NCBI RefSeq assembly: GCF_907163125.1
Contig: NZ_OU015319.1
Coordinates: forward strand, 682,001-746,000
Source: Cloacibacterium caeni
Lineage (GTDB): Bacteria; Bacteroidota; Bacteroidia; Flavobacteriales; Weeksellaceae
Reading direction: 5' to 3'
DNA length: 64,000 nt
The translations under genes were made by a program, and so were the position numbers. Below, piece by piece: positions 1-64,000 of the stretch (its first letter is position 1; every line of letters starts with the position of its first letter). Below the pieces are notes generated by a model. That model saw only the letters and a program-made list of their open reading frames with translations, was not told the DNA's origin and ran no database searches.

Positions 1-2
1 CG

Positions 3-1274
3 CTCGTTCTGAAAGGTTTCTCTCAAGACACCATCAGAATTTCTAGAGCAGAATTAGAACAAAGAATGGTAGACCAAAATCTTCAAATGAAATTGGCTAA
101 TGACGAAGCCAAATTAGCACAAGCAGAACTATTGGGGACAAGAGCAATGTATTTACCTAACGTAAATGCTTCTTACACCTTTTCGAATACCAATAATCCT
201 TTGTATGCTTTCGGTTCTAAATTGAATCAGGAGCGTATTACGCAAATGGATTTTGACCCAGCTAAATTAAATGCTCCAGACGCAATTTCTAATTTCGCTA
301 CTAAAATTGAGGTGCAACAACCCATCATCAACATGGATGCAGTGTATCTTAAAAAAGCAGGACAAGTAAAATCTGAAGTTTTAAAAATTAAAGCAGAAAG
401 AACCAAAGAATACATTCAGTTTGAGTTCAAAAAAGCATACATGCAACTGCAATTAGCATACAGAATGCTCGAAACACTTGAAAATGCAAAAGCAACTACG
501 CTGGCAAACAAAAAAGTAATCGACAATTATTTCAAAAACGGAATGATTCAGAAAACGGAAGTGTTATACATAGACGTTCGTGTAAAAGAGATAGAAAATC
601 AGATTGCTTATGCAAAATCTAACATAAAAAATGCTTCGGATTACCTTTATTTCTTATTAGACGAAGAGTCTTTCAATAAGGTTTTCAAGCCTACTGAAAA
701 ATTAGAATTTCAAAACCAGATTTTAGAAAATACAGCTACACTAAATGTAGAAAGAAAAGATTTACAGGCGTATCAAAAATCTCTGGAAGCGTACGATTAT
801 CTGATTAAATCTACCAAAGCCAAATTTTTACCAAGATTAAATGCTTTCGGAAGTTTTGAATTGTATGATAACAAATTCGCACAATTTGGTGCCAATGGTT
901 ATTTGGCAGGAGTTCAGTTGTCTTGGAATGTTTTTGATGGATTAAAAGCAAAATCTGAACAGGAAAAATACAAAGCAGAACTCACCAAAGCACAAACCGA
1001 AATCACTCAATACAATAAACAAAGTCAGTTAGAACTCAGTAAAGCAAATCGCCAAGTTCAAGATGCTGAAAACAAGGTAAACCTTACTAAACTAGCACTG
1101 GAACAAAGCAAAGAAGCCTACAGAATTCGTAAAAACAGATACGACCAAGGTTTAGAAAAGTCTTCAGACTTATTAATGAGCGAAACCACGATGTCTCAAA
1201 AAGATTTGGAATACCAACAAGCTATTTTTGAATACAATGTCGCTTTAGAATACTATAAATTTTTAAAACAATAA
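3..1274 (+). CDS. TolC-family outer membrane efflux protein (5' end outside window)
   Basis: Outer-membrane channel of a tripartite efflux pump. The reading frame is open from base 3 with no stop before the first ATG at 66, so the true start and signal peptide lie upstream of the window; 423 residues are visible. The product is rich in long, charged, alanine- and glutamine-rich helices and ends in the usual TolC pattern, with a repeat of helix-strand-strand-helix units (strand-like segments near FLPRLNAFGSF and GVQLSWNVFDG). It is followed after 15 bp by an adaptor and then by an RND permease, which fits an oprM/tolC-type gene placed first in an efflux operon. The family is clear; the substrate cannot be told. 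Confidence 0.9.
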   Translation, partial: LVLKGFSQDTIRISRAELEQRMVDQNLQMKLANDEAKLAQAELLGTRAMYLPNVNASYTFSNTNNPLYAFGSKLNQERITQMDFDPAKLNAPDAISNFATKIEVQQPIINMDAVYLKKAGQVKSEVLKIKAERTKEYIQFEFKKAYMQLQLAYRMLETLENAKATTLANKKVIDNYFKNGMIQKTEVLYIDVRVKEIENQIAYAKSNIKNASDYLYFLLDEESFNKVFKPTEKLEFQNQILENTATLNVERKDLQAYQKSLEAYDYLIKSTKAKFLPRLNAFGSFELYDNKFAQFGANGYLAGVQLSWNVFDGLKAKSEQEKYKAELTKAQTEITQYNKQSQLELSKANRQVQDAENKVNLTKLALEQSKEAYRIRKNRYDQGLEKSSDLLMSETTMSQKDLEYQQAIFEYNVALEYYKFLKQ

Positions 1275-1289
1275 CAATAAAATCTACAT

Positions 1290-2378
1290 ATGAAAACATA
1301 TATTTATTCAGCATTATTTTTAGGAAGCGTATTCCTTGCAAGTTGTTCTTCAGACGAAAATAAATCTGCAGAATTGAATGATAAACCTATCGCGGTTACC
1401 GTAAATAAATCTGCAACCAACGCAGTAGGTTCTAATGCTACAGCAAGTGGAAAATTAGTCGCTAAAAATTCTGTAAATGTTTCCACCAGAATGATGGGGT
1501 ACATTACTGCAATGCGCGCAGAAGTTGGGCAATACGTAAATGCAGGTCAACTTTTAGTAAGCATCAACAGTACAGATATTCAAGCAAAAGGCGGACAAGC
1601 TTCTGCTGGAATAGCCCAAGCTCAAGCCAATTATAATATCGCGAAAAAAGATTTTGAAAGATTTCAAAATTTATACAAAAATCAGTCTGCTTCTCAAAAA
1701 GAATTAGATGATATGAGAGCGCGTTACGAAATGGCTCAAGCAGGTTTACAAGCAGCTCAGCAAATGAAAAACGAAGTAAATGCTCAGTACAGATATACCA
1801 ATGTTACCGCACCTATTTCTGGTACAGTTACTGCGAAATATGCCAACCAAGGTGATATGGCAAGTCCAGGAATGCCTTTGTTAACTATAGAATCTCCGGG
1901 AGCTTTACAGGCGCAAGTTTTAGTTTCTGAACAGAATATTACCCTTTTAAAATCTGGAATGCCGGTAAAACTTACGTTGAAATCTACCAATAAAGAAGTA
2001 TCGGGTACGGTTTCAGAAATCAGCAGATCTTCATCAAATACAGGTGGACAATACATGGTGAGAATTAATGTTCCTGCTTCTAAAGATTTATTACCAGGGA
2101 TGTTTGTGAATGTTCAGTTTCCTTTCAAAAATTCTGGAAATGTAAATCAGGATTTTCAAGAAGGCGTAATGATTCCGAAATCTTCAATCGTAGAAAACGG
2201 ACAATTAACAGGAGTGTACACCGTAAGTTCACAAAATACCGCAGTTCTAAGATGGGTGAAAGTGGGTAAAACTTTCGGTGATCAAGTAGAAATTTTATCA
2301 GGTCTTAACGCAAATGACCAGTACATCATTTCAGCAGAAGGAAAATTGTTTAACGGTGCAAAAGTTATTTTAAAATAA
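1290..2378 (+). CDS. RND efflux periplasmic adaptor lipoprotein (HlyD/AcrA family)
   Basis: Periplasmic membrane-fusion protein linking the RND permease to the TolC channel. It has 362 residues and starts with a lipoprotein signal (FLASC, cysteine near residue 19), so it should be anchored to a membrane by lipid. After this come a biotinyl-lipoyl-like half (QVNAGQLLVSINSTD region is YVNAGQLLVSINSTD), a coiled-coil hairpin (about 100-155), the second lipoyl half (NVTAPISGTVTAKYANQGD) and a beta-barrel domain. Lipoyl halves flanking a helical hairpin are the family signature. It lies between the channel and the permease genes in one operon. Confidence 0.93.
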   Translation: MKTYIYSALFLGSVFLASCSSDENKSAELNDKPIAVTVNKSATNAVGSNATASGKLVAKNSVNVSTRMMGYITAMRAEVGQYVNAGQLLVSINSTDIQAKGGQASAGIAQAQANYNIAKKDFERFQNLYKNQSASQKELDDMRARYEMAQAGLQAAQQMKNEVNAQYRYTNVTAPISGTVTAKYANQGDMASPGMPLLTIESPGALQAQVLVSEQNITLLKSGMPVKLTLKSTNKEVSGTVSEISRSSSNTGGQYMVRINVPASKDLLPGMFVNVQFPFKNSGNVNQDFQEGVMIPKSSIVENGQLTGVYTVSSQNTAVLRWVKVGKTFGDQVEILSGLNANDQYIISAEGKLFNGAKVILK

Positions 2379-2455
2379 TATGAGTTCCGAGATACGAGAT
2401 ACGAGTTTTTTACTCGAAACCCGTAACCCGAAACCCGTAACAAATAGAGAATAGT
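2379..2455. repeat. Degenerate short-repeat spacer
   Basis: The gap between adaptor and permease genes is built of short degenerate repeats: GAGATAC twice, then CGAGT-TTTT-ACTCG as a small hairpin, then tandem CCGTAAC/CCGAAAC units. Similar made-of-one-word spacers occur at several other gene junctions in this window. No coding potential is visible. Confidence 0.6.
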
Positions 2456-5400
2456 ATGGAAAAAGGATTTGCAGGACGCATCGCCGAGTTTTTTATCAAT
2501 TCAAAATTAACAATTTTGTTGATGATTGCATTGATGATTATTGGGGTGTACAGTTCCACATTAATACCAAGAGAAGAAGAGCCACAGATTATTGTTCCGA
2601 TGGCAGACGTAATGGTAGGTTATCCCGGTGCTTCACCTAAAGAGGTAGAAAGCAGAGTGGTAAAACCATTAGAAAAAATCATCTCAAACATAAAAGGAGT
2701 AGAGCACGTTCATTCGATGGCAATGAACGGACAAGCCATGATTATCGTTCAGTTTTATGTAGGCGAAGATACAGAACGTTCTTACGTGAAACTCTATGAC
2801 GAACTCATGAAAAATAAAAATATTTTTCCGAAAGGCGTTTATGAACCGATGGTGAAAACCCGTTCTATTGACGATGTTCCGATGTTGGGTTTAACACTTT
2901 GGAGCGAAAAATACAACGATTACGAACTTCGTCAGATGACAGAAGAATTGTCTTCTGAAATCAAGAAAATTAAAGACGTTTCTTTAATCAAAGTGATTGG
3001 AGGGAGAAACCGTCAGTTAAAAGTTGAGTTAGACAAAGATAAAATGGCGGAATTGAGCATTGACGCATTAAACGTGATGCAAATGATTCAAGCCAATAAC
3101 GGAAGTTCACAATCAGGAAGTTTTGATGCTAATGATACTGAATATCTATTGACTACAGGACAGTTTTTAAGTTCTGCGGAAGATGTAGAAAATTTGGTGG
3201 TAGGAACTTCGCAAAATATGCCCGTTTACCTGAAACAAATTGCAAAAGTAGAAGATGGAGCGCAATCTCCAGCCAATTATGTGAGTTTCGGTTATGGTAA
3301 TGCAGTAGAAAATGGTAAAAAATTCAAATCAGAATATCCTGCAGTTACGCTTTCGGTTTCTAAAGTGAAAGGAGCAGATGCCATGAAAATTTCTGAACAG
3401 ATTTTGGATAAAGTAGAAGATTTAAAGAAAACTTTAATTCCGAATGATGTTCATGTAGAAGTCACCAGAAACTACGGAGAGACTGCTTCTCACAAAGTTT
3501 CAGAATTATTGATGCACCTTGGAGTTGCGATTTTAGCAGTAACGGTTTTGGTGATGCTGGCAATGGGTTGGAGAGGCGGATTAGTCGTGTTTTTCTCAGT
3601 TCCTTTAACCTTTGCATTGACGCTTTTCAGTTACTATATGTTGGGTTATACGCTGAACAGAATCACGCTTTTCGCTCTAGTTTTTGTAGTGGGAATTGTG
3701 GTAGACGACAGTATTATTATTGCTGAAAACATGCACCGACACTTCCACATGAAGAAATTGCCATTCAAACAAGCTGCGATTTATGCCATAAATGAAGTAG
3801 GAAACCCTACGATTTTGGCAACGTTCACCGTAATTGCCGCCATTTTACCAATGGCTTTCGTAAGCGGAATGATGGGGCCTTATATGTCTCCAATGCCAAT
3901 TGGTGCTTCTATTGCGATGATGCTTTCATTATTCGTAGCGTTAACGGTTACCCCTTATTTAGGTTATCATTTATTGAAAGTAAAAGATAACGAAGAGCAT
4001 AAGGAAGAACAGGGAATGGAAACCAGTAAAATCTATAAAATTTACAAAAAAATAGAGCAACCATTCTTAGACAGCGGTAAAAAACGTTGGACGATGATGG
4101 GAATTACCGTAGTGTTGTTATTGATTTCTATGTTGGCTTTCGCTACAAAATGGGTGGCAGTAAAAATGCTTCCTTTTGACAATAAAAATGAAATCCAAGT
4201 GGTGATTGATATGCCAGAAGGAACGACTTTGGAAAGAACGGCATCAGTTTCACAGGAAATTGCGCAGTACCTGAAAACGGTTCCAGAAGTGGTGAATTAT
4301 CAGTCTTATGTTGGTTCATCTGCACCGATTACTTTCAATGGTCTAGTTCGTCATTATGATATGCGTGGACAAAGCAATACTGCTGATATTCAGGTGAATT
4401 TATTGCACAAAGAAGACAGAGATAATCAAAGTCACGATGTAGCAAAAAACATTCGCCCAGAAATTCAGAAAATTGCGAAAAAATACAATGCCAATGTAAA
4501 AATCGTAGAAGTACCACCTGGTCCGCCAGTTTTATCAACCATTGTTGCAGAAATTTATGGTCCTGATTACGATGAGCAAATTAAAGTAGCCAACCAAGTT
4601 CAAAATATCCTGAACAATACAGATGATGTGGTAGATGTAGATTGGATGGTTGAAGCGCCACAAACAGAATTCAAATTGGTTGCTGATAAAGAAAAAGCAA
4701 TGTTGAACGGTGTTGCTCCAGCACAAATTGTAGGAAATCTTACGTATTTGATGGGTGAACATCCTATCGGAAATCTGTATGATGAAAAATCGAATGATGC
4801 GGTAGACATTGTCATGAAATTGAATGATGCAGATAAAACATCAATTACAGATATTACTGATGTAAAAATCAAAGGACAAATGGGAAATATGGTTCCTGTA
4901 AGTGATTTGGTGAAAGTTCAGCGCGAAGAATTACAGAAAACCATTTACAGAAAAGACCAAAAAAGGGTAGTGTATGTATTGGCAGATATGGCAGGAGATT
5001 TAGAAAGTCCAGCGTATGCAATTCTAGGAATGGAAGAAAAATTGAAAAAAATGCAACTTCCAAAAGGATATTCTATCAATGAATTGTACATGAATCAACC
5101 AAGCAATGAAGACGATTATACCGTAAAATGGGACGGAGAATGGCAAATTACGTTAGAAGTATTCCGTGATTTAGGAGCTGCTTTTGCCGTGGTTATCATC
5201 ATTATCTACATGCTGATTGTAGGTTGGTTCCAAAATTTTAAAACACCAATGGTCATGATGGTTGCTATTCCTCTTTCTTTGATTGGGATAGTGTTAGGAC
5301 ACTGGTTATTAGGAGCTTTCTTCACCGCAACTTCATTCATCGGGATGATTGCTTTAGCGGGAGTCATGGTAAGAAACTCAGTATTGCTCATTGACTTTAT

Positions 5401-5701
5401 AGAAATTCGACTCAATGAAGGAATTCCGATGAAACAAGCGATTATAGAAGCAGGAGCGGTGAGAACTACCCCAATTTTATTAACAACAGGAGCAGTAGTT
5501 ATAGGAGCGGTAATCATCTTATTCGACCCTATTTTCCAAGGATTAGCCATTTCATTGGTTTTTGGAGCAATCGTTTCTACTTTATTAACACTGATTGTCA
5601 TTCCGTTGATTTATTACATGACCGAAAAGAAAAAATGGGAGAAAATACACGCAGATGAAAAAACAGAATATGGCGAGATTTCTTCAGAGGATAACCTATA
5701 A
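2456..5701 (+). CDS. RND efflux transporter permease (AcrB-like)
   Basis: Inner-membrane proton-driven pump of 1081 residues, the usual length for the family. One membrane helix near residues 12-32 is followed by a large periplasmic porter loop, then a helix bundle, a second porter loop and a C-terminal helix bundle. The fourth-helix segment reads GIVVDDSIIIAEN; the paired aspartates are the proton-relay residues of hydrophobe/amphiphile exporters (HAE type) and differ from the single-Asp pattern of metal pumps such as CusA. An efflux role for organic compounds is therefore more likely than metal export (inference). The gene is third in the operon. Confidence 0.93.
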   Translation: MEKGFAGRIAEFFINSKLTILLMIALMIIGVYSSTLIPREEEPQIIVPMADVMVGYPGASPKEVESRVVKPLEKIISNIKGVEHVHSMAMNGQAMIIVQFYVGEDTERSYVKLYDELMKNKNIFPKGVYEPMVKTRSIDDVPMLGLTLWSEKYNDYELRQMTEELSSEIKKIKDVSLIKVIGGRNRQLKVELDKDKMAELSIDALNVMQMIQANNGSSQSGSFDANDTEYLLTTGQFLSSAEDVENLVVGTSQNMPVYLKQIAKVEDGAQSPANYVSFGYGNAVENGKKFKSEYPAVTLSVSKVKGADAMKISEQILDKVEDLKKTLIPNDVHVEVTRNYGETASHKVSELLMHLGVAILAVTVLVMLAMGWRGGLVVFFSVPLTFALTLFSYYMLGYTLNRITLFALVFVVGIVVDDSIIIAENMHRHFHMKKLPFKQAAIYAINEVGNPTILATFTVIAAILPMAFVSGMMGPYMSPMPIGASIAMMLSLFVALTVTPYLGYHLLKVKDNEEHKEEQGMETSKIYKIYKKIEQPFLDSGKKRWTMMGITVVLLLISMLAFATKWVAVKMLPFDNKNEIQVVIDMPEGTTLERTASVSQEIAQYLKTVPEVVNYQSYVGSSAPITFNGLVRHYDMRGQSNTADIQVNLLHKEDRDNQSHDVAKNIRPEIQKIAKKYNANVKIVEVPPGPPVLSTIVAEIYGPDYDEQIKVANQVQNILNNTDDVVDVDWMVEAPQTEFKLVADKEKAMLNGVAPAQIVGNLTYLMGEHPIGNLYDEKSNDAVDIVMKLNDADKTSITDITDVKIKGQMGNMVPVSDLVKVQREELQKTIYRKDQKRVVYVLADMAGDLESPAYAILGMEEKLKKMQLPKGYSINELYMNQPSNEDDYTVKWDGEWQITLEVFRDLGAAFAVVIIIIYMLIVGWFQNFKTPMVMMVAIPLSLIGIVLGHWLLGAFFTATSFIGMIALAGVMVRNSVLLIDFIEIRLNEGIPMKQAIIEAGAVRTTPILLTTGAVVIGAVIILFDPIFQGLAISLVFGAIVSTLLTLIVIPLIYYMTEKKKWEKIHADEKTEYGEISSEDNL

Positions 5702-5716
5702 AAAAATGTATTCAAT

Positions 5717-6019
5717 ATGAAACTTTTAATGATTACAGCGATTAGAGAATTTGAGAAAAATGTAAAAGACATTCTCAATCATTCTGGAGTAAAATCTTTT
5801 TCATACCATTATGTAAAAGGTTACAAAAATGAAAACGATGGCAGTTCAGAAAACTGGTTCGGAGCTTCACACACCGAGATAGATTCTGTATTATTTGCCG
5901 TTTTTATCGACGAGAATTTTACTGAAGAAGTGTATAAAAAAGTGGAGTTTTTCAATGGGAAACAAAAATTCCTTTCTAAAATTCATGTAGCCACATTAAA
6001 TATAGAAAAATCAATATAA
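5717..6019 (+). CDS. Small protein of unknown function, possibly PII-like fold
   Basis: A 100-residue soluble protein without signal peptide or membrane helix, 15 bp after the RND permease. The order strand-helix-strand-strand-helix-strand (MKLLMITAI, EFEKNVKDIL, SFSYHYVKGY, SVLFAVFIDE, TEEVYKKVEFF, IHVATLNI) suggests a ferredoxin-like or PII-like fold. Small PII-like proteins (for example DUF3240) are known beside metal RND pumps, so a sensor or modulator role is possible, but this is inference from predicted structure and position. It is probably cotranscribed with the pump. Confidence 0.7.
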   Translation: MKLLMITAIREFEKNVKDILNHSGVKSFSYHYVKGYKNENDGSSENWFGASHTEIDSVLFAVFIDENFTEEVYKKVEFFNGKQKFLSKIHVATLNIEKSI

Positions 6020-6029
6020 CAATAGAAAT

Positions 6030-6236
6030 ATGAAGACAAGAGTAATACACGGGTTCGCTGGAACCATTATATTAACAAGTTTGTTACTGGGAATTTTTGT
6101 ACACCAAAATTGGTTTTGGTTAACAGGTTTCGTAGGCGCTAATTTGTTTCAAAACGCTTTTACCAACTGGTGTTTATTAAGTACCATTTTAGAAAAATTG
6201 GGCTTAAAAGAAGAAAAAGACACTTGTTGTAACTAA
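6030..6236 (+). CDS. Small inner-membrane protein, DUF2892-like
   Basis: A 68-residue protein with two hydrophobic segments (about residues 8-24 and 26-45) and a cytosolic tail ending in adjacent cysteines (DTCCN). The pattern of two short helices with WLTGFVGANLFQ and a following NWC resembles the DUF2892 membrane domain found alone or on rhodanese proteins such as YgaP. It is last in the RND operon, 10 bp after the previous gene and just before a strong terminator. Function is unknown. Confidence 0.75.
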   Translation: MKTRVIHGFAGTIILTSLLLGIFVHQNWFWLTGFVGANLFQNAFTNWCLLSTILEKLGLKEEKDTCCN

Positions 6237-6258
6237 ATTTTTTTTCATTTGTGTTTTT

Positions 6259-6295
6259 AGGCTTCATTTGTATTTTACAAGTGGGGCCTTTTTTT
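6259..6295 (+). terminator. Rho-independent terminator of the RND efflux operon
   Basis: Arms at 6259-6272 and 6276-6289 pair over 14 bp with three G-T wobbles around a 3-base loop and are followed by seven T residues. It sits 22 bp after the last gene of the efflux operon. Confidence 0.85.
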
Positions 6296-6347
6296 ATGAT
6301 TTATCCTTAGGAAGTAATTAATATAATATTTGATAAAAAAGATTTTT

Positions 6348-6530
6348 TATGACCTTAGTTTCGTAGGCGTTAAAAAATTGAAATTAAAATTCGTTAAAAA
6401 ATTCCTGTTGTTTGAAAAAGCATGGGCAAAAGCGTTGGATTGAGTTTCAGGGATTTTAGAGTTTTAATTTCAATTTTAGCCGAAGAAAGTGCAGTCTTGA
6501 TTTTTGGTTCTTTTCATCAAGGAAAAGAAC
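6348..6530 (+). repeat. Dispersed intergenic repeat, copy 1
   Basis: This stretch holds no gene. It matches the reverse complement of 42428-42605: both share GGCGTTAAAAAATT, AAAAAATTCCTG(T/C)TGTTTGAA, GTTTCAGGGATTTTAGA and TTTTGGTTCTTTT in the same order. The 3' end forms a hairpin, GTTCTTTTC (6507-6515) with GAAAAGAAC (6522-6530). The other copy keeps the stem with a swapped terminal pair. Confidence 0.75.
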
Positions 6531-6574
6531 AGAAGCTTTAAAATAAATTTTTTATGCTGGCCTCATTTTTTTAT

Positions 6575-6582
6575 TACATTTG
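6575..6582 (+). promoter_or_regulatory. Bacteroidota -7 element upstream of the GNAT gene
   Basis: TACATTTG matches TAnnTTTG and lies 14 bp before the ATG at 6597. No clear -33 TTTG is seen. Confidence 0.45.
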
Positions 6583-6596
6583 TTAAAATTAACATC

Positions 6597-7124
6597 ATGG
6601 ATTTCAGCATACAACCCATTTTAGAAAGTCACAAAGTAAGACTGGTTCCGCTTCAGGAATCAGATTTCGAAAGATTGTATCAAGTCGCTTCAGACCCTTT
6701 GGTTTGGGAACAACATCCGAATAAAAACCGTTTTCAAAGAGATATTTTTAGAAATTTTTTTGATGGAGCCTTGATTTCCGAAGGCGCTTTTATCATCATC
6801 GATAAAGTAAGCAATGAAGTGGCTGGAAGTACCAGATTTTACAGTTATGACGAAGATGAAAACTCTATTTTCATAGGCTATACATTTTATGGTAGGAAAT
6901 TTTGGGGCGGTCAGTTGAATCCTATTGTTAAAAAAATGATGTTAGACTATATTTTCCAATATGTAGATTTGGTGAAATTTCATGTAGGCGCAGAAAATTG
7001 GCGTTCCCGAAAAGCCATGGAAAAATTAGGCGCCGAATTCAAAGGAGAAGTAATGGTAGCCTATCATTGCGAACCTACCAAACAAAACGTAGAATATTGG
7101 ATTAAAAAAGAAAACTGGAAATAA
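6597..7124 (+). CDS. GNAT-family N-acetyltransferase (RimJ/RimL-like)
   Basis: A 175-residue acetyltransferase that should move an acetyl group from acetyl-CoA to an amine or protein N-terminus. It starts MDFSIQPILESHKVRLVPL, typical of the RimJ/RimL branch, and has the late segment VGAENWRSRKAMEKLGAEF that binds acetyl-CoA and closes the fold. An in-frame TTG start at 6504 is possible but lies inside the dispersed repeat; the ATG at 6597 follows a -7 element and starts where family homology should start. The substrate is unknown. Confidence 0.88.
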   Translation: MDFSIQPILESHKVRLVPLQESDFERLYQVASDPLVWEQHPNKNRFQRDIFRNFFDGALISEGAFIIIDKVSNEVAGSTRFYSYDEDENSIFIGYTFYGRKFWGGQLNPIVKKMMLDYIFQYVDLVKFHVGAENWRSRKAMEKLGAEFKGEVMVAYHCEPTKQNVEYWIKKENWK

Positions 7125-7265
7125 TTACATACAGCCTTTCAGCGCATTAGCACCCCAAATAATAGCAATCAAAGAAAGCGTGCCTTTTACTGAGAAAAAT
7201 AAAATGCCGAGCCAACCGTATTTTTTTAGAAGGGTTTTCCATTTTGGAGTCTTTTTTTCTTCCAT
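7125..7265 (-). CDS. 46-residue single-pass membrane protein
   Basis: A short gene convergent with, and directly abutting, the acetyltransferase gene. It starts with ATG at 7265 and stops at 7125. The product begins MEEKKTPKWKTLLKKYGWLG, strongly basic, then has one hydrophobic segment (ILFFSVKGTLSLIAIIWGA) and ends LKGCM. A basic N-terminus before one helix suggests an N-in membrane orientation. Codon use and the lack of interruptions support a real gene. I know of no function. Confidence 0.65.
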   Translation of the reverse strand: MEEKKTPKWKTLLKKYGWLGILFFSVKGTLSLIAIIWGANALKGCM

Positions 7266-7376
7266 AAATATTTTTTTAATTTATAATATTGAATTTAAGA
7301 GCCTATCTAGATTTTATTATTTTAAATTTTGTAAACTCTGAAATATTCAATTTAAAAATGTTTTTTATATTGTATT

Positions 7377-7449
7377 TCTCGCAGATTTTGCAGATTAAGC
7401 CGATATTCTTTGAATATCTAAATCTGCTAAATCCGTCTAATCAGCGAGA
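7377..7449. repeat. 73-bp imperfect palindrome (CTCGCAGATT type)
   Basis: The left arm starts TCTCGCAGATTTTGCAGATT and the right arm, read on the other strand, starts TCTCGCTGATTAGACGGATT; the two then share AGC-GAT-ATTC toward the centre. It lies in the 247-bp gap between the small membrane gene and serB, which otherwise holds nothing I can recognise. It looks like a mobile palindromic (REP or MITE-like) element. Confidence 0.65.
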
Positions 7450-7512
7450 TAATTGATTCTAAATTTTTATAAATCTTAATGGCTTAAAATTGGTTCTAAT
7501 TTGATGAAGATT

Positions 7513-8739
7513 CTAAAAATCTTCGTTGATGTGTTTGTCTCGAAATCCTAAAAAGTATAAAACCCCGTCTAAACCTATTGATGAGATAGATTGTCTGGCA
7601 TTTTCTTTAACCTTTGGTTTGGCATGAAAAGCAATTCCTAATCCTGCAATGTTCAGCATCGGTAAATCATTGGCGCCGTCTCCTACAGCAATTACTTGAT
7701 CCAATTCTATATTTTCTACTTGAGCCAAAAATTTCAAAAGTTCTGCTTTTCTGTTTCCATCTACAATGTCTCCCAAATGTTTCCCCGTAAGTTTTCCGTC
7801 TTTTATTTCGAGTTCGTTGGCATATAAATAATCTACCCCAAAACGTTTTTTAAGATATTTTCCGAAAAAGGTAAATCCACCAGAAAGAATAGCAATTTTA
7901 TAACCGCATTTCTTTAAAATATGCATCAGTCGGTCTGCACCATCCATAATCGGAAGATTTTCTGCAATTTCTTGCAATACAGATTCCTCTAAACCTTCGA
8001 GAAGCGAAACACGTTTTTTAAAACTTTCGCTAAAATCTATTTCGCCGCGCATCGCTGCTTCGGTGATGGCTCTTACTTCTTCACCAGCTCCAGCTCTTTC
8101 TGCTAATTCATCAATAACTTCTGTTTTGATTAAAGTAGAATCCATGTCAAAACAGATTAATCGTCTGTTTCTGCGGTAAATATTATCTTTTTGAAATGAA
8201 ATGTCAATGTCTAATGCGCCACTTAAAGTTACAAATTTTTCGTGAATCAAATTCACATTTTGAGGAGTTCCACGCACCGAAAATTCTATACAAGACCTAT
8301 TCTGACTATCGTCTTCAGAATCCAGCGGAATTCTTCCTGTCAATCTTTTAATGGTGTCAATGTTGAGACCTTGCTCTGCAATGACTTTGGTGACATGAGC
8401 TAATTGGTTGGCTTCTATTTTTTGACCAAGAACCGTAATCACATAACTTTCTTTGCCTTGTCTGGAAACCCATTGGTCGTAATCTTCTCTTTCGATGGGC
8501 GTAAATTTGGCTTGTACACCAAGTTCATAAGATTTAAAAAGCAAGTCTTTCAAAATATTGCCTTGCATTTGTGGGTCTAAACGAAACAAAATGCCTAAAG
8601 ATAAAGATTGATGAATGTTTGCCTGACCAATATCGAGAATTGTTGCATTGTGTTTACTTAAAATTTCAGTGAGCGATGAGGTTAACCCGGGTTTGTCTTC
8701 TCCGGTAATACTCATTAATACAATTTCATGTTTGGTCAT
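7513..8739 (-). CDS. serB: Phosphoserine phosphatase with N-terminal ACT domains
   Basis: Releases phosphate from phosphoserine in the last step of serine synthesis. It has 408 residues. The N-terminal part (about 1-180) holds two ACT-like regulatory modules (EIVLMSITGEDKPGL and YVITVLGQK), and the C-terminal HAD domain has the nucleophile motif FDMDSTLI, the ILSGGFTFF motif and GDGANDLPML. The ATG at 8739 is preferred over an in-frame TTG 36 bp upstream because a -7 element lies between them. ACT domains in SerB often bind serine for feedback control (family knowledge). It is a single gene. Confidence 0.93.
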   Translation of the reverse strand: MTKHEIVLMSITGEDKPGLTSSLTEILSKHNATILDIGQANIHQSLSLGILFRLDPQMQGNILKDLLFKSYELGVQAKFTPIEREDYDQWVSRQGKESYVITVLGQKIEANQLAHVTKVIAEQGLNIDTIKRLTGRIPLDSEDDSQNRSCIEFSVRGTPQNVNLIHEKFVTLSGALDIDISFQKDNIYRRNRRLICFDMDSTLIKTEVIDELAERAGAGEEVRAITEAAMRGEIDFSESFKKRVSLLEGLEESVLQEIAENLPIMDGADRLMHILKKCGYKIAILSGGFTFFGKYLKKRFGVDYLYANELEIKDGKLTGKHLGDIVDGNRKAELLKFLAQVENIELDQVIAVGDGANDLPMLNIAGLGIAFHAKPKVKENARQSISSIGLDGVLYFLGFRDKHINEDF

Positions 8740-8753
8740 AGCAATTCTTTGCC

Positions 8754-8761
8754 CAAAAATA
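8754..8761 (-). promoter_or_regulatory. -7 element of serB
   Basis: Reads TATTTTTG on the minus strand, a TAnnTTTG match, 14 bp upstream of the serB ATG. Its place rules against the longer start at 8775. Confidence 0.5.
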
Positions 8762-8966
8762 CACAATTTCTGCAAAATTCCCTTTCTATACCATTCATTT
8801 TCTTTTCTGAAATTTTTAATATAATAGATATTTTATCTTTCAAATTCTTTTATTGTAAAAAATAAATTTATCTAACCTTTAATTTTGAAAAATATTTAAC
8901 AAAATGCGATTTTTTTTATTGATTCTTTAAAATTTGATATATTTACCGAAATTCAAATTCAACATA

Positions 8967-10520
8967 ATGTCAAAGAAAAATAAAGATTTCGGGATTGAAA
9001 AAGTTTTAAAAAATTTAGGAATTAAAGCAGAGAATAAAGGTACTTCTACTGGAGGAAAATGGTTTGCCACAGGAAAAGTAATCGAAAGTTACTCACCAGT
9101 AGATGGAAATTTAATTGCTAAAGTCACCGCTTCTTCTAAAAAAGACTACGAAAAAGTAATCGCAGAAGCAGAAAAAGCATTCAAAGAATTTAGACTGATG
9201 CCAGCTCCAAAACGTGGAGAAATCGTAAGACAGTTTGGCGATAAACTCAGAAAACATAAAGAAGATTTAGGGAAACTCGTTTCTTATGAAATGGGAAAAT
9301 CACTACAGGAAGGTTTGGGCGAAGTTCAGGAAATGATAGACATCTGCGATTTTGCCGTAGGTTTATCTCGTCAGTTGCATGGTTTAACCATGCATTCAGA
9401 ACGTCCAGGTCACAGAATGTACGAACAATATCATCCTCTTGGAATTGTAGGGATTATTTCTGCTTTTAATTTTCCAGTGGCGGTTTGGTCTTGGAACACT
9501 GCATTAGCTTGGATTTGTGGAGATGTTTGCGTGTGGAAACCTTCAGAAAAAACTCCATTGTGCGGTATTGCTTGTCAAAACATCATCACCGAAGTGCTTC
9601 AAGAGAATAATCTTCCTTTAGGAATTTCAAATTTAGTCATCGGCGACTCTGAAATTGGGGATTTAATGGCAAAAGACACCAGAGTTCCTCTAGTTTCGGC
9701 AACAGGTTCTACCAGAATGGGGAAAATTGTGGCTCAAAATGTAGCAGCGAGATTAGGAAAATCTCTTCTAGAACTAGGCGGTAACAATGCGATTATCGTA
9801 ACACCAGATGCAGATATTAAAATGACGGTAATTGGTGCGGTTTTCGGAGCAGTAGGAACTGCGGGTCAACGTTGTACTTCTACCAGAAGACTCATCATTC
9901 ACGAAAGCATTTATGATAAAGTAAAAGATGCGATTGTAGCAGCTTACGGACAATTAAAAATAGGAAATCCTCTAGATCAGAATAATCATGTAGGTCCATT
10001 GATCGATACCGATGCAGTGAAAATGTACGAAGAGGCATTGAAAAAAGTGAAAAAAGAAGGCGGTAAACTCATTGTAGAAGGTGGAGTTTTAAAAGGAAAA
10101 GGTTACGAAAGCGGTTGCTATGTAAAACCAGCGATTGCCGAAGCAGAAAACCATTTTGAAATTGTACAGCACGAAACTTTTGCACCGATTTTATACTTGC
10201 TAAAATATTCAGGAGACGTAGAAAATGCCATCGAAATTCAAAATGGAGTAGCACAAGGTTTATCTTCTGCGATTATGACGAATAATCTTAGAGAAGCCGA
10301 AAAATTCCTTTCTCAAGTAGGTTCAGATTGCGGAATTGCCAATGTAAACATCGGTACTTCTGGTGCTGAAATTGGTGGCGCTTTCGGTGGCGAAAAAGAA
10401 ACAGGAGGCGGTAGAGAATCAGGTTCAGACGCTTGGAAAGTCTACATGAGAAGACAAACCAATACCATCAATTACACCACAAACCTACCTTTAGCACAAG
10501 GAATTAAATTTGATTTGTAG
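8967..10520 (+). CDS. Aldehyde dehydrogenase, ALDH7/AmaB-like
   Basis: NAD(P)-dependent aldehyde dehydrogenase of 517 residues. The Glu of the general base lies in LLELGGNNA and the catalytic Cys in GTAGQRCTSTRR. The fold end GGGRESGSDAWK and overall sequence fit the ALDH7 group, which oxidises 2-aminoadipate semialdehyde (or its ring form, piperideine-6-carboxylate). The L-lysine 6-aminotransferase gene, which makes that compound, is 736 bp downstream, which supports a lysine catabolic role. The ATG at 8967 is preferred to a TTG at 8934, because the leader it adds is A/T-rich promoter-like DNA. Confidence 0.9.
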   Translation: MSKKNKDFGIEKVLKNLGIKAENKGTSTGGKWFATGKVIESYSPVDGNLIAKVTASSKKDYEKVIAEAEKAFKEFRLMPAPKRGEIVRQFGDKLRKHKEDLGKLVSYEMGKSLQEGLGEVQEMIDICDFAVGLSRQLHGLTMHSERPGHRMYEQYHPLGIVGIISAFNFPVAVWSWNTALAWICGDVCVWKPSEKTPLCGIACQNIITEVLQENNLPLGISNLVIGDSEIGDLMAKDTRVPLVSATGSTRMGKIVAQNVAARLGKSLLELGGNNAIIVTPDADIKMTVIGAVFGAVGTAGQRCTSTRRLIIHESIYDKVKDAIVAAYGQLKIGNPLDQNNHVGPLIDTDAVKMYEEALKKVKKEGGKLIVEGGVLKGKGYESGCYVKPAIAEAENHFEIVQHETFAPILYLLKYSGDVENAIEIQNGVAQGLSSAIMTNNLREAEKFLSQVGSDCGIANVNIGTSGAEIGGAFGGEKETGGGRESGSDAWKVYMRRQTNTINYTTNLPLAQGIKFDL

Positions 10521-10562
10521 AATGCTAGATGTTAGATACAGGATGCTGTAAGTTTTACCATT

Positions 10563-10599
10563 TGTCATTCTGAATGAAACGAAGTGAAATGAAGAATCT
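10563..10599 (+). repeat. Interspersed TGTCATTCTGA-type repeat
   Basis: Reads TGTCATTCTGAATGAAAC then GAAGTGAAATGAAGAATCT. Closely similar strings are familiar as intergenic repeats in Bacteroidota genomes (recalled, not searched). Its 3' end supplies the ATG and first codons of the next gene. Confidence 0.5.
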
Positions 10600-11206
10600 A
10601 TTTTTAATATTATCATTTTTTCTGGTTTTTTCTTGTGAAAAGAAGGAAAAAGAGAAAGTCAATAATAACGATTTAATTAAAAAAGAAAATTCAGAAATTT
10701 TCTACCCAAAAGATTTGATTGAACTTGAACTTAAAGATTCTTTAAACTGGGCCGCTCAATTTAAAGAACTTCAGAAAGCTTTTTTAGAAAAAGATAAAAC
10801 TCAAATTAAAACTTTTATTAAGAACCCAATAATTTCAGAATCCAATAGTATTTGGCATTTGTTAGAGATTGATGTTACGAAAAATGACAATACTGAAGTT
10901 CCATTTACTAATAAGGACTTCGAAAAGTATCATCATTTGATTTTTAGTCCATTTTTTTTTGAATTATTTCAAAAAATAGATTTCAATGAGTTTTACGTCA
11001 AAAGCAATTATGAAACAAAATTTATTCAAAAAGGAAAAGAAAGATATAAAATGATTTGTTCTAAAGTAGAAGATCTTTACATTTTGAATTTGTATTCAGA
11101 AGCTGAATACGAAGAAAGAATGGGAAATATGGAATTTTCAGTTATCTATGAATTTAAAATAATCAATGAAAAATTGAAATTGATTGATATTCAACTTGCA
11201 GGATAA
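10589..11206 (+). CDS. Putative lipoprotein of unknown function
   Basis: A 205-residue protein starting MKNLFLILSFFLVFSCEKKE, a lipoprotein signal peptide with cysteine near residue 17. The mature part is polar, rich in lysine, glutamate and phenylalanine, without recognised domain. It lies between the aldehyde dehydrogenase and lysine aminotransferase genes and is more A/T-rich than either, so it may be a later insertion or simply a fast-evolving gene. A start at 10574 is possible but lies in the repeat, and the signal peptide fits the later ATG. Confidence 0.75.
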   Translation: MKNLFLILSFFLVFSCEKKEKEKVNNNDLIKKENSEIFYPKDLIELELKDSLNWAAQFKELQKAFLEKDKTQIKTFIKNPIISESNSIWHLLEIDVTKNDNTEVPFTNKDFEKYHHLIFSPFFFELFQKIDFNEFYVKSNYETKFIQKGKERYKMICSKVEDLYILNLYSEAEYEERMGNMEFSVIYEFKIINEKLKLIDIQLAG

Positions 11207-11256
11207 AATCAACAAATCAACAAATTAACAAATTAACATATTATCACATTAATCAT
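11207..11256. repeat. Low-complexity AAATTAAC tandem tract
   Basis: The spacer before the aminotransferase is a run of degenerate AAATCAAC/AAATTAAC units ending directly at the ATG. Confidence 0.55.
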
Positions 11257-12594
11257 ATGAACAAAACAATAGAATTAAGCCACGAAGTTGCAGGCAACAA
11301 AGTAAAAGCAACATTAGGAAAACATATTTTAGCAGATGGATTTGATTTCGTGATGGATTACGAAAAATCTCACGGCTCTTGGATTCATGACCGTTTAACA
11401 GGAACAGAATTTTTAGATATGTTTTCTATGTTCGGTTCTGCTTCTGTGGGTTATAATCATCCCTATATTGTGGGGAAATCTGCTTGGTTAGGCAAAATGG
11501 CGGTGTACAAACCTACCATGTCCGATGTGTATTTGCAGGAATATGCAGATTTCGTAGAAACCTTCAGCAGAGTAGCTATTCCAGAAGAATTGCCGTATTG
11601 TTTCTTTGTAGAAGGAGGAGCTTTAGCGGTAGAAAACGCTTTGAAAACAGCTTTCGATTGGAAAACCAGAAAAAATTGGCTCAAAGGAAGTAAAACAGAA
11701 GGTTCTGTAGCAATTCACTTTAAACAGGCTTTCCATGGAAGAAGTGGTTATACCCTGAGTTTAACCAATACCAATGACCCTAGAAAATATCAATATTTTC
11801 CATTGTTTGATTGGCCAAGAATCATCAATCCGAAATTGTATTTCCCAATCACCGAAGAAAATTTACAGGAAACCATCAAGAATGAACAATTGGCTTTGGT
11901 ACAGATTGAAGAAGCGATTTTATCAAATCAAGATAAGGCAGCTTGCATCATCATCGAAACCATTCAAGCAGAAGGTGGAGACAATCATTTCCGTGATGAA
12001 TTTTTGGTGGAATTAAGAAGAATCTGCGACGAAAACGAAATGTTGCTTATCTTTGATGAGGTGCAAACAGGTATTGGAATTACAGGTAAAATGTGGGCAT
12101 TCCAAAATTACAGCGTAGTTCCGGATGTGATTTCTTTCGGGAAAAAAGCACAAGTTTGTGGTATTTTGGCAAGTAAAACCAAGTTAGACGAAGTAGAACA
12201 CCACGTTTTTGCTGAAAGTTCTAGAATCAACTCTACTTTCGGAGGAAATTTCATTGATATGCTAAGATTCCAATTGGTTTTAGAAATTATCGAAAAAGAA
12301 AATCTTCTGGAAAATGTACAGAAACAAGGCGAATTTTTATTGGAAGGTTTACAAAAACTTCAAGCGAAGTTTCCACACCTAATTTCTAATGCAAGAGGAA
12401 GAGGATTAATGTGTGCTTTTGATTTACCAGACGGAAAAGCAAGAGCAGATTTCCAAGAAAGACTTTTCGAAGAAAACGTAATTGTACTCATCTGTGGCGA
12501 AAAATCGATTAGATTCCGTCCACACCTAAATGTAACTCAAGAAGACTTGCAATTTGCTTTGGATAAAATAGAAAAAATTGCATCAAACTACTAA
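11257..12594 (+). CDS. lat: L-lysine 6-transaminase
   Basis: PLP enzyme that moves the epsilon-amino group of lysine to 2-oxoglutarate, giving 2-aminoadipate 6-semialdehyde and glutamate. It has 445 residues, usual for the family. Class-III aminotransferase motifs are present: LIFDEVQTGIGITG with the cofactor Asp/Glu, and DVISFGKKAQVCG with the PLP lysine. FHGRSGYTLSLTNT and STFGGNFIDMLR match the LAT subgroup rather than ornithine aminotransferase. Together with the upstream ALDH7-like gene it forms a two-step route to 2-aminoadipate. Confidence 0.93.
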   Translation: MNKTIELSHEVAGNKVKATLGKHILADGFDFVMDYEKSHGSWIHDRLTGTEFLDMFSMFGSASVGYNHPYIVGKSAWLGKMAVYKPTMSDVYLQEYADFVETFSRVAIPEELPYCFFVEGGALAVENALKTAFDWKTRKNWLKGSKTEGSVAIHFKQAFHGRSGYTLSLTNTNDPRKYQYFPLFDWPRIINPKLYFPITEENLQETIKNEQLALVQIEEAILSNQDKAACIIIETIQAEGGDNHFRDEFLVELRRICDENEMLLIFDEVQTGIGITGKMWAFQNYSVVPDVISFGKKAQVCGILASKTKLDEVEHHVFAESSRINSTFGGNFIDMLRFQLVLEIIEKENLLENVQKQGEFLLEGLQKLQAKFPHLISNARGRGLMCAFDLPDGKARADFQERLFEENVIVLICGEKSIRFRPHLNVTQEDLQFALDKIEKIASNY

Positions 12595-12622
12595 AACTAT
12601 TAACATTTACTATATTTCTCAC

Positions 12623-12658
12623 AATCGTTCAATTTTTTAAAATTGGGCGATTTTTTTT
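12623..12658 (+). terminator. Rho-independent terminator after lat
   Basis: Arms 12623-12636 and 12639-12652 pair over 14 bp with two G-T wobbles and run into a T tract. Confidence 0.85.
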
Positions 12659-12725
12659 GACCTCTTTTTATTTCAAAAAATATTCCTATTTTTAAAAAAT
12701 CTAAAAATAGTTCATTATTATTGAT

Positions 12726-15692
12726 ATGAAGAAAGTATTGAGTCTCTTTTCTTGCATTCTTTTCAGTTGGATGCAAGCACAATTAGGGTATTGGCAAAAT
12801 GATACCACTACCAAAGATCAAAGCATTTATGCAATTAAAAACATCACCTTGTATCAAGATTACAAAACAGTGATTCCAGATGCAGTTTTGGTCATTCAGA
12901 ATGGCAAAGTGTTAGAATCGGGTAAAGTAGCCATCCCGAAAAATGCAGTGGTGATTGATGGAAAAGGAAAGTTTGTCTATCCTTCATTTATTGATTTGTA
13001 TACCAATATTGGCGTAGAAAAAGCTGAGGCAAAACAAGCAGATTCTAGAAGTATCTATCTTCCAAATACGGCTTCTGCAGCGGCGTACAATGATGCCGTA
13101 AAAGCCTATTCTAGAGCAGTTGATCAATTCACCAATCAAGGAAAAGACTACGAAGAATACTTAAATCAGGGTTTCGGTACAGTTTTAAGTTTCAACCAGG
13201 ATGGAATCGTGAGAGGTTCTGCGGTGCTGTACAATTTAGGAAACGGAAAACCTGCAGAAAAAATCATCAAAGAAGATGCTGCACTCATGCTTTCTTTTGA
13301 CAAAGGCAGTTCTAGACAGTCTTATCCTACTTCTTTGGCGGGTTCTATTGCCTTGTTGAGACAGTTTTATTTAGATGCAGACTGGTATGAAAAAGGCGGA
13401 AATGCAGTAGAGAAAAATCTAAATTTAGAAGCATTCAATAAATATAAAAAATTACCAACCATCATCGAAACTTCTGAAAAGTGGGATGTTTTAAGAGCGG
13501 ATAAAATTGGGGACGAAGCCCTACAACAATTCGTTTTTATGGGTTCTGGAAATGAATACCAGAGAGCCAAAGAAATGAAATCTACAGGCGGTTTCTTTTT
13601 ATTGCCTTTAGAATATCCAAAACCGTATCAGATTAATGATGCTTTAGATGTAGAAAATGCCAATGTTGCTGAATTAAAGCATTGGGAATTAGCGCCTTAT
13701 AATGCAATATTTCTTCAAAAAGAAAATGTAGACTTTGCCTTCACGATGAACAAGTTGAAAGACAAATCTTCATTCTTAGGAAAAATAAGAGAACTCTATA
13801 AAAATGGTTTGTCTAAAGAAGCAATTCTGAAATCTTTGACCGAAAACCCTGCAAAAATTGTAAAATCAGAAACTACTTTAGGGAATTTAAGAAAAGGAAG
13901 TTATGCCAATTTCTTATTGTTTACCGAAGAATTATTTAGCAAAGATGCAGTTTTACAGGAAAATTGGGTGGCAGGTAAAAATTTCGTAGTAAATAAATTG
14001 TTAGACCAAGACATTAGAGGGGTGTATCAACTCACCATCAACAATCAGAACTATGATTTAAAAATTGCAGGTTCGCTTCTGAAGCCTGAAGCCAAAGTAA
14101 TTCAGGAGAAAAAAGACGGAAAAGCAAAACTAAACGTGAGCGATTATAAAATTGCTCTGGAACTGGTTTTACCGAAAGATTCTGTACAGAATTATAGAAT
14201 TCTTTATCCGCTTGCAGACTATAAAAATACCAATGGTTTTGCCCTGAACAAACAAGGAAACAAAGTGCCTTACAGCATCACCTTTGTAAAAAATAATGAA
14301 GCTGAAACCAAAAAAGAAGAAGAAACGCCAAAAGAAATCGGTAAAATTTGGTATCCTTTTGCAGCTTTTGGAAGCGAAAATGTGCCGACTCAAAAAGACT
14401 ATATCATTAGAAATGCTACGGTTTGGACCAATACCACTAAAGGAATTGTGAAAAATTATGATGTCAAAATTTCTAAAGGAAAAATCGTAGAAGTAGGAAG
14501 TCAATTAAGCAAAGGAAACGCTGAAGAAATTGACGGAACCAACTTACATTTAACCAACGGAATTATCGATGAACATACGCATATCGGACTTTCTAGAGGC
14601 GTAAATGAAGCGGGAAGCAATTCTTCTGCGGAGGTGAGAATGAGCGATGTCATCAATCCCGATGATGTGAATTTTTACAGACAAATTGTAGGCGGTGTTA
14701 CCACAGCACAACAATTACACGGTTCTGCAAATCCAATTGGCGGGCAGTCTTCAATTGTAAAATTTGCTTGGGGAGAAAATGCCGAAATTATGAAGTTTCC
14801 GAATGCACCTCAGTTCATCAAATTTGCTTTGGGAGAAAACGTAAAACAGTCTAATTGGGGCAATAATCCTAATCGTTTTCCTCAGTCGAGAGGTGGAGTA
14901 GAACAAGCATTTGACTTTTGGTTCACCAGAGCTTTAGAATACGAAAAAGAAAAGCAAACCAATAAAAATTACAGAAAAGATTTAAGACTGGAAACGCATT
15001 TAGAAATTTTAAAATCTAAACGCTATATCACGTGTCACTCTTATGTGCAGAGTGAAATTAACATGTTTATGAAAATTGCAGAGAAATTTAATTTCAAAGT
15101 CAATACGTTCACGCACATTTTAGAAGGCTACAAAGTGGCAGACAAGATGAAAAATCACGGAGCAAATGCTTCTACATTCTCAGATTGGTGGGGTTATAAA
15201 GAAGAAGTAAGAGAAGCTATTCCTTACAATGCTGCGATTTTATTAAAATCTGGGGTGAATACAGCCATCAATTCAGATGATGCAGAAATGGCAAGAAGAC
15301 TGAATCAAGAAGCAGGAAAATTAGTAAAATACGGAAACATTTCTCAAGAAGAAGCTTGGAAAACCGTTACCCTTAATCCTGCCAAAATGTTGAAACTAGA
15401 CCATAAATTAGGAACGATAGAAGTAGGTAAAGATGCTGATTTGGTATTGTGGACGGACAATCCATTGAGTATTTATGCCACAGTAAACAAAACTTTTGTA
15501 GACGGAAAACTCATTTTTGATACTCAAAAACAAGCCGAAAAAGATGAAATGGTAAAGAACGAGAAAAACAGAATTATTCAAAAAATGCTATTCTCTGATG
15601 ATGCCAAAAAAGGAAATACCCAGTCGGTAAAAACAGAGCAAAAGAAATTGTACCACTGTGATACTTTAGAAGAAGATTTTCATCAACACTAA
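12726..15692 (+). CDS. Secreted double-domain amidohydrolase
   Basis: A 988-residue protein with a signal peptide (MKKVLSLFSCILFSWMQAQ), so periplasmic or exported. It holds two amidohydrolase units in tandem. The first (about 35-420) has the entry and exit beta-sandwich strands and the late NPAKIVKSETTLGNLRKG signature but no HxH, reading PSFIDLYTNIG at that place. The second (about 545-960) keeps the HxH at His617/His619 (DEHTHIGLS), His771, His797 and Asp851 (NSDDAEM), so it should bind metal and be active. Family members (imidazolonepropionase-like) hydrolyse cyclic amides or peptides such as iso-aspartyl or proline dipeptides; the substrate here is unknown. Confidence 0.88.
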   Translation: MKKVLSLFSCILFSWMQAQLGYWQNDTTTKDQSIYAIKNITLYQDYKTVIPDAVLVIQNGKVLESGKVAIPKNAVVIDGKGKFVYPSFIDLYTNIGVEKAEAKQADSRSIYLPNTASAAAYNDAVKAYSRAVDQFTNQGKDYEEYLNQGFGTVLSFNQDGIVRGSAVLYNLGNGKPAEKIIKEDAALMLSFDKGSSRQSYPTSLAGSIALLRQFYLDADWYEKGGNAVEKNLNLEAFNKYKKLPTIIETSEKWDVLRADKIGDEALQQFVFMGSGNEYQRAKEMKSTGGFFLLPLEYPKPYQINDALDVENANVAELKHWELAPYNAIFLQKENVDFAFTMNKLKDKSSFLGKIRELYKNGLSKEAILKSLTENPAKIVKSETTLGNLRKGSYANFLLFTEELFSKDAVLQENWVAGKNFVVNKLLDQDIRGVYQLTINNQNYDLKIAGSLLKPEAKVIQEKKDGKAKLNVSDYKIALELVLPKDSVQNYRILYPLADYKNTNGFALNKQGNKVPYSITFVKNNEAETKKEEETPKEIGKIWYPFAAFGSENVPTQKDYIIRNATVWTNTTKGIVKNYDVKISKGKIVEVGSQLSKGNAEEIDGTNLHLTNGIIDEHTHIGLSRGVNEAGSNSSAEVRMSDVINPDDVNFYRQIVGGVTTAQQLHGSANPIGGQSSIVKFAWGENAEIMKFPNAPQFIKFALGENVKQSNWGNNPNRFPQSRGGVEQAFDFWFTRALEYEKEKQTNKNYRKDLRLETHLEILKSKRYITCHSYVQSEINMFMKIAEKFNFKVNTFTHILEGYKVADKMKNHGANASTFSDWWGYKEEVREAIPYNAAILLKSGVNTAINSDDAEMARRLNQEAGKLVKYGNISQEEAWKTVTLNPAKMLKLDHKLGTIEVGKDADLVLWTDNPLSIYATVNKTFVDGKLIFDTQKQAEKDEMVKNEKNRIIQKMLFSDDAKKGNTQSVKTEQKKLYHCDTLEEDFHQH

Positions 15693-15704
15693 AAATTAAA
15701 TTTC

Positions 15705-16973
15705 ATGAAAAAAATATTTTTCACTTTATATATTTTGGTATCTGCAATGGTTTTGGCACAAAGACCGAATCCTGCACCAGCACAAAAAAATCCAATTGCC
15801 ATTACCAATGCCACGATTCATACTGCAACAGGAGCGGTTTTAAATAATGCTTCTCTCGTTTTTGAAAACGGAAAAATCACCCAGATTAATGGAAGCATTC
15901 CGAGTAATGCAGAAGTCATCAATGCCCAAAATAAACATGTTTATCCGGGTTTTATTTTGGTGAACAATACATTAGGTTTGGTAGAAATTTCCGCAACCAA
16001 TGCTACAGTAGATTATAGAGAAGCCAATGATATTTCGCCAGAAGTACGTTCGCTCATCTCTTTCAATACAGACTCTCATGTTATTCCCGTGATTAGAAGC
16101 AATGGCGTTTTATTGACTCAGCCAGTTCTGAAACACGGCACATTGTCTTGTACCTCTTCCATCATGCAACTAGACGCTTGGAACTGGGAAGATGCGGTGG
16201 TAGCTACGGATAATGTTTTGCACCTTTCTTGGCCTGAAATTTTTAGAATTGACGATGAAAAAAGAAACAAAGAATTCCAAACCAGAAGAACAGAAAAAAT
16301 TAAAGAACTGACTTCCCTCTTTCAGAGAGCGCAACAATATGACAAACAGCAAGTGAAGGATTATAAACTGAACGCCATAAAACCAGTCTTTGAAAACAGA
16401 AAACTATTTGTGGAAGTAGCAGGAGCCAATGAAACGCTAGAAGTGATTGCTTGGGCTAATAAGTTAAACCTAAAAAATGTAGTTTTGATTGGTGAAAGCA
16501 ATTTGGTAGGGGTTTTAGATGGTATTAAAAAGAGCAATTTTCCACTCATTATCAAGAGAGTTCACAGTTTGCCGGTAAACAGTTCTGATTCTCCGAGATT
16601 GCCTTATGAGTTTGCAAAATTGGTGCAAGATAAAGGTATTCTCTATGGGTTAGATTACAGCGGAGATATGGAATATCAGAACTCTAGAAATCTTCCGTTT
16701 TTGGCAGGAACTACAGTTGCCTATGGTGTAGAAAAAGAAAAAGCGCTACAAAGCATCACCATTAACCTAGCCAAAATGTTGGGAATTGATAAAAACTACG
16801 GAACTTTAGAAGTAGGAAAAAGCGCTACACTCTTCATTTCTGAGGGCGATGCACTGGATCAATTGACCAATAATGTGACTGAAGCCTTCATAGAGGGAAG
16901 AAAAATTAATCTAGACAATCAGCAGAAAGAACTTTACAAAACATATCAAGAGAAGTATCGATTAAATCAGTAA
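15705..16973 (+). CDS. Secreted amidohydrolase-like protein lacking metal ligands
   Basis: A 422-residue protein with signal peptide (cleavage likely after VLAQ), 12 bp after the double-domain amidohydrolase and certainly cotranscribed. It keeps the fold markers of the family, including NKHVYPGFILVNNTLG near residue 85 and NLAKMLGIDKNYGTLEVGKSA near the end, but the HxH is replaced by LVN and no metal-binding histidine pattern is seen later. It is probably a non-catalytic partner or a regulatory or stabilising subunit of the upstream enzyme (inference). Confidence 0.85.
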   Translation: MKKIFFTLYILVSAMVLAQRPNPAPAQKNPIAITNATIHTATGAVLNNASLVFENGKITQINGSIPSNAEVINAQNKHVYPGFILVNNTLGLVEISATNATVDYREANDISPEVRSLISFNTDSHVIPVIRSNGVLLTQPVLKHGTLSCTSSIMQLDAWNWEDAVVATDNVLHLSWPEIFRIDDEKRNKEFQTRRTEKIKELTSLFQRAQQYDKQQVKDYKLNAIKPVFENRKLFVEVAGANETLEVIAWANKLNLKNVVLIGESNLVGVLDGIKKSNFPLIIKRVHSLPVNSSDSPRLPYEFAKLVQDKGILYGLDYSGDMEYQNSRNLPFLAGTTVAYGVEKEKALQSITINLAKMLGIDKNYGTLEVGKSATLFISEGDALDQLTNNVTEAFIEGRKINLDNQQKELYKTYQEKYRLNQ

Positions 16974-16979
16974 TTTTTA

Positions 16980-16987
16980 TAAATTTG
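16980..16987 (+). promoter_or_regulatory. -7 element upstream of the DUF2007 gene
   Basis: TAAATTTG matches TAnnTTTG, 17 bp before the ATG at 17004. Confidence 0.4.
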
Positions 16988-17003
16988 TGTTAAAATTAGA
17001 AAT

Positions 17004-17237
17004 ATGGGAGCAGAATTACCAAGAGTTTCGGTATTTGAAGCAGATGAAATGGTTCAAATACAAATCGTGAAAAAGAAATTAGAAGATGCAGGAATCGCTT
17101 GTTCAGTGAGCAATAAATACCTTAATAATTTATTAGCTACACCTACCGCTACCGCTTTAAAACTAGAGGTGAATATTCATGACGAACAAAAAGCTTTTGA
17201 AATTATAGACCATTATTTGGCAGAAAAAGAAAACTAA
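17004..17237 (+). CDS. DUF2007-type small signalling-like protein
   Basis: A 77-residue soluble protein. It reads as a ferredoxin-like module (VSVFEADEMVQIQIVKKKLEDAG, then LKLEVNIHDEQKAFEIIDHYL), the pattern of the DUF2007 family, named putative signal-transducing proteins because of its similarity to PII-like folds. No function is known. It has its own -7 element and is followed directly by a tRNA gene, 14 bp on. Confidence 0.8.
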   Translation: MGAELPRVSVFEADEMVQIQIVKKKLEDAGIACSVSNKYLNNLLATPTATALKLEVNIHDEQKAFEIIDHYLAEKEN

Positions 17238-17251
17238 GTTTTCTTTTTTAT

Positions 17252-17325
17252 GGGGAATTAGCTCATCTGGCTAGAGCGTTAGACTGGCAGTCTAAAGGTG
17301 GTGGGTTCGAGTCCCATATTCTCCA
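17252..17325 (+). tRNA. tRNA-Ala (anticodon GGC)
   Basis: A full cloverleaf can be drawn: acceptor GGGGAAT with ATTCTCC including the G3-U70 wobble that marks alanine tRNAs, D arm GCTC/GAGC, anticodon stem TTAGA/TCTAA around CTGGCAG (anticodon GGC, for GCC and GCU codons), and T arm TGGGT-TCGAGTC-CCATA. The discriminator is A and the CCA is not encoded. Confidence 0.95.
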
Positions 17326-17331
17326 CTTTTT

Positions 17332-17363
17332 AGCACTTATCTTTAATGGTAAGTGCTTTTTTT
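17332..17363 (+). terminator. Terminator after tRNA-Ala
   Basis: AGCACTTA (17332-17339) pairs with TAAGTGCT (17350-17357), loop of 10, followed by seven T residues. Confidence 0.85.
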
Positions 17364-17372
17364 ATTAAAATA

Positions 17373-18701
17373 TTAGATTAGCCAACCTTCAAACGAGCTA
17401 CCATTTTCGGTTTTTCTGTAAGTAAGATATCCGTTGTGTGCTTCCATAATACTTTTGGCAAGGGTAAGCCCAATTCCAGAACCGTTTTGTCGAGTTGTGA
17501 AAAAAGGTAAGAAAATCTTATTGGCAATTTTTTCGTCAATTCCGCCACCGTTGTCTTCTACTTTTATTAAGGTTCTATTGTTAAAATCCTGTAATTCAAT
17601 GCTTATTTTCTTTTGAGTATGAAGATTTTCTAGCGCAAAAATAGAATTGGTAATTAGGTTTACCAGCACACGTTCTATCATTTTTTCGTCTGCTTTGATA
17701 TGGAAATCTTTTAAATTTAAAACAATTTCGATGTTCTTGTTTTTAAATTCGGTATTGAAAATTTTCAAAACATTTTCTACACAATTTTTAAGATTAAAAT
17801 GTGTTTTTTTCGGTTTTGGAAGCTCTGCTACTTGCCTATAACTGTCTATAAAATGCAATAACTGTTGAGATTTTGAATTGATGATTTTCAGACTGTCTTT
17901 TATGTCATCTTGGTCTTCTTTCGTTAATTCTTCTTGCTCTGTAATGTATTCCAGATTGTGAACCAAGCTGTTTACCGGCGTTAAAGTGTTCAATAATTCG
18001 TGCGAAATTACCTTCATCAGATTATTCCACGCTAATTTTTCTTTTTTATCAATAATTTTCTGGATAGATTCTAAAGAAATCACACAAAAATCGTTGTGTT
18101 GTGTGGTAATTCTGGACGTTCGTATCGAATAAGATTGCTTGCTGCTTTCTTGTATGGAAACATCTATAAAATCTTGCGAATCTTGGTAAGATGTCTTCTC
18201 AATTAAGTTATAAAATTCTGGAATTTTACTTTCATAAAAACTCCAATTGTTGTATTTCGGGATTTTCAGAATGTTCATAAAACTGGGATTACAATAGAAA
18301 ACCTGCCAGTTTTTTTCTTCTTTGTTTTTACTCAGAATAATGAGTCCTATTTCTAATTTATTGAGAATGGTGTCGTATAAATTCTTGTAAGAATAGAGCT
18401 GGTTGTGCTCTTCTTTGCTTTGATAATAAAGTTTTACGGAAGCATTTTTAAGGTCATCAAATTGTTCTTTTTTAGGGAAAAGTGAAAAATCTTTTTGCTG
18501 AATAGAAGTGATTATTTTCTCTGTTTCTTTAATTTTTGCCGAGATGAGAACATAACAATATCCCATCAAAACACAAGAAAACGACGCAAAAAGAAAAGTA
18601 CTGAAAAATAGTTTTTCAATCCAAAAATGATAGGCAATAATCCCGAATACAATGCCCAAAATGCTAAAAAATAACCACTGAAGAAAATAATATTTTTTCA
18701 T
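17373..18701 (-). CDS. Sensor histidine kinase
   Basis: A 442-residue membrane sensor that should phosphorylate the regulator encoded just upstream on the same strand. Two membrane helices at residues about 8-30 and 33-53 have almost no periplasmic loop, so the signal is probably sensed in or near the membrane. A PAS-like region follows (about 100-215), then the HisKA box with His234 (VISHELLNTLTP), and the ATPase domain with N box (NLITNSIFAL), G1 (EDNGGGID) and G2 (GSGIGLTLAK). This layout matches NtrB/NtrY-like kinases. The 23-bp gap to the regulator gene supports an operon. Confidence 0.92.
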   Translation of the reverse strand: MKKYYFLQWLFFSILGIVFGIIAYHFWIEKLFFSTFLFASFSCVLMGYCYVLISAKIKETEKIITSIQQKDFSLFPKKEQFDDLKNASVKLYYQSKEEHNQLYSYKNLYDTILNKLEIGLIILSKNKEEKNWQVFYCNPSFMNILKIPKYNNWSFYESKIPEFYNLIEKTSYQDSQDFIDVSIQESSKQSYSIRTSRITTQHNDFCVISLESIQKIIDKKEKLAWNNLMKVISHELLNTLTPVNSLVHNLEYITEQEELTKEDQDDIKDSLKIINSKSQQLLHFIDSYRQVAELPKPKKTHFNLKNCVENVLKIFNTEFKNKNIEIVLNLKDFHIKADEKMIERVLVNLITNSIFALENLHTQKKISIELQDFNNRTLIKVEDNGGGIDEKIANKIFLPFFTTRQNGSGIGLTLAKSIMEAHNGYLTYRKTENGSSFEGWLI

Positions 18702-18724
18702 TTCTTAGTTCAAATTTTTCATTT

Positions 18725-20059
18725 TTATATCCCAAATTTCTCCATTCTTCTGTATAAAGATGCTCTTGTTAAACCTAATGCTTCAGCTGCCAAAGTAATA
18801 TTTCCTTTGTGTTTTTTCAGCGCATTTTTAATCATTTTTTCTTCCATTTCTTCTAAATTTAAAGAAGTAATTTGTTCTTCTGAAGCAGTATGAGAGAGAG
18901 AAAGTTTAATGTTTTCGTTTTCAGACAAAATAATTTCTCGTTCTACAGAATGCTCTAATTCTCTAATATTTCCTGGGAAATGATAATTTTGCAATTCTTC
19001 CAAGTTTGTAATTTTAAGATTGCTTTTCCCATATTTTTTTTCATATTTTTTGATGAAAAATTCGGCTAAAGAAGCAATATCTTCTTTTCTTTCTCGCAAA
19101 GGAGGCAATTCTACTTCTACAGTGTTGATTCGGAAATACAAATCTTCTCTGAACGTATTCTCCGAAATCATTTTTTTCAAATCAGCATTGGTTGCAAAAA
19201 TAAACCTCACATCTGGAAAGCGTTCTTTGGTTTCTCCAATTCTAGAAAGTTTTTTGGTCTGAATTAGAGTCAGTAATTTTTGTTGAAGTTGTGGTGTTAA
19301 ATTTCCAATTTCGTCTAAGAAAACGGTTCCTCCATCAGCATTTTCAATTTTTCCTGCTTTGTCTGTTTTAGCATCGGTAAAAGCTCCTTTTGCATAACCA
19401 AAAAGTTCAGCTTCGAACAAATTTTCCGAAATTGAACCCAAATCTATGTGTACAAAAGGTTCGTTTTTTCTTTTGGAGTTTTGATGGATATATTCTGCCA
19501 TTACATATTTTCCAGTTCCGTTTTCTCCCAAAAGCAAAAGATTGGCATCGGTAGCAGCCACTTTTTTGATGGTGTTGATGGCTTGTTGCATTTTAGGAGA
19601 TTGCGTTTGCAATTCATAATTTTCTGCATTTTCTTGAAGATTTTCCCATTGCGAAAGTTTTTTATTCTTTCTGGAAATATCTACCGCAAGATTTACAGAA
19701 GCATAGAGTTTTTCGTTGTTCCAAGGTTTTAGAATAAAATCGGTTGCGCCATTTTTTAGAGCTTCTACTGCCAATTCTACTTCGCCATAAGCGGTCATCA
19801 GAATCACAGGAACGTCTTTATCAATTTCTTTAATTTCGGAAAGCCAATACAAACCTTCTTTTCCGTCTTCAAAACCTCTTCGGAAATTCATATCCAAAAG
19901 AATAACATCAATTTGATGATTTTGAATAGCCGTAATAATTTTATTAGGAGAATTAATGGTAACTACTTCTGTGAAGAATTTTTTGAGCCAAACTCTTGCC
20001 GAAAACAAAATGTCTTCGTCGTCATCTACAATTAAAATTCCTGCTTCTTTTTTTCGCAT
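18725..20059 (-). CDS. NtrC-family sigma-54-dependent response regulator
   Basis: A 444-residue activator with three domains. The receiver holds the acidic pocket (VDDDED) and phospho-acceptor Asp56 (ILLDMNF). The AAA+ domain has Walker A GENGTGK, Walker B GGTVFLDEIGN, arginine-finger region FREDLYFRIN, and the sigma-54 contact loop as GAFTDA rather than GAFTGA. The C-terminal Fis-type helix-turn-helix reads LTLAAEALGLTRASLYRRM. By position it should act on the divergent ABC export operon that starts at 20517, where a sigma-54-like sequence is seen. It lies upstream of its partner kinase gene. Confidence 0.93.
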   Translation of the reverse strand: MRKKEAGILIVDDDEDILFSARVWLKKFFTEVVTINSPNKIITAIQNHQIDVILLDMNFRRGFEDGKEGLYWLSEIKEIDKDVPVILMTAYGEVELAVEALKNGATDFILKPWNNEKLYASVNLAVDISRKNKKLSQWENLQENAENYELQTQSPKMQQAINTIKKVAATDANLLLLGENGTGKYVMAEYIHQNSKRKNEPFVHIDLGSISENLFEAELFGYAKGAFTDAKTDKAGKIENADGGTVFLDEIGNLTPQLQQKLLTLIQTKKLSRIGETKERFPDVRFIFATNADLKKMISENTFREDLYFRINTVEVELPPLRERKEDIASLAEFFIKKYEKKYGKSNLKITNLEELQNYHFPGNIRELEHSVEREIILSENENIKLSLSHTASEEQITSLNLEEMEEKMIKNALKKHKGNITLAAEALGLTRASLYRRMEKFGI

Positions 20060-20088
20060 TTTATTGAATTTATTTCCGAATTTTTATA

Positions 20089-20379
20089 TTATTTTTTAGA
20101 ACATTGTTGGAAAAAAGATTTCAATTCTTCTTTTCTTGCAAGAGTCAAATTGTGCCATCTAATACCTTGTATAGCACCTTCTATTGCAAATAATTCATTC
20201 AAACATGCTCCACTATCAATGGTTTTTAATTTAATAAACGTATTTTCTGTTCCACAAGATTTAAGTTTTTCTGGTGTTTCAATTTCAATCTCTTTTAATC
20301 TTTCAGATAATACTTTTCCAATGTTTGGTAGTTGAGTTAATAATGAATTTCCCATAATTTGAAAATTTAAATTGTTCAT
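20089..20379 (-). CDS. TfoX/Sxy C-terminal domain-like protein
   Basis: A 96-residue protein with the helix-hairpin-helix pattern of the TfoX C-terminal domain: LPNIGKVLSERLKEIEIETPEK-like start, a conserved Cys-Leu (ACLNELFAIEGAIQG) and IRWHNLTLARKEELKSFF at the end. It lacks the TfoX N-terminal domain. In Proteobacteria Sxy/TfoX governs competence, but isolated C-terminal domains have no proven role. An ATG at 20355 is an alternative start. It lies 29 bp upstream of the regulator gene on the same strand and may be in its operon. Confidence 0.78.
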   Translation of the reverse strand: MNNLNFQIMGNSLLTQLPNIGKVLSERLKEIEIETPEKLKSCGTENTFIKLKTIDSGACLNELFAIEGAIQGIRWHNLTLARKEELKSFFQQCSKK

Positions 20380-20382
20380 TTT

Positions 20383-20399
20383 CGAACGAAAAGTGTTCG
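20383..20399. promoter_or_regulatory. Candidate NtrC-type upstream activator site
   Basis: CGAAC (20383-20387), seven bases, then GTTCG (20395-20399); extended arms TTCGAAC/TCCGAAC match at 6 of 7. It is about 75-90 bp upstream of the sigma-54-like promoter, a distance usual for enhancer-type activators. It could also serve the divergent TfoX-like gene. Confidence 0.35.
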
Positions 20400-20465
20400 G
20401 AATCGGACGGTTTTTATTTTGATTTGATTTGAATTTCTTCTCATTATCAGTGCTTTATAACTTTA

Positions 20466-20489
20466 TAAATTTGTGGCATTTAGCTTGTG
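20466..20489 (+). promoter_or_regulatory. Overlapping -7 element and sigma-54-like promoter of the ABC export operon
   Basis: TAAATTTG (20466-20473) fits the housekeeping TAnnTTTG. Directly after it, TGGCAT-TTAGC-TTGTG (20474-20489) fits the sigma-54 pattern TGGCAC-N5-TTGCW at TGGCA and TTG with the right spacing, but has T for C in the -12 GC. The nearby NtrC-type regulator makes the second reading plausible. Confidence 0.45.
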
Positions 20490-20516
20490 TAATATATTGT
20501 AAATCAATTCACTGTA

Positions 20517-21761
20517 ATGGATACGAAATTAGAAAAAAAACAATCTAAACTCAAAATTATTTTAATTATTTCCGCAAGTATTATTGCTGTAGTTCTTTTT
20601 GCTACTTATTTTTTGAAGCAGAAAAAAACGTATAATGTTCCGTCAGACGAAATTCAAATTTCAGAAGTAACGTACGGCAAATTTGAAGATATGTTGATGA
20701 TTACAGCTCAGTCCCAGTCTCTTCACTCTTCTTTGGTAAACGTTTTAGAAGGCGGAATGGTAAAAGAAATTTATGCAGAAGACGGACAAATGGTGCGCAA
20801 AGGCGAACCGCTTGCCAGAATTTATAATCCGAATACTGAATTCAATTTCATGAATCAGGAAACGGGAATTATGCAGCAAATTAGCCAAATGAGAAGTTCG
20901 CTTTTGGAACTTAAAAATCAGGAATTCAATCAAAATAAAGAATTATTGCAATCTCAGAACGATTACAATACGGCTTTGCAAACATATAATCTTCAAAAAA
21001 GATTATATGACGCCGAAATTGGAAGAAAAACAGAATTTGATTTGGCAAAACAAAATCTAGAATATCAGAAAAAACGAAAACAATTGACTGAACAAGGAAT
21101 TCAAAATGAAAATCGTTCTAGAAATCAGCAAATTGCAGATGTTAATAAATCTATCGGGCAAATGCAGAAAAGTTTGGATGTTCTGAGAAATAACAAAAAT
21201 AATTTCTTGATTTTGGCTCCGGAAACTGGCAGATTGTCTTCTTTCAATATTAATTTGGGCGAAAATCTTACTTCCGGACAAAGCATTGGAAAAATAGATT
21301 TGATGGACGGTTACAAATTAGTAGCAAAAATAGACGAATACTACATCAATAAACTTCAACCTGGGATTAAAGGAACTTTGGACAATACAGACCAATCGTA
21401 TAACGTAATCGTTACCAAAATTTTACCAGAAGTAAAAGATGGACAATTCTCTGCTGAACTTAATTTTGCGGACGAAAACAAACCTAAAGATTTAAGAATT
21501 GGGATGACTTTCGGAGTGAAATTGAAACTCTCTGCCGATACGCAAAGTATGATGATTCCGAAAGGAAATTTCTTTAAAGATTCTAACGGGAAATGGGTTT
21601 TTGTAGTAAAAGGAAATAAAGCCGAAAAACGAAACGTAACTTTTGGAAGAGAAAATGCATTGTATTATGAAGTGGTTTCGGGATTGAAAAACGGCGAAAA
21701 AGTAATCACTTCAGATTATACAGATTACAAAAATTATGAGATTTTAGAAATTAAAAAATAA
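20517..21761 (+). CDS. HlyD/MacA-family periplasmic adaptor
   Basis: Adaptor subunit of a tripartite ABC exporter, 414 residues. One N-terminal membrane anchor (about 12-31) is followed by a first lipoyl half (VKEIYAEDGQMVRKGEPLARI), a long coiled-coil hairpin rich in Gln, Asn and Lys (about 105-225), the second lipoyl half (ILAPETGRLSSFNINLGENL) and beta-barrel domains. It opens a same-strand series running to 31282 that includes an ATPase, two permeases and a TolC-type channel, all the parts of a MacAB-TolC-like machine. Its upstream DNA carries the likely regulated promoter. Confidence 0.9.
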   Translation: MDTKLEKKQSKLKIILIISASIIAVVLFATYFLKQKKTYNVPSDEIQISEVTYGKFEDMLMITAQSQSLHSSLVNVLEGGMVKEIYAEDGQMVRKGEPLARIYNPNTEFNFMNQETGIMQQISQMRSSLLELKNQEFNQNKELLQSQNDYNTALQTYNLQKRLYDAEIGRKTEFDLAKQNLEYQKKRKQLTEQGIQNENRSRNQQIADVNKSIGQMQKSLDVLRNNKNNFLILAPETGRLSSFNINLGENLTSGQSIGKIDLMDGYKLVAKIDEYYINKLQPGIKGTLDNTDQSYNVIVTKILPEVKDGQFSAELNFADENKPKDLRIGMTFGVKLKLSADTQSMMIPKGNFFKDSNGKWVFVVKGNKAEKRNVTFGRENALYYEVVSGLKNGEKVITSDYTDYKNYEILEIKK

Positions 21762-21767
21762 GTGAAA

Positions 21768-23171
21768 ATGGTATTGAAAAAGAAAATTTTAGGACTTTGT
21801 GTTTTTTTTGCTTCTGTTTTTGGTTTTTCACAAGAAAAATTAATTCCTAAAGTGGATGAAAGAGTAGAAGCGGTAAGTATCGTTTTTAGATTGGCAGGCG
21901 CAGAAGAATACAGCAGAAATGAAAATAAAAAATATGCAGAAGACATCAGAACTTATTTTGAATCTTTTAAAAATTCAGAAATTATAGAATTTATTAAAGA
22001 AAATAGAAACCAAAATGGTTTGGGATATGATGCCGTAATGTCTATGGCGACTCATATTTCTTTTGAAAAAAATAAATTCAAGTTGATAACAGAAAAAGAA
22101 AATACTTTAGACAAAAGATGGGCAAAAGTAGATATTAAGAAGTTTGTATCTCTGTTGAATGAATTCTATAAAAAAACAAATTTTCAGAATTTTTTTAACA
22201 ATCACGCTGAGGATTATGCTAAAGCAGAAAAAGAATATCAGAAAGTTGTTTTGAGTGATTTTAACCAAAATTGGTATCCTAAATTCTATGGAAAAACGCC
22301 TAATGAAGAGTATAAAATTATTTTAGGCTTTGGAAACGGTGGCGGAAACTATGGCATAAAAGTAAATCCTAAAAATGGCAAAACTATCGTAAATGCAATA
22401 GTTGGAGTTTGGGATTTTGATGAAAACGGAGAGGCAAAATTCGACAAAAATGAGTTTCAAACATTGTTAATTCACGAGTTTAATCATTCTTTCGTCAATT
22501 ATATTTTAGAGATGAAAGATTATCAGGCTCAACTGGAAAATTCTGCTGAAAAAATCTACAAATTGGTTGAAAAAGACATGAAATCTCAAGCTTACGGAAA
22601 CTGGGAAACCATGATTAACGAAAGTTTGGTAAGAGCTTCTGTCATTCGATATATGATAGATAATAATTATTCTCAAAAAGAAATTAATGAAGAAATTTTG
22701 ATACAAAGAGGTCGCAAATTTCTTTGGATTAAAGAATTGGTAGATTTGCTTGGAAACTACGAACAAAACAGACAAAAATATCCAACTTTAGAGAGCTTTT
22801 ATCCAGAAATTATAGCGTTTTACAAAAATTTAGAACCTAATTTGAAAACTTTAATTGACAAACAACCGAAAGTAGTTTCGGTATCGCCAGACATTTGGGA
22901 TAAAGAAGATGTAGATGCAAGTATTACAGAAATTACCGTCAATTTTAGTACAAAACTTTCTTCGGAAAGAATGAATGTGAAAATTGGTAAATTGGGAATG
23001 GAGCATTTTCCGTTGAAGCAAAGTTTAGGTTTTGAGAATGAAAATAAATCGATAAAATTTAAAGTAGAACTAAAACCAAATACAGAATATGAATTTGTTC
23101 TCGGAAACAGATTTAGAGACCTAGCAGGATTTCCACTTGAAGAAACCACAATAAAATTCAAAACAAAATAA
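21768..23171 (+). CDS. DUF4932-type metallopeptidase-like secreted protein
   Basis: A 467-residue exported protein with signal peptide ending GFSQ. The middle carries LIHEFNHSFVNYIL, an HExxH zinc-peptidase motif, with a possible third ligand Glu in NESLVRASVIRYM about 60 residues on. This arrangement resembles the DUF4932 family of Bacteroidota. The last 95 residues (PKVVSVSPDIWDKED onward) form a bacterial Ig-like (Big_5) domain. The ATG at 21768 is chosen over a GTG 6 bp upstream that touches the adaptor stop codon. It lies inside an exporter operon, where a peptidase-like gene is unusual; a role in processing exported peptides is only a guess. Confidence 0.8.
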   Translation: MVLKKKILGLCVFFASVFGFSQEKLIPKVDERVEAVSIVFRLAGAEEYSRNENKKYAEDIRTYFESFKNSEIIEFIKENRNQNGLGYDAVMSMATHISFEKNKFKLITEKENTLDKRWAKVDIKKFVSLLNEFYKKTNFQNFFNNHAEDYAKAEKEYQKVVLSDFNQNWYPKFYGKTPNEEYKIILGFGNGGGNYGIKVNPKNGKTIVNAIVGVWDFDENGEAKFDKNEFQTLLIHEFNHSFVNYILEMKDYQAQLENSAEKIYKLVEKDMKSQAYGNWETMINESLVRASVIRYMIDNNYSQKEINEEILIQRGRKFLWIKELVDLLGNYEQNRQKYPTLESFYPEIIAFYKNLEPNLKTLIDKQPKVVSVSPDIWDKEDVDASITEITVNFSTKLSSERMNVKIGKLGMEHFPLKQSLGFENENKSIKFKVELKPNTEYEFVLGNRFRDLAGFPLEETTIKFKTK

Positions 23172-23176
23172 AAATT

Positions 23177-23875
23177 ATGAAAAATATTTTAAAATTATTC
23201 ATCGGAGCGATGATGCTACAATCTTGCATCATTATAAGAACAGATAGAGATGGCGTTTACAGAAATTATGATAACTCAGAAAAAGTACAAGATTTTGCAG
23301 GAAAACCAATCGAAAGCAGAGATTTTGAGGTGAAAAAATTCTCAGAAATTAAAGCGAATTCTGCTATGAAAGTTTACATAAAAAAAGCACCTCAACAAAA
23401 AGTTGTGGTAAGTTCTAACGCAATTAATTACATCGTAGTTTCGTCTGAAAACGGAATTTTAAAAGTAGAATATAACAATCAAAATAATTCTATAAACAAT
23501 GTAAATGCAGAAGTTACGGTTTATACGCCAGATTTTGAGAGACTTTCGGCTTCTAGTGCCGGACAAATTTTTATTAATGATGATTTTCAATTGAATAAAC
23601 TAAAAATAAACCTCGACAGTGCAGGAAAAGTGACGGGAAATATTTTTGCAGAAAAATTATTTGTAAATATTTCTAGTGCAGCATTTTTAGAGTCTAAAGT
23701 TCAATCTAAAATCATTGAAATTGATGCGAGTTCTGCTTCTAAAGTTAATCTGAGCGGAAGTACGGAAGAAATTAAAATAAATGCTAATAGCGTTGCAAAA
23801 ATTAATCTTGAAAATTTGAAATACAAAAATATTCAGCAAGAAAGCAGTTCTTTAGCGAAAATTTATGTGAAATAA
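23177..23875 (+). CDS. DUF2807 (GIN domain) lipoprotein
   Basis: A 232-residue lipoprotein, with signal MKNILKLFIGAMMLQSC (cysteine at 17). The rest is a right-handed beta-helix-like array of short strands (AEVTVYTPDFERLSASSAG, IEIDASSASKVNLSGS), typical of the DUF2807 or GIN domain described as a putative adhesin head. It follows the DUF4932 gene by 5 bp, so the two are probably translated together. Function is not known for the family; surface or periplasmic location is likely. Confidence 0.85.
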   Translation: MKNILKLFIGAMMLQSCIIIRTDRDGVYRNYDNSEKVQDFAGKPIESRDFEVKKFSEIKANSAMKVYIKKAPQQKVVVSSNAINYIVVSSENGILKVEYNNQNNSINNVNAEVTVYTPDFERLSASSAGQIFINDDFQLNKLKINLDSAGKVTGNIFAEKLFVNISSAAFLESKVQSKIIEIDASSASKVNLSGSTEEIKINANSVAKINLENLKYKNIQQESSSLAKIYVK

Positions 23876-23913
23876 TTTAAAAGGGAAAAGTTAAAATTTA
23901 AAAATAAAATCGG

Positions 23914-24078
23914 GTTGCTCCGTAGGAGCAGTATCTGTGTAGAAATGGAATGATTAACGGTGCGCGCCGTAGGTGCGCTATCTCTAACTCCAAAATGTTA
24001 AAAAAGATTGAACTCCTACGGAGTTCTCTATCTGCAACTCGCATATTTTTTACACAGATTCCGCTCCTTCGGAGCTTT
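23914..24078. repeat. Composite repeat of four GC-rich hairpins
   Basis: The 304-bp gap between the DUF2807 and ATPase genes holds four hairpins in otherwise A/T-rich DNA: GCTCCGTAGGAGC (23917-23929), GCGCGCCGTAGGTGCGC (23962-23978), GAACTCCTACGGAGTTC (24010-24026) and GCTCCTTCGGAGC (24063-24075). Inner units 2 and 3 are each followed by (G/T)CTATCT-CAACTC-like text (TATCTCTAACTC, TATCTGCAACTC). The outer units are inverted copies that share ATCTGTGTA next to the hairpin. No gene is seen in the gap. Confidence 0.8.
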
Positions 24079-24179
24079 AAAATAATATAATTCAAAAACT
24101 ATTATTACTATTAATAACAATGATTATTGAACTTTTTATATAATATTAAAAAAAATCATCAACCAACAACTATAAAATT

Positions 24180-24902
24180 ATGATTACAACAAGCAATTTA
24201 TCAAAAATCTATAAAACAGAAGACGTACAAACTACAGCGCTTAACAAAGTGAGCCTCAATATAAAACCTGGAGAATTTGTAGCAATAATGGGACCTTCGG
24301 GCTGCGGAAAATCTACTTTGCTGAATATTCTCGGGCTTTTGGATGCGGCTTCAGAAGGTTCTTATCTTTTTGAAACTACAGAAACTGTAGGAACTTCTGA
24401 GAAGAAAAAATCTGACATCAGAAAGAAAAATATTGGGTTTATTTTTCAGAATTTTAATTTGATTGATGAACTAACAGTTTACGAAAACATAGAACTTCCA
24501 TTAATCTACAACGGTGTTTCTTCCTCAGAAAGAAAAAAACGTGTAGAAGAAATTATGGAGAAAATTAACATTGCACATCGTGCAAAACATTATCCACAGC
24601 AACTTTCAGGTGGTCAACAGCAACGTGCTGCTGTTGCCAGAGCTTTGGTAACGAGACCAAAATTGATTCTTGCCGACGAACCAACAGGAAATCTTGATAG
24701 TTCTAACGGAAACGAAGTAATGAATCTTTTGGCAGAACTTCACCGCGAAGGTTCTACCATCGTAATGGTAACACACTCTTCTTATGATGCTGGTTTTGCA
24801 TCCAGAATTGTGAATATGAAAGATGGCGAAATCTACAGTGAAGAACACGCAACCCAAAGAAAAGATGCTTTCGAAAAAGCTGATGCTAAGGATTTTGAAT
24901 AA
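24180..24902 (+). CDS. ABC transporter ATPase (MacB/LolD type)
   Basis: Cytosolic ATPase of 240 residues that powers the two permeases downstream. Walker A is GPSGCGKST, Q loop FIFQNFNLIDELTV, signature LSGGQQQRAAVARAL, Walker B LILADEPTGNLD and switch His in MVTHS. The NIELPL after the Q loop and TGNLDS after Walker B are typical of the LolD/MacB/FtsE group, which drive mechanotransmission rather than transport through the membrane. In Gram-negative MacB the ATPase is fused to the permease; here it is a separate gene. Confidence 0.95.
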   Translation: MITTSNLSKIYKTEDVQTTALNKVSLNIKPGEFVAIMGPSGCGKSTLLNILGLLDAASEGSYLFETTETVGTSEKKKSDIRKKNIGFIFQNFNLIDELTVYENIELPLIYNGVSSSERKKRVEEIMEKINIAHRAKHYPQQLSGGQQQRAAVARALVTRPKLILADEPTGNLDSSNGNEVMNLLAELHREGSTIVMVTHSSYDAGFASRIVNMKDGEIYSEEHATQRKDAFEKADAKDFE

Positions 24903-25006
24903 AAAGTAAGAATATGGAAGACGGAAGTCTGAAGTTGTATACTGCTTAAATTTTAATTTTTAATCATCCGACATCCAGCTTCGGACATCGGACAAAATGA
25001 ACGATT
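24903..25006. repeat. Degenerate repeat spacer before first permease
   Basis: The gap contains related words in both directions (GAAGACGGAAGTCTGAAG; CATCCGACATCC, GGACATCGGAC). It carries no gene. It is one of the degenerate-repeat junctions in the window. Confidence 0.45.
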
Positions 25007-27418
25007 ATGTTACAAAACTGGCTCAAAATAGCATTTATCAATTATAAAAAGAACTGGCTTTCTACGTTTATCAATTTATTTGGATTAACGGTAGGTTTAA
25101 CTGGTTTTATGCTCATTCTCATGCATTGGAATGACGAAGAATCTTACGAAAAATGGAATCCCAAAAAGGATAATATCTACTATTTTCAAACGTATAATAA
25201 AAAGGAAAATACTTATGGAGCTGCTATTTCTGTTCCGTTAGCAGAAAATGCAAAGAAAAGAATCTCAGAAGTTGAGGATTTTGTTTTAATGACGAATACA
25301 GGGAGTGCTTACAAGATGACGACTAAGTATAAATCTGTTTACCAAGAAAATGGTTTTGCTTTTTCGGAGAACTTTTTTAATTTTTTTCCTTTCAAACTAA
25401 TTTCTGGAAGTTATAAAAATGCTTTGAAAAATGATACTGATATTATTATTTCAAAACAAACAGCACTGAATCTTTTTGGCAAAACAGATGTGATAGGAGA
25501 AACCATCAAAATTAACACCACTAATTTTATTGTAACCGCAGTTTACGAATTACCAGAAGGAAATACCCAGATAAACCCAAATTTTGTTATAAAACCAGCC
25601 GACCAATTAAAAAATGATAAAGAACAATGGGGGAATTTCAATTATGGTTGTTTTTTTATGTTGAAAAAAGGTGCAGATCCTAGAAGTTTTGAGAAAAAAT
25701 TTCTAGATATTATTATGCTCAGAGCAAAGTTGCAATCTAAAGGTTCTGGCATTACACCTCAGCAATATATTGACATGTATGGTCCTACAGATTCTTTGCT
25801 TACGCCTTTAGATAAAATAAAATTGCATGCAAAATCTACTTGGTTTGGAATGCCAGATTTCAAAACGTTATTAATTCTGTTTACACTTTCAGTTTTAATT
25901 GTGATTTTATCTGCCATTAATTTCATAAATCTGAAAACCGCTCAATCTTCACAAAGAGCAAAAGAAGTGGGTGTAAGAAAAGCCATTGGAAGCAGTAAAA
26001 CTTCTTTAATTTTTCAATTTTTACTAGAAACATTTATCATTTGTATCATGTCGTATTTTCTTTCACTCGTTTTAACGGAAATTTTGTTGCCAAGTTTCAA
26101 CAAATTCTTTAACAAAGAAATTACAATGAACGATTGGCGAATTTACTTCTATTCTTTATTGATGGTTTTGTTAGTGACTTTAATTTCTGGGATTATTCCT
26201 GCAATTTATTTGTCAAATTTCAAAGCAATTGAAACTTTGAAAGGCAATTTTTCGAGAAGCAAACATGGGATTTGGCTTAGAAACGGAATTCTTTCTATTC
26301 AATTGGTTATTTCATCTTTTTTCATTATTGGTGGTTTAATTGTTCATAGCCAAGTGAAATATATGATGAATAAAGATTTGGGTTATGACGGCAAACAAGT
26401 TTATCAAATTAATTTTAATGAATACGGACAAAAACCTTGGCTAAAATATGAAAGATTAAAAGCGGAAATGGCAAAAATTTCTGGTGTTGAAAGCATTTCT
26501 TATTCCGAAGCGCCTCCAGGAACAAATAGTTTCAGTAGTTCTAATATGGATTATATGGATACAAGCATCCAAGCGCAACACGGTTCTATGGATTATGATT
26601 ATCCTCAGTTTATTGGAGCTAAGCTTCTAAAAGGACGTTGGCTAAATCCGAAATTGGCATCAGATACTATTAATACAGTTTTAGTAAACGAAGCTTTTGT
26701 GAGAAAATTTGGTTGGACAAACGACCAAGCTATCAAGAGAGAAATTAAACCAGGTTTTGATTATAAACCATATAAAATTGTAGGAATTGTAAAAGATTTC
26801 AACATCCGAAGTTTGAAAAGCGAAGTAGAACCTATAATTTTTTTCCACTACAGAGAAACAGAATGGAAACGTTATAATATGGATAATATTCAGGTTAAAA
26901 TAAAAGCAAATGATATTGACGGAACGATAAACAGACTTAAAGATTATTGGACAAGCAAAGTAGAACAAGGCTATCCTTTTAATGGTTATTTTATCAATAA
27001 ACAATTTGCAAAATCTTTTGAGAAATACCAAAAACAACAAACACTTTTTACGATTCTCAATGCCATGGTTTTAATGGTGGCATTGTTAGGATTATTTGCT
27101 TTGTCATCATTAATGATTGAACAAAAATTGAAAGACGTAGCCATCAGAAAAACCTTGGGAGCTTCGGAAAGTACATTGGTTTTTGGACTTACCAAACAAT
27201 TCTTGTGGATTTCAGCAATGGCAGTTTTCGTAAGCATTCCGATAAGTTTTTATCTAATGAACGAATGGCTGAAAGATTTCGCTTACCGAATAGATATGCC
27301 AGTTTTTCCATATATATTTAGTTTAGTGATTTTGCTTCTCTTAACTTTTGCAGTAGTAAGCATCAAAGCATATAGAGCTACAAAGGTAAACCTTGTGAAA
27401 TATTTGAAATATGAATAA
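25007..27418 (+). CDS. FtsX/MacB-family ABC permease, first copy
   Basis: An 803-residue permease with two FtsX units. An N-terminal membrane helix (about 20-40) is followed by a large periplasmic MacB core domain (40-280), three helices (285-400), a fourth helix and second periplasmic domain (430-670), and three final helices (about 680-795). EVGVRKAIGSSKTSLIFQFL and VAIRKTLGASESTLVFGL are the two coupling-helix motifs. Such 800-residue double FtsX proteins are common in Bacteroidota efflux operons and often act with a stand-alone ATPase such as the one just upstream. They export peptides or antimicrobials in studied cases. Confidence 0.92.
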   Translation: MLQNWLKIAFINYKKNWLSTFINLFGLTVGLTGFMLILMHWNDEESYEKWNPKKDNIYYFQTYNKKENTYGAAISVPLAENAKKRISEVEDFVLMTNTGSAYKMTTKYKSVYQENGFAFSENFFNFFPFKLISGSYKNALKNDTDIIISKQTALNLFGKTDVIGETIKINTTNFIVTAVYELPEGNTQINPNFVIKPADQLKNDKEQWGNFNYGCFFMLKKGADPRSFEKKFLDIIMLRAKLQSKGSGITPQQYIDMYGPTDSLLTPLDKIKLHAKSTWFGMPDFKTLLILFTLSVLIVILSAINFINLKTAQSSQRAKEVGVRKAIGSSKTSLIFQFLLETFIICIMSYFLSLVLTEILLPSFNKFFNKEITMNDWRIYFYSLLMVLLVTLISGIIPAIYLSNFKAIETLKGNFSRSKHGIWLRNGILSIQLVISSFFIIGGLIVHSQVKYMMNKDLGYDGKQVYQINFNEYGQKPWLKYERLKAEMAKISGVESISYSEAPPGTNSFSSSNMDYMDTSIQAQHGSMDYDYPQFIGAKLLKGRWLNPKLASDTINTVLVNEAFVRKFGWTNDQAIKREIKPGFDYKPYKIVGIVKDFNIRSLKSEVEPIIFFHYRETEWKRYNMDNIQVKIKANDIDGTINRLKDYWTSKVEQGYPFNGYFINKQFAKSFEKYQKQQTLFTILNAMVLMVALLGLFALSSLMIEQKLKDVAIRKTLGASESTLVFGLTKQFLWISAMAVFVSIPISFYLMNEWLKDFAYRIDMPVFPYIFSLVILLLLTFAVVSIKAYRATKVNLVKYLKYE

Positions 27419-27422
27419 ATTT

Positions 27423-27477
27423 TAGTGTTTACTATTTGGTTTTTAGCCAAATACAATACACTAGAAACAAAACACTA
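27423..27477. repeat. Nested inverted repeat between the two permeases
   Basis: TAGTGTTT (27423-27430) pairs with AAACACTA (27470-27477) and encloses ATTTGG/CCAAAT (27434-27439, 27447-27452). It lies in the 65-bp gap inside the operon, before the second permease ATG. Confidence 0.55.
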
Positions 27478-27483
27478 GAAATT

Positions 27484-29913
27484 ATGTTAAACAATTGGCT
27501 CAAAATAGCATTTGCTAACTATAAAAAAAACTGGCTTTCTACCATTATTAATGTTTTGGGATTAAGCTTAGGTTTATGCATTTTTCTAATGGCTTTTATC
27601 CATTGGCAAGACGAAAAATCTTATGAACAATGGATTCCTAATAAAGAAAATATTTATTTGGTAGAAAATTCCAATTCTGATTTCGGAAATATTGTGGTTT
27701 CTAGCTTTCCTGCATTGGCGGTATCAAAAGAAAAATTTAAAGAAATAGAGGATTTTGCCATTGCCAATTCTTGGGGAGCTTATAAAACAAGATTGATGGC
27801 AGGTGAAAAATCTGTTTATATTACATCTTGTAGAGCTAGTGAAACTTATTTTGATTTTTTTCCAATGGAAAAATTGGCAGGGAGTTTTAAAAATGCCATC
27901 AGTGATAATGGTAAAATAGCCATTTCTGAAGAAACCGCTAAGTCTCTATTTGGAAATGAATATAAAAATTGTATTGGGAAAACCGTGAAACTAGATGATA
28001 ATGAAAATAAATCTTTAATCATTACTGTAGTTTACAAAATACCAGAAAAGAATACCGTTTTTAAGCCAGGATTCATTATGAGACATCCTGGTTTGGATCA
28101 AAAAAAATTAGAATGGACCAATTATAGTTACATAGGTTATTTTAAATTAAAGTCAGGTACTGATGTTGCAGCTCTAGAGAAAAAACTCTCTGCTCAAATG
28201 TCTGAACAAGAAAAAATTGCTTCTGAAAAATGGGGGGAAAAATATGATGAGAAAAACAAAGCCAATGTTTTTTTAACACCAATTTCGGATATGAAATTAG
28301 AAGCTAAAAGCGAGGGTGTAGAAAAAGGTGACAAAAAATCGATTATGATTTTGCTTGGTCTTTCTGCTTTAATTTTGCTTTTATCAGGAATTAATTTGGT
28401 TAATTTAAAAACGGCGCAAGCTTCTCAACGCGCCAAAGAAGTGGGCGTAAGAAAAGCAATTGGAAGTTCTAAGTCTAAAATTATCGCTCAATTTTTATTA
28501 GAAAATTTAATTATTTGTCTTGTCGCTTACATTATTGCATTTGCTTCTATAGAACTATTGTTGCCATCTTATAACAAATTCTTAGGAAAAGAAATTTTAC
28601 TGAATGATTATCGAATTTTTATCTATTCCGGAGTTTTATTGTTGGTTTTTGCATTGATCTCAGGTGTTATTCCTGCGATGTATTTGTCTAATTTTAAACC
28701 AATTAATACTTTGAAAGGTAATTTTGCAAGAAGTAAAAGTGGCGTTTGGTTGAGAAATTCTATTTTGAGTTTACAATTGATTATTTCTTCGTTTTTCATT
28801 ATTTGTTCTTTAATTATTCATAGTCAGGTAAAATACATGATGAATAAAGATTTGGGTTTCAAAGGTGATCAGGTGATTCAAATTCAATTCAAAAAAACAG
28901 ATTGGCAAAATGATTATAATTCTAAAAAATACATAAGACTTAAAAACGAAGTTTCAAAAATAGCAGGTGTACAAGATATTACAAGTTCTGTATTTAGAAT
29001 AGGCTTAGGATTAATGAATTCTTCATCTGTTAAAAATGCAATAGATACTACAAAAACAATTAATAATGTAGGAGTTGGTGGTATAGATTATAATTATTTT
29101 AAATTCTACAAAATGAAATTTGTTTCGGGTAGAGATTTAGATTTACGTCTGGCTTCTGATACTATTTCTGGAGCTATTGCCAACGAAACATTCATTAAAC
29201 AAATGGGCTGGAACAAAGATAACGCGCTTGGCAAAGAAATTTATCCTGGTTGGGAAGACAAGAAAAAATACAAAATTATAGGCGTTCTCAAAGATTTTTA
29301 TGTGAATGGAGTTGATAAACCTGTAGAACCTATTCTTTTCTTTAATTATGATAGAAACTGGGCAAAAAACAATATGTCTAATCTGCAAATAAAACTTACT
29401 GGCGACGATATTGATGGGACTTTAGAAAGAATTAAACAATTTTGGCTCACCAAAGCAGAACCAGGTTATCCTTTTGATTATGAATTTGTGGATAAACAAT
29501 TTGCCAAAACTTTTGAGAAATTCCAAAAGCAACAAACACTTTTTACCATTTTAAATATAGTGGTTTTGTTGGTGGCATTGCTTGGTTTATTTGCCTTGTC
29601 TTCTCTTTTAATTGAACAAAAATTGAAAGATGTCGCCATCAAAAAAACTTTGGGAGCAGACGAAAGAACAATTGTTTGGGATTTAACCAAAAGATTTTTA
29701 ATTATCGCTTCAATTGCTGTAATTATCAGTATTCCATTTGGTTATTACGCCATGAACGAGTGGTTGAAAGATTTCGCTTACAGAATCGAAATGCCAATTT
29801 GGCCATACATTTTGAGTTTTGCAATGCTGTTGCTGTTAACATTTGCTGTGGTAAGCATCAAAGCATACAGAGCTACAAAAATAAACCTTGTAAATTACTT
29901 AAAATACGAATAA
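27484..29913 (+). CDS. FtsX/MacB-family ABC permease, second copy
   Basis: An 809-residue paralogue of the preceding permease with the same layout of two FtsX units. The two begin almost alike (LQNWLKIAFINYKKNWLST versus LNNWLKIAFANYKKNWLST) and share long blocks such as HSQVKYMMNKDLG and NEWLKDFAYRI, showing tandem duplication. Periplasmic domains differ most, so the two may form a heterodimer with asymmetric outer parts (inference). The ATG at 27484 is chosen because it aligns with the first copy; a TTG 48 bp upstream lies within the inverted-repeat spacer. Confidence 0.92.
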   Translation: MLNNWLKIAFANYKKNWLSTIINVLGLSLGLCIFLMAFIHWQDEKSYEQWIPNKENIYLVENSNSDFGNIVVSSFPALAVSKEKFKEIEDFAIANSWGAYKTRLMAGEKSVYITSCRASETYFDFFPMEKLAGSFKNAISDNGKIAISEETAKSLFGNEYKNCIGKTVKLDDNENKSLIITVVYKIPEKNTVFKPGFIMRHPGLDQKKLEWTNYSYIGYFKLKSGTDVAALEKKLSAQMSEQEKIASEKWGEKYDEKNKANVFLTPISDMKLEAKSEGVEKGDKKSIMILLGLSALILLLSGINLVNLKTAQASQRAKEVGVRKAIGSSKSKIIAQFLLENLIICLVAYIIAFASIELLLPSYNKFLGKEILLNDYRIFIYSGVLLLVFALISGVIPAMYLSNFKPINTLKGNFARSKSGVWLRNSILSLQLIISSFFIICSLIIHSQVKYMMNKDLGFKGDQVIQIQFKKTDWQNDYNSKKYIRLKNEVSKIAGVQDITSSVFRIGLGLMNSSSVKNAIDTTKTINNVGVGGIDYNYFKFYKMKFVSGRDLDLRLASDTISGAIANETFIKQMGWNKDNALGKEIYPGWEDKKKYKIIGVLKDFYVNGVDKPVEPILFFNYDRNWAKNNMSNLQIKLTGDDIDGTLERIKQFWLTKAEPGYPFDYEFVDKQFAKTFEKFQKQQTLFTILNIVVLLVALLGLFALSSLLIEQKLKDVAIKKTLGADERTIVWDLTKRFLIIASIAVIISIPFGYYAMNEWLKDFAYRIEMPIWPYILSFAMLLLLTFAVVSIKAYRATKINLVNYLKYE

Positions 29914-29989
29914 ACTTAGTTGATGGTTGTCGGTTGAAAGTTGATGGAATTTTTACTGACAACCAACAACTATCAACAATCAACTGACA
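29914..29989. repeat. Inverted degenerate TTGATGGTTG repeat
   Basis: GTTGATGGTTGTCGGTTG on the left is answered by CAACCAACAAC and CAACAATCAAC on the right, so the spacer can fold on itself over most of its length. The right arm ends at the ATG of the TolC gene. Confidence 0.5.
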
Positions 29990-31282
29990 ATGAAAAAACT
30001 CTTCTTCATATTGCTGATTAATTTTTTGCCGGCTCAGCAAAAATGGAACTTGCAACAATGTCTAGATTTTGCCATGAAAAACAGTCCGGAAGTGCAACAA
30101 AGCATTATTAATGTAAGCAAAAACCAAAGACAAATCAATACTGCTAAAGGAAATTTGCTTCCTTCGGCAAGTATCGGCATCAATCATAATTACAGTTTTG
30201 GAAACGGCATCAATACGCAGAACAATCAAAGAGAAGCGATTAATACGCAAACGGACAATTTCTATGCGTTGGCAAGTACAGAATTATTCAACTGGAAAAA
30301 TTATCTTAATATTTCTCTTTCTAAAATTAATAAAGAAAGTTCAGAATACCGATTGAAAACCGTTCAAAACGATGTTAAACTCAGCATTGTTGGTTTGTTT
30401 TTTCAATATATGAAAGATAAATCTTGGTTTGAAGTATTAGAACCACAAATTTCTGGTATGAAAGAACAAATTGCCAGAACCGAAAAAGAAGTAGAAATTG
30501 GAAATCGTGCAAAAAGTGATGTTTACGACATCAAAGCCAACTTTGGAACCATACAAGAACAATGGATTTCGGCGCAAAACCAAATGAATATTTCTAAAAT
30601 TAATCTTTTGGCAGCACTCAATATTAATAAAGACAGCATCGATTTTGTTTCGGACGAAAATTCAGAAATAACGCCAAATTTTATCAATTCAAAAGAAATG
30701 ATTGACAATTTGGTGCAAAAAAATCCAATTTTTATTGAAAATCAAAAAGAATTGGAAGCTGCAAAAATGAAGATTAAAGCTGCAAAATCAGATTATTTGC
30801 CTACCATTACGGCACAATATCAATGGTCTTCTTTTTTCAACAAAAATTTGAAAGAAGATATAACCACTAATTTTTCAACCCAGTTTAATCAGAACAAAAA
30901 TTCTCAGGTTTCTATAGGACTGAATGTTCCTCTGTTTCAAAAATTTCAGGTAAAAAATGCTGTTGAGACCGCAAAATTAGACCAACAATACACTGTTTTT
31001 GAAAATCAAAGAAAACTGAATGAATTGTACAAAACACTCAATATAATTGCAGAACAATATGACAATGCCATTGAAAAAAATAAAATTTTACAACAAAATT
31101 TCGAAAATCAAAAATTATCTTTCGAGCGTTCTGAAGAAAAATATAAAGAAGGATTGATGGATGCTTATACATTTTTTGTGGTAAGAAACAGTTGGCTTCA
31201 GGCAAATTTTAACCTCAATGCCAGCAAGTTCGATGTGATGCAACAACAAGCGTTGATTAACGTTTTCGAAAATAATAATTAA
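29990..31282 (+). CDS. TolC-family outer membrane channel
   Basis: A 430-residue outer-membrane efflux channel with a signal peptide ending LPAQQ. The start WNLQQCLDFAMKNSPEVQQ is the conserved first helix of the family, and the later ASTELFNWKNYLNIS and IGLNVPLFQKFQVKNAVE match the two strand-helix repeats. It closes the ABC export operon and supplies its exit duct, so adaptor, ATPase, permeases and channel are all present here. A strong terminator follows. Confidence 0.92.
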   Translation: MKKLFFILLINFLPAQQKWNLQQCLDFAMKNSPEVQQSIINVSKNQRQINTAKGNLLPSASIGINHNYSFGNGINTQNNQREAINTQTDNFYALASTELFNWKNYLNISLSKINKESSEYRLKTVQNDVKLSIVGLFFQYMKDKSWFEVLEPQISGMKEQIARTEKEVEIGNRAKSDVYDIKANFGTIQEQWISAQNQMNISKINLLAALNINKDSIDFVSDENSEITPNFINSKEMIDNLVQKNPIFIENQKELEAAKMKIKAAKSDYLPTITAQYQWSSFFNKNLKEDITTNFSTQFNQNKNSQVSIGLNVPLFQKFQVKNAVETAKLDQQYTVFENQRKLNELYKTLNIIAEQYDNAIEKNKILQQNFENQKLSFERSEEKYKEGLMDAYTFFVVRNSWLQANFNLNASKFDVMQQQALINVFENNN

Positions 31283-31322
31283 AAGAATACTATTTTTTTT
31301 CACAATAACTAAATTTAATTTT

Positions 31323-31351
31323 ACTGCTCTAATTTTTAGAGCAGTTTTTTA
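31323..31351 (+). terminator. Terminator of the ABC export operon
   Basis: ACTGCTCTAA (31323-31332) and TTAGAGCAGT (31336-31345) form a perfect 10-bp stem with a TTT loop and a T tract. Confidence 0.9.
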
Positions 31352-31418
31352 TTTTGTACATTTATGTTTCAAAAGTTTATAAAAAATTGCAAATTTGCAC
31401 CCCATTTAGATTTTGAAA

Positions 31419-33263
31419 ATGAAACTTTGTATTGCAGAAAAACCAAGTGTAGCAAGAGATATTGCCAAAGTTTTGGGAGCTACAACTCCTAAAAGTGGCT
31501 ATATGGAAGGCAATGGTTATTGCGTAACGTGGACTTTCGGACATCTGTGTACCTTGAAAGAGCCTCACGATTATGCACCCGAATACAAAGCGTGGAATCT
31601 CTTCTTACTGCCCATAATTCCTAAAAATTTCGGAATTAAATTAATCAACAATATCGGAGTAGAAAGACAGTTCAAAGTTATTGAATCTTTGGTCAAAGAA
31701 TGTGAGGAGGTCATCAATTGTGGGGATGCTGGTCAAGAAGGAGAGCTTATTCAGCGATGGGTTTTACAAAAAGCCAAATGTGACAAACCCGTAAAAAGAC
31801 TCTGGATTTCTTCTTTGACCGAAGATGCCATAAAAGAAGGTTTTGAAAAATTAAAATCTGCCGAAGATTACAAAAATCTCTACTTAGCAGGAAACGCTAG
31901 AGCAATAGGAGATTGGCTTCTCGGAATTAATGCTACCCGTTTATTCACCAAAAAATTTGGCGGAAACAAAGCTGTTTTATCCATTGGGAGAGTGCAAACA
32001 CCTACTTTGGCAATGCTCGTGAAACGCCAAAAAGAAATAGACGCTTTCGTGCAAAAAGACTATTGGGAACTCAAAACCAAATACCGAGAAGTGGTTTTCA
32101 CAGCGGCAATTGACCGTTTACAATCGGCAGAAAGAGCAGAAAAAGGTTTGGAATATCTCAAACAAAATCTTTTTGAAATCATTGCTTTTGAAATCAAAGA
32201 AGGAAAAGAAAAAAATCCTCGATTGTTCGACTTAACTGGACTTCAGGTAGAAGCCAATAAAAAATATGGATTTTCTGCAGAAAGCACACTCAATTATATC
32301 CAAAGCCTCTACGAAAAAAAACACACCACTTATCCTAGAGTAGATACCACCTACCTTTCGGAGAATTTATATCCAAAAATTTCGGGAATTCTCAGAAGCA
32401 TGAATTTTTATTCAGACTTAACGGCTCCTCTTTTAGAAGCGCCAATTCCAATGTCAAAAGCCGTTTTTGATGATGCCAAAGTGACTGACCATCATGCGAT
32501 TATCCCTACGGAAATTCCGCCAACTTCCAATTTAACCAGAGAAGAAAAATTAGTTTATGATTTGGTGGCAAAGCGTTTTATAGCGGTTTTTTATCCAGAA
32601 TGTAAAATTTCCAATACTTTGGTAGAAGGTCAGGTAGGAACCATCAATTTCAAAGCATCGGGAAAACAAATTCTCGAGCCAGGTTGGCGTTTAGTCTATG
32701 CCAAAGATTCTAAAAATAATGCTGAAAAGGACGAGAAAGAAGAAAAAAGCGAAGAACAACTTATTCCCGAATTTACAGTAGGCGAAAAAGGCGAACACGA
32801 ACCTTTCGTGCATCAGGGAAGAACTTCTCCGCCAAAACCATATACAGAAGCTACATTGTTAAGAGCCATGGAAACCGCAGGAAGACAGGTAGAAGACGAA
32901 GAACTGCGTGAACTTTTGAAAAACAACGGCATCGGTAGACCTTCTACCAGAGCAAACATCATAGAAACACTTTTTAAAAGAAAATACATCGAAAAGAAGA
33001 GGAAAAATCTTTTCGCGACTCAAACGGGTATTGATTTAATTGATACCATAGAAGATGAATTGTTAAAAAGTGCCGAATTAACAGGAGAGTGGGAACAAAA
33101 ACTCAGAAAAATTGAAAAAGGCGAATACGAAGCACAAAAATTCAAAGAAGAGCTCATAGAAATGGTAACCCAACTCACCAAAAAAGTCATCAATAGCAAA
33201 GGAAAAGTTATCTCTTTTCAAGAAGAAAGACCCACCAAATCTAAATCCAAAAAGAAAAAATAA
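31419..33263 (+). CDS. topB: DNA topoisomerase III (type IA)
   Basis: A 614-residue type IA topoisomerase that relaxes and decatenates DNA through a 5'-phosphotyrosine link. The N-terminal TOPRIM domain begins MKLCIAEKPSVARDIAKVLG and has GDAGQEGELI, in which the usual DxDxxE pattern reads DxGxxE. The catalytic tyrosine is Tyr305 in TYPRVDTTYL. IGRPSTRANIIETL is a conserved late motif. The C-terminus is lysine-rich (KSKSKKKK) and has no zinc-finger module. The ATG at 31419 is chosen over a TTG two codons earlier. It is transcribed alone and ends at a shared terminator. Confidence 0.92.
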   Translation: MKLCIAEKPSVARDIAKVLGATTPKSGYMEGNGYCVTWTFGHLCTLKEPHDYAPEYKAWNLFLLPIIPKNFGIKLINNIGVERQFKVIESLVKECEEVINCGDAGQEGELIQRWVLQKAKCDKPVKRLWISSLTEDAIKEGFEKLKSAEDYKNLYLAGNARAIGDWLLGINATRLFTKKFGGNKAVLSIGRVQTPTLAMLVKRQKEIDAFVQKDYWELKTKYREVVFTAAIDRLQSAERAEKGLEYLKQNLFEIIAFEIKEGKEKNPRLFDLTGLQVEANKKYGFSAESTLNYIQSLYEKKHTTYPRVDTTYLSENLYPKISGILRSMNFYSDLTAPLLEAPIPMSKAVFDDAKVTDHHAIIPTEIPPTSNLTREEKLVYDLVAKRFIAVFYPECKISNTLVEGQVGTINFKASGKQILEPGWRLVYAKDSKNNAEKDEKEEKSEEQLIPEFTVGEKGEHEPFVHQGRTSPPKPYTEATLLRAMETAGRQVEDEELRELLKNNGIGRPSTRANIIETLFKRKYIEKKRKNLFATQTGIDLIDTIEDELLKSAELTGEWEQKLRKIEKGEYEAQKFKEELIEMVTQLTKKVINSKGKVISFQEERPTKSKSKKKK

Positions 33264-33313
33264 TTTAAAATTATTGGATTTTAGTTATCAAGTGAAAGAA
33301 AAAGATCATAATA

Positions 33314-33347
33314 AAAAAGCCAGAAGAAAATTTTCTTCTGGCTTTTT
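33314..33347. terminator. Bidirectional terminator between topB and the endonuclease gene
   Basis: A 34-bp perfect palindrome (two 17-base arms, A tract left, T tract right, stem GCCAGAAG/CTTCTGGC) lies between two convergent genes and can stop transcription from either side. Confidence 0.9.
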
Positions 33348-33364
33348 CTCATTACAATTTATAA

Positions 33365-35155
33365 TTAGTTTACAATTATTTTTGTTGATTTACCTTGAGT
33401 TTTTATAATGTAAACTCCTTTTGGCAATTTAGTAAGATTAACTTTTTCTTTATTTCCTACATTTTTTACAACTTGAATCAATTTGCCATTTAAATCATAG
33501 ATTTGAATAGTCTCTTTTTTCGTAATACCGCTAATGTAAAACTCGTTGTTGGTTACTGGATTTGGATATATGGATAATTTTGAATTTTTTAAATTTACGT
33601 CCTCGGTAGCCATTGCAGAATAACAAGTCCATGTTAAATTATCAAAAGAGACTCTATTGTTACTAGTATCTACTAATTCTATAATTACATTTCCTTCAAC
33701 ATTAATGTCATTAATCACTTGTGTTGTTGCTGTTTTAGAATAAGGGATTTGAGCTTTTACTACACCATTTATTTTAAGAGTATAGCTTCCCGCAGAATCA
33801 GAAAAAGGCAAATAGGTTTTAACCGTTAAAGAACCTATTCCTCCAGAAATAGTAGAAGATTTTAATGTTCCGTTTTTAATGCAAATCGCTTTATTGTTAT
33901 TTCCATCTATGTAAATCTGTGAATCTGTTCTTGCGCTAGTTGCAGTCCATAAAATGTTTTTATTAGTCCAAGTTCTTCCTGCATAAGAAGAGTCTGATGT
34001 AGAGCCACCTGTAGGAATGCTTTCAAAATCTTCCGTACCGCAAGATGTTCCAGAGCCTGTTCCACCAGTATCTCCTGTTCCTCCTGTTGCTTCTGTTGTT
34101 CCATTTACTGTAGTGCTGTTTGTAGATTTATTTCCCGCGTAATCTTTGGCTACAATGTAAAAACTATATGTTGTAGATGGGGATAAACCAGAAATAGTAG
34201 TTCCAGGAGTGTAAACAGTTGTTTTAAATACATTGTCTACGTAGACATCATAGCTAGCAATTCCTACTTTGTCCGTAGATGCTGTCCATGCTAAAACAAT
34301 ACTTGTAGAAGTTTTTCCTGTCACATTTAAATTTGTGGGAGCTGTAGGCGCTTCGGTATCTGTTGTTGAGCCACTTCCGCCTCCAGAAATGCTGTCTGGC
34401 CAAGTATTCTGTGCAGATGGGCCACCCCAAATTACGGTTGCTAAATATGGATTGTCTATGAATGGGTTTCTATTATGTTGAATATTATACACTACATTAT
34501 TTCTGTTTCTTTCAAAGTCAGAAACAGGGTCTTCTACATTCCATTTAAGAAGTATATCTGGGAAATCAGAAGAATAAGTAGCTGGATTCATTGTGATATT
34601 TAGAGGTAAACATTGACTCTTATATCTCACGTACATGTACATTAATATTCTTGCTACGTCACCTTTCCATTCATCTCCTGGATACCATCCACCTCTATTA
34701 GTAGAATAAGCCGTAGCACCTGAGCCATCGTCAAATAATAAACTTCCTCTCGTACTATTTAATGTATTGTCTGCAGGACGAAGATGGTGGCCATCTGCTC
34801 CAGGGCCAGATGTTCCTAAATTTGGCGTTCCTTTTGATTTTGCATAAACGTGCTCTCTATTCCAAGTTGCAGAATAAGGACGGCTTCTTTGATGAGTTCC
34901 AGATGCCTGAGATCCATAAATCAATAATAAATTAGAAGGATTTTGAGGATCTGCGTCACTGGTTTTAAAAAGATCTGCTAGTCCTGCAGAATAAGAAATA
35001 TTCTGGGTGTGGGTATTGGTAATAAGTGTAGCAAGATCTGATTTAAGATCATTTTTTGTTTTGCTGAAATTAATACCAGAATAGTAAGAAGGCGCTGATT
35101 GCGCAAAAGCAAACACTGTTAGAATGCATGCCAAGAAAGAAATTTTTAATTTCAT
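33365..35155 (-). CDS. Secreted endonuclease I with fibronectin III and type IX sorting domain
   Basis: A 596-residue extracellular nuclease. Signal peptide 1-19 is followed by an endonuclease I domain (about 20-250) with the catalytic ATWNREHVYAKSKG and the conserved GADGHHLRPADNTLNSTRG. A fibronectin type III domain (about 270-355, APTNLNVTGKTSTSIVLAW), a Gly/Thr linker and a beta-sandwich (about 375-515) come next. The end is a type IX secretion sorting domain (IYPNPVTNNEFYIS to KTQGKSTKIIVN), so export is by the T9SS. It likely degrades DNA for nutrient or biofilm turnover (inference). The porQ gene nearby belongs to the same secretion system. Confidence 0.93.
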   Translation of the reverse strand: MKLKISFLACILTVFAFAQSAPSYYSGINFSKTKNDLKSDLATLITNTHTQNISYSAGLADLFKTSDADPQNPSNLLLIYGSQASGTHQRSRPYSATWNREHVYAKSKGTPNLGTSGPGADGHHLRPADNTLNSTRGSLLFDDGSGATAYSTNRGGWYPGDEWKGDVARILMYMYVRYKSQCLPLNITMNPATYSSDFPDILLKWNVEDPVSDFERNRNNVVYNIQHNRNPFIDNPYLATVIWGGPSAQNTWPDSISGGGSGSTTDTEAPTAPTNLNVTGKTSTSIVLAWTASTDKVGIASYDVYVDNVFKTTVYTPGTTISGLSPSTTYSFYIVAKDYAGNKSTNSTTVNGTTEATGGTGDTGGTGSGTSCGTEDFESIPTGGSTSDSSYAGRTWTNKNILWTATSARTDSQIYIDGNNNKAICIKNGTLKSSTISGGIGSLTVKTYLPFSDSAGSYTLKINGVVKAQIPYSKTATTQVINDINVEGNVIIELVDTSNNRVSFDNLTWTCYSAMATEDVNLKNSKLSIYPNPVTNNEFYISGITKKETIQIYDLNGKLIQVVKNVGNKEKVNLTKLPKGVYIIKTQGKSTKIIVN

Positions 35156-35160
35156 AATGT

Positions 35161-35697
35161 TTAGGGTATAAAAATGTTTAATAACATTGTGTTTTTATAA
35201 TGTATAGATATTTTATGGTTGAAGAGATCAATTCTAAACAATTTGTTAAGTCTTATGAAGATGTAATGTTCAAATTCATAAAAAAATGCAGGGACTGAAT
35301 GGTTTTCTAGCTCAATTTTTAATTCTACTGGGGTGTTATTTTCTAATGTTAAGATCTTTTTGTAATCGATATTTTCATTTTTTTCAATGGCTATTACTTT
35401 TGTTAAAAGTCCAGGATGGTCTATTCCTTCTCCTACAAAAACTCTATTCTCTTTTTTATTTATTCCTATTACATATAGTGGTTTTTTTTTACCACCTACA
35501 TTAATTCCTTTTCTTTGACCTAACCTAAAATTAGACCAACCATCATGTTCGCCTACCAAAATTCCATCAAAAAGAGAATATTGTCTTTTTTGAGAAGCAG
35601 ATAAAAAATCTGTCTCAGTAGATAAACTCGATGATAAATCACTACTGTAAATAGGTGAGGTTGGTAAAATCTCTACAATTTGTCCTTTTTGCTTCAT
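35161..35697 (-). CDS. Isolated MnmA C-terminal-like protein
   Basis: A 178-residue protein that matches only the last part of tRNA 2-thiouridylase MnmA. KGQIVEIL, GILVGEHDGWSNFRLGQRKGINVGG, PLYVIGINKKENRVFVG and IDHPGLL follow the MnmA central and barrel domains in order. The ATP-binding PP-loop (SGGVDSS) and catalytic cysteines are missing, and no trace of them is visible upstream to 36245. It starts exactly at the domain border, so it may be a stand-alone RNA-binding domain rather than a fragment, yet it could be a remnant. The C-terminal 40 residues diverge from MnmA. The DNA is much more A/T-rich than its neighbours. Confidence 0.7.
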   Translation of the reverse strand: MKQKGQIVEILPTSPIYSSDLSSSLSTETDFLSASQKRQYSLFDGILVGEHDGWSNFRLGQRKGINVGGKKKPLYVIGINKKENRVFVGEGIDHPGLLTKVIAIEKNENIDYKKILTLENNTPVELKIELENHSVPAFFYEFEHYIFIRLNKLFRIDLFNHKISIHYKNTMLLNIFIP

Positions 35698-35945
35698 TTT
35701 TTGTTAATTCCCTTATAGAAAGGTTTTTGACTAAAAGAGGGCGGCTAAGCTAGGTATTTTATTTTAATAATAAGTCATGAATTTATTTTTTTTTGATTTC
35801 ATAATAAAAATCATTCTACGGCAGATTCGTTCAAATGATAATTAAATAATATAACTAAAAGGCAGTATTATAGAAAAGTTTATTAATTGGTGTAGTCTTT
35901 TAAGAAAAATAGTAATAATGAAAAATAAAAAATTTCTTTCTAACA

Positions 35946-36079
35946 TTATTTTTTTTCAGAAATAGTCTCACAATAATGAATGATTTCATGATAAGTATTT
36001 GTGAACTTTATGCTTTTTTCTAGCAATCTTTTACTTGCAAGAATGACTTGGCTTGCATTTTATATCTTCCATGAGCCAT
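35946..36079 (-). pseudogene. Possible frameshifted small gene
   Basis: From ATG at 36079 the minus strand reads MAHGRYKMQ, then stops after 19 codons. A one-base frame change near residue 8 instead gives ASQVILASKRLLEKS and KFTNTYHEIIHYCETISEKK to a TAA at 35946, a plausible helical peptide. A TAAATTTG element lies just upstream. The remaining 35700-35945 and 36093-36141 hold nothing I can recognise. Low confidence. Confidence 0.25.
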
Positions 36080-36084
36080 ATTTA

Positions 36085-36092
36085 CAAATTTA
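36085..36092 (-). promoter_or_regulatory. -7 element before the possible broken gene
   Basis: TAAATTTG on the minus strand, six bases before the ATG at 36079. If used, the transcript would have almost no leader. Confidence 0.3.
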
Positions 36093-36141
36093 ACTGAGAA
36101 AATTTTATTTGTAAGTCAAATAAATGTTTGGGTTAAAATAA

Positions 36142-36175
36142 TAAACCTCGTTTAAAACTGCTTAAACGAGGTTTA
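36142..36175 (-). terminator. Terminator after the unknown secreted protein gene
   Basis: TAAACCTCGTTTAA and TTAAACGAGGTTTA form a perfect 14-bp stem with a 6-base loop; the downstream side on the minus strand is T-rich. It lies 71 bp after the gene stop codon. Confidence 0.75.
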
Positions 36176-36245
36176 AATTTATATTTTTTGAAGGTTATTT
36201 TTCTAAAAAAATAATTGTCAAAAGGTAACTGGTTTTCCGCTGTGT

Positions 36246-36836
36246 TTATTTAATCATTGATAATTCATTACCTCTAATCATAATCTCATTTGCTTTATTC
36301 AGATTCTCTTTCCGTCTTGTTAAGATTTTAATTAAGTAAAGATTTTCTTCTACATTGTCAAGTTTTACAACCTTAATCTGCATTATATATTTTTCGTCAA
36401 CAAGTATATATTTTTCGTTTGAATTTACAACTTCTCCGTCTATACTATAAATAAATTTATCTTCCTTTTTTAGATGGGTATATTTCGAAATTAATTCACT
36501 GATATTAATAAAAGGAGGAGTAAATTTTGTTTTCGTTCTTACAATGATTTTCGAGTCATATTCTTTGTTTTTAAAATTAAATTTTTCTTTTTCAATTTTA
36601 ATATTTTCAATATGTTCGGGATTTATAGTAGTTAAACTTGCAAGGGAAGTAGGTTGTTCATTAAGTAAAACCAAAGTTTTATTATTTTCCCATCTTTGTG
36701 GATAAATGATTTTCGGAATAGTGTCATTAATAGAATATTGACTCTTACTTTGTGAGATTTTCAAGCCATCATTTTTTTGTGCCGAAAAAATCCCAAAAAC
36801 AGAAAATAAGAGAATTAAAGTCCCAATTTTTTTCAT
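36246..36836 (-). CDS. Secreted protein of unknown function
   Basis: A 196-residue protein with a signal peptide (MKKIGTLILLFSVFGIFSAQ). The mature part is polar and lysine-rich. IIYPQRWENN and TINPEHIENIKIEKEKFNFKNKEYDS recall the linker/plug-like region seen near TonB-box or CarboxypepD-like segments of Bacteroidota proteins, but I do not recognise a domain. Two strand-helix blocks follow (KIIVRTKTKF, KEDKFIYSIDGEVVN). It lies alone on the minus strand with its own terminator; its DNA is strongly A/T-rich. Confidence 0.7.
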   Translation of the reverse strand: MKKIGTLILLFSVFGIFSAQKNDGLKISQSKSQYSINDTIPKIIYPQRWENNKTLVLLNEQPTSLASLTTINPEHIENIKIEKEKFNFKNKEYDSKIIVRTKTKFTPPFINISELISKYTHLKKEDKFIYSIDGEVVNSNEKYILVDEKYIMQIKVVKLDNVEENLYLIKILTRRKENLNKANEIMIRGNELSMIK

Positions 36837-36884
36837 ACTTTAACTTTTAATCCAAATATACAAAAGATTTCTTTCGATTAGTTT

Positions 36885-36932
36885 ACTAAAATCTAAAATC
36901 TAGAATCTAAAATCTAGAATCTAAAATTTAAA
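36885..36932. repeat. Tandem AATCTAGAATCTAAA tract
   Basis: Degenerate tandem units of AAATCTA/GAATCTA fill the gap next to the porQ stop codon. A related tract is at 40893-40931. Confidence 0.55.
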
Positions 36933-36936
36933 ATAA

Positions 36937-37935
36937 TCAACGTCTATTTCCAGAAAGTTCTACCAAATCCAGCATTAAGCCAATTTGATTCACATTGTCG
37001 GCGTTGTGATAACGAACATGGGAATAATCAAACCTAAAAGAAGAGATTTTGATTCCAAAGCCAAAACTCAATCCAGAGAAATTTCTTTGGTCCAAAACAG
37101 CGAGTTCGTTTCCGCGTTTTACATTATAACCCATTCTAATGTTGAAGGCTTGTTCAGGAAACAATTCGATTCCGCCAGAAAGATGATCCATCAATTTTCT
37201 ACCAAAACCAACTTCTTTGCCATTAATATCATACGATTGAGAAATATTGAATTGCTGCAAATCATGATAAGTAATGGTGTAAGCTAAAGGAAAATCTGGC
37301 AAAATTTTGGTGTAACCGATATCTGCTCGGAAAGGCAATTGTTCTTTGGTTCCGTTGTAAGATTTGATTTGATAGCCAAAATTTCTGAAAACTAGAGCTA
37401 AAGTTTCTTTGGATTGTTCATTGTGATAAGTCACTCCAGCATTCGCAGAAATGGCCGAAGAAGTATAATTGTCGATTTTAGAAGTCAGGTAATTCACATT
37501 GGCGCCAACCGTGAAATCATCATCAAACTGATAAGCATAACCTACACCAAATGAAGCATCCATTGCAGAAAATTCGCCATTTACATTCCCGAATTCATCT
37601 GTTCTAGGTGTCTTTCCGAAGTCTAAAACTCTAGCATTGACGGAAATGAAATGTCCTGCCGTTAAATCTTTCACGTAATTAATGCTTCCTAAATTAGAAC
37701 CCGCAATGTAAGAACCGTAATTAATCCCGATTCTATTGTCCATGTCTAGATTCATCAAAGCAGGATTGATGGCTGCAAAATTCACGTCATAATCTCTTAC
37801 AGAAACGGCATCACCACCTAATACAGCTTGTCTGGCAGAAACGGGAACATTGAGAAAAGGATAGACCTTGGTTCCAGTTTGTGCAGAAGCCCATAATGCG
37901 AATAAACAGAAGGATGTGGTAAATAGTTTCTTCAA
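36937..37935 (-). CDS. porQ: Type IX secretion system protein PorQ
   Basis: A 332-residue outer-membrane beta-barrel of the T9SS. The signal peptide ends WASAQ; the mature start TGTKVYPFLNVPVSARQAVLGG is typical for PorQ/PorV-like proteins, with FAAINPALMN soon after. It ends in repeated amphipathic strands. The start is read as TTG at 37935 (giving MKKLFTTSFCLFALWASAQ), because a full -33/-7 promoter lies over the longer alternative. PorQ in Porphyromonas and Flavobacterium works with the secretion and attachment complex for cargo with type IX sorting domains, such as the endonuclease in this window. It is divergent from pyrH. Confidence 0.88.
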   Translation of the reverse strand: MKKLFTTSFCLFALWASAQTGTKVYPFLNVPVSARQAVLGGDAVSVRDYDVNFAAINPALMNLDMDNRIGINYGSYIAGSNLGSINYVKDLTAGHFISVNARVLDFGKTPRTDEFGNVNGEFSAMDASFGVGYAYQFDDDFTVGANVNYLTSKIDNYTSSAISANAGVTYHNEQSKETLALVFRNFGYQIKSYNGTKEQLPFRADIGYTKILPDFPLAYTITYHDLQQFNISQSYDINGKEVGFGRKLMDHLSGGIELFPEQAFNIRMGYNVKRGNELAVLDQRNFSGLSFGFGIKISSFRFDYSHVRYHNADNVNQIGLMLDLVELSGNRR

Positions 37936-37954
37936 AATTTCAATTATAACTTTG

Positions 37955-37984
37955 CAAAAATAATTTATTTTACACTTTAACAAA
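37955..37984 (-). promoter_or_regulatory. Promoter of porQ with -33 and -7 elements
   Basis: On the minus strand TTTG (37984-37981), an 18-base spacer and TATTTTTG (37962-37955) match the Bacteroidota consensus TTTG-N19-TAnnTTTG closely. The -7 ends 19 bp before the TTG start at 37935. Confidence 0.7.
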
Positions 37985-38033
37985 AATTAAATGTGAAAAC
38001 ATAATTCTATTAACGAAATTCTTTACGATTCAT

Positions 38034-38041
38034 TATATTTG
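38034..38041 (+). promoter_or_regulatory. -7 element of pyrH
   Basis: TATATTTG, a TAnnTTTG match, 66 bp upstream of the pyrH ATG. No good -33 is seen. Confidence 0.45.
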
Positions 38042-38080
38042 CAGTAAATTTATTTTTTGCCTCAAATCTATACTTTTTGA

Positions 38081-38815
<735 letters not shown>

Positions 38816-38844
38816 TGTGTAACTTATCAAATTTTCAATATACA

Positions 38845-39399
38845 ATGGAAGAATTAAACATGATTATGGATATGGTAAAGCAAGAAATGGATGCTGCAAT
38901 TAAGCACCTTGATCACGCTTTCCAAAAAATTAGAGCAGGTAGAGCTTCTACATCTATGGTTCAAGATGTTGTGGTAGAATATTACGGAGCAATGTCGCCA
39001 ATCAATCAAGTGGCGAATGTATCTGTTCCAGATGCGATGACGATTTCTATTCAACCATGGGATAGATCAGCGATTAACGCCATTGAAAAAGCGATTATCA
39101 ATTCTAACCTTGGTTTTGCACCTTCTAACAATGGAGATACAATTATTCTTAATGTTCCACCATTAACTGAAGAAAGACGTAAAGATTTAGCAAAACAAGC
39201 GAAAGCGGAAACCGAACAAACCAAAGTAACTATCAGAAATGCTAGACAAGATGGTATGAAAGAACTTAAAAAATTAGATGGCGTTTCTGAAGACATCATC
39301 AAAGATACAGAAGCTAAAATCCAAGAACTGACTGACAAGTATGTGAAATTAGCAGACGAACATCTTAAAGCAAAAGAAACAGATATTTTCAAAATCTAA
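38845..39399 (+). CDS. frr: Ribosome recycling factor
   Basis: Splits post-termination ribosomes together with EF-G. It has 184 residues from ATG at 38845, the normal size of about 185; a GTG/ATG-like start at 38815 would add ten non-conserved residues. Conserved segments are AFQKIRAGRAS, NVSVPDAMTISIQPWD, IINSNLGFAPSNNGDTI, PPLTEERRKDLAKQAK and VTIRNARQDGMKELKK. It is in the pyrH operon. Its terminator is split by the IS3 element that follows. Confidence 0.97.
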   Translation: MEELNMIMDMVKQEMDAAIKHLDHAFQKIRAGRASTSMVQDVVVEYYGAMSPINQVANVSVPDAMTISIQPWDRSAINAIEKAIINSNLGFAPSNNGDTIILNVPPLTEERRKDLAKQAKAETEQTKVTIRNARQDGMKELKKLDGVSEDIIKDTEAKIQELTDKYVKLADEHLKAKETDIFKI

Positions 39400-39420
39400 T
39401 GCTATAAACATAAGCAAAAC

Positions 39421-39437
39421 AAAAAACTCCAGAATTT
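39421..39437 (+). other. Left half of interrupted frr/lptF terminator
   Basis: AAAAAACTCCAGAATTT. It is the left arm and loop of a terminator whose right arm lies beyond the IS at 40864-40880; the last four bases, ATTT, are the presumed target duplication. See the matching finding. Confidence 0.7.
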
Positions 39438-39465
39438 TAGACTGCACCCAAAAGTTTAGACAAAA

Positions 39466-40254
39466 TTAAACAATATTTTCAAAGGAAAGAGTTCGGTACT
39501 GTACCGGACTCTTTCCTTTGAGATTGAGTCTTATTCTATCATTGTTGTAATAGTGAATGTACTTCACTATTTCCATCTTAAGTTCCTGAATGGAACCAAA
39601 CTTTCTGGCATAAAACATTTCTGATTTTATCGTTCCAAAAAAGTTTTCTATCACCGCATTGTCCAAACAGTTTCCTTTTCGGGACATACTTTGAATAATA
39701 CCTTTTTCTTTTAACAAGTTTTGGTAATGTTTCATTTGATATTGCCAACCTTGATCAGAATGTAGAATGATGTTTTGTGTAGATTTTACTTTTCTGAATG
39801 ATTTCTTTAGCATTCTGATGATTTGGCTAAACACAGGTCTTTCAGATAAGTCAAAACTGACAATTTCACCATTAAATAAATCGATGATTGGAGATAGATA
39901 AAGTTTATTACCCGATACATTAAACTCTGTAACATCGGTTGCCCATTTCTGATTAGGAGTGTCCGATTTGAAATTCCTCTGTAGAACATTGGGCGCAATT
40001 TTCCCTTGCTCTCCCTTGTAAGATTTATATTTCTTCACTCGGATAATACTCTTTAAACCTAATATTTTCATAAGTCGTAAAACAGTTTTGTGATTAATCA
40101 AAATTCCTTTTTCTTTCAAAAGCAAAGTAATTCTTCTATAGCCCAACCTTCCTTTGTGACGATGATAAATCTGCTTAATCATTTCTTTTATTTCCGCATA
40201 TTTATCTTTCATTTGAAAGCGTTTTTGATAGTAATAAAAACTGCTTCTTGCCAT
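39466..40254 (-). CDS. IS3-family transposase OrfB (DDE integrase domain)
   Basis: Catalytic half of the transposase, 262 residues from the first ATG. The HTH_21-like start is followed by an rve integrase domain with the three acidic residues in WATDVTEFNVSG, ILHSDQGWQYQM and DNAVIENFFGTIKSE. The open frame extends upstream (KAIEELRQDFDLAVLLHCTS) into the end of orfA, so the native product is most likely an OrfAB fusion made by programmed -1 frameshift, the usual mode in this family; the free ATG start is then only nominal. Confidence 0.9.
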   Translation of the reverse strand: MARSSFYYYQKRFQMKDKYAEIKEMIKQIYHRHKGRLGYRRITLLLKEKGILINHKTVLRLMKILGLKSIIRVKKYKSYKGEQGKIAPNVLQRNFKSDTPNQKWATDVTEFNVSGNKLYLSPIIDLFNGEIVSFDLSERPVFSQIIRMLKKSFRKVKSTQNIILHSDQGWQYQMKHYQNLLKEKGIIQSMSRKGNCLDNAVIENFFGTIKSEMFYARKFGSIQELKMEIVKYIHYYNNDRIRLNLKGKSPVQYRTLSFENIV

Positions 40255-40295
40255 CGATGTACAATGCAGTAGTACTGCTAAATCAAAGTCCTGCC

Positions 40296-40820
40296 TTAAC
40301 TCTTCGATGGCTTTGGATTTTTCCTTTCCTGAATTAAGGCGTCTAACTTTTTTAAAATGGCGTTCTCGGCTTCTAAATAATAAATCCTCTCCAACAGTTC
40401 TTCCTCCCTTGTTAAGGGTTTGCCTGTTTTCTTTTTTTTTCGCGTGTAATTACTCATGGTTTTAGGTCTTCCTCTGGGTATGTTTTCTAAACCTAAAATA
40501 CCATTTTTTTTGTAATTACGCTGCCAACTAAGAATACTGGACTCCGCAGGAATATTAAACCTTCTCGACGCTTCTTTTAAACTTAAATTCTCTTTCTCAA
40601 TTACTGATAAAATCTTTAATTTAAAATCTTTTGTGTAATGCGTATTGGAAAGCCGAACAAGTCCTGAAACTCCATAAAGTTCATAAAATTTTATCCATTT
40701 ACGAACCAAGGAACCACAAACTCCAATGCGTTTTCCTAAATCGTCTGTTCCAATATCCCCTTTGTGATATCTCTTTATAGCTTTTAATTTAAAGTCTAAT
40801 GAATATTTACTTTTCCCCAT
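40296..40820 (-). CDS. IS3-family transposase OrfA (helix-turn-helix)
   Basis: DNA-binding half, 174 residues from ATG at 40820 (MGKSKYSLDFKLKAIKRYHKG). It carries two helix-turn-helix modules (DLGKRIGVCGSLVRKWIKFY and LSLKEASRRFNIPAESSILSW) and a coiled-coil end (LEAENAILKKLDAL) that aids transposase dimerisation. A longer start at 40865 would lie in the end of the element and is rejected. It overlaps the upstream-extended orfB frame. Confidence 0.9.
   Translation of the reverse strand: MGKSKYSLDFKLKAIKRYHKGDIGTDDLGKRIGVCGSLVRKWIKFYELYGVSGLVRLSNTHYTKDFKLKILSVIEKENLSLKEASRRFNIPAESSILSWQRNYKKNGILGLENIPRGRPKTMSNYTRKKKKTGKPLTREEELLERIYYLEAENAILKKLDALIQERKNPKPSKS
40316..40324 (-). other. Probable -1 frameshift site of the IS transposase
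   Basis: The minus strand reads AGG AAA AAT CC in the orfA frame. Slipping back one base on the A run continues in TCC AAA GCC ATC GAA, the orfB frame, nine codons before the orfA stop. Confidence 0.5.
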
Positions 40821-40863
40821 AAAAAATGCCCCTAAAAAGTGTCTAACTTTTTGGGGGCAGTCC

Positions 40864-40880
40864 ATTTCTGGAGTTTTTTT
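40864..40880 (+). other. Right half of interrupted frr/lptF terminator
   Basis: ATTT (presumed target duplication) followed by CTGGAGTTTTTTT, the right arm and T tract that complement the left half at 39421-39437. Confidence 0.7.
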
Positions 40881-40888
40881 ATTATAAC

Positions 40889-40931
40889 ATCTTGCATCTC
40901 ATATCTAGTATCTAGTATCTAGAATCTAGAT
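40889..40931. repeat. Tandem TATCTAG tract
   Basis: Units ATCTCAT, ATCTAGT, ATCTAGT and ATCTAGA repeat next to the lptF-like stop codon. It is related in wording to 36885-36932. Confidence 0.55.
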
Positions 40932-42386
40932 TTATTGATACCTTTCATGCTCTCTTTCTTTCACAAATTTGCTCCAAAGAGGCTTCGTCAAGGCTTTATA
41001 TTTTTCTACATCGAAAACTTGAGAATCGGTAAGCGCTTTATACGTGAGCCAAACACCGAAAGGAAATAAAACCAAATTAGAAAGCCAAGCTCCGAAATAA
41101 GGATTGAGTTTTCCCTTCCAAGTAATATTTTCTACGGTCAAGTTCATCACATAGAAGACAATAAAAATGATAATTGCAATCACTACAGGTAAACCTACAC
41201 CTCCTTTTCTGATGATAGAACCTAAACTTGCGCCAATCATAAAGAAAATAAGACACGTCACGGAATAAGCAATAATCCCTTGTTGATACATGATAATCTT
41301 ATTGTAATACTTTACAATATCTAAGATTTGGGTATCCTTATTCTTTTTTTCGTTTTGTAGAAAAGAAATTTTAGTATACGCTTGATAGAGTACTTCTAAC
41401 CTTTTATCTTCTTTTAATTTTTCTATTGCAAAAGGTTCTGTAGGTTTGGCAGGATTTTTAATTTTGTCGATGTAAGTCACATAATTATTGGTTTGTCCTA
41501 CCATTTCAGAGTTAATAGAGTTAAAACTAAAGTCGTTTTCTTTCTTAACCTTTACAATCGTTTTATTAATCTCTTTATAATTTTGAAAACGGTAATCGTC
41601 TGTAATTTTTTCGTCTTCAATGGCTTTGTTGATGACATCACTCACGTCAAAATGCTGAACCAGAGAATCAAATTTTACCGATTGACCAGGCTGTTTAAGT
41701 CGTTCTAAATAATTTTTGTCTTGAATATTATCCTCGAAAATATAGCCATCATATAAAACCAATTTCAAATAATTTCTATTCGCAGCGGGTGTAAATTCAC
41801 CTTTTTTAGCAATAATAGTTCTTTGGTCTTCATAAGCATTAGCCACTTTGTGCACAAAAACGCCTTCTAAATGTTCGCCGTTTTCCCCATAAATTTTGTC
41901 AAATTTTACTGTTGCTCCAGGCAATGAGTTGATGAATTGTCCTGCGGTAAAGTTGATGGCGGGTTTGGTGGCGGCAATATTGTACATCATATTTTTGGCC
42001 TTCCTCTGAAAATCTGGAATTACATTATTCGAAAACACAAAAAGCATGATAGAGAGTAAAGAAACTACTACAAACAAAGGCATCATAATTCTGGTGAGGG
42101 AAATTCCCGCAGATTTCATGGCGGCGAGTTCATAGCGTTCCCCGAAATCTCCAAAAGTCATAATGGAAGCCAAAAGAATGGTTAATGGTAATACCATTTT
42201 GACAACGTTTACACTCAGATAAAACAAGAATTTTACAATTTCCCAATTGCTCAAGCCTTTTCCTGTAAACTGCGAAAGCTGAATCCATACAATATTCACC
42301 ATAAAGATGAAAAACAGCACGCTGAAAATAAATAGAAACGGCCCGAAAAAGGTTTTTATAATATATTGATCGAGTTTCTTTAACAT
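40932..42386 (-). CDS. LptF/LptG-family lipopolysaccharide export permease
   Basis: A 484-residue inner-membrane protein of the YjgP/YjgQ family that extracts lipopolysaccharide with LptB. The start MLKKLDQYIIKTFFGPF is the family's first helix; helices near 15-35, 55-75 and 100-125 are followed by a large periplasmic jellyroll (about 130-360) and three final helices. VVKMVLPLTILLASIMTFGDFGERYELAAMKSAG contains the LptB coupling loop (split here: ERYELAAMKSAGISL). This is longer than E. coli LptF/G because the periplasmic part is larger. F and G cannot be told apart by eye. Confidence 0.88.
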   Translation of the reverse strand: MLKKLDQYIIKTFFGPFLFIFSVLFFIFMVNIVWIQLSQFTGKGLSNWEIVKFLFYLSVNVVKMVLPLTILLASIMTFGDFGERYELAAMKSAGISLTRIMMPLFVVVSLLSIMLFVFSNNVIPDFQRKAKNMMYNIAATKPAINFTAGQFINSLPGATVKFDKIYGENGEHLEGVFVHKVANAYEDQRTIIAKKGEFTPAANRNYLKLVLYDGYIFEDNIQDKNYLERLKQPGQSVKFDSLVQHFDVSDVINKAIEDEKITDDYRFQNYKEINKTIVKVKKENDFSFNSINSEMVGQTNNYVTYIDKIKNPAKPTEPFAIEKLKEDKRLEVLYQAYTKISFLQNEKKNKDTQILDIVKYYNKIIMYQQGIIAYSVTCLIFFMIGASLGSIIRKGGVGLPVVIAIIIFIVFYVMNLTVENITWKGKLNPYFGAWLSNLVLFPFGVWLTYKALTDSQVFDVEKYKALTKPLWSKFVKEREHERYQ

Positions 42387-42427
42387 TTGCCAAAATTATG
42401 AAAAAAGTTAGAATTATTTTGGTTTTA

Positions 42428-42605
42428 GTTCTTTTGTCTTGAAACAAAAGAACCAAAAGTTCAAGACTTGAATGCTCAGCTAAATAATTGAAATCTATTC
42501 TAAAATCCCTGAAACTTGTCTTCGCTTTGCTTCGACTTCAAACAGCAGGAATTTTTTAACGCCTAGATTTCAATTATTTTTAACGCCTCCGCATTCTATG
42601 TCATA
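42428..42605 (-). repeat. Dispersed intergenic repeat, copy 2 (inverted)
   Basis: Reverse complement of the 6348-6530 element. Shared blocks are GGCGTTAAAAA, AAATTCCTGCTGTTTGAA, GTTTCAGGGATTTTAGA and TTTTGGTTCTTTTG. The hairpin pairs GTTCTTTTG (42428-42436) with CAAAAGAAC (42445-42453). It fills most of the 252-bp gap between lptF- and lolA-like genes. Confidence 0.75.
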
Positions 42606-42634
42606 GAAAAATCCTTCTCAAAATGAGAAGGATT
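42606..42634 (-). terminator. Terminator of the LolA-like gene
   Basis: AATCCTTCTCA (42610-42620) pairs with TGAGAAGGATT (42624-42634) with an AAA loop; on the minus strand a TTTTT tract follows. It begins five bases after the gene stop. Confidence 0.8.
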
Positions 42635-42638
42635 AACG

Positions 42639-43268
42639 TTATAATTCTGTAATGAGGTAATTCTTGTACTTGTTTTTATCAAAGCTGAACGTAGAAGCAC
42701 TTAAACTTTGGTTTTCTTTGTATTGATTTACGGTAATCACGGCCAAATCATTGCCTGATGAAGTCTGTACAATTTTAGCAATCTGCTTTTTAGGAGTATT
42801 GATATACAAAACCACACTTTTTACTCCATTATCTTTTACAGGAACCATTTTGATGAGGTCTAGACCGCCACTTTTTCCTGCATAAGTTACGGTATATCCT
42901 GTTTTGTATTCATCAAGATAATTGATAGGGGAAAGTGCTTTTTCTGAACCATTCGGTTGAGCAATCGTCACTTCTTGGTCTTCTTTAGAAATGTTGTACA
43001 CTTTTTTCCCGTCAAAAATCTGCTCATTTCCCATGATATTCAGTTTATACTGAGTAGGAGTAGAGTAGAAGATTCCCGTTTCGGTTTTGCTCACTTTTCC
43101 AGTTCCCGTTCCGTAAGAAAATTTGAAGTAAGTATTTTTTTTGGCTTTATAATTTTTAGAAACGGTTTCTAAAATAGTTTTGGCTTTAGCATCTACTTTT
43201 TGCGCGAACGAAAAGGTAAAACTTCCAACCAAAGCACTTGCTAATATAATCTTGTTAAAATATTTCAT
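42639..43268 (-). CDS. LolA-like outer-membrane lipoprotein carrier protein
   Basis: A 209-residue periplasmic protein with signal peptide ending SFAQ. The mature part, AKTILETVSKNYKAKKNTYFKFSY, then YSTPTQYKLNIMGNEQIFDGKKVYNISKEDQEVTI (an 11-strand half-barrel), is the LolA fold with which lipoproteins are carried across the periplasm. The ATG at 43268 gives a proper signal peptide; a longer start at 43316 adds a non-conserved 16-residue leader. It is convergent with nothing and lies downstream of ftsK on the same strand, a common neighbourhood in flavobacteria. Confidence 0.85.
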   Translation of the reverse strand: MKYFNKIILASALVGSFTFSFAQKVDAKAKTILETVSKNYKAKKNTYFKFSYGTGTGKVSKTETGIFYSTPTQYKLNIMGNEQIFDGKKVYNISKEDQEVTIAQPNGSEKALSPINYLDEYKTGYTVTYAGKSGGLDLIKMVPVKDNGVKSVVLYINTPKKQIAKIVQTSSGNDLAVITVNQYKENQSLSASTFSFDKNKYKNYLITEL

Positions 43269-43321
43269 GTTTTTATTTTTAATGATTCTTGGTGTAGATT
43301 TCAAAAAGCGAGCCAAGAAAA

Positions 43322-43381
43322 CTTAAAGAATGTTAAATAACTTCTAAATCTTCAGTCTTCCATCTTCTGACTTCGGACTTC
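43322..43381. repeat. Degenerate CTTC-rich spacer
   Basis: The gap after ftsK carries repeated words (CTTCAGTCTTCCATCTTC, CTTCGGACTTCCTACTTCC). No gene. Confidence 0.4.
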
Positions 43382-45805
43382 CTACTTCCTCAATTCTTCC
43401 AAGAAACTTTCCAAAGAATTTAAATCAGAAATCATGACTTCTCTTGCTTTAGCACCATTGAAACCGCCTACAATTCCTGCAGCTTCTAATTGGTCCATAA
43501 TTCTTCCGGCTCTGTTGTAGCCCAATTTTAATTGTCTTTGAAGCATAGAAGTGGAACCTTGTTGTGTAGAAACAATAATTCTAGCTGCTTCTTCGAAGAG
43601 TTGGTCTTTTTCATTCGGGTCAAAACTTCCAACTGTAGAAGTGGTTTCTTCCCCTGAATATTCTGGTAACATAAATGCAGAGGCGTAACCTTTTTGTTCG
43701 CCAATGTATTCTGCAATTTTTTCCACTTCTGGAGTGTCTACAAATGCACATTGCAATCTCAATAAGTCATTTCCGTTGAAGTAAAGCATATCACCTTTTC
43801 CAATCAATTGTTCTGCGCCAGTAGAATCTAAAATCGTTCTGGAATCCACAGAAGAAATTACTCTAAACGCTGCTCTCGCTGGGAAATTGGCTTTAATCAT
43901 CCCTGTAATGACGTTTACAGACGGTCTTTGAGTCGCTACAATCAAGTGAATTCCTACTGCTCTTGCCAATTGAGCTAATCTGGCAATTGGGAGTTCTACT
44001 TCTTTTCCTGCCGTCATGATAAGGTCTGCAAATTCGTCTACCACAAGAACGATGTAAGGCATGTAACGGTGACCGTTTTCAGGATTAAGTTTGCGTTCTG
44101 TGAATTTCTTATTGTATTCCTTAATATTTTTACAAAAAGCATTTTTCAGCAAATCATAACGCGTATCCATCTCTATACAAAGAGAGTTCAACGTGTTAAT
44201 CACTTTATGCGTATCCGTAATAATGGCGTCTTCACCATCTGGAAGTTTTGCCAAATAATGTCTTTCAATTTTTGAATACAATGAAAGTTCTACTTTTTTA
44301 GGGTCTACCATTACAAATTTCAATTCACTAGGATGTTTTTTGTAAAGCAGTGAAGTAAGAATGGCATTAATCCCAACAGATTTTCCCTGTCCAGTTGCTC
44401 CAGCCATCAATAAGTGAGGCATTTTGGCTAAATCTGCCACAAAAACTTCGTTAGAAATCGTTTTCCCGAAAACTACTGGCAAATCCATATCTGCATTTTG
44501 GAATTTTGGAGAAGAAATAACACTTCGCATAGAAACCATCGAAGGATTTTTGCGTGGAACTTCTATTCCTATCGTTCCCTTTCCTGGCATCGGTGCGATA
44601 ATTCTAATGCCTAGAGCAGATAAATTCAAGGCGATGTCATCTTGTAATTTTTTGATGGCTGCTACTCTGATTCCCGCTTCTGGAACAATTTCGTAAAGTG
44701 TAACAGTAGGACCGATGGTTGCTTTAATTTCTGCAATACCTACGTTGAAGTTTTTCAGCAAGCCAACGATTTTATTTTTATTTTCTTCGAGTTCGTCTTT
44801 ATTGATGGCGATTTCTTCGTTGCCATATTCTCTTAAAAGTTCAATTTTTGGCATTTGGAAATTTGCCAAATCCAATTTATGGTCATACAAACCGTGTTTG
44901 TCTACCAAATCTTTTGCTTTTATTTCAGAATCGTCTAAATCTTCCTTTACTTCTTCAATACTGAAAGCAATATTGTCTGCAGGTTTTTCTTCTTTTTGAA
45001 AACTAAAACCTGTAGGCTCTAAATCTTTTTTAACTGGAATATTGATGGGAGTTTCAGCTACAACTGGCGGCGCTTCAAAACCTGTCTGATTAGGCGTTTT
45101 AATGGTTTCAAAAGTTTCTGTTTTAGGAGCTTCAACTTCCGAAGTGACTTTTAGATTTTCAAAATGAGGTTCTTCTTTCAGTTCTTTGTCTGCTTCGAAA
45201 TCTTCATCTGCATCATAATCTGGGGCAAATTTATCTTTAATAGAATCGATTTGATTTTTAATAGAACTCGGTCTTAGATTAAATTCCAAAACAAAATACA
45301 AGATAATCGCCGCTAAAAGCGTCATCCATAATCCGAAATCACCAATAATAGAAGCCAAATATTCTTGAATTTCATTCCCGAAAACGCCACTTAATGTTCC
45401 GTTTCCTTTGGTGATGGCGCCCATAAGAATAGGAAGCCAACAAAGAAAAAAGAGAGAGTGAGAAAGGGTTTTCCAGATTTTAAAATAGTTTTTCTTCAAG
45501 ATTTGGAAACCTAAAACCATCATCAAAAAAGCCACAATGAAAGCAGCAATCCCGATACTGTCGAATATAAAAATATTCCCGAGCCAATCTCCCACTTTTC
45601 CAAAAATATTAGAAGATTTAATGCTTTTATCCAACATTGCGCCGGTCTGACTTTGGTTAGCCTTCCAGTTCAGTAAATAAGATGCGAAGGATAACGCAAA
45701 AACTACCGATAAAAACAAAAATAAAAGTCCGAAAAAAATTCTGGGTTTAGAGAGCGTTTTGCTTTCTTCTACCTCTTGTCTATTGTTAGATGCTAATTTT
45801 GCCAT
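43382..45805 (-). CDS. ftsK: DNA translocase FtsK/SpoIIIE
   Basis: An 807-residue chromosome pump at the division septum. Four membrane helices lie in the first 190 residues, then an acidic/proline linker (190-330, shorter than in E. coli). The motor has Walker A GATGQGKSVGI, Walker B YIVLVVDEFADLIM and the conserved ATQRPSVNVITGMIK. The C-terminal winged-helix gamma domain (QLKLGYNRAGRIMDQLE) reads KOPS-like polar sites. It has its own -7 element. Confidence 0.95.
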   Translation of the reverse strand: MAKLASNNRQEVEESKTLSKPRIFFGLLFLFLSVVFALSFASYLLNWKANQSQTGAMLDKSIKSSNIFGKVGDWLGNIFIFDSIGIAAFIVAFLMMVLGFQILKKNYFKIWKTLSHSLFFLCWLPILMGAITKGNGTLSGVFGNEIQEYLASIIGDFGLWMTLLAAIILYFVLEFNLRPSSIKNQIDSIKDKFAPDYDADEDFEADKELKEEPHFENLKVTSEVEAPKTETFETIKTPNQTGFEAPPVVAETPINIPVKKDLEPTGFSFQKEEKPADNIAFSIEEVKEDLDDSEIKAKDLVDKHGLYDHKLDLANFQMPKIELLREYGNEEIAINKDELEENKNKIVGLLKNFNVGIAEIKATIGPTVTLYEIVPEAGIRVAAIKKLQDDIALNLSALGIRIIAPMPGKGTIGIEVPRKNPSMVSMRSVISSPKFQNADMDLPVVFGKTISNEVFVADLAKMPHLLMAGATGQGKSVGINAILTSLLYKKHPSELKFVMVDPKKVELSLYSKIERHYLAKLPDGEDAIITDTHKVINTLNSLCIEMDTRYDLLKNAFCKNIKEYNKKFTERKLNPENGHRYMPYIVLVVDEFADLIMTAGKEVELPIARLAQLARAVGIHLIVATQRPSVNVITGMIKANFPARAAFRVISSVDSRTILDSTGAEQLIGKGDMLYFNGNDLLRLQCAFVDTPEVEKIAEYIGEQKGYASAFMLPEYSGEETTSTVGSFDPNEKDQLFEEAARIIVSTQQGSTSMLQRQLKLGYNRAGRIMDQLEAAGIVGGFNGAKAREVMISDLNSLESFLEELRK

Positions 45806-45819
45806 AATGTGATAACACG

Positions 45820-45827
45820 CAAAGGTA
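45820..45827 (-). promoter_or_regulatory. -7 element of ftsK
   Basis: TACCTTTG on the minus strand, 14 bp before the ftsK ATG. Confidence 0.5.
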
Positions 45828-46098
45828 ATATTTTATATGAAAAATGAAAACTTTTGAAATCGTTTTTTGATTTTAAAAATAGTAACTTTTTAACTAGAAA
45901 TAGCATTTAATTTTCTGATTTTGAGGTCTTCAAATGCAAAATGAGGATTCGTCTTTTATGAGATTGAATTTTTATACAGAGAAATCAAATGTTTCTATGC
46001 ACCAAAGAAGTTAAAAAAAAACAAAATTTTATAAAAATTTTAACACAGTTATAGATAAAATCCAACTATCAAAATTCGCTAATTCAATTTATAGAATG
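45828..46098. other. Gene-free A/T-rich spacer between ftsK and ccsBA
   Basis: Together with the flanking -7 elements this forms the 320-bp divergent gap. I see no gene, RNA or repeat in it beyond A/T-rich DNA; it probably holds control sites for both genes. Confidence 0.5.
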
Positions 46099-46106
46099 TA
46101 TTTTTG
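46099..46106 (+). promoter_or_regulatory. -7 element of ccsBA
   Basis: TATTTTTG, 19 bp before the ATG at 46126. Confidence 0.5.
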
Positions 46107-46125
46107 TGCAGTTTAAAAATCTATA

Positions 46126-49100
46126 ATGAAAAAACTGATTAATATTCTGATTTCTACGAGAACAATGGCTGTTTTATTGTTCGTTTATGCTTTTGCAATG
46201 GCTTATGCTACTTTTGTAGAAAACGATTACGGAACACCTACTGCCAAAGCTTTAATCTATGAAGCAAAATGGTTCGAAGTAGTAATGATTTTACTTATTA
46301 TTAACTTTATTGGTAATATTAATAGATACAGACTTTGGAGAAGAGAAAAATGGCCGTTATTGGTGTTTCACTTGGCTTTTGTCTTTATTTTTATTGGGGG
46401 TGCAATCACCCGTTACATCAGTTACGAAGGGCAAATGCACATCAGAGAAGGAGAAACTTCTAATGAAATTATTACTGATAAAAATTTCTTTAAAATTCAA
46501 ATCGAAAGAGGTGGCGACCGTTTAAGTTATGCCGAAATTCCTTATATGATGGCTTCTCAAGAACCACTCATTGCGAAAATTATTCCACACAGATTTAAGG
46601 CAAAGTACGATTTCCATGGGGAACTTGTTCAAGTAGAACAGTTAGAATATATTCAGAGAAAAAAAGACAGTTTAGTTGTTAGCGATTCAGGTAAAGAATA
46701 TCTTCACTTGGTTTCAACCAATGATAATGGAAGAGAAGATATTTATTTGGGTTCTGGTGATGTAAAAAGCATCAATGGATTCTTAGTTTCTTTCAACAAA
46801 GGAATAGAAGGAGCTGTAGAATTCAAACAGGAAAACGGGAATCTATTTATCAAAACACCTGTTGAAGCCAATTATATGACCATGGCAACTCAAGCGACTG
46901 GTGTGACTAAAAAAGATGAATTCCAACCATTGGCTTTGAGAAGTCTTTATACCATAGAAAATTTAAAATTGGTAGTTCCAGAACCATTGAAAAAAGGAAA
47001 CCTAATTGCGTATTCTGGAGATAAAAAAAGAGACCAAAATGTTCCTGATATGTTAAAAGTTTTGGTGAAAGGTCCTAAAACAGAACAAACCATCGATTTG
47101 TCAGTAGAAAAAGGAAATCCTAACGCATTTAAACAAATGACAATTGACGGATTAAACATTATTCTTGGGTTCGGTCCGAAAGTGTATCAAACTCCATTTG
47201 CTTTGAAATTAGATGATTTCGTGATGGAAACTTACCCAGGAAGTGATTCTCCATCAGCGTATGAATCTCACGTTCAAATTGTAGACGAAGGCAAACAAAC
47301 GCCTTATAAAATTTATATGAACCACGTTTTAAATCACAAAGGATACAGATTCTTCCAAGCAAGTTTTGACCCAGATAGACAAGGAACCGTATTATCGGTA
47401 AACCACGATTTCTGGGGAACTTTGGTAACATATATTGGCTATGCATTCTTATTTTTAGGATTATTTGTAGCACTTTTCTGGAAAGGAACACACTTCTGGA
47501 AACTGAACCAATCTTTAAAAGATATGGCGAAAAAGAAAGTAGCAATTTTCCTTTTATTGTTCTCAATGGTGGGGTTAAATGCTCAAGAGCATCAACATAA
47601 AGAAGGAGAAGTTCATGCTGAAGCTGCGCCAACTGCTCAACCGCAAAGTGTTCCTCAACAAATGGTTCACGCCGAAATTTCCAAAGAACATGCCGATAAA
47701 TTCGGGTATCTTCTCGTGCAAGGTTTCGACGGAAGAATTGAACCGATGAATACTCAAGCATTAGATGTTTTGAGAAAATTAGCCAAAAAAGAAAAATGGG
47801 GAGAGCTCAATGCGAACCAGTGGTTCTTGTCAATTAACATCAATCCGATGGCTTGGATGAATGATAAAATCATCAAAATCGGAACAAAAGGTGGCGAAGA
47901 ATTGAAGAAAAAAACCAAAGCCAACGAAGATGGCTATACTTCTATGATGAATCTTTTCGTAACCGATGCGATGGGAATGCCAAAATTCATTTTAGAAGAG
48001 GATTTCAATACGGCTTTTAGAAAAAAACCTGCAGAACAAAGCAATTATGATAAGGAAGTTATTTCTGTAAACGAAAGAGTGCAAGTATTTTACGGATTGC
48101 TTTCTGGACAATATTTTAGAGTAGTTCCTATTCAAAACGATCCTAATCATACTTGGAACTCTTGGCTAGATGCAGAACAAAAAGCAGATCCACAAGCACA
48201 AAACGTTATTGCGCCTTATTTCATCAGCGTAGTAGATGCTTCTAGAAACGGAGATTGGACAAAAGCAGACGAAGCGCTAACAAAAATTCTAGAATATCAA
48301 AAAACTTGGGGTAAAAATGTACTTCCTGATGAGAGCAAAGTGAGTCTAGAAGTGTTTATGAACAAAGCAAATCTTAACTTTTGGTTATTGATTTTTTATA
48401 CCATCATTGGAGGTTTATTAATCGTTTTAGGATTTATTGAACTTTTCAAACCGAATAAAACTTTACACAAGGCCATCAAATTCATCATTTACATAGGAGT
48501 AGTAGGATATTTCCTTCACTTCTTAGGATTAATCGGAAGATGGTACATTTCTGGTCACGCTCCTTGGAGTAATGGTTACGAAGCCATTGTATTTATTTCT
48601 TGGGTGGGAATTTCAGCAGGTTTAATGCTGTACAGAAATGCCAATGCACTCATTCCAGCTGCAGGATTTATGGTGGCGGTAATCATGATGGGATTTGCGC
48701 ATGGTGGTTCTCAATTAGATCCTCAAATCACACCATTAGTACCAGTATTGAAATCGTATTGGTTAATTATTCACGTTGCGATTATTACCAGCAGTTATGG
48801 TTTCTTCGCTTTGTCAATGATTATTGCAGTGATTTCATTGTTTTTCTATATCATTTCAAGTAAAAATACATTTGATAAGCACGACCATTCTACGATTAAA
48901 GAATTAACCATCGTTTCAGAAATGTCCTTAACCATTGGATTATTTGCATTAACCGTTGGGAATTTCTTAGGTGGAATTTGGGCGAATGAATCATGGGGTA
49001 GATATTGGAGCTGGGACCCGAAAGAAACTTGGGCGTTCATTTCTATCATTGTTTATGCATTTGTACTCCACATGAGATTGGTTCCAGGTTTGAGAGGAAG

Positions 49101-49308
49101 ATATGCCTTCCACTTAATGACCATGTTCGCATTCTGTAGTATGGTAATGACTTATTTTGGAGTAAATTATTACCTTTCAGGACTGCATTCTTATGCAGCA
49201 GGAGATCCTATTCCTGTTCCAGCTTGGGTGTACATCAGTATTGGAGTAATGACGGCATTAGGTTTAGGTGCTTATTACAAGTACAAAAAACTAAGTTCTT
49301 CTAAATAA
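46126..49308 (+). CDS. Fused cytochrome c maturation protein CcsBA
   Basis: A 1060-residue membrane protein joining ResB/CcsB and CcsA for system II haem delivery to c-type cytochromes. The N-terminal half has helices at about 12-30, 50-65 and 80-100, a periplasmic domain and a helix near 430-450; a central soluble region (500-740) follows. The C-terminal half is a helix bundle with the haem-handling WWD-type motif NESWGRYWSWDPKETWAF and conserved histidines in RWYISGHAPWSNGYE and LHMRL. Fusion is known in Bacteroidota and Helicobacter. A terminator follows directly. Confidence 0.93.
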   Translation: MKKLINILISTRTMAVLLFVYAFAMAYATFVENDYGTPTAKALIYEAKWFEVVMILLIINFIGNINRYRLWRREKWPLLVFHLAFVFIFIGGAITRYISYEGQMHIREGETSNEIITDKNFFKIQIERGGDRLSYAEIPYMMASQEPLIAKIIPHRFKAKYDFHGELVQVEQLEYIQRKKDSLVVSDSGKEYLHLVSTNDNGREDIYLGSGDVKSINGFLVSFNKGIEGAVEFKQENGNLFIKTPVEANYMTMATQATGVTKKDEFQPLALRSLYTIENLKLVVPEPLKKGNLIAYSGDKKRDQNVPDMLKVLVKGPKTEQTIDLSVEKGNPNAFKQMTIDGLNIILGFGPKVYQTPFALKLDDFVMETYPGSDSPSAYESHVQIVDEGKQTPYKIYMNHVLNHKGYRFFQASFDPDRQGTVLSVNHDFWGTLVTYIGYAFLFLGLFVALFWKGTHFWKLNQSLKDMAKKKVAIFLLLFSMVGLNAQEHQHKEGEVHAEAAPTAQPQSVPQQMVHAEISKEHADKFGYLLVQGFDGRIEPMNTQALDVLRKLAKKEKWGELNANQWFLSININPMAWMNDKIIKIGTKGGEELKKKTKANEDGYTSMMNLFVTDAMGMPKFILEEDFNTAFRKKPAEQSNYDKEVISVNERVQVFYGLLSGQYFRVVPIQNDPNHTWNSWLDAEQKADPQAQNVIAPYFISVVDASRNGDWTKADEALTKILEYQKTWGKNVLPDESKVSLEVFMNKANLNFWLLIFYTIIGGLLIVLGFIELFKPNKTLHKAIKFIIYIGVVGYFLHFLGLIGRWYISGHAPWSNGYEAIVFISWVGISAGLMLYRNANALIPAAGFMVAVIMMGFAHGGSQLDPQITPLVPVLKSYWLIIHVAIITSSYGFFALSMIIAVISLFFYIISSKNTFDKHDHSTIKELTIVSEMSLTIGLFALTVGNFLGGIWANESWGRYWSWDPKETWAFISIIVYAFVLHMRLVPGLRGRYAFHLMTMFAFCSMVMTYFGVNYYLSGLHSYAAGDPIPVPAWVYISIGVMTALGLGAYYKYKKLSSSK

Positions 49309-49311
49309 TAG

Positions 49312-49344
49312 AAAAAACCTTTATCTTGTGATAAAGGTTTTTTT
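49312..49344. terminator. Bidirectional terminator between ccsBA and amylosucrase
   Basis: AAAAAACCTTTATC and GATAAAGGTTTTTT pair over 14 bp with loop TTGT. It separates two convergent genes. Confidence 0.9.
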
Positions 49345-49373
49345 GTGAAAAATATTAAATTGTAAAGTAAAAT

Positions 49374-51284
49374 TTAAGTTGATAATGTAAGCCATAGTAC
49401 ATCATATCTTCCTATGAAGTTTTGATACTGCAGGGAGAACTGTTCATCTGTAAGTAAATTTTTTACCTTTTTGTTTAAACCAATAAACCAGCTAGGGAAT
49501 GTGGTTTCGTATTCAGAAAAATTACAAATTACCCAAACGTGTTCTCCTTTTTTATCTGTTTTTTTAAATACTAAAAGATGACTGTTTCCACTGTCTATAA
49601 ATTCTAAATCATTATTGTCTGCAAAAGCAGGAATTTCTTTCCTCAAAGAAATCATTTTTTTTAAATTTTCAAAAACTGATTTTTGAATAGGATACTTCTC
49701 TAGGTTTTCGGCTATGTCCCAATTCATCATAGGGCGATGAAGCCATCGGTTATCGTGTTTTTTATCACTTTCATTTAAATAATAGTAGAAATTGGTAGAA
49801 GCAATTTCGTCTCCACTATAGATCATAGGAATCCCTCCTAAACTTAAAATAATAGCATGCTGAAGATGAATTCTTTTCTGAGCTAAATGGATTTGAAAAT
49901 CATTTTTTTCTTCTAGAGCTTTCTCTAGACCACATAAACTAGCCATAGAACCAGAAAGCCTTGCGTTTCCGTTGGGTTCTTGCATAAAACGCTTTCCTCT
50001 TCCGAATGTTCCTTGTTCGTCACAGTAATATCTTAACATATATAATCTGTGCATTAACGGGTTTTTACCTAATTCCTGAATGAGTTTATCCTCAAATCCT
50101 AAGCCTATGTCATCATGACAGCGAGCATAATTAATCCAAGTGGTATTCATAGGTTTCTTGGGAACAGAGTACATTGATTTTCTCAGTAAATCAGTGTTTC
50201 CAGAAGCTATAGCTTCCCAACTTAATGCCATGAAAGTAGCATTATAAGCGATATCACATTCATTACCTTCTGCTTCAGCTTCTCCAAAATATTTTACAAT
50301 TTCTTCTGGCGCTACGATGGCTTCTGCAATATAAGCAATTCCTGGAGCTACAACTTGTCCGCACATTTTAAAAATTTGTAAAAGAGTGTGAACTTCTGGC
50401 AAGTTTTGGTTAAATCTTCCAATGTCTTTCCACATATACGCTACTGCATCTAGACGAAATATATCTACACCTTTATTTGCTAAAAACAGCATGTTGTCTA
50501 TCATTTCTACTAGAACTCTAGGGTTTTTATAATTTAAATCCCATTGATAGTGATGAAAAAGCGTCATTACCCATTCTTTTTGCTCTTCTAACCAAGTGAA
50601 ATTTCCGGGAGCTGTGTCTGGAAAAATTTCGAGCATGGTTTTTTCTAATGCATCAGGAATTGTTCTGTCTTTAAAAAAATAGAAATATTCTTTATATTTT
50701 TCGTCTCCGTTTTTAGCTTTTATTGCCCATTGATGAGTGTCTGCACAGTGATTTAGCACAAAATCCATAATCACATTCATTCCGTTCTGGTGAAGGTTTT
50801 TGGCTAGATTTTCGAAATCTTCCATGCTTCCTAATTTAGGATTGGTTTCCCTATAATTTCTCACAGCATAACCTCCATCATTTTCGGGTTCTGGAACGTC
50901 TAAAAATGGCATTAAATGAAGGGTATTAATCCCTAATTTTTTAAAATAAGGAATTTTTTCTTCTAATCCTTTAAAATTTTGGTTAAATCTTTCGGTATAG
51001 AGCATCATTCCTACAATTTCATTAGATGAATACCAGTTTGGATTTTTTGAACGATGCAGGTCTAGTTTTTTTTGTTCTTCAGAACGCTCTAGATGTCTAT
51101 TGATTAAAATTTCGATAAGATTCTCAAATGCTTCCTTTTTATAGGGATGAGTAGAATAAAGTCTCTCAAATAAATCTAAAATAATAGGAAAGTTAGAACC
51201 AAGTCTTATGTGAAAACAAGAATCTGGAGTTCTGTTTTTATCTAGTAGAGCATATAATCTTGAAAGTTTATAGGCTTGTTGCAT
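49374..51284 (-). CDS. Amylosucrase (GH13 subfamily 4)
   Basis: Transfers the glucosyl unit of sucrose to an alpha-1,4-glucan and frees fructose. It has 636 residues, as does Neisseria amylosucrase, with the same helical N-terminal domain. The segment NPNWYSSNEIVGMMLYTERF, the DGGYAVRNYRETNP loop, catalytic Asp in GVDIFRLDAVAYMWK, general acid Glu in YIAEAIVAPEE, and NYARCHDDIG (transition-state Asp) are all kept. The neighbouring fructokinase and SLC45-like transporter genes fit sucrose use. Other GH13_4 enzymes (sucrose hydrolase) cannot be fully excluded. It is last in its operon. Confidence 0.9.
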   Translation of the reverse strand: MQQAYKLSRLYALLDKNRTPDSCFHIRLGSNFPIILDLFERLYSTHPYKKEAFENLIEILINRHLERSEEQKKLDLHRSKNPNWYSSNEIVGMMLYTERFNQNFKGLEEKIPYFKKLGINTLHLMPFLDVPEPENDGGYAVRNYRETNPKLGSMEDFENLAKNLHQNGMNVIMDFVLNHCADTHQWAIKAKNGDEKYKEYFYFFKDRTIPDALEKTMLEIFPDTAPGNFTWLEEQKEWVMTLFHHYQWDLNYKNPRVLVEMIDNMLFLANKGVDIFRLDAVAYMWKDIGRFNQNLPEVHTLLQIFKMCGQVVAPGIAYIAEAIVAPEEIVKYFGEAEAEGNECDIAYNATFMALSWEAIASGNTDLLRKSMYSVPKKPMNTTWINYARCHDDIGLGFEDKLIQELGKNPLMHRLYMLRYYCDEQGTFGRGKRFMQEPNGNARLSGSMASLCGLEKALEEKNDFQIHLAQKRIHLQHAIILSLGGIPMIYSGDEIASTNFYYYLNESDKKHDNRWLHRPMMNWDIAENLEKYPIQKSVFENLKKMISLRKEIPAFADNNDLEFIDSGNSHLLVFKKTDKKGEHVWVICNFSEYETTFPSWFIGLNKKVKNLLTDEQFSLQYQNFIGRYDVLWLTLST

Positions 51285-51294
51285 TTTTAATATT

Positions 51295-52221
51295 TTAATA
51301 TTTTAATATTTGTTCTAATGTAGGAAGTGCTTCTATTGCACCTAATTTCGTAGTAGAAATTGCAGCTACTTTATTGGCAAAACTCACATAGTTTTTGATT
51401 TCATTATAACTTTCTGGCGTTTTGTCACAAACTTGCTTTAATACTGCTCCTATAAAGGCGTCTCCAGCTCCTGTGGTATCAATGGCTTCTACTGAAATAC
51501 TTGGTACAATTTCTAATTTTTCTTGGAAGTAGAGGAGTGTCCCGTTTTTGCCAAGAGTAACACACACAATTGCGTTTTTCTTTAGTTTAAAAGTGGCGAT
51601 GGCTTCTTGTAAATCCTTTTTTCCTGAAATGAGTAGAGCTTCTTCTTCTGAAAGTTTGATTAAATCTGATTTTGAAATGAAATCTTTAGAAAACTCTATA
51701 AATTTTTCAGGATTGGGCCAAAGTGCTTCTCGGAAATTAGGATCAAAACTGATGAAAAATTTTTTTTCTAAGGCATAATCTAGTGCTTTAAAGTATGTTT
51801 CAGATAAATCTCCACCCAAAAAACCTGTTGCTGAACCAAAATGAAAAACAGCATTTTCTGAGGGCAGGTTTATTTCTTCTTTTCTTAATAGAGCATCTGC
51901 ACCGCGCATAAAAATAAAGTCTCTTTCGCCGCCTTTTTTGATGCTTACATAGGCAAAAGTAGTGTATTCATTTGCTAAAATCAGATTGGTGGTATCTACA
52001 TTTTCTTGGTCTAGAGTTTCTTTTAGAAATAATCCAAAAGCATCATTTCCTACTTTTCCTGCAAATGCAGATTTCCCTCCTAATCTATTACAAGAAATGG
52101 CGGCGTTTCCAGGTGCTCCTCCAGCTTTTTTTATAAAGTTTACAGAATCTACTAAAGAAGAATCAATGTCTGTAGAAATCCAGTCTATAAGAAGCTCGCC
52201 GATGCAGAAAAGGGTTTTCAT
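51295..52221 (-). CDS. Fructokinase (PfkB family)
   Basis: Phosphorylates a sugar, very likely fructose, in the cytosol; 308 residues. The start FCIGELLIDWISTD, sugar-binding GGAPGNAAISCNRLGG and catalytic DTTGAGDAFIGAVL are those of fructokinases of the PfkB family. It is 10 bp upstream of the amylosucrase gene and would use the fructose that enzyme releases. Adenosine or ribokinase specificity is less likely in this context. Confidence 0.9.
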   Translation of the reverse strand: MKTLFCIGELLIDWISTDIDSSLVDSVNFIKKAGGAPGNAAISCNRLGGKSAFAGKVGNDAFGLFLKETLDQENVDTTNLILANEYTTFAYVSIKKGGERDFIFMRGADALLRKEEINLPSENAVFHFGSATGFLGGDLSETYFKALDYALEKKFFISFDPNFREALWPNPEKFIEFSKDFISKSDLIKLSEEEALLISGKKDLQEAIATFKLKKNAIVCVTLGKNGTLLYFQEKLEIVPSISVEAIDTTGAGDAFIGAVLKQVCDKTPESYNEIKNYVSFANKVAAISTTKLGAIEALPTLEQILKY

Positions 52222-52228
52222 ATTGTAT

Positions 52229-52284
52229 AATTGATGGTTGATAATTGATGGTTGATAAATGATGGTTGATAATCGATAAATGAT
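52229..52284. repeat. TTGATGGTTGATAA tandem repeat
   Basis: Three close copies of TTGATGGTTGATAA and a fourth partial one lie in the gap between transporter and fructokinase genes. Such wording also occurs at 29914-29989. Confidence 0.65.
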
Positions 52285-52325
52285 TTTTAAAACTTGTTTC
52301 TTTTTACTTTTTAAATGGTTCTTTT

Positions 52326-53720
52326 TTAATTCACTTTCTTCACTTTCATAAAAGTAACAGAAATACTTGCCAAAACAAATAAAACTCCAGCCAAAAGTAT
52401 CGCATTAACAGGATTGCTTCCCAATAAATTTTTATAAATAAATCCGAATGAAATGGTTTGTAAAAGCATCGGAATTACAATCATCATATTGATAATTCCC
52501 ATATAAACGCCACGTTTTTCTGAAGGAATATCTGGCGAAACCATAGAATAAGGCAATCCCATAATTGCAGCCCAACCAATTCCGAAAAGTATCATCGGGA
52601 AAAGAATAAAATATTCATTTTTAATGAAAGGAAGCATGAATAAAGCAATCGCAGTTCCGAATAAAGCAGCAACGTGAACTTTTTTAGTGGAAAATTTCAT
52701 TGCTAACGGAACCAGCATTAATGCAGTAATCATGGTAACAATGTTGTAAGTTCCATTCATAAGTCCAGTTTGTCCGACTGCTTTTTGAACCAATTCAGAA
52801 ATTTGTGTTGCCCAAGATAAATCTGTTGAAATTATATGATTTCCTTTTTGTGCTAATTCTAAAATTTTTGAAGATTTGGTTTCATCTGCTTCTGTAAGTC
52901 CAAATAATGTTTTTTTGAGCATTGGCGTAAGAAATTGCCAATAGATAAACAAAGCATACCATTGAAATAAATACACCAAAGCCAATTGCCAAAGAATTTT
53001 CGGCATGTCTTTTATTGCATTTGCAATTTCTATAAAAGGTGTAAAGAAATTGCTGTGTTCTTTTTCTATTTTTAATTTTGCCAATTCTTCTTCTGTAGGA
53101 GGATTTTCGGGAGTTTTATAAACCGACCAACCAACAGAAGCGATAGAACAAAACGCCCCAATAAAAAACGAATAATACACCCAAGTTGGAATTCCCGTTT
53201 CTGAACCTCCTCCAAAATATTTTTGGAAAAAGAAAAGAGATAAATTGGCTAAAGTAATTCCTGCTCCTACAAATAAACTCTGCATTTGAAAACCAAAGGT
53301 CTGTTGGCTTTCAGGAAGTTTATCGCCAATAAAAGCACGGTAAGGTTCCATTGCAGTATTGTTTGCAGCATCTAAAATCCACAATAAACCTGCAGCCATC
53401 CAAAGTTCTTTACTGAAAGGGAAAGCAAATAAGGCAAGACTACAAAATAAAGCTCCTATCATGAAGAAAGGTTTTCTTCTTCCCCATTTTGGAGACCAAG
53501 TTTTATCTGAAATAGCACCAATTAAGGGTTGAATTACTAATCCTGTAACAGGACCAGCCAAATTGAGAATAGGTAATTGTTCTGCATGAGCTCCTAAAAA
53601 AGAATAAATAGGATTAATGGCAGTTTGCTGTAATCCAAAACTATATTGTATGCCAAAAAAGCCAACATTCATGTTGAATATTTGCCAAAAATTTAGTTGA
53701 GGGTTAATTTTTTTTAACAT
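52326..53720 (-). CDS. MFS sugar transporter, SLC45/sucrose-proton symporter-like
   Basis: A 464-residue inner-membrane transporter with about 12 hydrophobic helices. The loop after helix 2 reads GAISDKTWSPKWGRRKPFFMIG, the SDR-x-GRR(R/K)P signature of plant SUC/SUT and SLC45 carriers. A central cytosolic loop (about 205-235) precedes helix 7, and an extra hydrophilic loop at 280-315 follows. In this operon it most likely imports sucrose by proton symport (inference from signature and neighbours). Confidence 0.85.
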   Translation of the reverse strand: MLKKINPQLNFWQIFNMNVGFFGIQYSFGLQQTAINPIYSFLGAHAEQLPILNLAGPVTGLVIQPLIGAISDKTWSPKWGRRKPFFMIGALFCSLALFAFPFSKELWMAAGLLWILDAANNTAMEPYRAFIGDKLPESQQTFGFQMQSLFVGAGITLANLSLFFFQKYFGGGSETGIPTWVYYSFFIGAFCSIASVGWSVYKTPENPPTEEELAKLKIEKEHSNFFTPFIEIANAIKDMPKILWQLALVYLFQWYALFIYWQFLTPMLKKTLFGLTEADETKSSKILELAQKGNHIISTDLSWATQISELVQKAVGQTGLMNGTYNIVTMITALMLVPLAMKFSTKKVHVAALFGTAIALFMLPFIKNEYFILFPMILFGIGWAAIMGLPYSMVSPDIPSEKRGVYMGIINMMIVIPMLLQTISFGFIYKNLLGSNPVNAILLAGVLFVLASISVTFMKVKKVN

Positions 53721-53743
53721 ATTGCAAGATTTAAATATAGAAC

Positions 53744-53886
53744 TTGTTTAAAGTAAATTTTTATTGATAGAAAAAATAGAATTCAATATAAATTTTGAAG
53801 AGTTTTTTCTGAAAAATTCAACATAAAATGACAAAAATACCGATTGGATATAGCTTATTTTTGATATTGAATTTTACTTTAAACAA
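53744..53886. repeat. Inverted TTGTTTAAAGTAAA pair upstream of the transporter
   Basis: A 14-base word at 53744-53757 recurs inverted at 53873-53886; the inner sides also share ATTCAATAT in opposite orientation (53782-53790 region and 53864-53872 region). It lies in the 302-bp gap upstream of the transporter gene, which otherwise holds nothing I can recognise. It may be a regulator site or a long hairpin. Confidence 0.55.
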
Positions 53887-54022
53887 CTTCATGATAAATA
53901 ATATTTTAAATATTTTCTAATAGTATATAATTTGTTTCTTTTGCGGATGATTTGGCAAATAAAAATTGAACTTCCAATTTATTTAATAAAGAATTTAAAA
54001 ACTGAACTGGAAGTAATTTTCC

Positions 54023-56332
54023 TTAGAACTGATATTTTGCTCCAAATTGAAGTATGAAAGGGCGAAGGAAATATCCCGTCATCCAACTATTATTGAATTT
54101 TGATGCTTCTTCAGGTGTTATAAGCTCTGCTCCCGCAATCATACCAGTTGCACCAGTTTGATTTAAGAAATTTACAACGCTACCACTAAAAGATAAATGC
54201 TGGTTTAATTTATAGTCAACTCCTGCAAAAGATTCAAATCTTCCATTAAAGTAGAGAGCGTTGCTTAGGTTGGCGTACTGTTTTCCATAATATCGAATGC
54301 TCATCCACAATTTTAGCTTATCATTGTTAAAAGTATAGCTAGGATCAAACTCTGCGATTACTTTTGGAATTCCAATTACTGTTTTTCCACTGGCGCTTAC
54401 AGGATAAGAAAGGTTTCCGAATTGTAGTATGGTTTCATAGTTGTCATATTCTGGTTTTTGTAATGTAAGTAGCAAGTGTAGATGGAATCCTTTCAAGGGA
54501 TCTAATTCTGCAGTGGTTGTCCATCCCAAAGTTTTAATATTATAGTTGAATGCTGTAGTCTTAGATTCTGTATTATTTTGAGGATTAGCTACATTAATCA
54601 AAGTATAGAAATTGCTTTTCTCAATCTGGGTAACCATAGAAGTAAGGTTCAGCCATGAGTTTTTATAAAAAATACCTCCTCTAAATAAGTTTACCTTGAT
54701 TGCATCGTCTTTTGGGTTACTAAAAGAAGCATAATTGTCGATAGGTGGATGAAGTCTGGTAAGTGTAATGTCTCCCACTACTCCGAAATTATCTGTTATA
54801 TTGTATTCTGCTTGAAGAGATGCGGCATAATTTAGGTAACTTTTATCAAAACGTACTGGTTTTATAGAACCTCCTTCTATAGCAGTAGTACCAATATGGA
54901 AATCGTTAAATCTTTCATAAGGGAGATTCTCACCTGCTACATTATAATATTCTAATCTTCCACCATAATTTACAATTAGTTTATTTAAAGGTTTCCATTT
55001 ATCCACAAAATATAATGCTGTTTTATTCTCATGTCCGATATGGTACTCAGATCCAGCAATGTTATAATTGAAATACTGTACTTTTTCACCATCAGGAGTA
55101 ATATGGTATATAAAACTAGGGTAAGGCTCAACCGTAGTGTCATACATTGAAGTATTGGAGTGGTAATCTACTTTGTAAAGCCATTCGTTAAACCCAATCT
55201 TCCAATGATGTTTTTCAGTTTTCTTGGCTAGTTCCGAAGTAATGAAAAAATTATTAATATCTGCAATATGCTGGTAAGCAATAGCAAGTTGTTTTTTGCC
55301 AGTGAAAAGATTTCCGTCCATATCATAATATAGATTAAGATTTTCTCCATTAGGTTCTAAGCCATTTACTACATTTGTAATTGTAGAAAATCCTCTTGCT
55401 ACTTCTCTAGATTTTGCCTTTAGATAGCGTATGTTGAGATTTAATTTCATTCCATTATCAAAATTATATTCTGATAATAAAGAAACGTCATTTCCTTGAT
55501 TATAATTATTATTTCTAAAGTTATCCTTATAGATATTTCCTGTAAGTAAATCCATGTACTGTATTTCTCCATTTCCAGGGACATAGCTAGAAGTTCCCAG
55601 ATGGAAATTGTTTGCTTCTTTTATAGTACCGTCGCCAACATAGATAAATGGACCCTGAGAATCCATATTCGCTGCTTTTTTAGATTCAATATATTTGTAG
55701 AGTAAAGAAACCTGTCCTTTGTTGTTATTGAACTTTTTAGTAATAGCACCTTTGTACATTTGTGTGCGGTCATAAAAATTGGTAAATCTCCACTTCTGAG
55801 TACCAGTATCAAAGATTTGATACATAGTTGCAGAATATAGCCAACCATTTCCCAATGAACCAGAATTATTGATGTCAAATTGCTGTAAACCTCGGTGGTT
55901 TATTGCATAGTTAATGATACCTCTTTGGTTTTCAGTCCCAAGGTGCGATTTTGAGGTTACTGAATAAGCTACATTTCCTGTAGAAATTGCAGATTCTATT
56001 GGATCCATCAACCCTAGTGAAGCAAGGCTAGATTCGTTTCTCCAATTGGCAGAAACATTATACAGTACAGAAGAATAAACTGCGGGCATTCCATTTTCGT
56101 AAACATTAACAAAAGTAGATGGAAGACCAATAGGAATTTCCCTTGGAGCATTGGCGTCAGATGCATTCAGCATTACGTTGCGTTCCTCTTTTACAATAGT
56201 TAATTTTGTGGAATCTTTCCTTGAATTTTCTGTTTGAACAGAACTATTTTTAGTGTTTTGTGAAAAGACTGAAACGGCAATGCTCAAAGCAATGATATTC
56301 AGGCTTCTTTTGGAAATAGATTTTGAATACAT
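54023..56332 (-). CDS. TonB-dependent outer-membrane receptor, probable sucrose or oligosaccharide uptake
   Basis: A 769-residue outer-membrane receptor with signal peptide (ending VFSQ), a short TonB-box-like linker, a plug (about 60-190) and a beta-barrel that ends in FILQFGAKYQF with the terminal Phe needed for assembly. It has no N-terminal carboxypeptidase-like domain and no SusD partner gene, so it is not a classic SusCD pair. It leads the sucrose operon and is divergent from the LacI regulator across a perfect LacI-type operator. The transported sugar is inferred. Confidence 0.88.
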   Translation of the reverse strand: MYSKSISKRSLNIIALSIAVSVFSQNTKNSSVQTENSRKDSTKLTIVKEERNVMLNASDANAPREIPIGLPSTFVNVYENGMPAVYSSVLYNVSANWRNESSLASLGLMDPIESAISTGNVAYSVTSKSHLGTENQRGIINYAINHRGLQQFDINNSGSLGNGWLYSATMYQIFDTGTQKWRFTNFYDRTQMYKGAITKKFNNNKGQVSLLYKYIESKKAANMDSQGPFIYVGDGTIKEANNFHLGTSSYVPGNGEIQYMDLLTGNIYKDNFRNNNYNQGNDVSLLSEYNFDNGMKLNLNIRYLKAKSREVARGFSTITNVVNGLEPNGENLNLYYDMDGNLFTGKKQLAIAYQHIADINNFFITSELAKKTEKHHWKIGFNEWLYKVDYHSNTSMYDTTVEPYPSFIYHITPDGEKVQYFNYNIAGSEYHIGHENKTALYFVDKWKPLNKLIVNYGGRLEYYNVAGENLPYERFNDFHIGTTAIEGGSIKPVRFDKSYLNYAASLQAEYNITDNFGVVGDITLTRLHPPIDNYASFSNPKDDAIKVNLFRGGIFYKNSWLNLTSMVTQIEKSNFYTLINVANPQNNTESKTTAFNYNIKTLGWTTTAELDPLKGFHLHLLLTLQKPEYDNYETILQFGNLSYPVSASGKTVIGIPKVIAEFDPSYTFNNDKLKLWMSIRYYGKQYANLSNALYFNGRFESFAGVDYKLNQHLSFSGSVVNFLNQTGATGMIAGAELITPEEASKFNNSWMTGYFLRPFILQFGAKYQF

Positions 56333-56420
56333 TTTATGTAGGTTTTATTTTTTCATAAAATTATCTTATTTCTATTTATTTGGAAATGAGTTTAGTCAGT
56401 TTTTCTGTAATACTGTTTTT

Positions 56421-56442
56421 CAAACGTTTGCGCAAACGTTTG
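56421..56442. promoter_or_regulatory. LacI-family operator, double CAAACGTTTG palindrome
   Basis: Two CAAACGTTTG palindromes joined by GC form one perfect 22-bp palindrome. A central CG within A/T-flanked half sites is the hallmark of LacI/PurR/CcpA-type operators. It is 88 bp from the receptor ATG and 128 bp from the lacI ATG, in the divergent control region. Confidence 0.85.
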
Positions 56443-56570
56443 CTGTTGGTAAGTTTCTTATTTTATTAACAAAAATTAACTTTTTTTGCTTTTATTTTAA
56501 CATAAAATTAACAAATTATTCTTAATATTTGAAGGCTCAATTTTACCAAAACTTTACTTAACTTTCCAAA

Positions 56571-57530
56571 ATGAAGAGAATCACCATAAAAGACCTTGCA
56601 GATTTACTCCAAATTAGTACTTCTACAGTTTCTAGAGCTCTAAGCAATCATCCTGATATTAGTGATGCAGTAAAGAAGCGTGTAAAGGAGGCTGCAGAGA
56701 CTTTTAATTATATTCCGAATGATTTTGCCATTAATTTTAGAAAAAAATCTACTAAAGTAATAGGTTTAATTATTCCTAAAATGTCTATGTTTTTCATTCC
56801 GTCAATTATAGAGGGGATTTCAGCAAAATTTAATAAAGAGGGATATCAGTTTTTTACGCTCTCCTCCGAAGAATCTCTAGAAATAGAGAAAGAAAACCTG
56901 CAAACTTGTGCCAATTCTAGAGTAGATGGAGTTTTGGTTTCTCTAACTTCTCAAACTCAAAATTTTGAACATTTCAAAAAATTAGATGATTTAGGAATTC
57001 CTGTAGTAATTTTTGATAAGAGCTTGTCCGAAGAAAAATATGATCAAGTAGTCTTTAATAATGAAAAAGATGCAGAAGAATGTGCAAAACAATTAATTGA
57101 TAGTCATTGTAAAAATATTCTAGCCATTTTTGGAAATAAAGATTTAGAAATTACAGAGAGAAGAAGAAGCAGTTTTGAAAAATATCTCAGCAATTTTTCT
57201 GATGTTAACTATAAATCTATCTTTTGTAATTCCGCTGAAATAGTAAAAGAAAAATTAGAAATCATATTAGAATATGAAAAATTTGATGGTATTTTTGCAA
57301 TGAGCGATGAAACTTTAGCTGGGCTTAATTATGCACTTAAAGTGAAAGGTTTAAGCGCAAAATCTTATAAAGTTATGGCAATTAGTGAAGGGATTTTTCC
57401 TAAGTATCTTAATCCTCATTTTCAATTTCAAAAGAATGATGGAATAAAAATGGGAATGATGGCTGCAAATACTTTGCTCGATAAAATAAAAAATAAAGAT
57501 CAGAAAAACATAAATACTTATTACATATAA
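56571..57530 (+). CDS. LacI-family transcriptional regulator
   Basis: A 319-residue repressor. The N-terminal helix-turn-helix is ITIKDLADLLQISTSTVSRAL with the hinge NYIPNDFAINFRKKSTKVIGLIIP, and the rest is a periplasmic-binding-protein-like effector domain (GVLVSLTSQTQNFEHF, FDGIFAMSDETLAGL). It very likely binds the operator at 56421-56442 and controls the divergent sugar genes; the effector is probably sucrose or a derived sugar (inference). It overlaps no gene and is followed after 2 bp by a cupin gene. Confidence 0.93.
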   Translation: MKRITIKDLADLLQISTSTVSRALSNHPDISDAVKKRVKEAAETFNYIPNDFAINFRKKSTKVIGLIIPKMSMFFIPSIIEGISAKFNKEGYQFFTLSSEESLEIEKENLQTCANSRVDGVLVSLTSQTQNFEHFKKLDDLGIPVVIFDKSLSEEKYDQVVFNNEKDAEECAKQLIDSHCKNILAIFGNKDLEITERRRSSFEKYLSNFSDVNYKSIFCNSAEIVKEKLEIILEYEKFDGIFAMSDETLAGLNYALKVKGLSAKSYKVMAISEGIFPKYLNPHFQFQKNDGIKMGMMAANTLLDKIKNKDQKNINTYYI

Positions 57531-57532
57531 TA

Positions 57533-57895
57533 ATGTCTAGAAAATATAAAATTCAGAAAAATCCTTTTGTAGTTCCTACTACAGATGGTAAATTAATTCA
57601 AGAACATTGGGGAAATTCTACAGGGAATTCAGAAATTTCTATTGCACACATGATTGCGCCACCGCATTGGAGCGAACCGCATCAAACGCCAGATTTCGAT
57701 GAATTTACCATCATCATCAGAGGGAAAAAACAGTTTGAAATAGATGGGGAATTAGTAGTTTTAGAAGCTGGACAAAGCATTTTAATCCAAAAAGGTGCAA
57801 GAATTCGTTACAGCAACCCTTTCGAAGAAGAATGTGAATATTTAGCCATCTGTTTGCCTGCTTTTTCCATGGATTTGGTGAATAGAGAAGAATAA
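57533..57895 (+). CDS. Cupin-domain protein
   Basis: A 120-residue single-cupin protein. HWSEPHQTPDFDEFTIIIRG fits cupin motif 1 in spaced form (two His, Glu, Gly), and GQSILIQKGARIRYSNP is motif 2. Cupins of this size bind a metal or a small ligand; the role here is unknown. It follows lacI by 2 bp and is probably cotranscribed, so it may bind a sugar-related ligand (speculative). Confidence 0.82.
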   Translation: MSRKYKIQKNPFVVPTTDGKLIQEHWGNSTGNSEISIAHMIAPPHWSEPHQTPDFDEFTIIIRGKKQFEIDGELVVLEAGQSILIQKGARIRYSNPFEEECEYLAICLPAFSMDLVNREE

Positions 57896-58009
57896 AGTAT
57901 TCAAAATTACACCCTTTAGGGAAGGGGAAAATAATTTTGAGAAGGATTTTTTATTGATAAAAGCGATAAAAATTCACAAAAAATTAATTCTATTGATTGC
58001 ATAATATTA

Positions 58010-58017
58010 TATTTTTG
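58010..58017 (+). promoter_or_regulatory. -7 element of the alpha/beta hydrolase gene
   Basis: TATTTTTG, 16 bp before the TTG start at 58034; no ATG lies between. Confidence 0.5.
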
Positions 58018-58033
58018 TAAAAAAGTTAAAAAT

Positions 58034-58813
58034 TTGATTTCATATACCATTTATCAAAATTCTGAAAGTGCAGAATGGGTGACCTTTGTTCATGGAGCGG
58101 GAGGAAGTTCCTCTATTTGGTTCAAACAAATTCGCGAATTTCAGAAGAAATTTAATGTCTTATTGCTCGATTTACGAGGTCACGGCAATTCTAATAAATT
58201 AAAAGCTAAGAAATACACCTTTCAATCTATTGCGCACGATATTTTAGAAGTCATAGACCATCTTAAAATCAAAAGTTCTCATTTTGTGGGGATTTCTCTA
58301 GGGTCTATTGTGATTCGTCAGTTGGCAGAAATGCGTCCAGAAAGAGTAAAATCTATGGTAATGGGAGGAGCCATTCTGAAAATGAATTTCCGTTCACAGA
58401 TTTTAATGAAAATTGGCAATATTTTTAAATACATTTTACCATATTTGGTTTTGTACCGTCTTTTTGCCTTCATTATCATGCCCAAGAAAAATCATAAATC
58501 TTCTCGAAATCTCTTCATCAACGAAGCAAAGAAATTATACCAGAAAGAATTTATCAAGTGGTTTAAATTGACCACAGAAATTAACCCAGTTCTGCGTTGG
58601 TTCAGACAAAAGGAGCTCAATATTCCCACTTTTTATGTGATGGGAGAAGAGGATTATATGTTTTTGCCTTCGGTAAAAGAAGTGGTAAAAAACCACGAAA
58701 AATCATCGAGTTTATTGGTGATAGAAAACTGCGGTCATGTAGTCAATGTAGATGCTCCACATGTTTTCAACAGCAAAGTGATTCGATTTTTAGAATCACT
58801 CAAAAGATCTTAA
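58034..58813 (+). CDS. Alpha/beta hydrolase
   Basis: A 259-residue serine hydrolase. HGAGGSSSIWFKQIREF is the oxyanion-hole region, DLRGHGNS follows, the nucleophile is in GISLG and the catalytic His in NCGHVVNVDAP. The substrate is unknown; esters or lactones are usual. The start is TTG at 58034: homology starts within the first residues, no ATG is available, and a -7 element lies just upstream. Confidence 0.85.
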   Translation: MISYTIYQNSESAEWVTFVHGAGGSSSIWFKQIREFQKKFNVLLLDLRGHGNSNKLKAKKYTFQSIAHDILEVIDHLKIKSSHFVGISLGSIVIRQLAEMRPERVKSMVMGGAILKMNFRSQILMKIGNIFKYILPYLVLYRLFAFIIMPKKNHKSSRNLFINEAKKLYQKEFIKWFKLTTEINPVLRWFRQKELNIPTFYVMGEEDYMFLPSVKEVVKNHEKSSSLLVIENCGHVVNVDAPHVFNSKVIRFLESLKRS

Positions 58814-58840
58814 TTTCATCCATCAGACATCACTTGTTTT

Positions 58841-58916
58841 AACTTTGTTAAAACATAGCGCCTTAAAAATATGAGAATAATAAAAGAATAAAATAGCGCC
58901 TTTGCGTTAAAAAATA
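58841..58916. repeat. AACATAGCGCCTTAAAA-type repeat pair
   Basis: TAGCGCCTTAAAAA (58855 region) and TAGCGCCTTTGCGTTAAAA (58894 region) are two copies of one word in the 210-bp gap before the Lrp gene. The second form is familiar from Bacteroidota intergenic DNA (recalled, not searched). Confidence 0.5.
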
Positions 58917-58993
58917 TCAATCTACAAAATACCTTTTATAGATTTTTTTTATGGTCAAACTTCCAAAATACAGGATATTTTAAAAATAATTCT

Positions 58994-59001
58994 TATTTTT
59001 G
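58994..59001 (+). promoter_or_regulatory. -7 element of the Lrp-family gene
   Basis: TATTTTTG, 22 bp before the ATG at 59024. Confidence 0.5.
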
Positions 59002-59023
59002 ACTTCGTTTTTAGATAAAATTT

Positions 59024-59485
59024 ATGAAGTCACTCGATAAGTTAGATTACAAAATTCTCAATATTCTGCAAGAAGATAACACGATTGCCATCAAAGATTT
59101 GGCAGAAAGAATTGGTTTATCTTTCACACCCACTTACGAAAGAGTAAAGTCTCTCAAAAACAATGGAATCATCAAGAAATATGTAGCCATCGTAGATAGA
59201 GAAAAAGTAGGGTATGAACTGGTGGCGTATTGCAACGTAACCATCAAAAATAAATCAGTCGAAATCTTAAGGGATTTTGAAGAAAAACTCAACAAATGTC
59301 CTGAAATAGTAGAAGTAGTGAGTGTTTCTGGAGTGTATGATTATATGATTAAAATTGTGACCAAAAACATCAAAGAATACAATGATTTTGTAGAAAAAAC
59401 ATTTACCAATTATCCACACATCGGAGATTATCACAGCAGCATCGTACTGTGTACGGTAAAAGAAGAAACTAAAATTTTCTTGTAA
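59024..59485 (+). CDS. Lrp/AsnC-family transcriptional regulator
   Basis: A 153-residue regulator: winged helix at 1-60 (LDYKILNILQEDNTIAIKDL, RIGLSFTPTYERVKSL) and a RAM/ACT-like domain (VEVVSVSGVYDYMIKIVTKNI) for effector binding and octamer formation. Members respond to amino acids. No target can be read from the neighbours, though serine and lysine metabolic genes occur elsewhere in the window. Confidence 0.93.
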   Translation: MKSLDKLDYKILNILQEDNTIAIKDLAERIGLSFTPTYERVKSLKNNGIIKKYVAIVDREKVGYELVAYCNVTIKNKSVEILRDFEEKLNKCPEIVEVVSVSGVYDYMIKIVTKNIKEYNDFVEKTFTNYPHIGDYHSSIVLCTVKEETKIFL

Positions 59486-59507
59486 AATTTTTAAAAATAA
59501 AAGATAG

Positions 59508-59537
59508 AAAGTCACATCATCACGATGTGACTTTTTT
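59508..59537 (+). terminator. Terminator after the Lrp gene
   Basis: AAAGTCACATC (59508-59518) pairs with GATGTGACTTT (59524-59534), loop of five, followed by T residues. It may also serve the convergent HAD gene. Confidence 0.85.
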
Positions 59538-59560
59538 GATGGAATATGTTTTTGATGAAT

Positions 59561-60169
59561 TTAAAAATCTAAACCTAAATTTTTAAGTTCGGTTTCTAAA
59601 TTCATGTTTTCATTCACATGAACTGTAATGAAATCTAAACTTTTTGCCGTTTCGATGTTGTGGAAATTATCATCGATAAAAACAGATTCTTCGGCTTTTA
59701 TTTGATAACGGTCGAGGAGAACTTCCCAAATTTTAGGATTCGGTTTGATGAGTTTTTCTTCACCAGAAACTACAATTTTCCCTTCAAAAACATTGAAAAA
59801 TTCATAATTCGCTAAAGCGTAAGGAAAAAACTCTGCCGACCAATTCGTGAGCCCGAAAAGTTCATATTTTCCTTTTAATTTTTGTAAAACACTTACGTTT
59901 TCTGGTATGTCTGAACGCAACATGATGTGCCAGTTTTCATAATACGCCAATATCTCTTTTTCCCATTCTGGATGTTGTGCAATCAGCAAAGCATTGGCTT
60001 CGGCTACGCTTCTGCCTCGGTCTTGTTCCGCATTCCATTCATTGGTAGCGATATTTCCCAAGAAATATTCCATTTTTTCGTCGTCATTGAAATAATCTCT
60101 GAAAAAATAACGCGGGTCCCAGTCCATAACCACTCCGCCAAAATCAAAGATGATATTTTTGATATTCAT
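59561..60169 (-). CDS. HAD-IA family phosphatase
   Basis: A 202-residue HAD hydrolase. The nucleophile motif reads IIFDFGGVVMDWD, motif 2 LFGLTNWSAEFF and motifs 3-4 KPNPKIWEVLL with SVFIDDNFHNIETA. The DFGGV start resembles YihX-type sugar-phosphate or epoxide-hydrolase-like HAD proteins. The substrate is unknown. It lies 12 bp after an HsdR-N-like gene on the same strand. Confidence 0.88.
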   Translation of the reverse strand: MNIKNIIFDFGGVVMDWDPRYFFRDYFNDDEKMEYFLGNIATNEWNAEQDRGRSVAEANALLIAQHPEWEKEILAYYENWHIMLRSDIPENVSVLQKLKGKYELFGLTNWSAEFFPYALANYEFFNVFEGKIVVSGEEKLIKPNPKIWEVLLDRYQIKAEESVFIDDNFHNIETAKSLDFITVHVNENMNLETELKNLGLDF

Positions 60170-60181
60170 ATTTTTGTTATT

Positions 60182-60616
60182 TTAAAATTCTACATTTTCA
60201 AAATGATAGTTTCCGTTTTCAAATCTCGCAGCAATATGTTGTAAACCATTGCTCAAAATAATTTTTTCAGCACCAATCACCGAATTGTATCTTGCAATTT
60301 GTTCAAAAGTTTGTTCTGTAAGGGTAATGTGCGGTGCTTTGAGTTCTACCAAAATTTTAGGAGATGTTTTTTCGGTAATCAAGAGGTCTATTCTCTTGAT
60401 GGTTCCGTTTAATTCTAGTTTTTTTTCTAGGATTAATGCAGATTTCGCATACTTTTTTACTTGAGTGAAATAGTGTACGAAATGCTGTCTTACCCACTCT
60501 TCAGGAGTGAGAACCAACCAAGATTTCCTTACCATATCATAAATAAAAAACGTATCTTTGTCTCGCTTGATATCAAAAACAAAATCTTCTTTAAAATTTA
60601 ATTTCGGCAGCTGCAT
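60182..60616 (-). CDS. HsdR N-terminal-type PD-(D/E)xK protein
   Basis: A 144-residue protein resembling the N-terminal nuclease part of type I restriction enzymes. The segment TPEEWVRQHFVHYF is the usual start; Asp in KRIDLLI and ILVELKAP (ExK) form the nuclease core. It stands alone with no HsdM or HsdS gene near, and such genes next to holA are common in Bacteroidota, so a housekeeping DNA role is more likely than restriction. Its start is divergent from, and within 5 bp of, holA. Confidence 0.85.
   Translation of the reverse strand: MQLPKLNFKEDFVFDIKRDKDTFFIYDMVRKSWLVLTPEEWVRQHFVHYFTQVKKYAKSALILEKKLELNGTIKRIDLLITEKTSPKILVELKAPHITLTEQTFEQIARYNSVIGAEKIILSNGLQHIAARFENGNYHFENVEF
60553..60560 (+). 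promoter_or_regulatory. Possible -7 element of holA
   Basis: TATCTTTG, 60 bp upstream of the holA ATG, inside the start of the opposing HsdR-N-like gene. Confidence 0.4.
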
Positions 60617-60620
60617 TCAG

Positions 60621-61652
60621 ATGAAAGAATTAGAACAGATTTTCAAACATATTAAAAATAGGGAATTTTTACCCATCTACTTTTTCCATGGCGAAGAAGC
60701 TTTTTTTATAGACGCAGCTGTAAAAGCATTAGAAAATGATGTGCTTACAGAAGACGAAAAAGCTTTTAACCAAACCGTAGTCTATGGCAAAGATACCAAT
60801 TATAATGATATTTTGGCACTTTCTAGACAGTATCCTATGATGGGAGACAAGCAACTCATCATCGTAAAAGAAGCACAAGACTTAAAATTAAATGAAGACG
60901 AATCTAGAATTCTAGAAAACTACGCCACAAATCCTGTGGAATCTACCATTCTGGTTTTTGCACACAAGCATAAAAAAGTAGACAGCCGAAAAAAAGTGTT
61001 CAAAGTTCTGGACAAAGCAAATATGCTCTTTCACAGCGAACCTGTAAAAGATTATAACTTGGCGAAATGGATAGAAGACGAATCTAAAAACCTTCAAATA
61101 AAACTAGCGCCAGGAATTGCTCAACTATTGGCAGATTACTTAGGGAATGACCTTTCCAGAATTTCCAATGAGCTCAATAAAATGAAATTGGTGCTGAAAG
61201 AAGGAGAAGTTTTAGATGGTAAATTGGTAGAAACGCACATTGGAATTTCTAAGGAATTTAATGTTTTTGAATTGCAAAAAGCACTCGGAAAAAAAGACAG
61301 CAATCAAGCCTTCAAAATTGCGTATTATATGGGAAAAAATCCCAAAACCAATCCTATTGTCATGACCATAGGAAATCTCTATAATTTTTTCAGCAATGTA
61401 GTGATGTATCATACCGTAGCGAATCAAGGCCAAAGTCTTATTGCTTCGGCATTGGGTGTGAATCCTTATTTTGTGAAAGATTATGCAGAAGCGGCCAGAA
61501 ATTATCCGTTGAAATATTCGACCAGAGTTATCTCGGTTTTGAGAGAAATTGATTTAAAATCAAAAGGTCTAGGAGCGGTAAATATGGAAGATGGCGAACT
61601 TTTAAAAGAAATGGTCTACAAAATTGTAAACATTGATAAAATCAAAAGCTAA
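60621..61652 (+). CDS. holA: DNA polymerase III delta subunit
   Basis: Clamp-loader subunit that opens the sliding clamp; 343 residues from ATG at 60621. The start EFLPIYFFHGEEAFFIDAAV is the P-loop-like start of delta; LSRQYPMMGDKQLIIVKEAQ, AKWIEDESKNLQIKLAPGIA and LLADYLGNDLSRISNELNKM are usual signatures. The ATG is chosen over a TTG at 60558 in the opposing gene. Confidence 0.93.
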   Translation: MKELEQIFKHIKNREFLPIYFFHGEEAFFIDAAVKALENDVLTEDEKAFNQTVVYGKDTNYNDILALSRQYPMMGDKQLIIVKEAQDLKLNEDESRILENYATNPVESTILVFAHKHKKVDSRKKVFKVLDKANMLFHSEPVKDYNLAKWIEDESKNLQIKLAPGIAQLLADYLGNDLSRISNELNKMKLVLKEGEVLDGKLVETHIGISKEFNVFELQKALGKKDSNQAFKIAYYMGKNPKTNPIVMTIGNLYNFFSNVVMYHTVANQGQSLIASALGVNPYFVKDYAEAARNYPLKYSTRVISVLREIDLKSKGLGAVNMEDGELLKEMVYKIVNIDKIKS

Positions 61653-61654
61653 AA

Positions 61655-62617
61655 ATGATTAAAAATATCTGGAAACAAATCATTTTACTCATTCTTCGTT
61701 TACAAGGCGAAGCAGATGCCAGTCGATATAGAGTCATTAAAACCAAAAATAATATTTTGGTTTCCCTAAGAAACGAAGTCAAAAATATTTTACTCATTAC
61801 CATCGGTGTATTCTCAGCAGGTTTCGGTTTCAAAGGATTTCTTTTGACCAATAAATTTATAGATGGTGGCGCAACTGGGATTTCGTTGTTGGTTTCTGCG
61901 TTGACAGAAATTCCGATTTATTACTTAATTCCGCTCATCAACTTGCCTTTCATTATTATGGGGCACAAAACGGTGGGAATCAATTTTGCGGTAAAAACGG
62001 CGCTCGCAATTGGTGGATTGGCTTTGGTTTTAGCGAATGTAGACTTCCCGAATGTAACCAATGATAATATTCTAGTGGCAGTATTTGGTGGTTTCTTTTT
62101 AGGAGCAGGAATCGGTTTGTCTATTAGAGGAGGTGCTGTAATTGACGGAACTGAAGTTTTAGCATTATATTTAAGTAAAAAATTAGGGACGACTATTGGA
62201 GACGTTATCATCATTATCAATGTGATGATTTTCTCTGCTGCAGCGTACTTTTTAGGCGTAGAAATCGCGTTGTATTCCATGATTACGTATTTATCGGCTT
62301 CTAAAACACTCGATTTTATTGTAGAAGGAATTGAAGAATACATCGGAGTAACCATTGTTTCTTCAAAATGTGATGAGATTAAAGAAATGATTTACAATAA
62401 ACTAGGAAGAGGAGTTACCGTTTATAATGGTAAAAAAGGCTTCGGAAAACGAGGAATGAAAGAAGATAGCGACATTATTTTTACCGTGATTACCCGTTTA
62501 GAAGTGAGCAAACTGACCACGGAATTAGAGAAAATTGCGCCAACTGCTTTCGTGGTGATGCACACGGTAAAAGATACCAAAGGTGGAATGATTAAGAAAA
62601 GACCATTGAAACATTAA
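61655..62617 (+). CDS. YitT-family membrane protein with DUF2179 domain
   Basis: A 320-residue membrane protein with five or six hydrophobic helices (about 45-235) carrying the repeated GGATGISLLV and GAVIDGTEVLALYLSKKLG motifs, and a cytosolic C-terminal DUF2179 domain (VTIVSSKCDEIKEMI to FVVMHTVKDTKGG). The family is abundant but of unknown function. It follows holA by 2 bp and is probably in the same transcript. Confidence 0.88.
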   Translation: MIKNIWKQIILLILRLQGEADASRYRVIKTKNNILVSLRNEVKNILLITIGVFSAGFGFKGFLLTNKFIDGGATGISLLVSALTEIPIYYLIPLINLPFIIMGHKTVGINFAVKTALAIGGLALVLANVDFPNVTNDNILVAVFGGFFLGAGIGLSIRGGAVIDGTEVLALYLSKKLGTTIGDVIIIINVMIFSAAAYFLGVEIALYSMITYLSASKTLDFIVEGIEEYIGVTIVSSKCDEIKEMIYNKLGRGVTVYNGKKGFGKRGMKEDSDIIFTVITRLEVSKLTTELEKIAPTAFVVMHTVKDTKGGMIKKRPLKH

Positions 62618-62763
62618 TTTCAACTTTTCATCATATAAAAATTTTCAAAATTGTAAAGTCAAATCAAAAATTGCTTTCATTGAAAAAATTCATCGGAGAA
62701 TCATTATCAAAACAATGAAATTCACGAAATTTGCAACTCAAAAAATAACAACCCTTATATTCT

Positions 62764-63705
62764 ATGGAAAATAATATATTAGATTGCGTGATTGTAGGTT
62801 CTGGACCATCTGGTTATACTGCTGCTATATATGCAGCCAGAGCAGATTTAAAACCTGAATTATACACTGGTTTAGAGCCAGGAGGTCAGTTGACGACTAC
62901 CACCGAAGTAGAAAACTTCCCAGGTTATCCAAACGGAATTACAGGTCCTGAAATGATGATGGATTTGCAAAAACAAGCCGAAAGATTCGAAACCAAAGTA
63001 CACTATGAAATGATTACGAAAGTAGAATTTTCTAAAGAAGTAGGGGGTGTTCATAAACTTTGGGCAGGCGAAAAAGAAATTCTGGCAAAAACAGTGATTA
63101 TTTCTACAGGAGCTACTGCAAAATATTTAGGTCTAGAAGACGAGAAAAAATATTCTGGAGGTGGAGTTTCTGCTTGTGCTACTTGTGACGGATTTTTCTA
63201 CAGAGGCAAAGACGTAATCGTAGTTGGAGCAGGAGATACTGCAGCAGAAGAGGCTACTTATCTTTCTAAATTGTGTAACAAAGTGACCATGTTGGTGAGA
63301 AAGGACCATTTCAGAGCTTCTAAAGCAATGATTCATAAGGTAAACAATACACCAAATATCGAAGTGAAATTCAATCATGAATTAATTGCTATCGAAGGCG
63401 AAAATAGCTTAGTAGAAAGAGCAGTGGTCATCAATAACCAAACGCAAGAAACTTCTAAGATTGATGTTCATGGTATTTTCATCGCGATTGGTCACAAACC
63501 GAATACTGATGTTTTTGCAGGTCAAATTACCTTAGACGAAAACGGTTATATCATCACCGAAGGAAAATCTTCTAAAACCAATTTACCGGGTGTTTTCGCA
63601 GCAGGAGATGTACAAGACCACATCTACAGACAAGCGATTACAGCAGCAGGTTCTGGTTGTATGGCAGCAATAGATGCTGAACGTTATTTATCAGAATTAG
63701 AATAA
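62764..63705 (+). CDS. trxB: Thioredoxin-disulfide reductase
   Basis: NADPH-dependent flavoenzyme of 313 residues. FAD site VIVGSGPSGYTAAIYAARA, redox pair in SACATCDGFFY, NADPH site VVGAGDTAAEEATYLSKLC and GVFAAGDVQDHIYRQAITAAG are all present. It lies 146 bp after the YitT-like gene; no distinct promoter is seen in that gap. Confidence 0.96.
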   Translation: MENNILDCVIVGSGPSGYTAAIYAARADLKPELYTGLEPGGQLTTTTEVENFPGYPNGITGPEMMMDLQKQAERFETKVHYEMITKVEFSKEVGGVHKLWAGEKEILAKTVIISTGATAKYLGLEDEKKYSGGGVSACATCDGFFYRGKDVIVVGAGDTAAEEATYLSKLCNKVTMLVRKDHFRASKAMIHKVNNTPNIEVKFNHELIAIEGENSLVERAVVINNQTQETSKIDVHGIFIAIGHKPNTDVFAGQITLDENGYIITEGKSSKTNLPGVFAAGDVQDHIYRQAITAAGSGCMAAIDAERYLSELE

Positions 63706-63709
63706 ATCA

Positions 63710-64000
63710 TTGAAAACCTTAGTTTACATATTTTTAGGAGGCGGATTAGGGAGTGTAATGCGGTATTTGGTATCGTTTTACACTTCCAAATTCCTTTCTA
63801 TTGGGAGTTTTCCTCTCGGAACATTCTTGGTAAACCTCATCGGATGCTTTTTAATAGGACTTTTTTCGTCTTATTTTATTAAAGTAGACAATTCCCTTAA
63901 ATTTCTATTGATTACAGGTTTTTGTGGTGGTTTTACCACGTTTTCTACTTTCGCGGCAGAAAACTATTCTTTATTACAAAATCAAAATTATATCGTGCTT
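63710..64000 (+). CDS. crcB: Fluoride exporter CrcB (3' end outside window)
   Basis: The first 97 residues of a small membrane channel for fluoride. The start KTLVYIFLGGGLGSVMRYLVS, GTFLVNLIGCFLIGLFSSYF and GFCGGFTTFSTFAAENYSLL (with the FTTFSTF motif) identify the family. The start is TTG at 63710, five bases after the trxB stop, since the frame is closed at 63698 and the first ATG would cut the first helix. No fluoride riboswitch can fit in the gap. Confidence 0.93.
   Translation, partial: MKTLVYIFLGGGLGSVMRYLVSFYTSKFLSIGSFPLGTFLVNLIGCFLIGLFSSYFIKVDNSLKFLLITGFCGGFTTFSTFAAENYSLLQNQNYIVL

Follow-up and report, generated by a model that had tools for sequence, protein, structure and literature searches.

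A MacAB-like exporter operon of Cloacibacterium caeni with a variable internal slot for predicted proteases and DUF2807 proteins

We describe an operon of Cloacibacterium caeni (GCF_907163125.1, contig NZ_OU015319.1, positions 682,001-746,000) that encodes a MacAB/ADOP-type tripartite exporter with its own divergent histidine kinase and NtrC-type regulator. Positions below are those of this 64,000-nt stretch, "the window." Between the adaptor and ATPase genes lies a slot whose repertoire across the family comprises two DUF4932 subfamilies, an aspartyl-protease-like protein, an S41 peptidase, DUF2807, an outer-membrane barrel and small proteins. The presence of three unrelated predicted protease kinds in this slot in Chryseobacterium-like bacteria suggests that the cells pair pumping with cutting against envelope peptides or proteins. 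Tentatively, and with a confidence somewhat short of even, we read the operon as an inducible envelope-defence module in which the efflux of peptides or proteins is coupled to extracytoplasmic proteases that can be exchanged.

The exporter genes all lie on the + strand. The periplasmic adaptor (20517..21761; HlyD_3 and RND_mfp in Pfam and NCBIfam) scores 50.6 bits with PF13437 and 120.4 with TIGR01730 (cut-off 94.9), and is thus of the HlyD/RND_mfp type. Behind two slot genes follow an ABC ATPase (24180..24902; LolD/MacB/DarD-like by Pfam and NCBIfam), two ADOP-like permeases (25007..27418 and 27484..29913; Pfam and NCBIfam) and a TolC-type outer-membrane channel (29990..31282; NCBIfam, and Pfam PF02321 with 139.8 bits). 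Each permease has two stretches of MacB_PCD and two of FtsX, and both exceed the cut-offs for PF12704 and PF02687 (MacB periplasmic core and FtsX domain). A non-coding insert of 304 bp (23876..24179) separates the DUF2807 gene from the ATPase gene and holds a 29-nt inverted repeat (arms 23917-23945 and 24047-24075); an Rfam scan of 20000-31400 gave no match reaching the gathering score. The first-pass annotation had described these parts, their order, coordinates and single strand correctly, as judged by the open reading frames and the Pfam and NCBIfam matches, and its view that a peptidase-like protein and a lipoprotein are built into a MacAB-like exporter operon is supported by Pfam matches and a lipobox.

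How often is the slot occupied? We collected 118 loci of the adaptor family (at most five candidates per genome were scored in the census, and seven duplicate loci were removed); the slot is readable in 117, L069 being left out since no ATPase was found in its flanking DNA. It is filled at 56 of these and nearly empty elsewhere, versus an ORF in 15 of 283 intervals when the three downstream intervals are pooled (only + strand ORFs of at least 95 aa counted there; Fisher p 4e-22, with related loci not independent). Three of those 15 ORFs (in L124, L163 and L179) resemble pieces of the operon's own genes. The 61 loci scored empty include L124, which has a short TTKW-ending ORF under the 95-aa limit, and L170 and L179, where the ATPase ORF is split; the raw count of ORF-bearing slots is 58 of 117. 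Gaps of at least 300 bases occur at 7 of 114 ATPase-permease, 1 of 71 permease-permease, 9 of 98 permease-channel and 41 of 116 regulator-adaptor junctions.

The regulator-adaptor gap also acquires genes (an ORF of at least 95 aa at 29/116; YhcG/DUF1016-like relatives at 22/118 loci). This counts against envelope defence and favours a very unlikely alternative, in which insertions are simply tolerated at the adaptor-ATPase junction and the slot genes have no functional link to the pump. This alternative is also favoured by DUF4932 itself, since 16 of its 28 matches among relatives are not at the exporter. Against mere tolerance, the three downstream intervals mostly stay closed, a slot-family barrel gene located elsewhere bears the same operator as the operon, and the slot genes come from few families, nearly all with signal-like N-termini (DUF4932, 30/33; DUF2807, 36/37; aspartyl, 9/9; s124, 8/8; S41, 3/3; barrel, 2/2; s120, 2/2; s127, 0/1; controls: ATPases, 0/117, and regulators, 1/118).

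The content of the slot turns over. That of the window, DUF4932-A plus DUF2807, is found at 6 of the 117 readable loci. The first-pass annotation held that the two extra genes are not there by chance and named their absence from this place in close relatives as the contrary outcome; the two nearest relatives (L033 and L035) carry DUF4932 and DUF2807 in the slot, each twice, and the filled slots across the family agree. Among six other genomes of the genus, the adaptor is absent in three (G002, G005, G006), and in G003 the slot holds a barrel gene and DUF2807. A conserved adaptor-DUF4932-DUF2807-ATPase order across Bacteroidota, also envisaged at first pass, was not borne out: the slot genes are seen only in the window's own family, where they vary, and the adaptor-ATPase gap is near-empty in nine Flavobacterium orthologues (L137-L145) and in the distant L064 and L065. 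Closely related operons differ in slot content. In one pair (L107 and L113) the adaptors are identical over their last 380 residues, yet the slots differ, with clean borders. On a quick adaptor tree of the 117 loci the slot state changes at least 37 times, compared with a shuffled minimum of 51, and is therefore clustered. Since the slot gene order is also almost fixed, the variety may partly reflect loss from an ancestral array and not swapping. About half of the orthologous operons carry no slot gene, so these genes are not needed for retention of the operon. At least two permeases are present at 46 of 55 filled-slot loci versus 15 of 59 empty ones (Fisher p 2.6e-10). A dependence of permease number on a filled slot was unsupported by independent tree pairs (7 pairs, median p 0.5), and the excess may stem from shared ancestry.

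At least one predicted peptidase of the metallo, serine or aspartyl kind is present in 34 of the 56 filled slots; the 22 slots in which none was predicted argue against envelope defence. So does the aspartyl-protease-like protein: the usual motif of aspartyl proteases is D-T/S-G, and these proteins depart from it with D-L-G as the first motif (9/9) and D-N-G as the second in four, the other five having D-T-G. Some slots hold just a small exported protein, s124 at 8 loci and TTKW-ending ORFs at 4 (at one of the four beside DUF4932-B). Such slots would suit a pump that exports periplasmic proteins or peptides delivered by Sec, with slot genes for the cargo itself (small proteins, DUF2807) or for trimming proteases, a reading we consider quite unlikely. 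In PMC8277102, MacAB-TolC is described as exporting a Sec-delivered toxin and PvdRT-OpmQ as exporting pyoverdine, and PMC5410138 reports DUF4932 and S41 genes together in LanB-type clusters. The darobactin exporter DarBCD points the same way, as its models are among the two best NCBIfam matches of adaptor, ATPase and permeases: DarC and DarD rank first for the adaptor and the ATPase, and DarB second for the permeases, with scores that fall far short of the equivalog cut-offs (DarC, 168.1/450; DarD, 279.2/375; DarB, 141/700 and 129.1/700). However, unlike in the DarBCD system, a scan of 20 window proteins within and near the operon found no peptide-modification enzyme; about half of the operons have empty slots, and a DUF2807 protein of type b, with its lipobox, would remain on the membrane.

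The first slot gene of the window (21762..23171, + strand) encodes a DUF4932 protein (PF16286, 233.1 bits; gathering cut-off 28.7) with a hydrophobic N-terminus, an HExxH...E domain and a C-terminal Ig/CopC-like domain. H238, E239, H242 and E287 are the sole invariant columns in an alignment of 39 diverse DUF4932 proteins. This intact site fits the gluzincin-type pattern of HExxH with a downstream glutamate, in which E287 would be a ligand, and the protein is a predicted metallo-type peptidase. Its structural model (pLDDT 95.2) was compared with known structures. The best VIA row for the catalytic domain is the M61 peptidase 7xyo (Z 6.9, 175 residues, rmsd 4.1), and an alpha-ketoglutarate HExxH oxygenase of the ChlB type, 8s5f, is another (Z 6.8, 182 residues, rmsd 5.0). 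That oxygenase and peptidase score alike counts against envelope defence; the exported location of DUF4932 would make a ChlB-type oxygenase the less favoured identity. Foldseek gave no match to the catalytic domain alone at E <= 0.001, a result by which a missing family is not excluded. With the full-length protein the matches mostly concern the Ig/CopC-like domain, and aminopeptidase N rows (Z 8.0 and 7.4) span the catalytic part weakly. A PDB sequence search with the DUF4932 profile gave no convincing relative (best E 0.38).

That the two DUF4932 subfamilies of the slot share one origin was rejected (p-AU 6.5e-63 when held together) on a tree of 8 of 17 and 8 of 16 of their copies with 27 standalone proteins, some of these long-branched; the two are separate recruitments. 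At 36 non-slot DUF4932 loci (16 places from one search and 20 of the 36 of another, in which 5 were already known and 11 were left out), an adaptor, permease or channel match lies nearby in 0/36, some contigs being short. A few of these loci show generic ABC ATPase matches or weak kinase or regulator matches.

The second slot gene (23177..23875, + strand) encodes a DUF2807 (toastrack) lipoprotein of type b with the lipobox LQSC (PF10988, 83.5; gathering cut-off 24.2). Both extra families had been said at first pass to lack functions. This holds for DUF4932, to which Pfam assigns none and which a single paper of the literature searched mentions; DUF2807 has some published work, part of which assigns it to the Toastrack domain found in envelope-stress systems (PMC11237479). 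The operon in this respect resembles the Lia/PSP Toastrack systems. Unlike those, its genes include no PspA, PspC or LiaF family by Pfam, and its DUF2807 protein is linked to an exporter instead.

Divergent from the exporter genes, on the - strand, lie a histidine kinase (17373..18701; HATPase_c by Pfam) and an NtrC-type response regulator (18725..20059; receiver, sigma-54 activator AAA+ and Fis HTH by Pfam and NCBIfam); a divergent response regulator is present at 117 of 118 loci. By crude hydropathy and sequence, the window kinase has no large periplasmic domain; its two close N-terminal hydrophobic stretches, in residues 4-57, were scored as five overlapping segments. Among 114 kinases, 57 have two segments, 37 three, 10 one, 8 four, and one each five and none, in counts where adjacent segments are sometimes split or merged. 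Upstream of the adaptor lies a tandem palindromic operator (20373..20408, + strand) of two TGTTC-N6-GAACA-like sites 21 bp apart, at -144 and -123 from the adaptor start, the genome's only zero-mismatch match (G000:C1:702373-702408). At least two sites are present at 111 of 118 loci, the first two 21 bp apart at 102 (shuffled expectation 0.6). A sigma-54-like -24/-12 element, TGGCATTTAGCTTGTG (20474..20489, + strand), lies at -43, and the genome encodes sigma-54. The pattern is present within 80 bases of the adaptor at 90 of 118 loci versus 0 of 406 control upstream regions; its absence at the other 28, including L176-L188, counts against envelope defence. The conserved operator and promoter-like element agree with the one regulated promoter proposed at first pass.

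At up to three mismatches the pattern, reversed as a control, still matched 0 to 5 times per strand and genome, so only operator places with at most one mismatch were used. Six genomes have eight such places, six at the operon and two before an outer-membrane barrel gene. The latter are in Elizabethkingia G065, where the tandem operator precedes two OMP_b-brl_3 genes away from the operon, one of which belongs to the slot barrel family (1011 bits); the same sigma-54 pattern was sought before these two genes and not found. Both distant copies sit between divergent genes and might instead serve the gene on the opposite side. Barrel genes under this operator would fit envelope quality control, in which the module responds to outer-membrane proteins and lipoproteins that have misfolded or gone astray, its proteases degrade them as those of Cpx and sigma-E do, and a MacB/LolCDE-like pump clears fragments or lipids, with no outside peptide. 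Proteolysis in the envelope is typically the work of S41 and HExxH proteases. LolCDE is related to MacB, according to PMC5985334. We consider quality control unlikely: one would expect its proteases to be conserved, yet operons that are close relatives differ in what their slots hold, and a TolC-type channel would probably be unnecessary for such a task.

Envelope defence, our preferred reading, would work as follows. The kinase, which sits in the membrane and has hardly any periplasmic part, perhaps reads the transporter itself and would activate the NtrC-type regulator, which would bind the tandem operator and turn on the sigma-54-type promoter for the whole operon, probably cotranscribed as one unit. 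The adaptor, ATPase, MacB/FtsX permeases and TolC channel would expel periplasmic peptides or proteins, while the slot proteases (DUF4932 metallo-type, S41 and aspartyl-like) would cut the same class of threat. DUF2807 beta-helix proteins may bind or tether at the membrane, and the slot proteins would act jointly with the pump. Exchange of the protease between lineages is expected if the threat varies. We know of no substrate, peptide or phenotype for any member, which counts against this reading, as do the many operons without a slot gene, the clustering of slot state with its nearly fixed gene order, the lack of a confident Foldseek match for the DUF4932 catalytic domain, the missing sigma-54 pattern before the distant barrel genes and the differences from Bce-type modules given below. 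In its favour are the excess of filled slots over the downstream intervals, the peptidases predicted in 34 of them, the separate recruitment of two DUF4932 subfamilies, the turnover of slot content, the signal-like N-termini, the conserved tandem operator and its few places in six genomes, the invariant DUF4932 site and the Toastrack assignment of DUF2807. Moreover, MacAB pumps handle substrates from the periplasm, and PMC9629497 and PMC8277102 connect them with resistance to antimicrobial peptides.

Is this a new kind of system? MacAB-TolC-type exporters (type VII ABC, including PvdRT-OpmQ) share with it an adaptor, a MacB_PCD/FtsX permease, an ATPase and a TolC-type channel. Unlike them, the window operon has separate ATPase and permease genes, two permeases, its own two-component system, a sigma-54-like element and the internal protease/DUF2807 slot; its unfused ATPase (225.7 bits) and permeases (44.2 and 53.5) do not reach the MacB equivalog PRK10535 (cut-off 966). 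The Bce-type modules of Firmicutes are alike in gene neighbourhood, in that a kinase without large sensor domain adjoins a MacB-superfamily transporter, and in that the window operator occurs almost only at the exporter operon. Bce-type modules use OmpR-type regulators and kinases whose two TM helices enclose a very short loop, a layout that the window kinase may share. The window system differs in its NtrC-type regulator, adaptor, outer-membrane channel and added proteases; PMC5985334 describes Bce-type modules as lacking an adaptor. A bolder proposal, which we regard as doubtful, is that the system parallels Bce/Lia modules in Gram-negative bacteria. Pump and sensor would form a conserved chassis, and in its single slot lineages would exchange extracytoplasmic proteases of metallo, serine and aspartyl type together with toastrack partners, every one suited to another hostile peptide or protein; a wider regulon would add outer-membrane barrels. 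The literature searched held no description of the operon or the slot: the MacAB-like exporter type is already known, and the variant with a protease/DUF2807 slot is undescribed there.

Unrelated protease classes that replace one another at a fixed place beside a pump, under a strongly conserved operator, give DUF4932 a concrete, testable function and DUF2807 a role. The operator offers a direct handle, as the identity of the inducer should lead to the substrate class, and the slot would show how Bacteroidota may join efflux to proteolysis.

The exporter operon occupies 20517-31282 on the plus strand and, according to Pfam and NCBIfam models, encodes an adaptor, a DUF4932 protein, a DUF2807 protein with the lipobox LQSC, an ATPase, two permeases and a TolC-type channel. 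The gene order and coordinates of the first-pass annotation are confirmed by the window ORFs and curated models. Divergent from it lie the genes of a histidine kinase and of an NtrC-type regulator; a TfoX_C-domain gene (20089-20379, minus strand) separates the regulator gene from the operator region. The host genome, a single contig of 2.98 Mb, is near Cloacibacterium rupense; the window adaptor has 92% identity to its counterparts in that species (L067) and in UBA1937 (L066), a metagenome-assembled genome. The interval from DUF2807 to the ATPase contains a 304-bp non-coding insert (23876-24179) with 29-nt inverted-repeat arms. This insert has one weak partial second copy elsewhere in the genome, and the corresponding gap in the related locus L033 is only about 25 bp. 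The flanks encode an aldehyde dehydrogenase, an aminotransferase, amidohydrolases, a topoisomerase, endonuclease I and a tRNA methyltransferase (Pfam), which look unrelated to the operon; 3 of 10 flanking genes have no Pfam match.

The adaptor was searched with 13 queries against 320 genomes of the window's family, which we take to be Weeksellaceae (E ≤ 1e-60, up to five candidates scored per genome), and is present in 115 of them, in 116 places. A species collection gave at least 80 named loci as best matches. Of the best 80, 71 have an adaptor at least 70% identical and were counted with the family, and the remaining 9 are Flavobacterium loci with adaptors 46-48% identical. Merging both sources and dropping 7 duplicates gave 118 distinct family loci, with the divergent regulator in 117 and the kinase in 114. 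In several loci the regulator-adaptor interval includes a gene resembling YhcG/DUF1016 PDDEXK nucleases, immediately upstream of the regulator (e.g., L033, 13028-14113; L052, 12875-13915), and relatives of the L033 gene were found in 22 of 118. The Elizabethkingia miricola locus L069, with no ATPase found in the locus DNA examined, was set aside, leaving 117 loci for slot counts; in that locus, from 12310 onward, the genes after DUF4932, one of 994 aa among them, lie mostly on the opposite strand for at least 7 kb.

The place between the adaptor and ATPase genes, which we call the slot, is filled with one to four extra genes in 56 of the 117 loci. Extra genes are found in 7/114 ATPase-permease, 1/71 permease-permease and 7/98 permease-channel intervals, and three of these 15 fillings look like fragments of operon genes. 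Compared with the three other intervals pooled (56/117 versus 15/283), Fisher's test gives p = 4e-22, a value that overstates independence because the loci are related. The regulator-adaptor gap, outside the operon, varies too (an ORF of at least 95 aa in 29 of 116 loci). Exported-looking genes occasionally occupy other intervals (L097, 14197-15018; L119, 11974-13107; L076, 10657-12291; L185, 5479-6297; L161, 6334-8430), among them Porph_ging, transglutaminase-like, beta-lactamase-like, DUF2807 and OMP barrel kinds.

What fills the slot? Among the 56 filled slots, DUF2807 stands alone in 10, the small protein s124 in 8, and DUF4932-A, one of two slot subfamilies of DUF4932 (PF16286), in 6. DUF2807 is combined with the second subfamily, DUF4932-B, in 7, DUF4932-A with DUF2807 in 6 (the window's type), and four slots hold DUF2807, DUF4932-B and an aspartyl-like protein. 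The other 15 represent eleven rarer combinations, including S41, an outer-membrane barrel, the small protein s120 and others; the four-gene slot A-DUF2807-B-DUF2807 of the window's two nearest relatives is one of these. At least one predicted peptidase, of kinds assigned by Pfam on representatives (DUF4932, Asp_protease_2, Peptidase_S41), is present in 34 of 56 filled slots (DUF4932 in 30, aspartyl-like in 9, S41 in 3). The DUF4932 and DUF2807 pair, first noticed as built into this operon, is present as described; its first interpretation is supported in part and is recast here, with the pair as a single example of the many contents that this protease-rich slot can have.

Multi-gene slots follow the order DUF4932-A, DUF2807, DUF4932-B, aspartyl, with no reversal seen; the exception is a second DUF2807 (type b, with a lipobox) after DUF4932-B in two loci. 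This regularity is consistent with an ancestral array that has been partly lost, while at the first position variants with S41, a barrel or a small protein look like replacements. In the slots of L091 and L135, DUF2807 type a and the aspartyl-like protein have very similar signal sequences, which start with MQ and run into ITMIIGLF or ITVIIGLF, as if copied inside the slot. Small slot ORFs in four loci (L119, 10748-11083; L129, 10717-11079; L126, 10652-11035; and L124) have a common YLSFA motif and a C-terminal TTKW. Their products are possible cargo or precursors, and cargo maturation is one rival account of the operon.

How often does the slot content change? Slot state requires at least 37 changes among the 117 loci on the adaptor tree, a quick tree with many weak inner forks that may inflate the count; 100 shuffles give a mean of 54.7 and a minimum of 51, so slot content is partly inherited. 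The filled or empty state alone requires 14 changes. L107 (Chryseobacterium sp. FH1; S41 and DUF2807 in the slot) and L113 (Epilithonimonas lactis; a 124-aa protein) have adaptors identical over the last 380 residues, and their DNA is 94.6% identical through the adaptor to 12 bases past its stop; the match resumes, at 92.7%, 23 bases ahead of the ATPase start. The subfamilies DUF4932-A (17 slot copies) and DUF4932-B (16) are about 22% identical, and in a tree of 43 proteins (8 A, 8 B, 27 standalone) each forms one clade. A common A and B grouping was rejected on this tree (p-AU 6.5e-63). These results point to separate recruitment of the two to the slot. DUF4932 has 28 matches in 22 of 119 relatives, 12 in the slot and 16 elsewhere, and phylum-wide it occurs in 30 of 392 genomes drawn; around 36 non-slot loci, the flanking DNA examined contained no adaptor, permease or channel match.

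At no more than 80 bases from the adaptor start, 90 of 118 loci have a sigma-54-like element, TGG[CT][AC]-N6-T[TC]G[TC], which none of 406 control regions upstream of ATPase, permease and channel ORFs contains; it was not found within that distance in 28 loci, L176-L188 included. The window's genome has a sigma-54 gene. Upstream of this element, at least two TGTTC-N6-GAACA palindromes (up to two mismatches) are present in 111 of 118 loci, and in 102 the spacing between the first two is exactly 21 bp (0.6 expected from shuffles). In the window's genome the sole zero-mismatch match to the tandem operator is the operon copy; the only other match has two mismatches and a poor palindrome, inside a 504-aa ORF. 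Across six genomes, at one mismatch or fewer, the operator marks the six operons and two further sites in the Elizabethkingia genome G065, whose adaptor equals that of L069 over the last 380 residues. Each extra site sits between divergent genes, upstream of an OMP_b-brl_3 barrel gene before which the sigma-54-like pattern was not found. One of these barrels belongs to the same family as the slot barrel (1011 bits); subject to the two cautions just given, the divergent neighbours and the lacking sigma-54-like pattern, this connects a slot family with the regulon independently of position.

HExxH is kept in all 33 slot DUF4932 copies, and H238, E239, H242 and E287 are the only invariant columns in 39 diverse members. 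The predicted model has a pLDDT of 89 for the full protein and 95.2 for the catalytic domain alone, which had no Foldseek match at E ≤ 0.001. In a re-alignment of this domain the top rows include an M61 peptidase (Z 6.9) and an HExxH alpha-ketoglutarate oxygenase (Z 6.8); the C-terminal 100 residues form an Ig-like domain nearest CopC (Z about 10). Some known HExxH proteins carry out hydroxylation instead of cleavage alone (PMC12636437). Peptidase activity is the likelier prediction for DUF4932, given its exported location. By a crude N-terminal test, signal-like starts are found in DUF4932 (30/33), DUF2807 (36/37), aspartyl (9/9), s124 (8/8), S41 (3/3), barrel (2/2) and s120 (2/2) proteins and in none of one s127, another small slot protein; controls gave 0/117 ATPases and 1/118 regulators.

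By curated models, the exporter is of the MacAB-like tripartite type with two separate ADOP-like permeases. The top NCBIfam models are the darobactin exporter for the adaptor and ATPase, and ADOP followed by DarB for the permeases; all scores are far under the equivalog cut-offs, and the operon is therefore not classed as a darobactin exporter. By a crude hydropathy estimate, the kinase seems to have very little extracytoplasmic sequence, which would resemble Bce systems, where the transporter senses (PMC5985334, PMC3023708). The regulator class and adaptor differ here, so this is not a Bce module, although it may work in a Bce-like manner. Published studies link MacAB pumps, which take periplasmic substrates, to antimicrobial-peptide resistance, and name extracellular proteases as a second resistance route (PMC9629497, PMC8277102, PMC5985334). 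Further rival accounts are envelope quality control and a plain insertion hotspot at the slot. Most likely, the operon is an inducible envelope-defence module, in which the pump and the proteases would act on peptides or proteins of the same class, located in the periplasm or bound to the surface.
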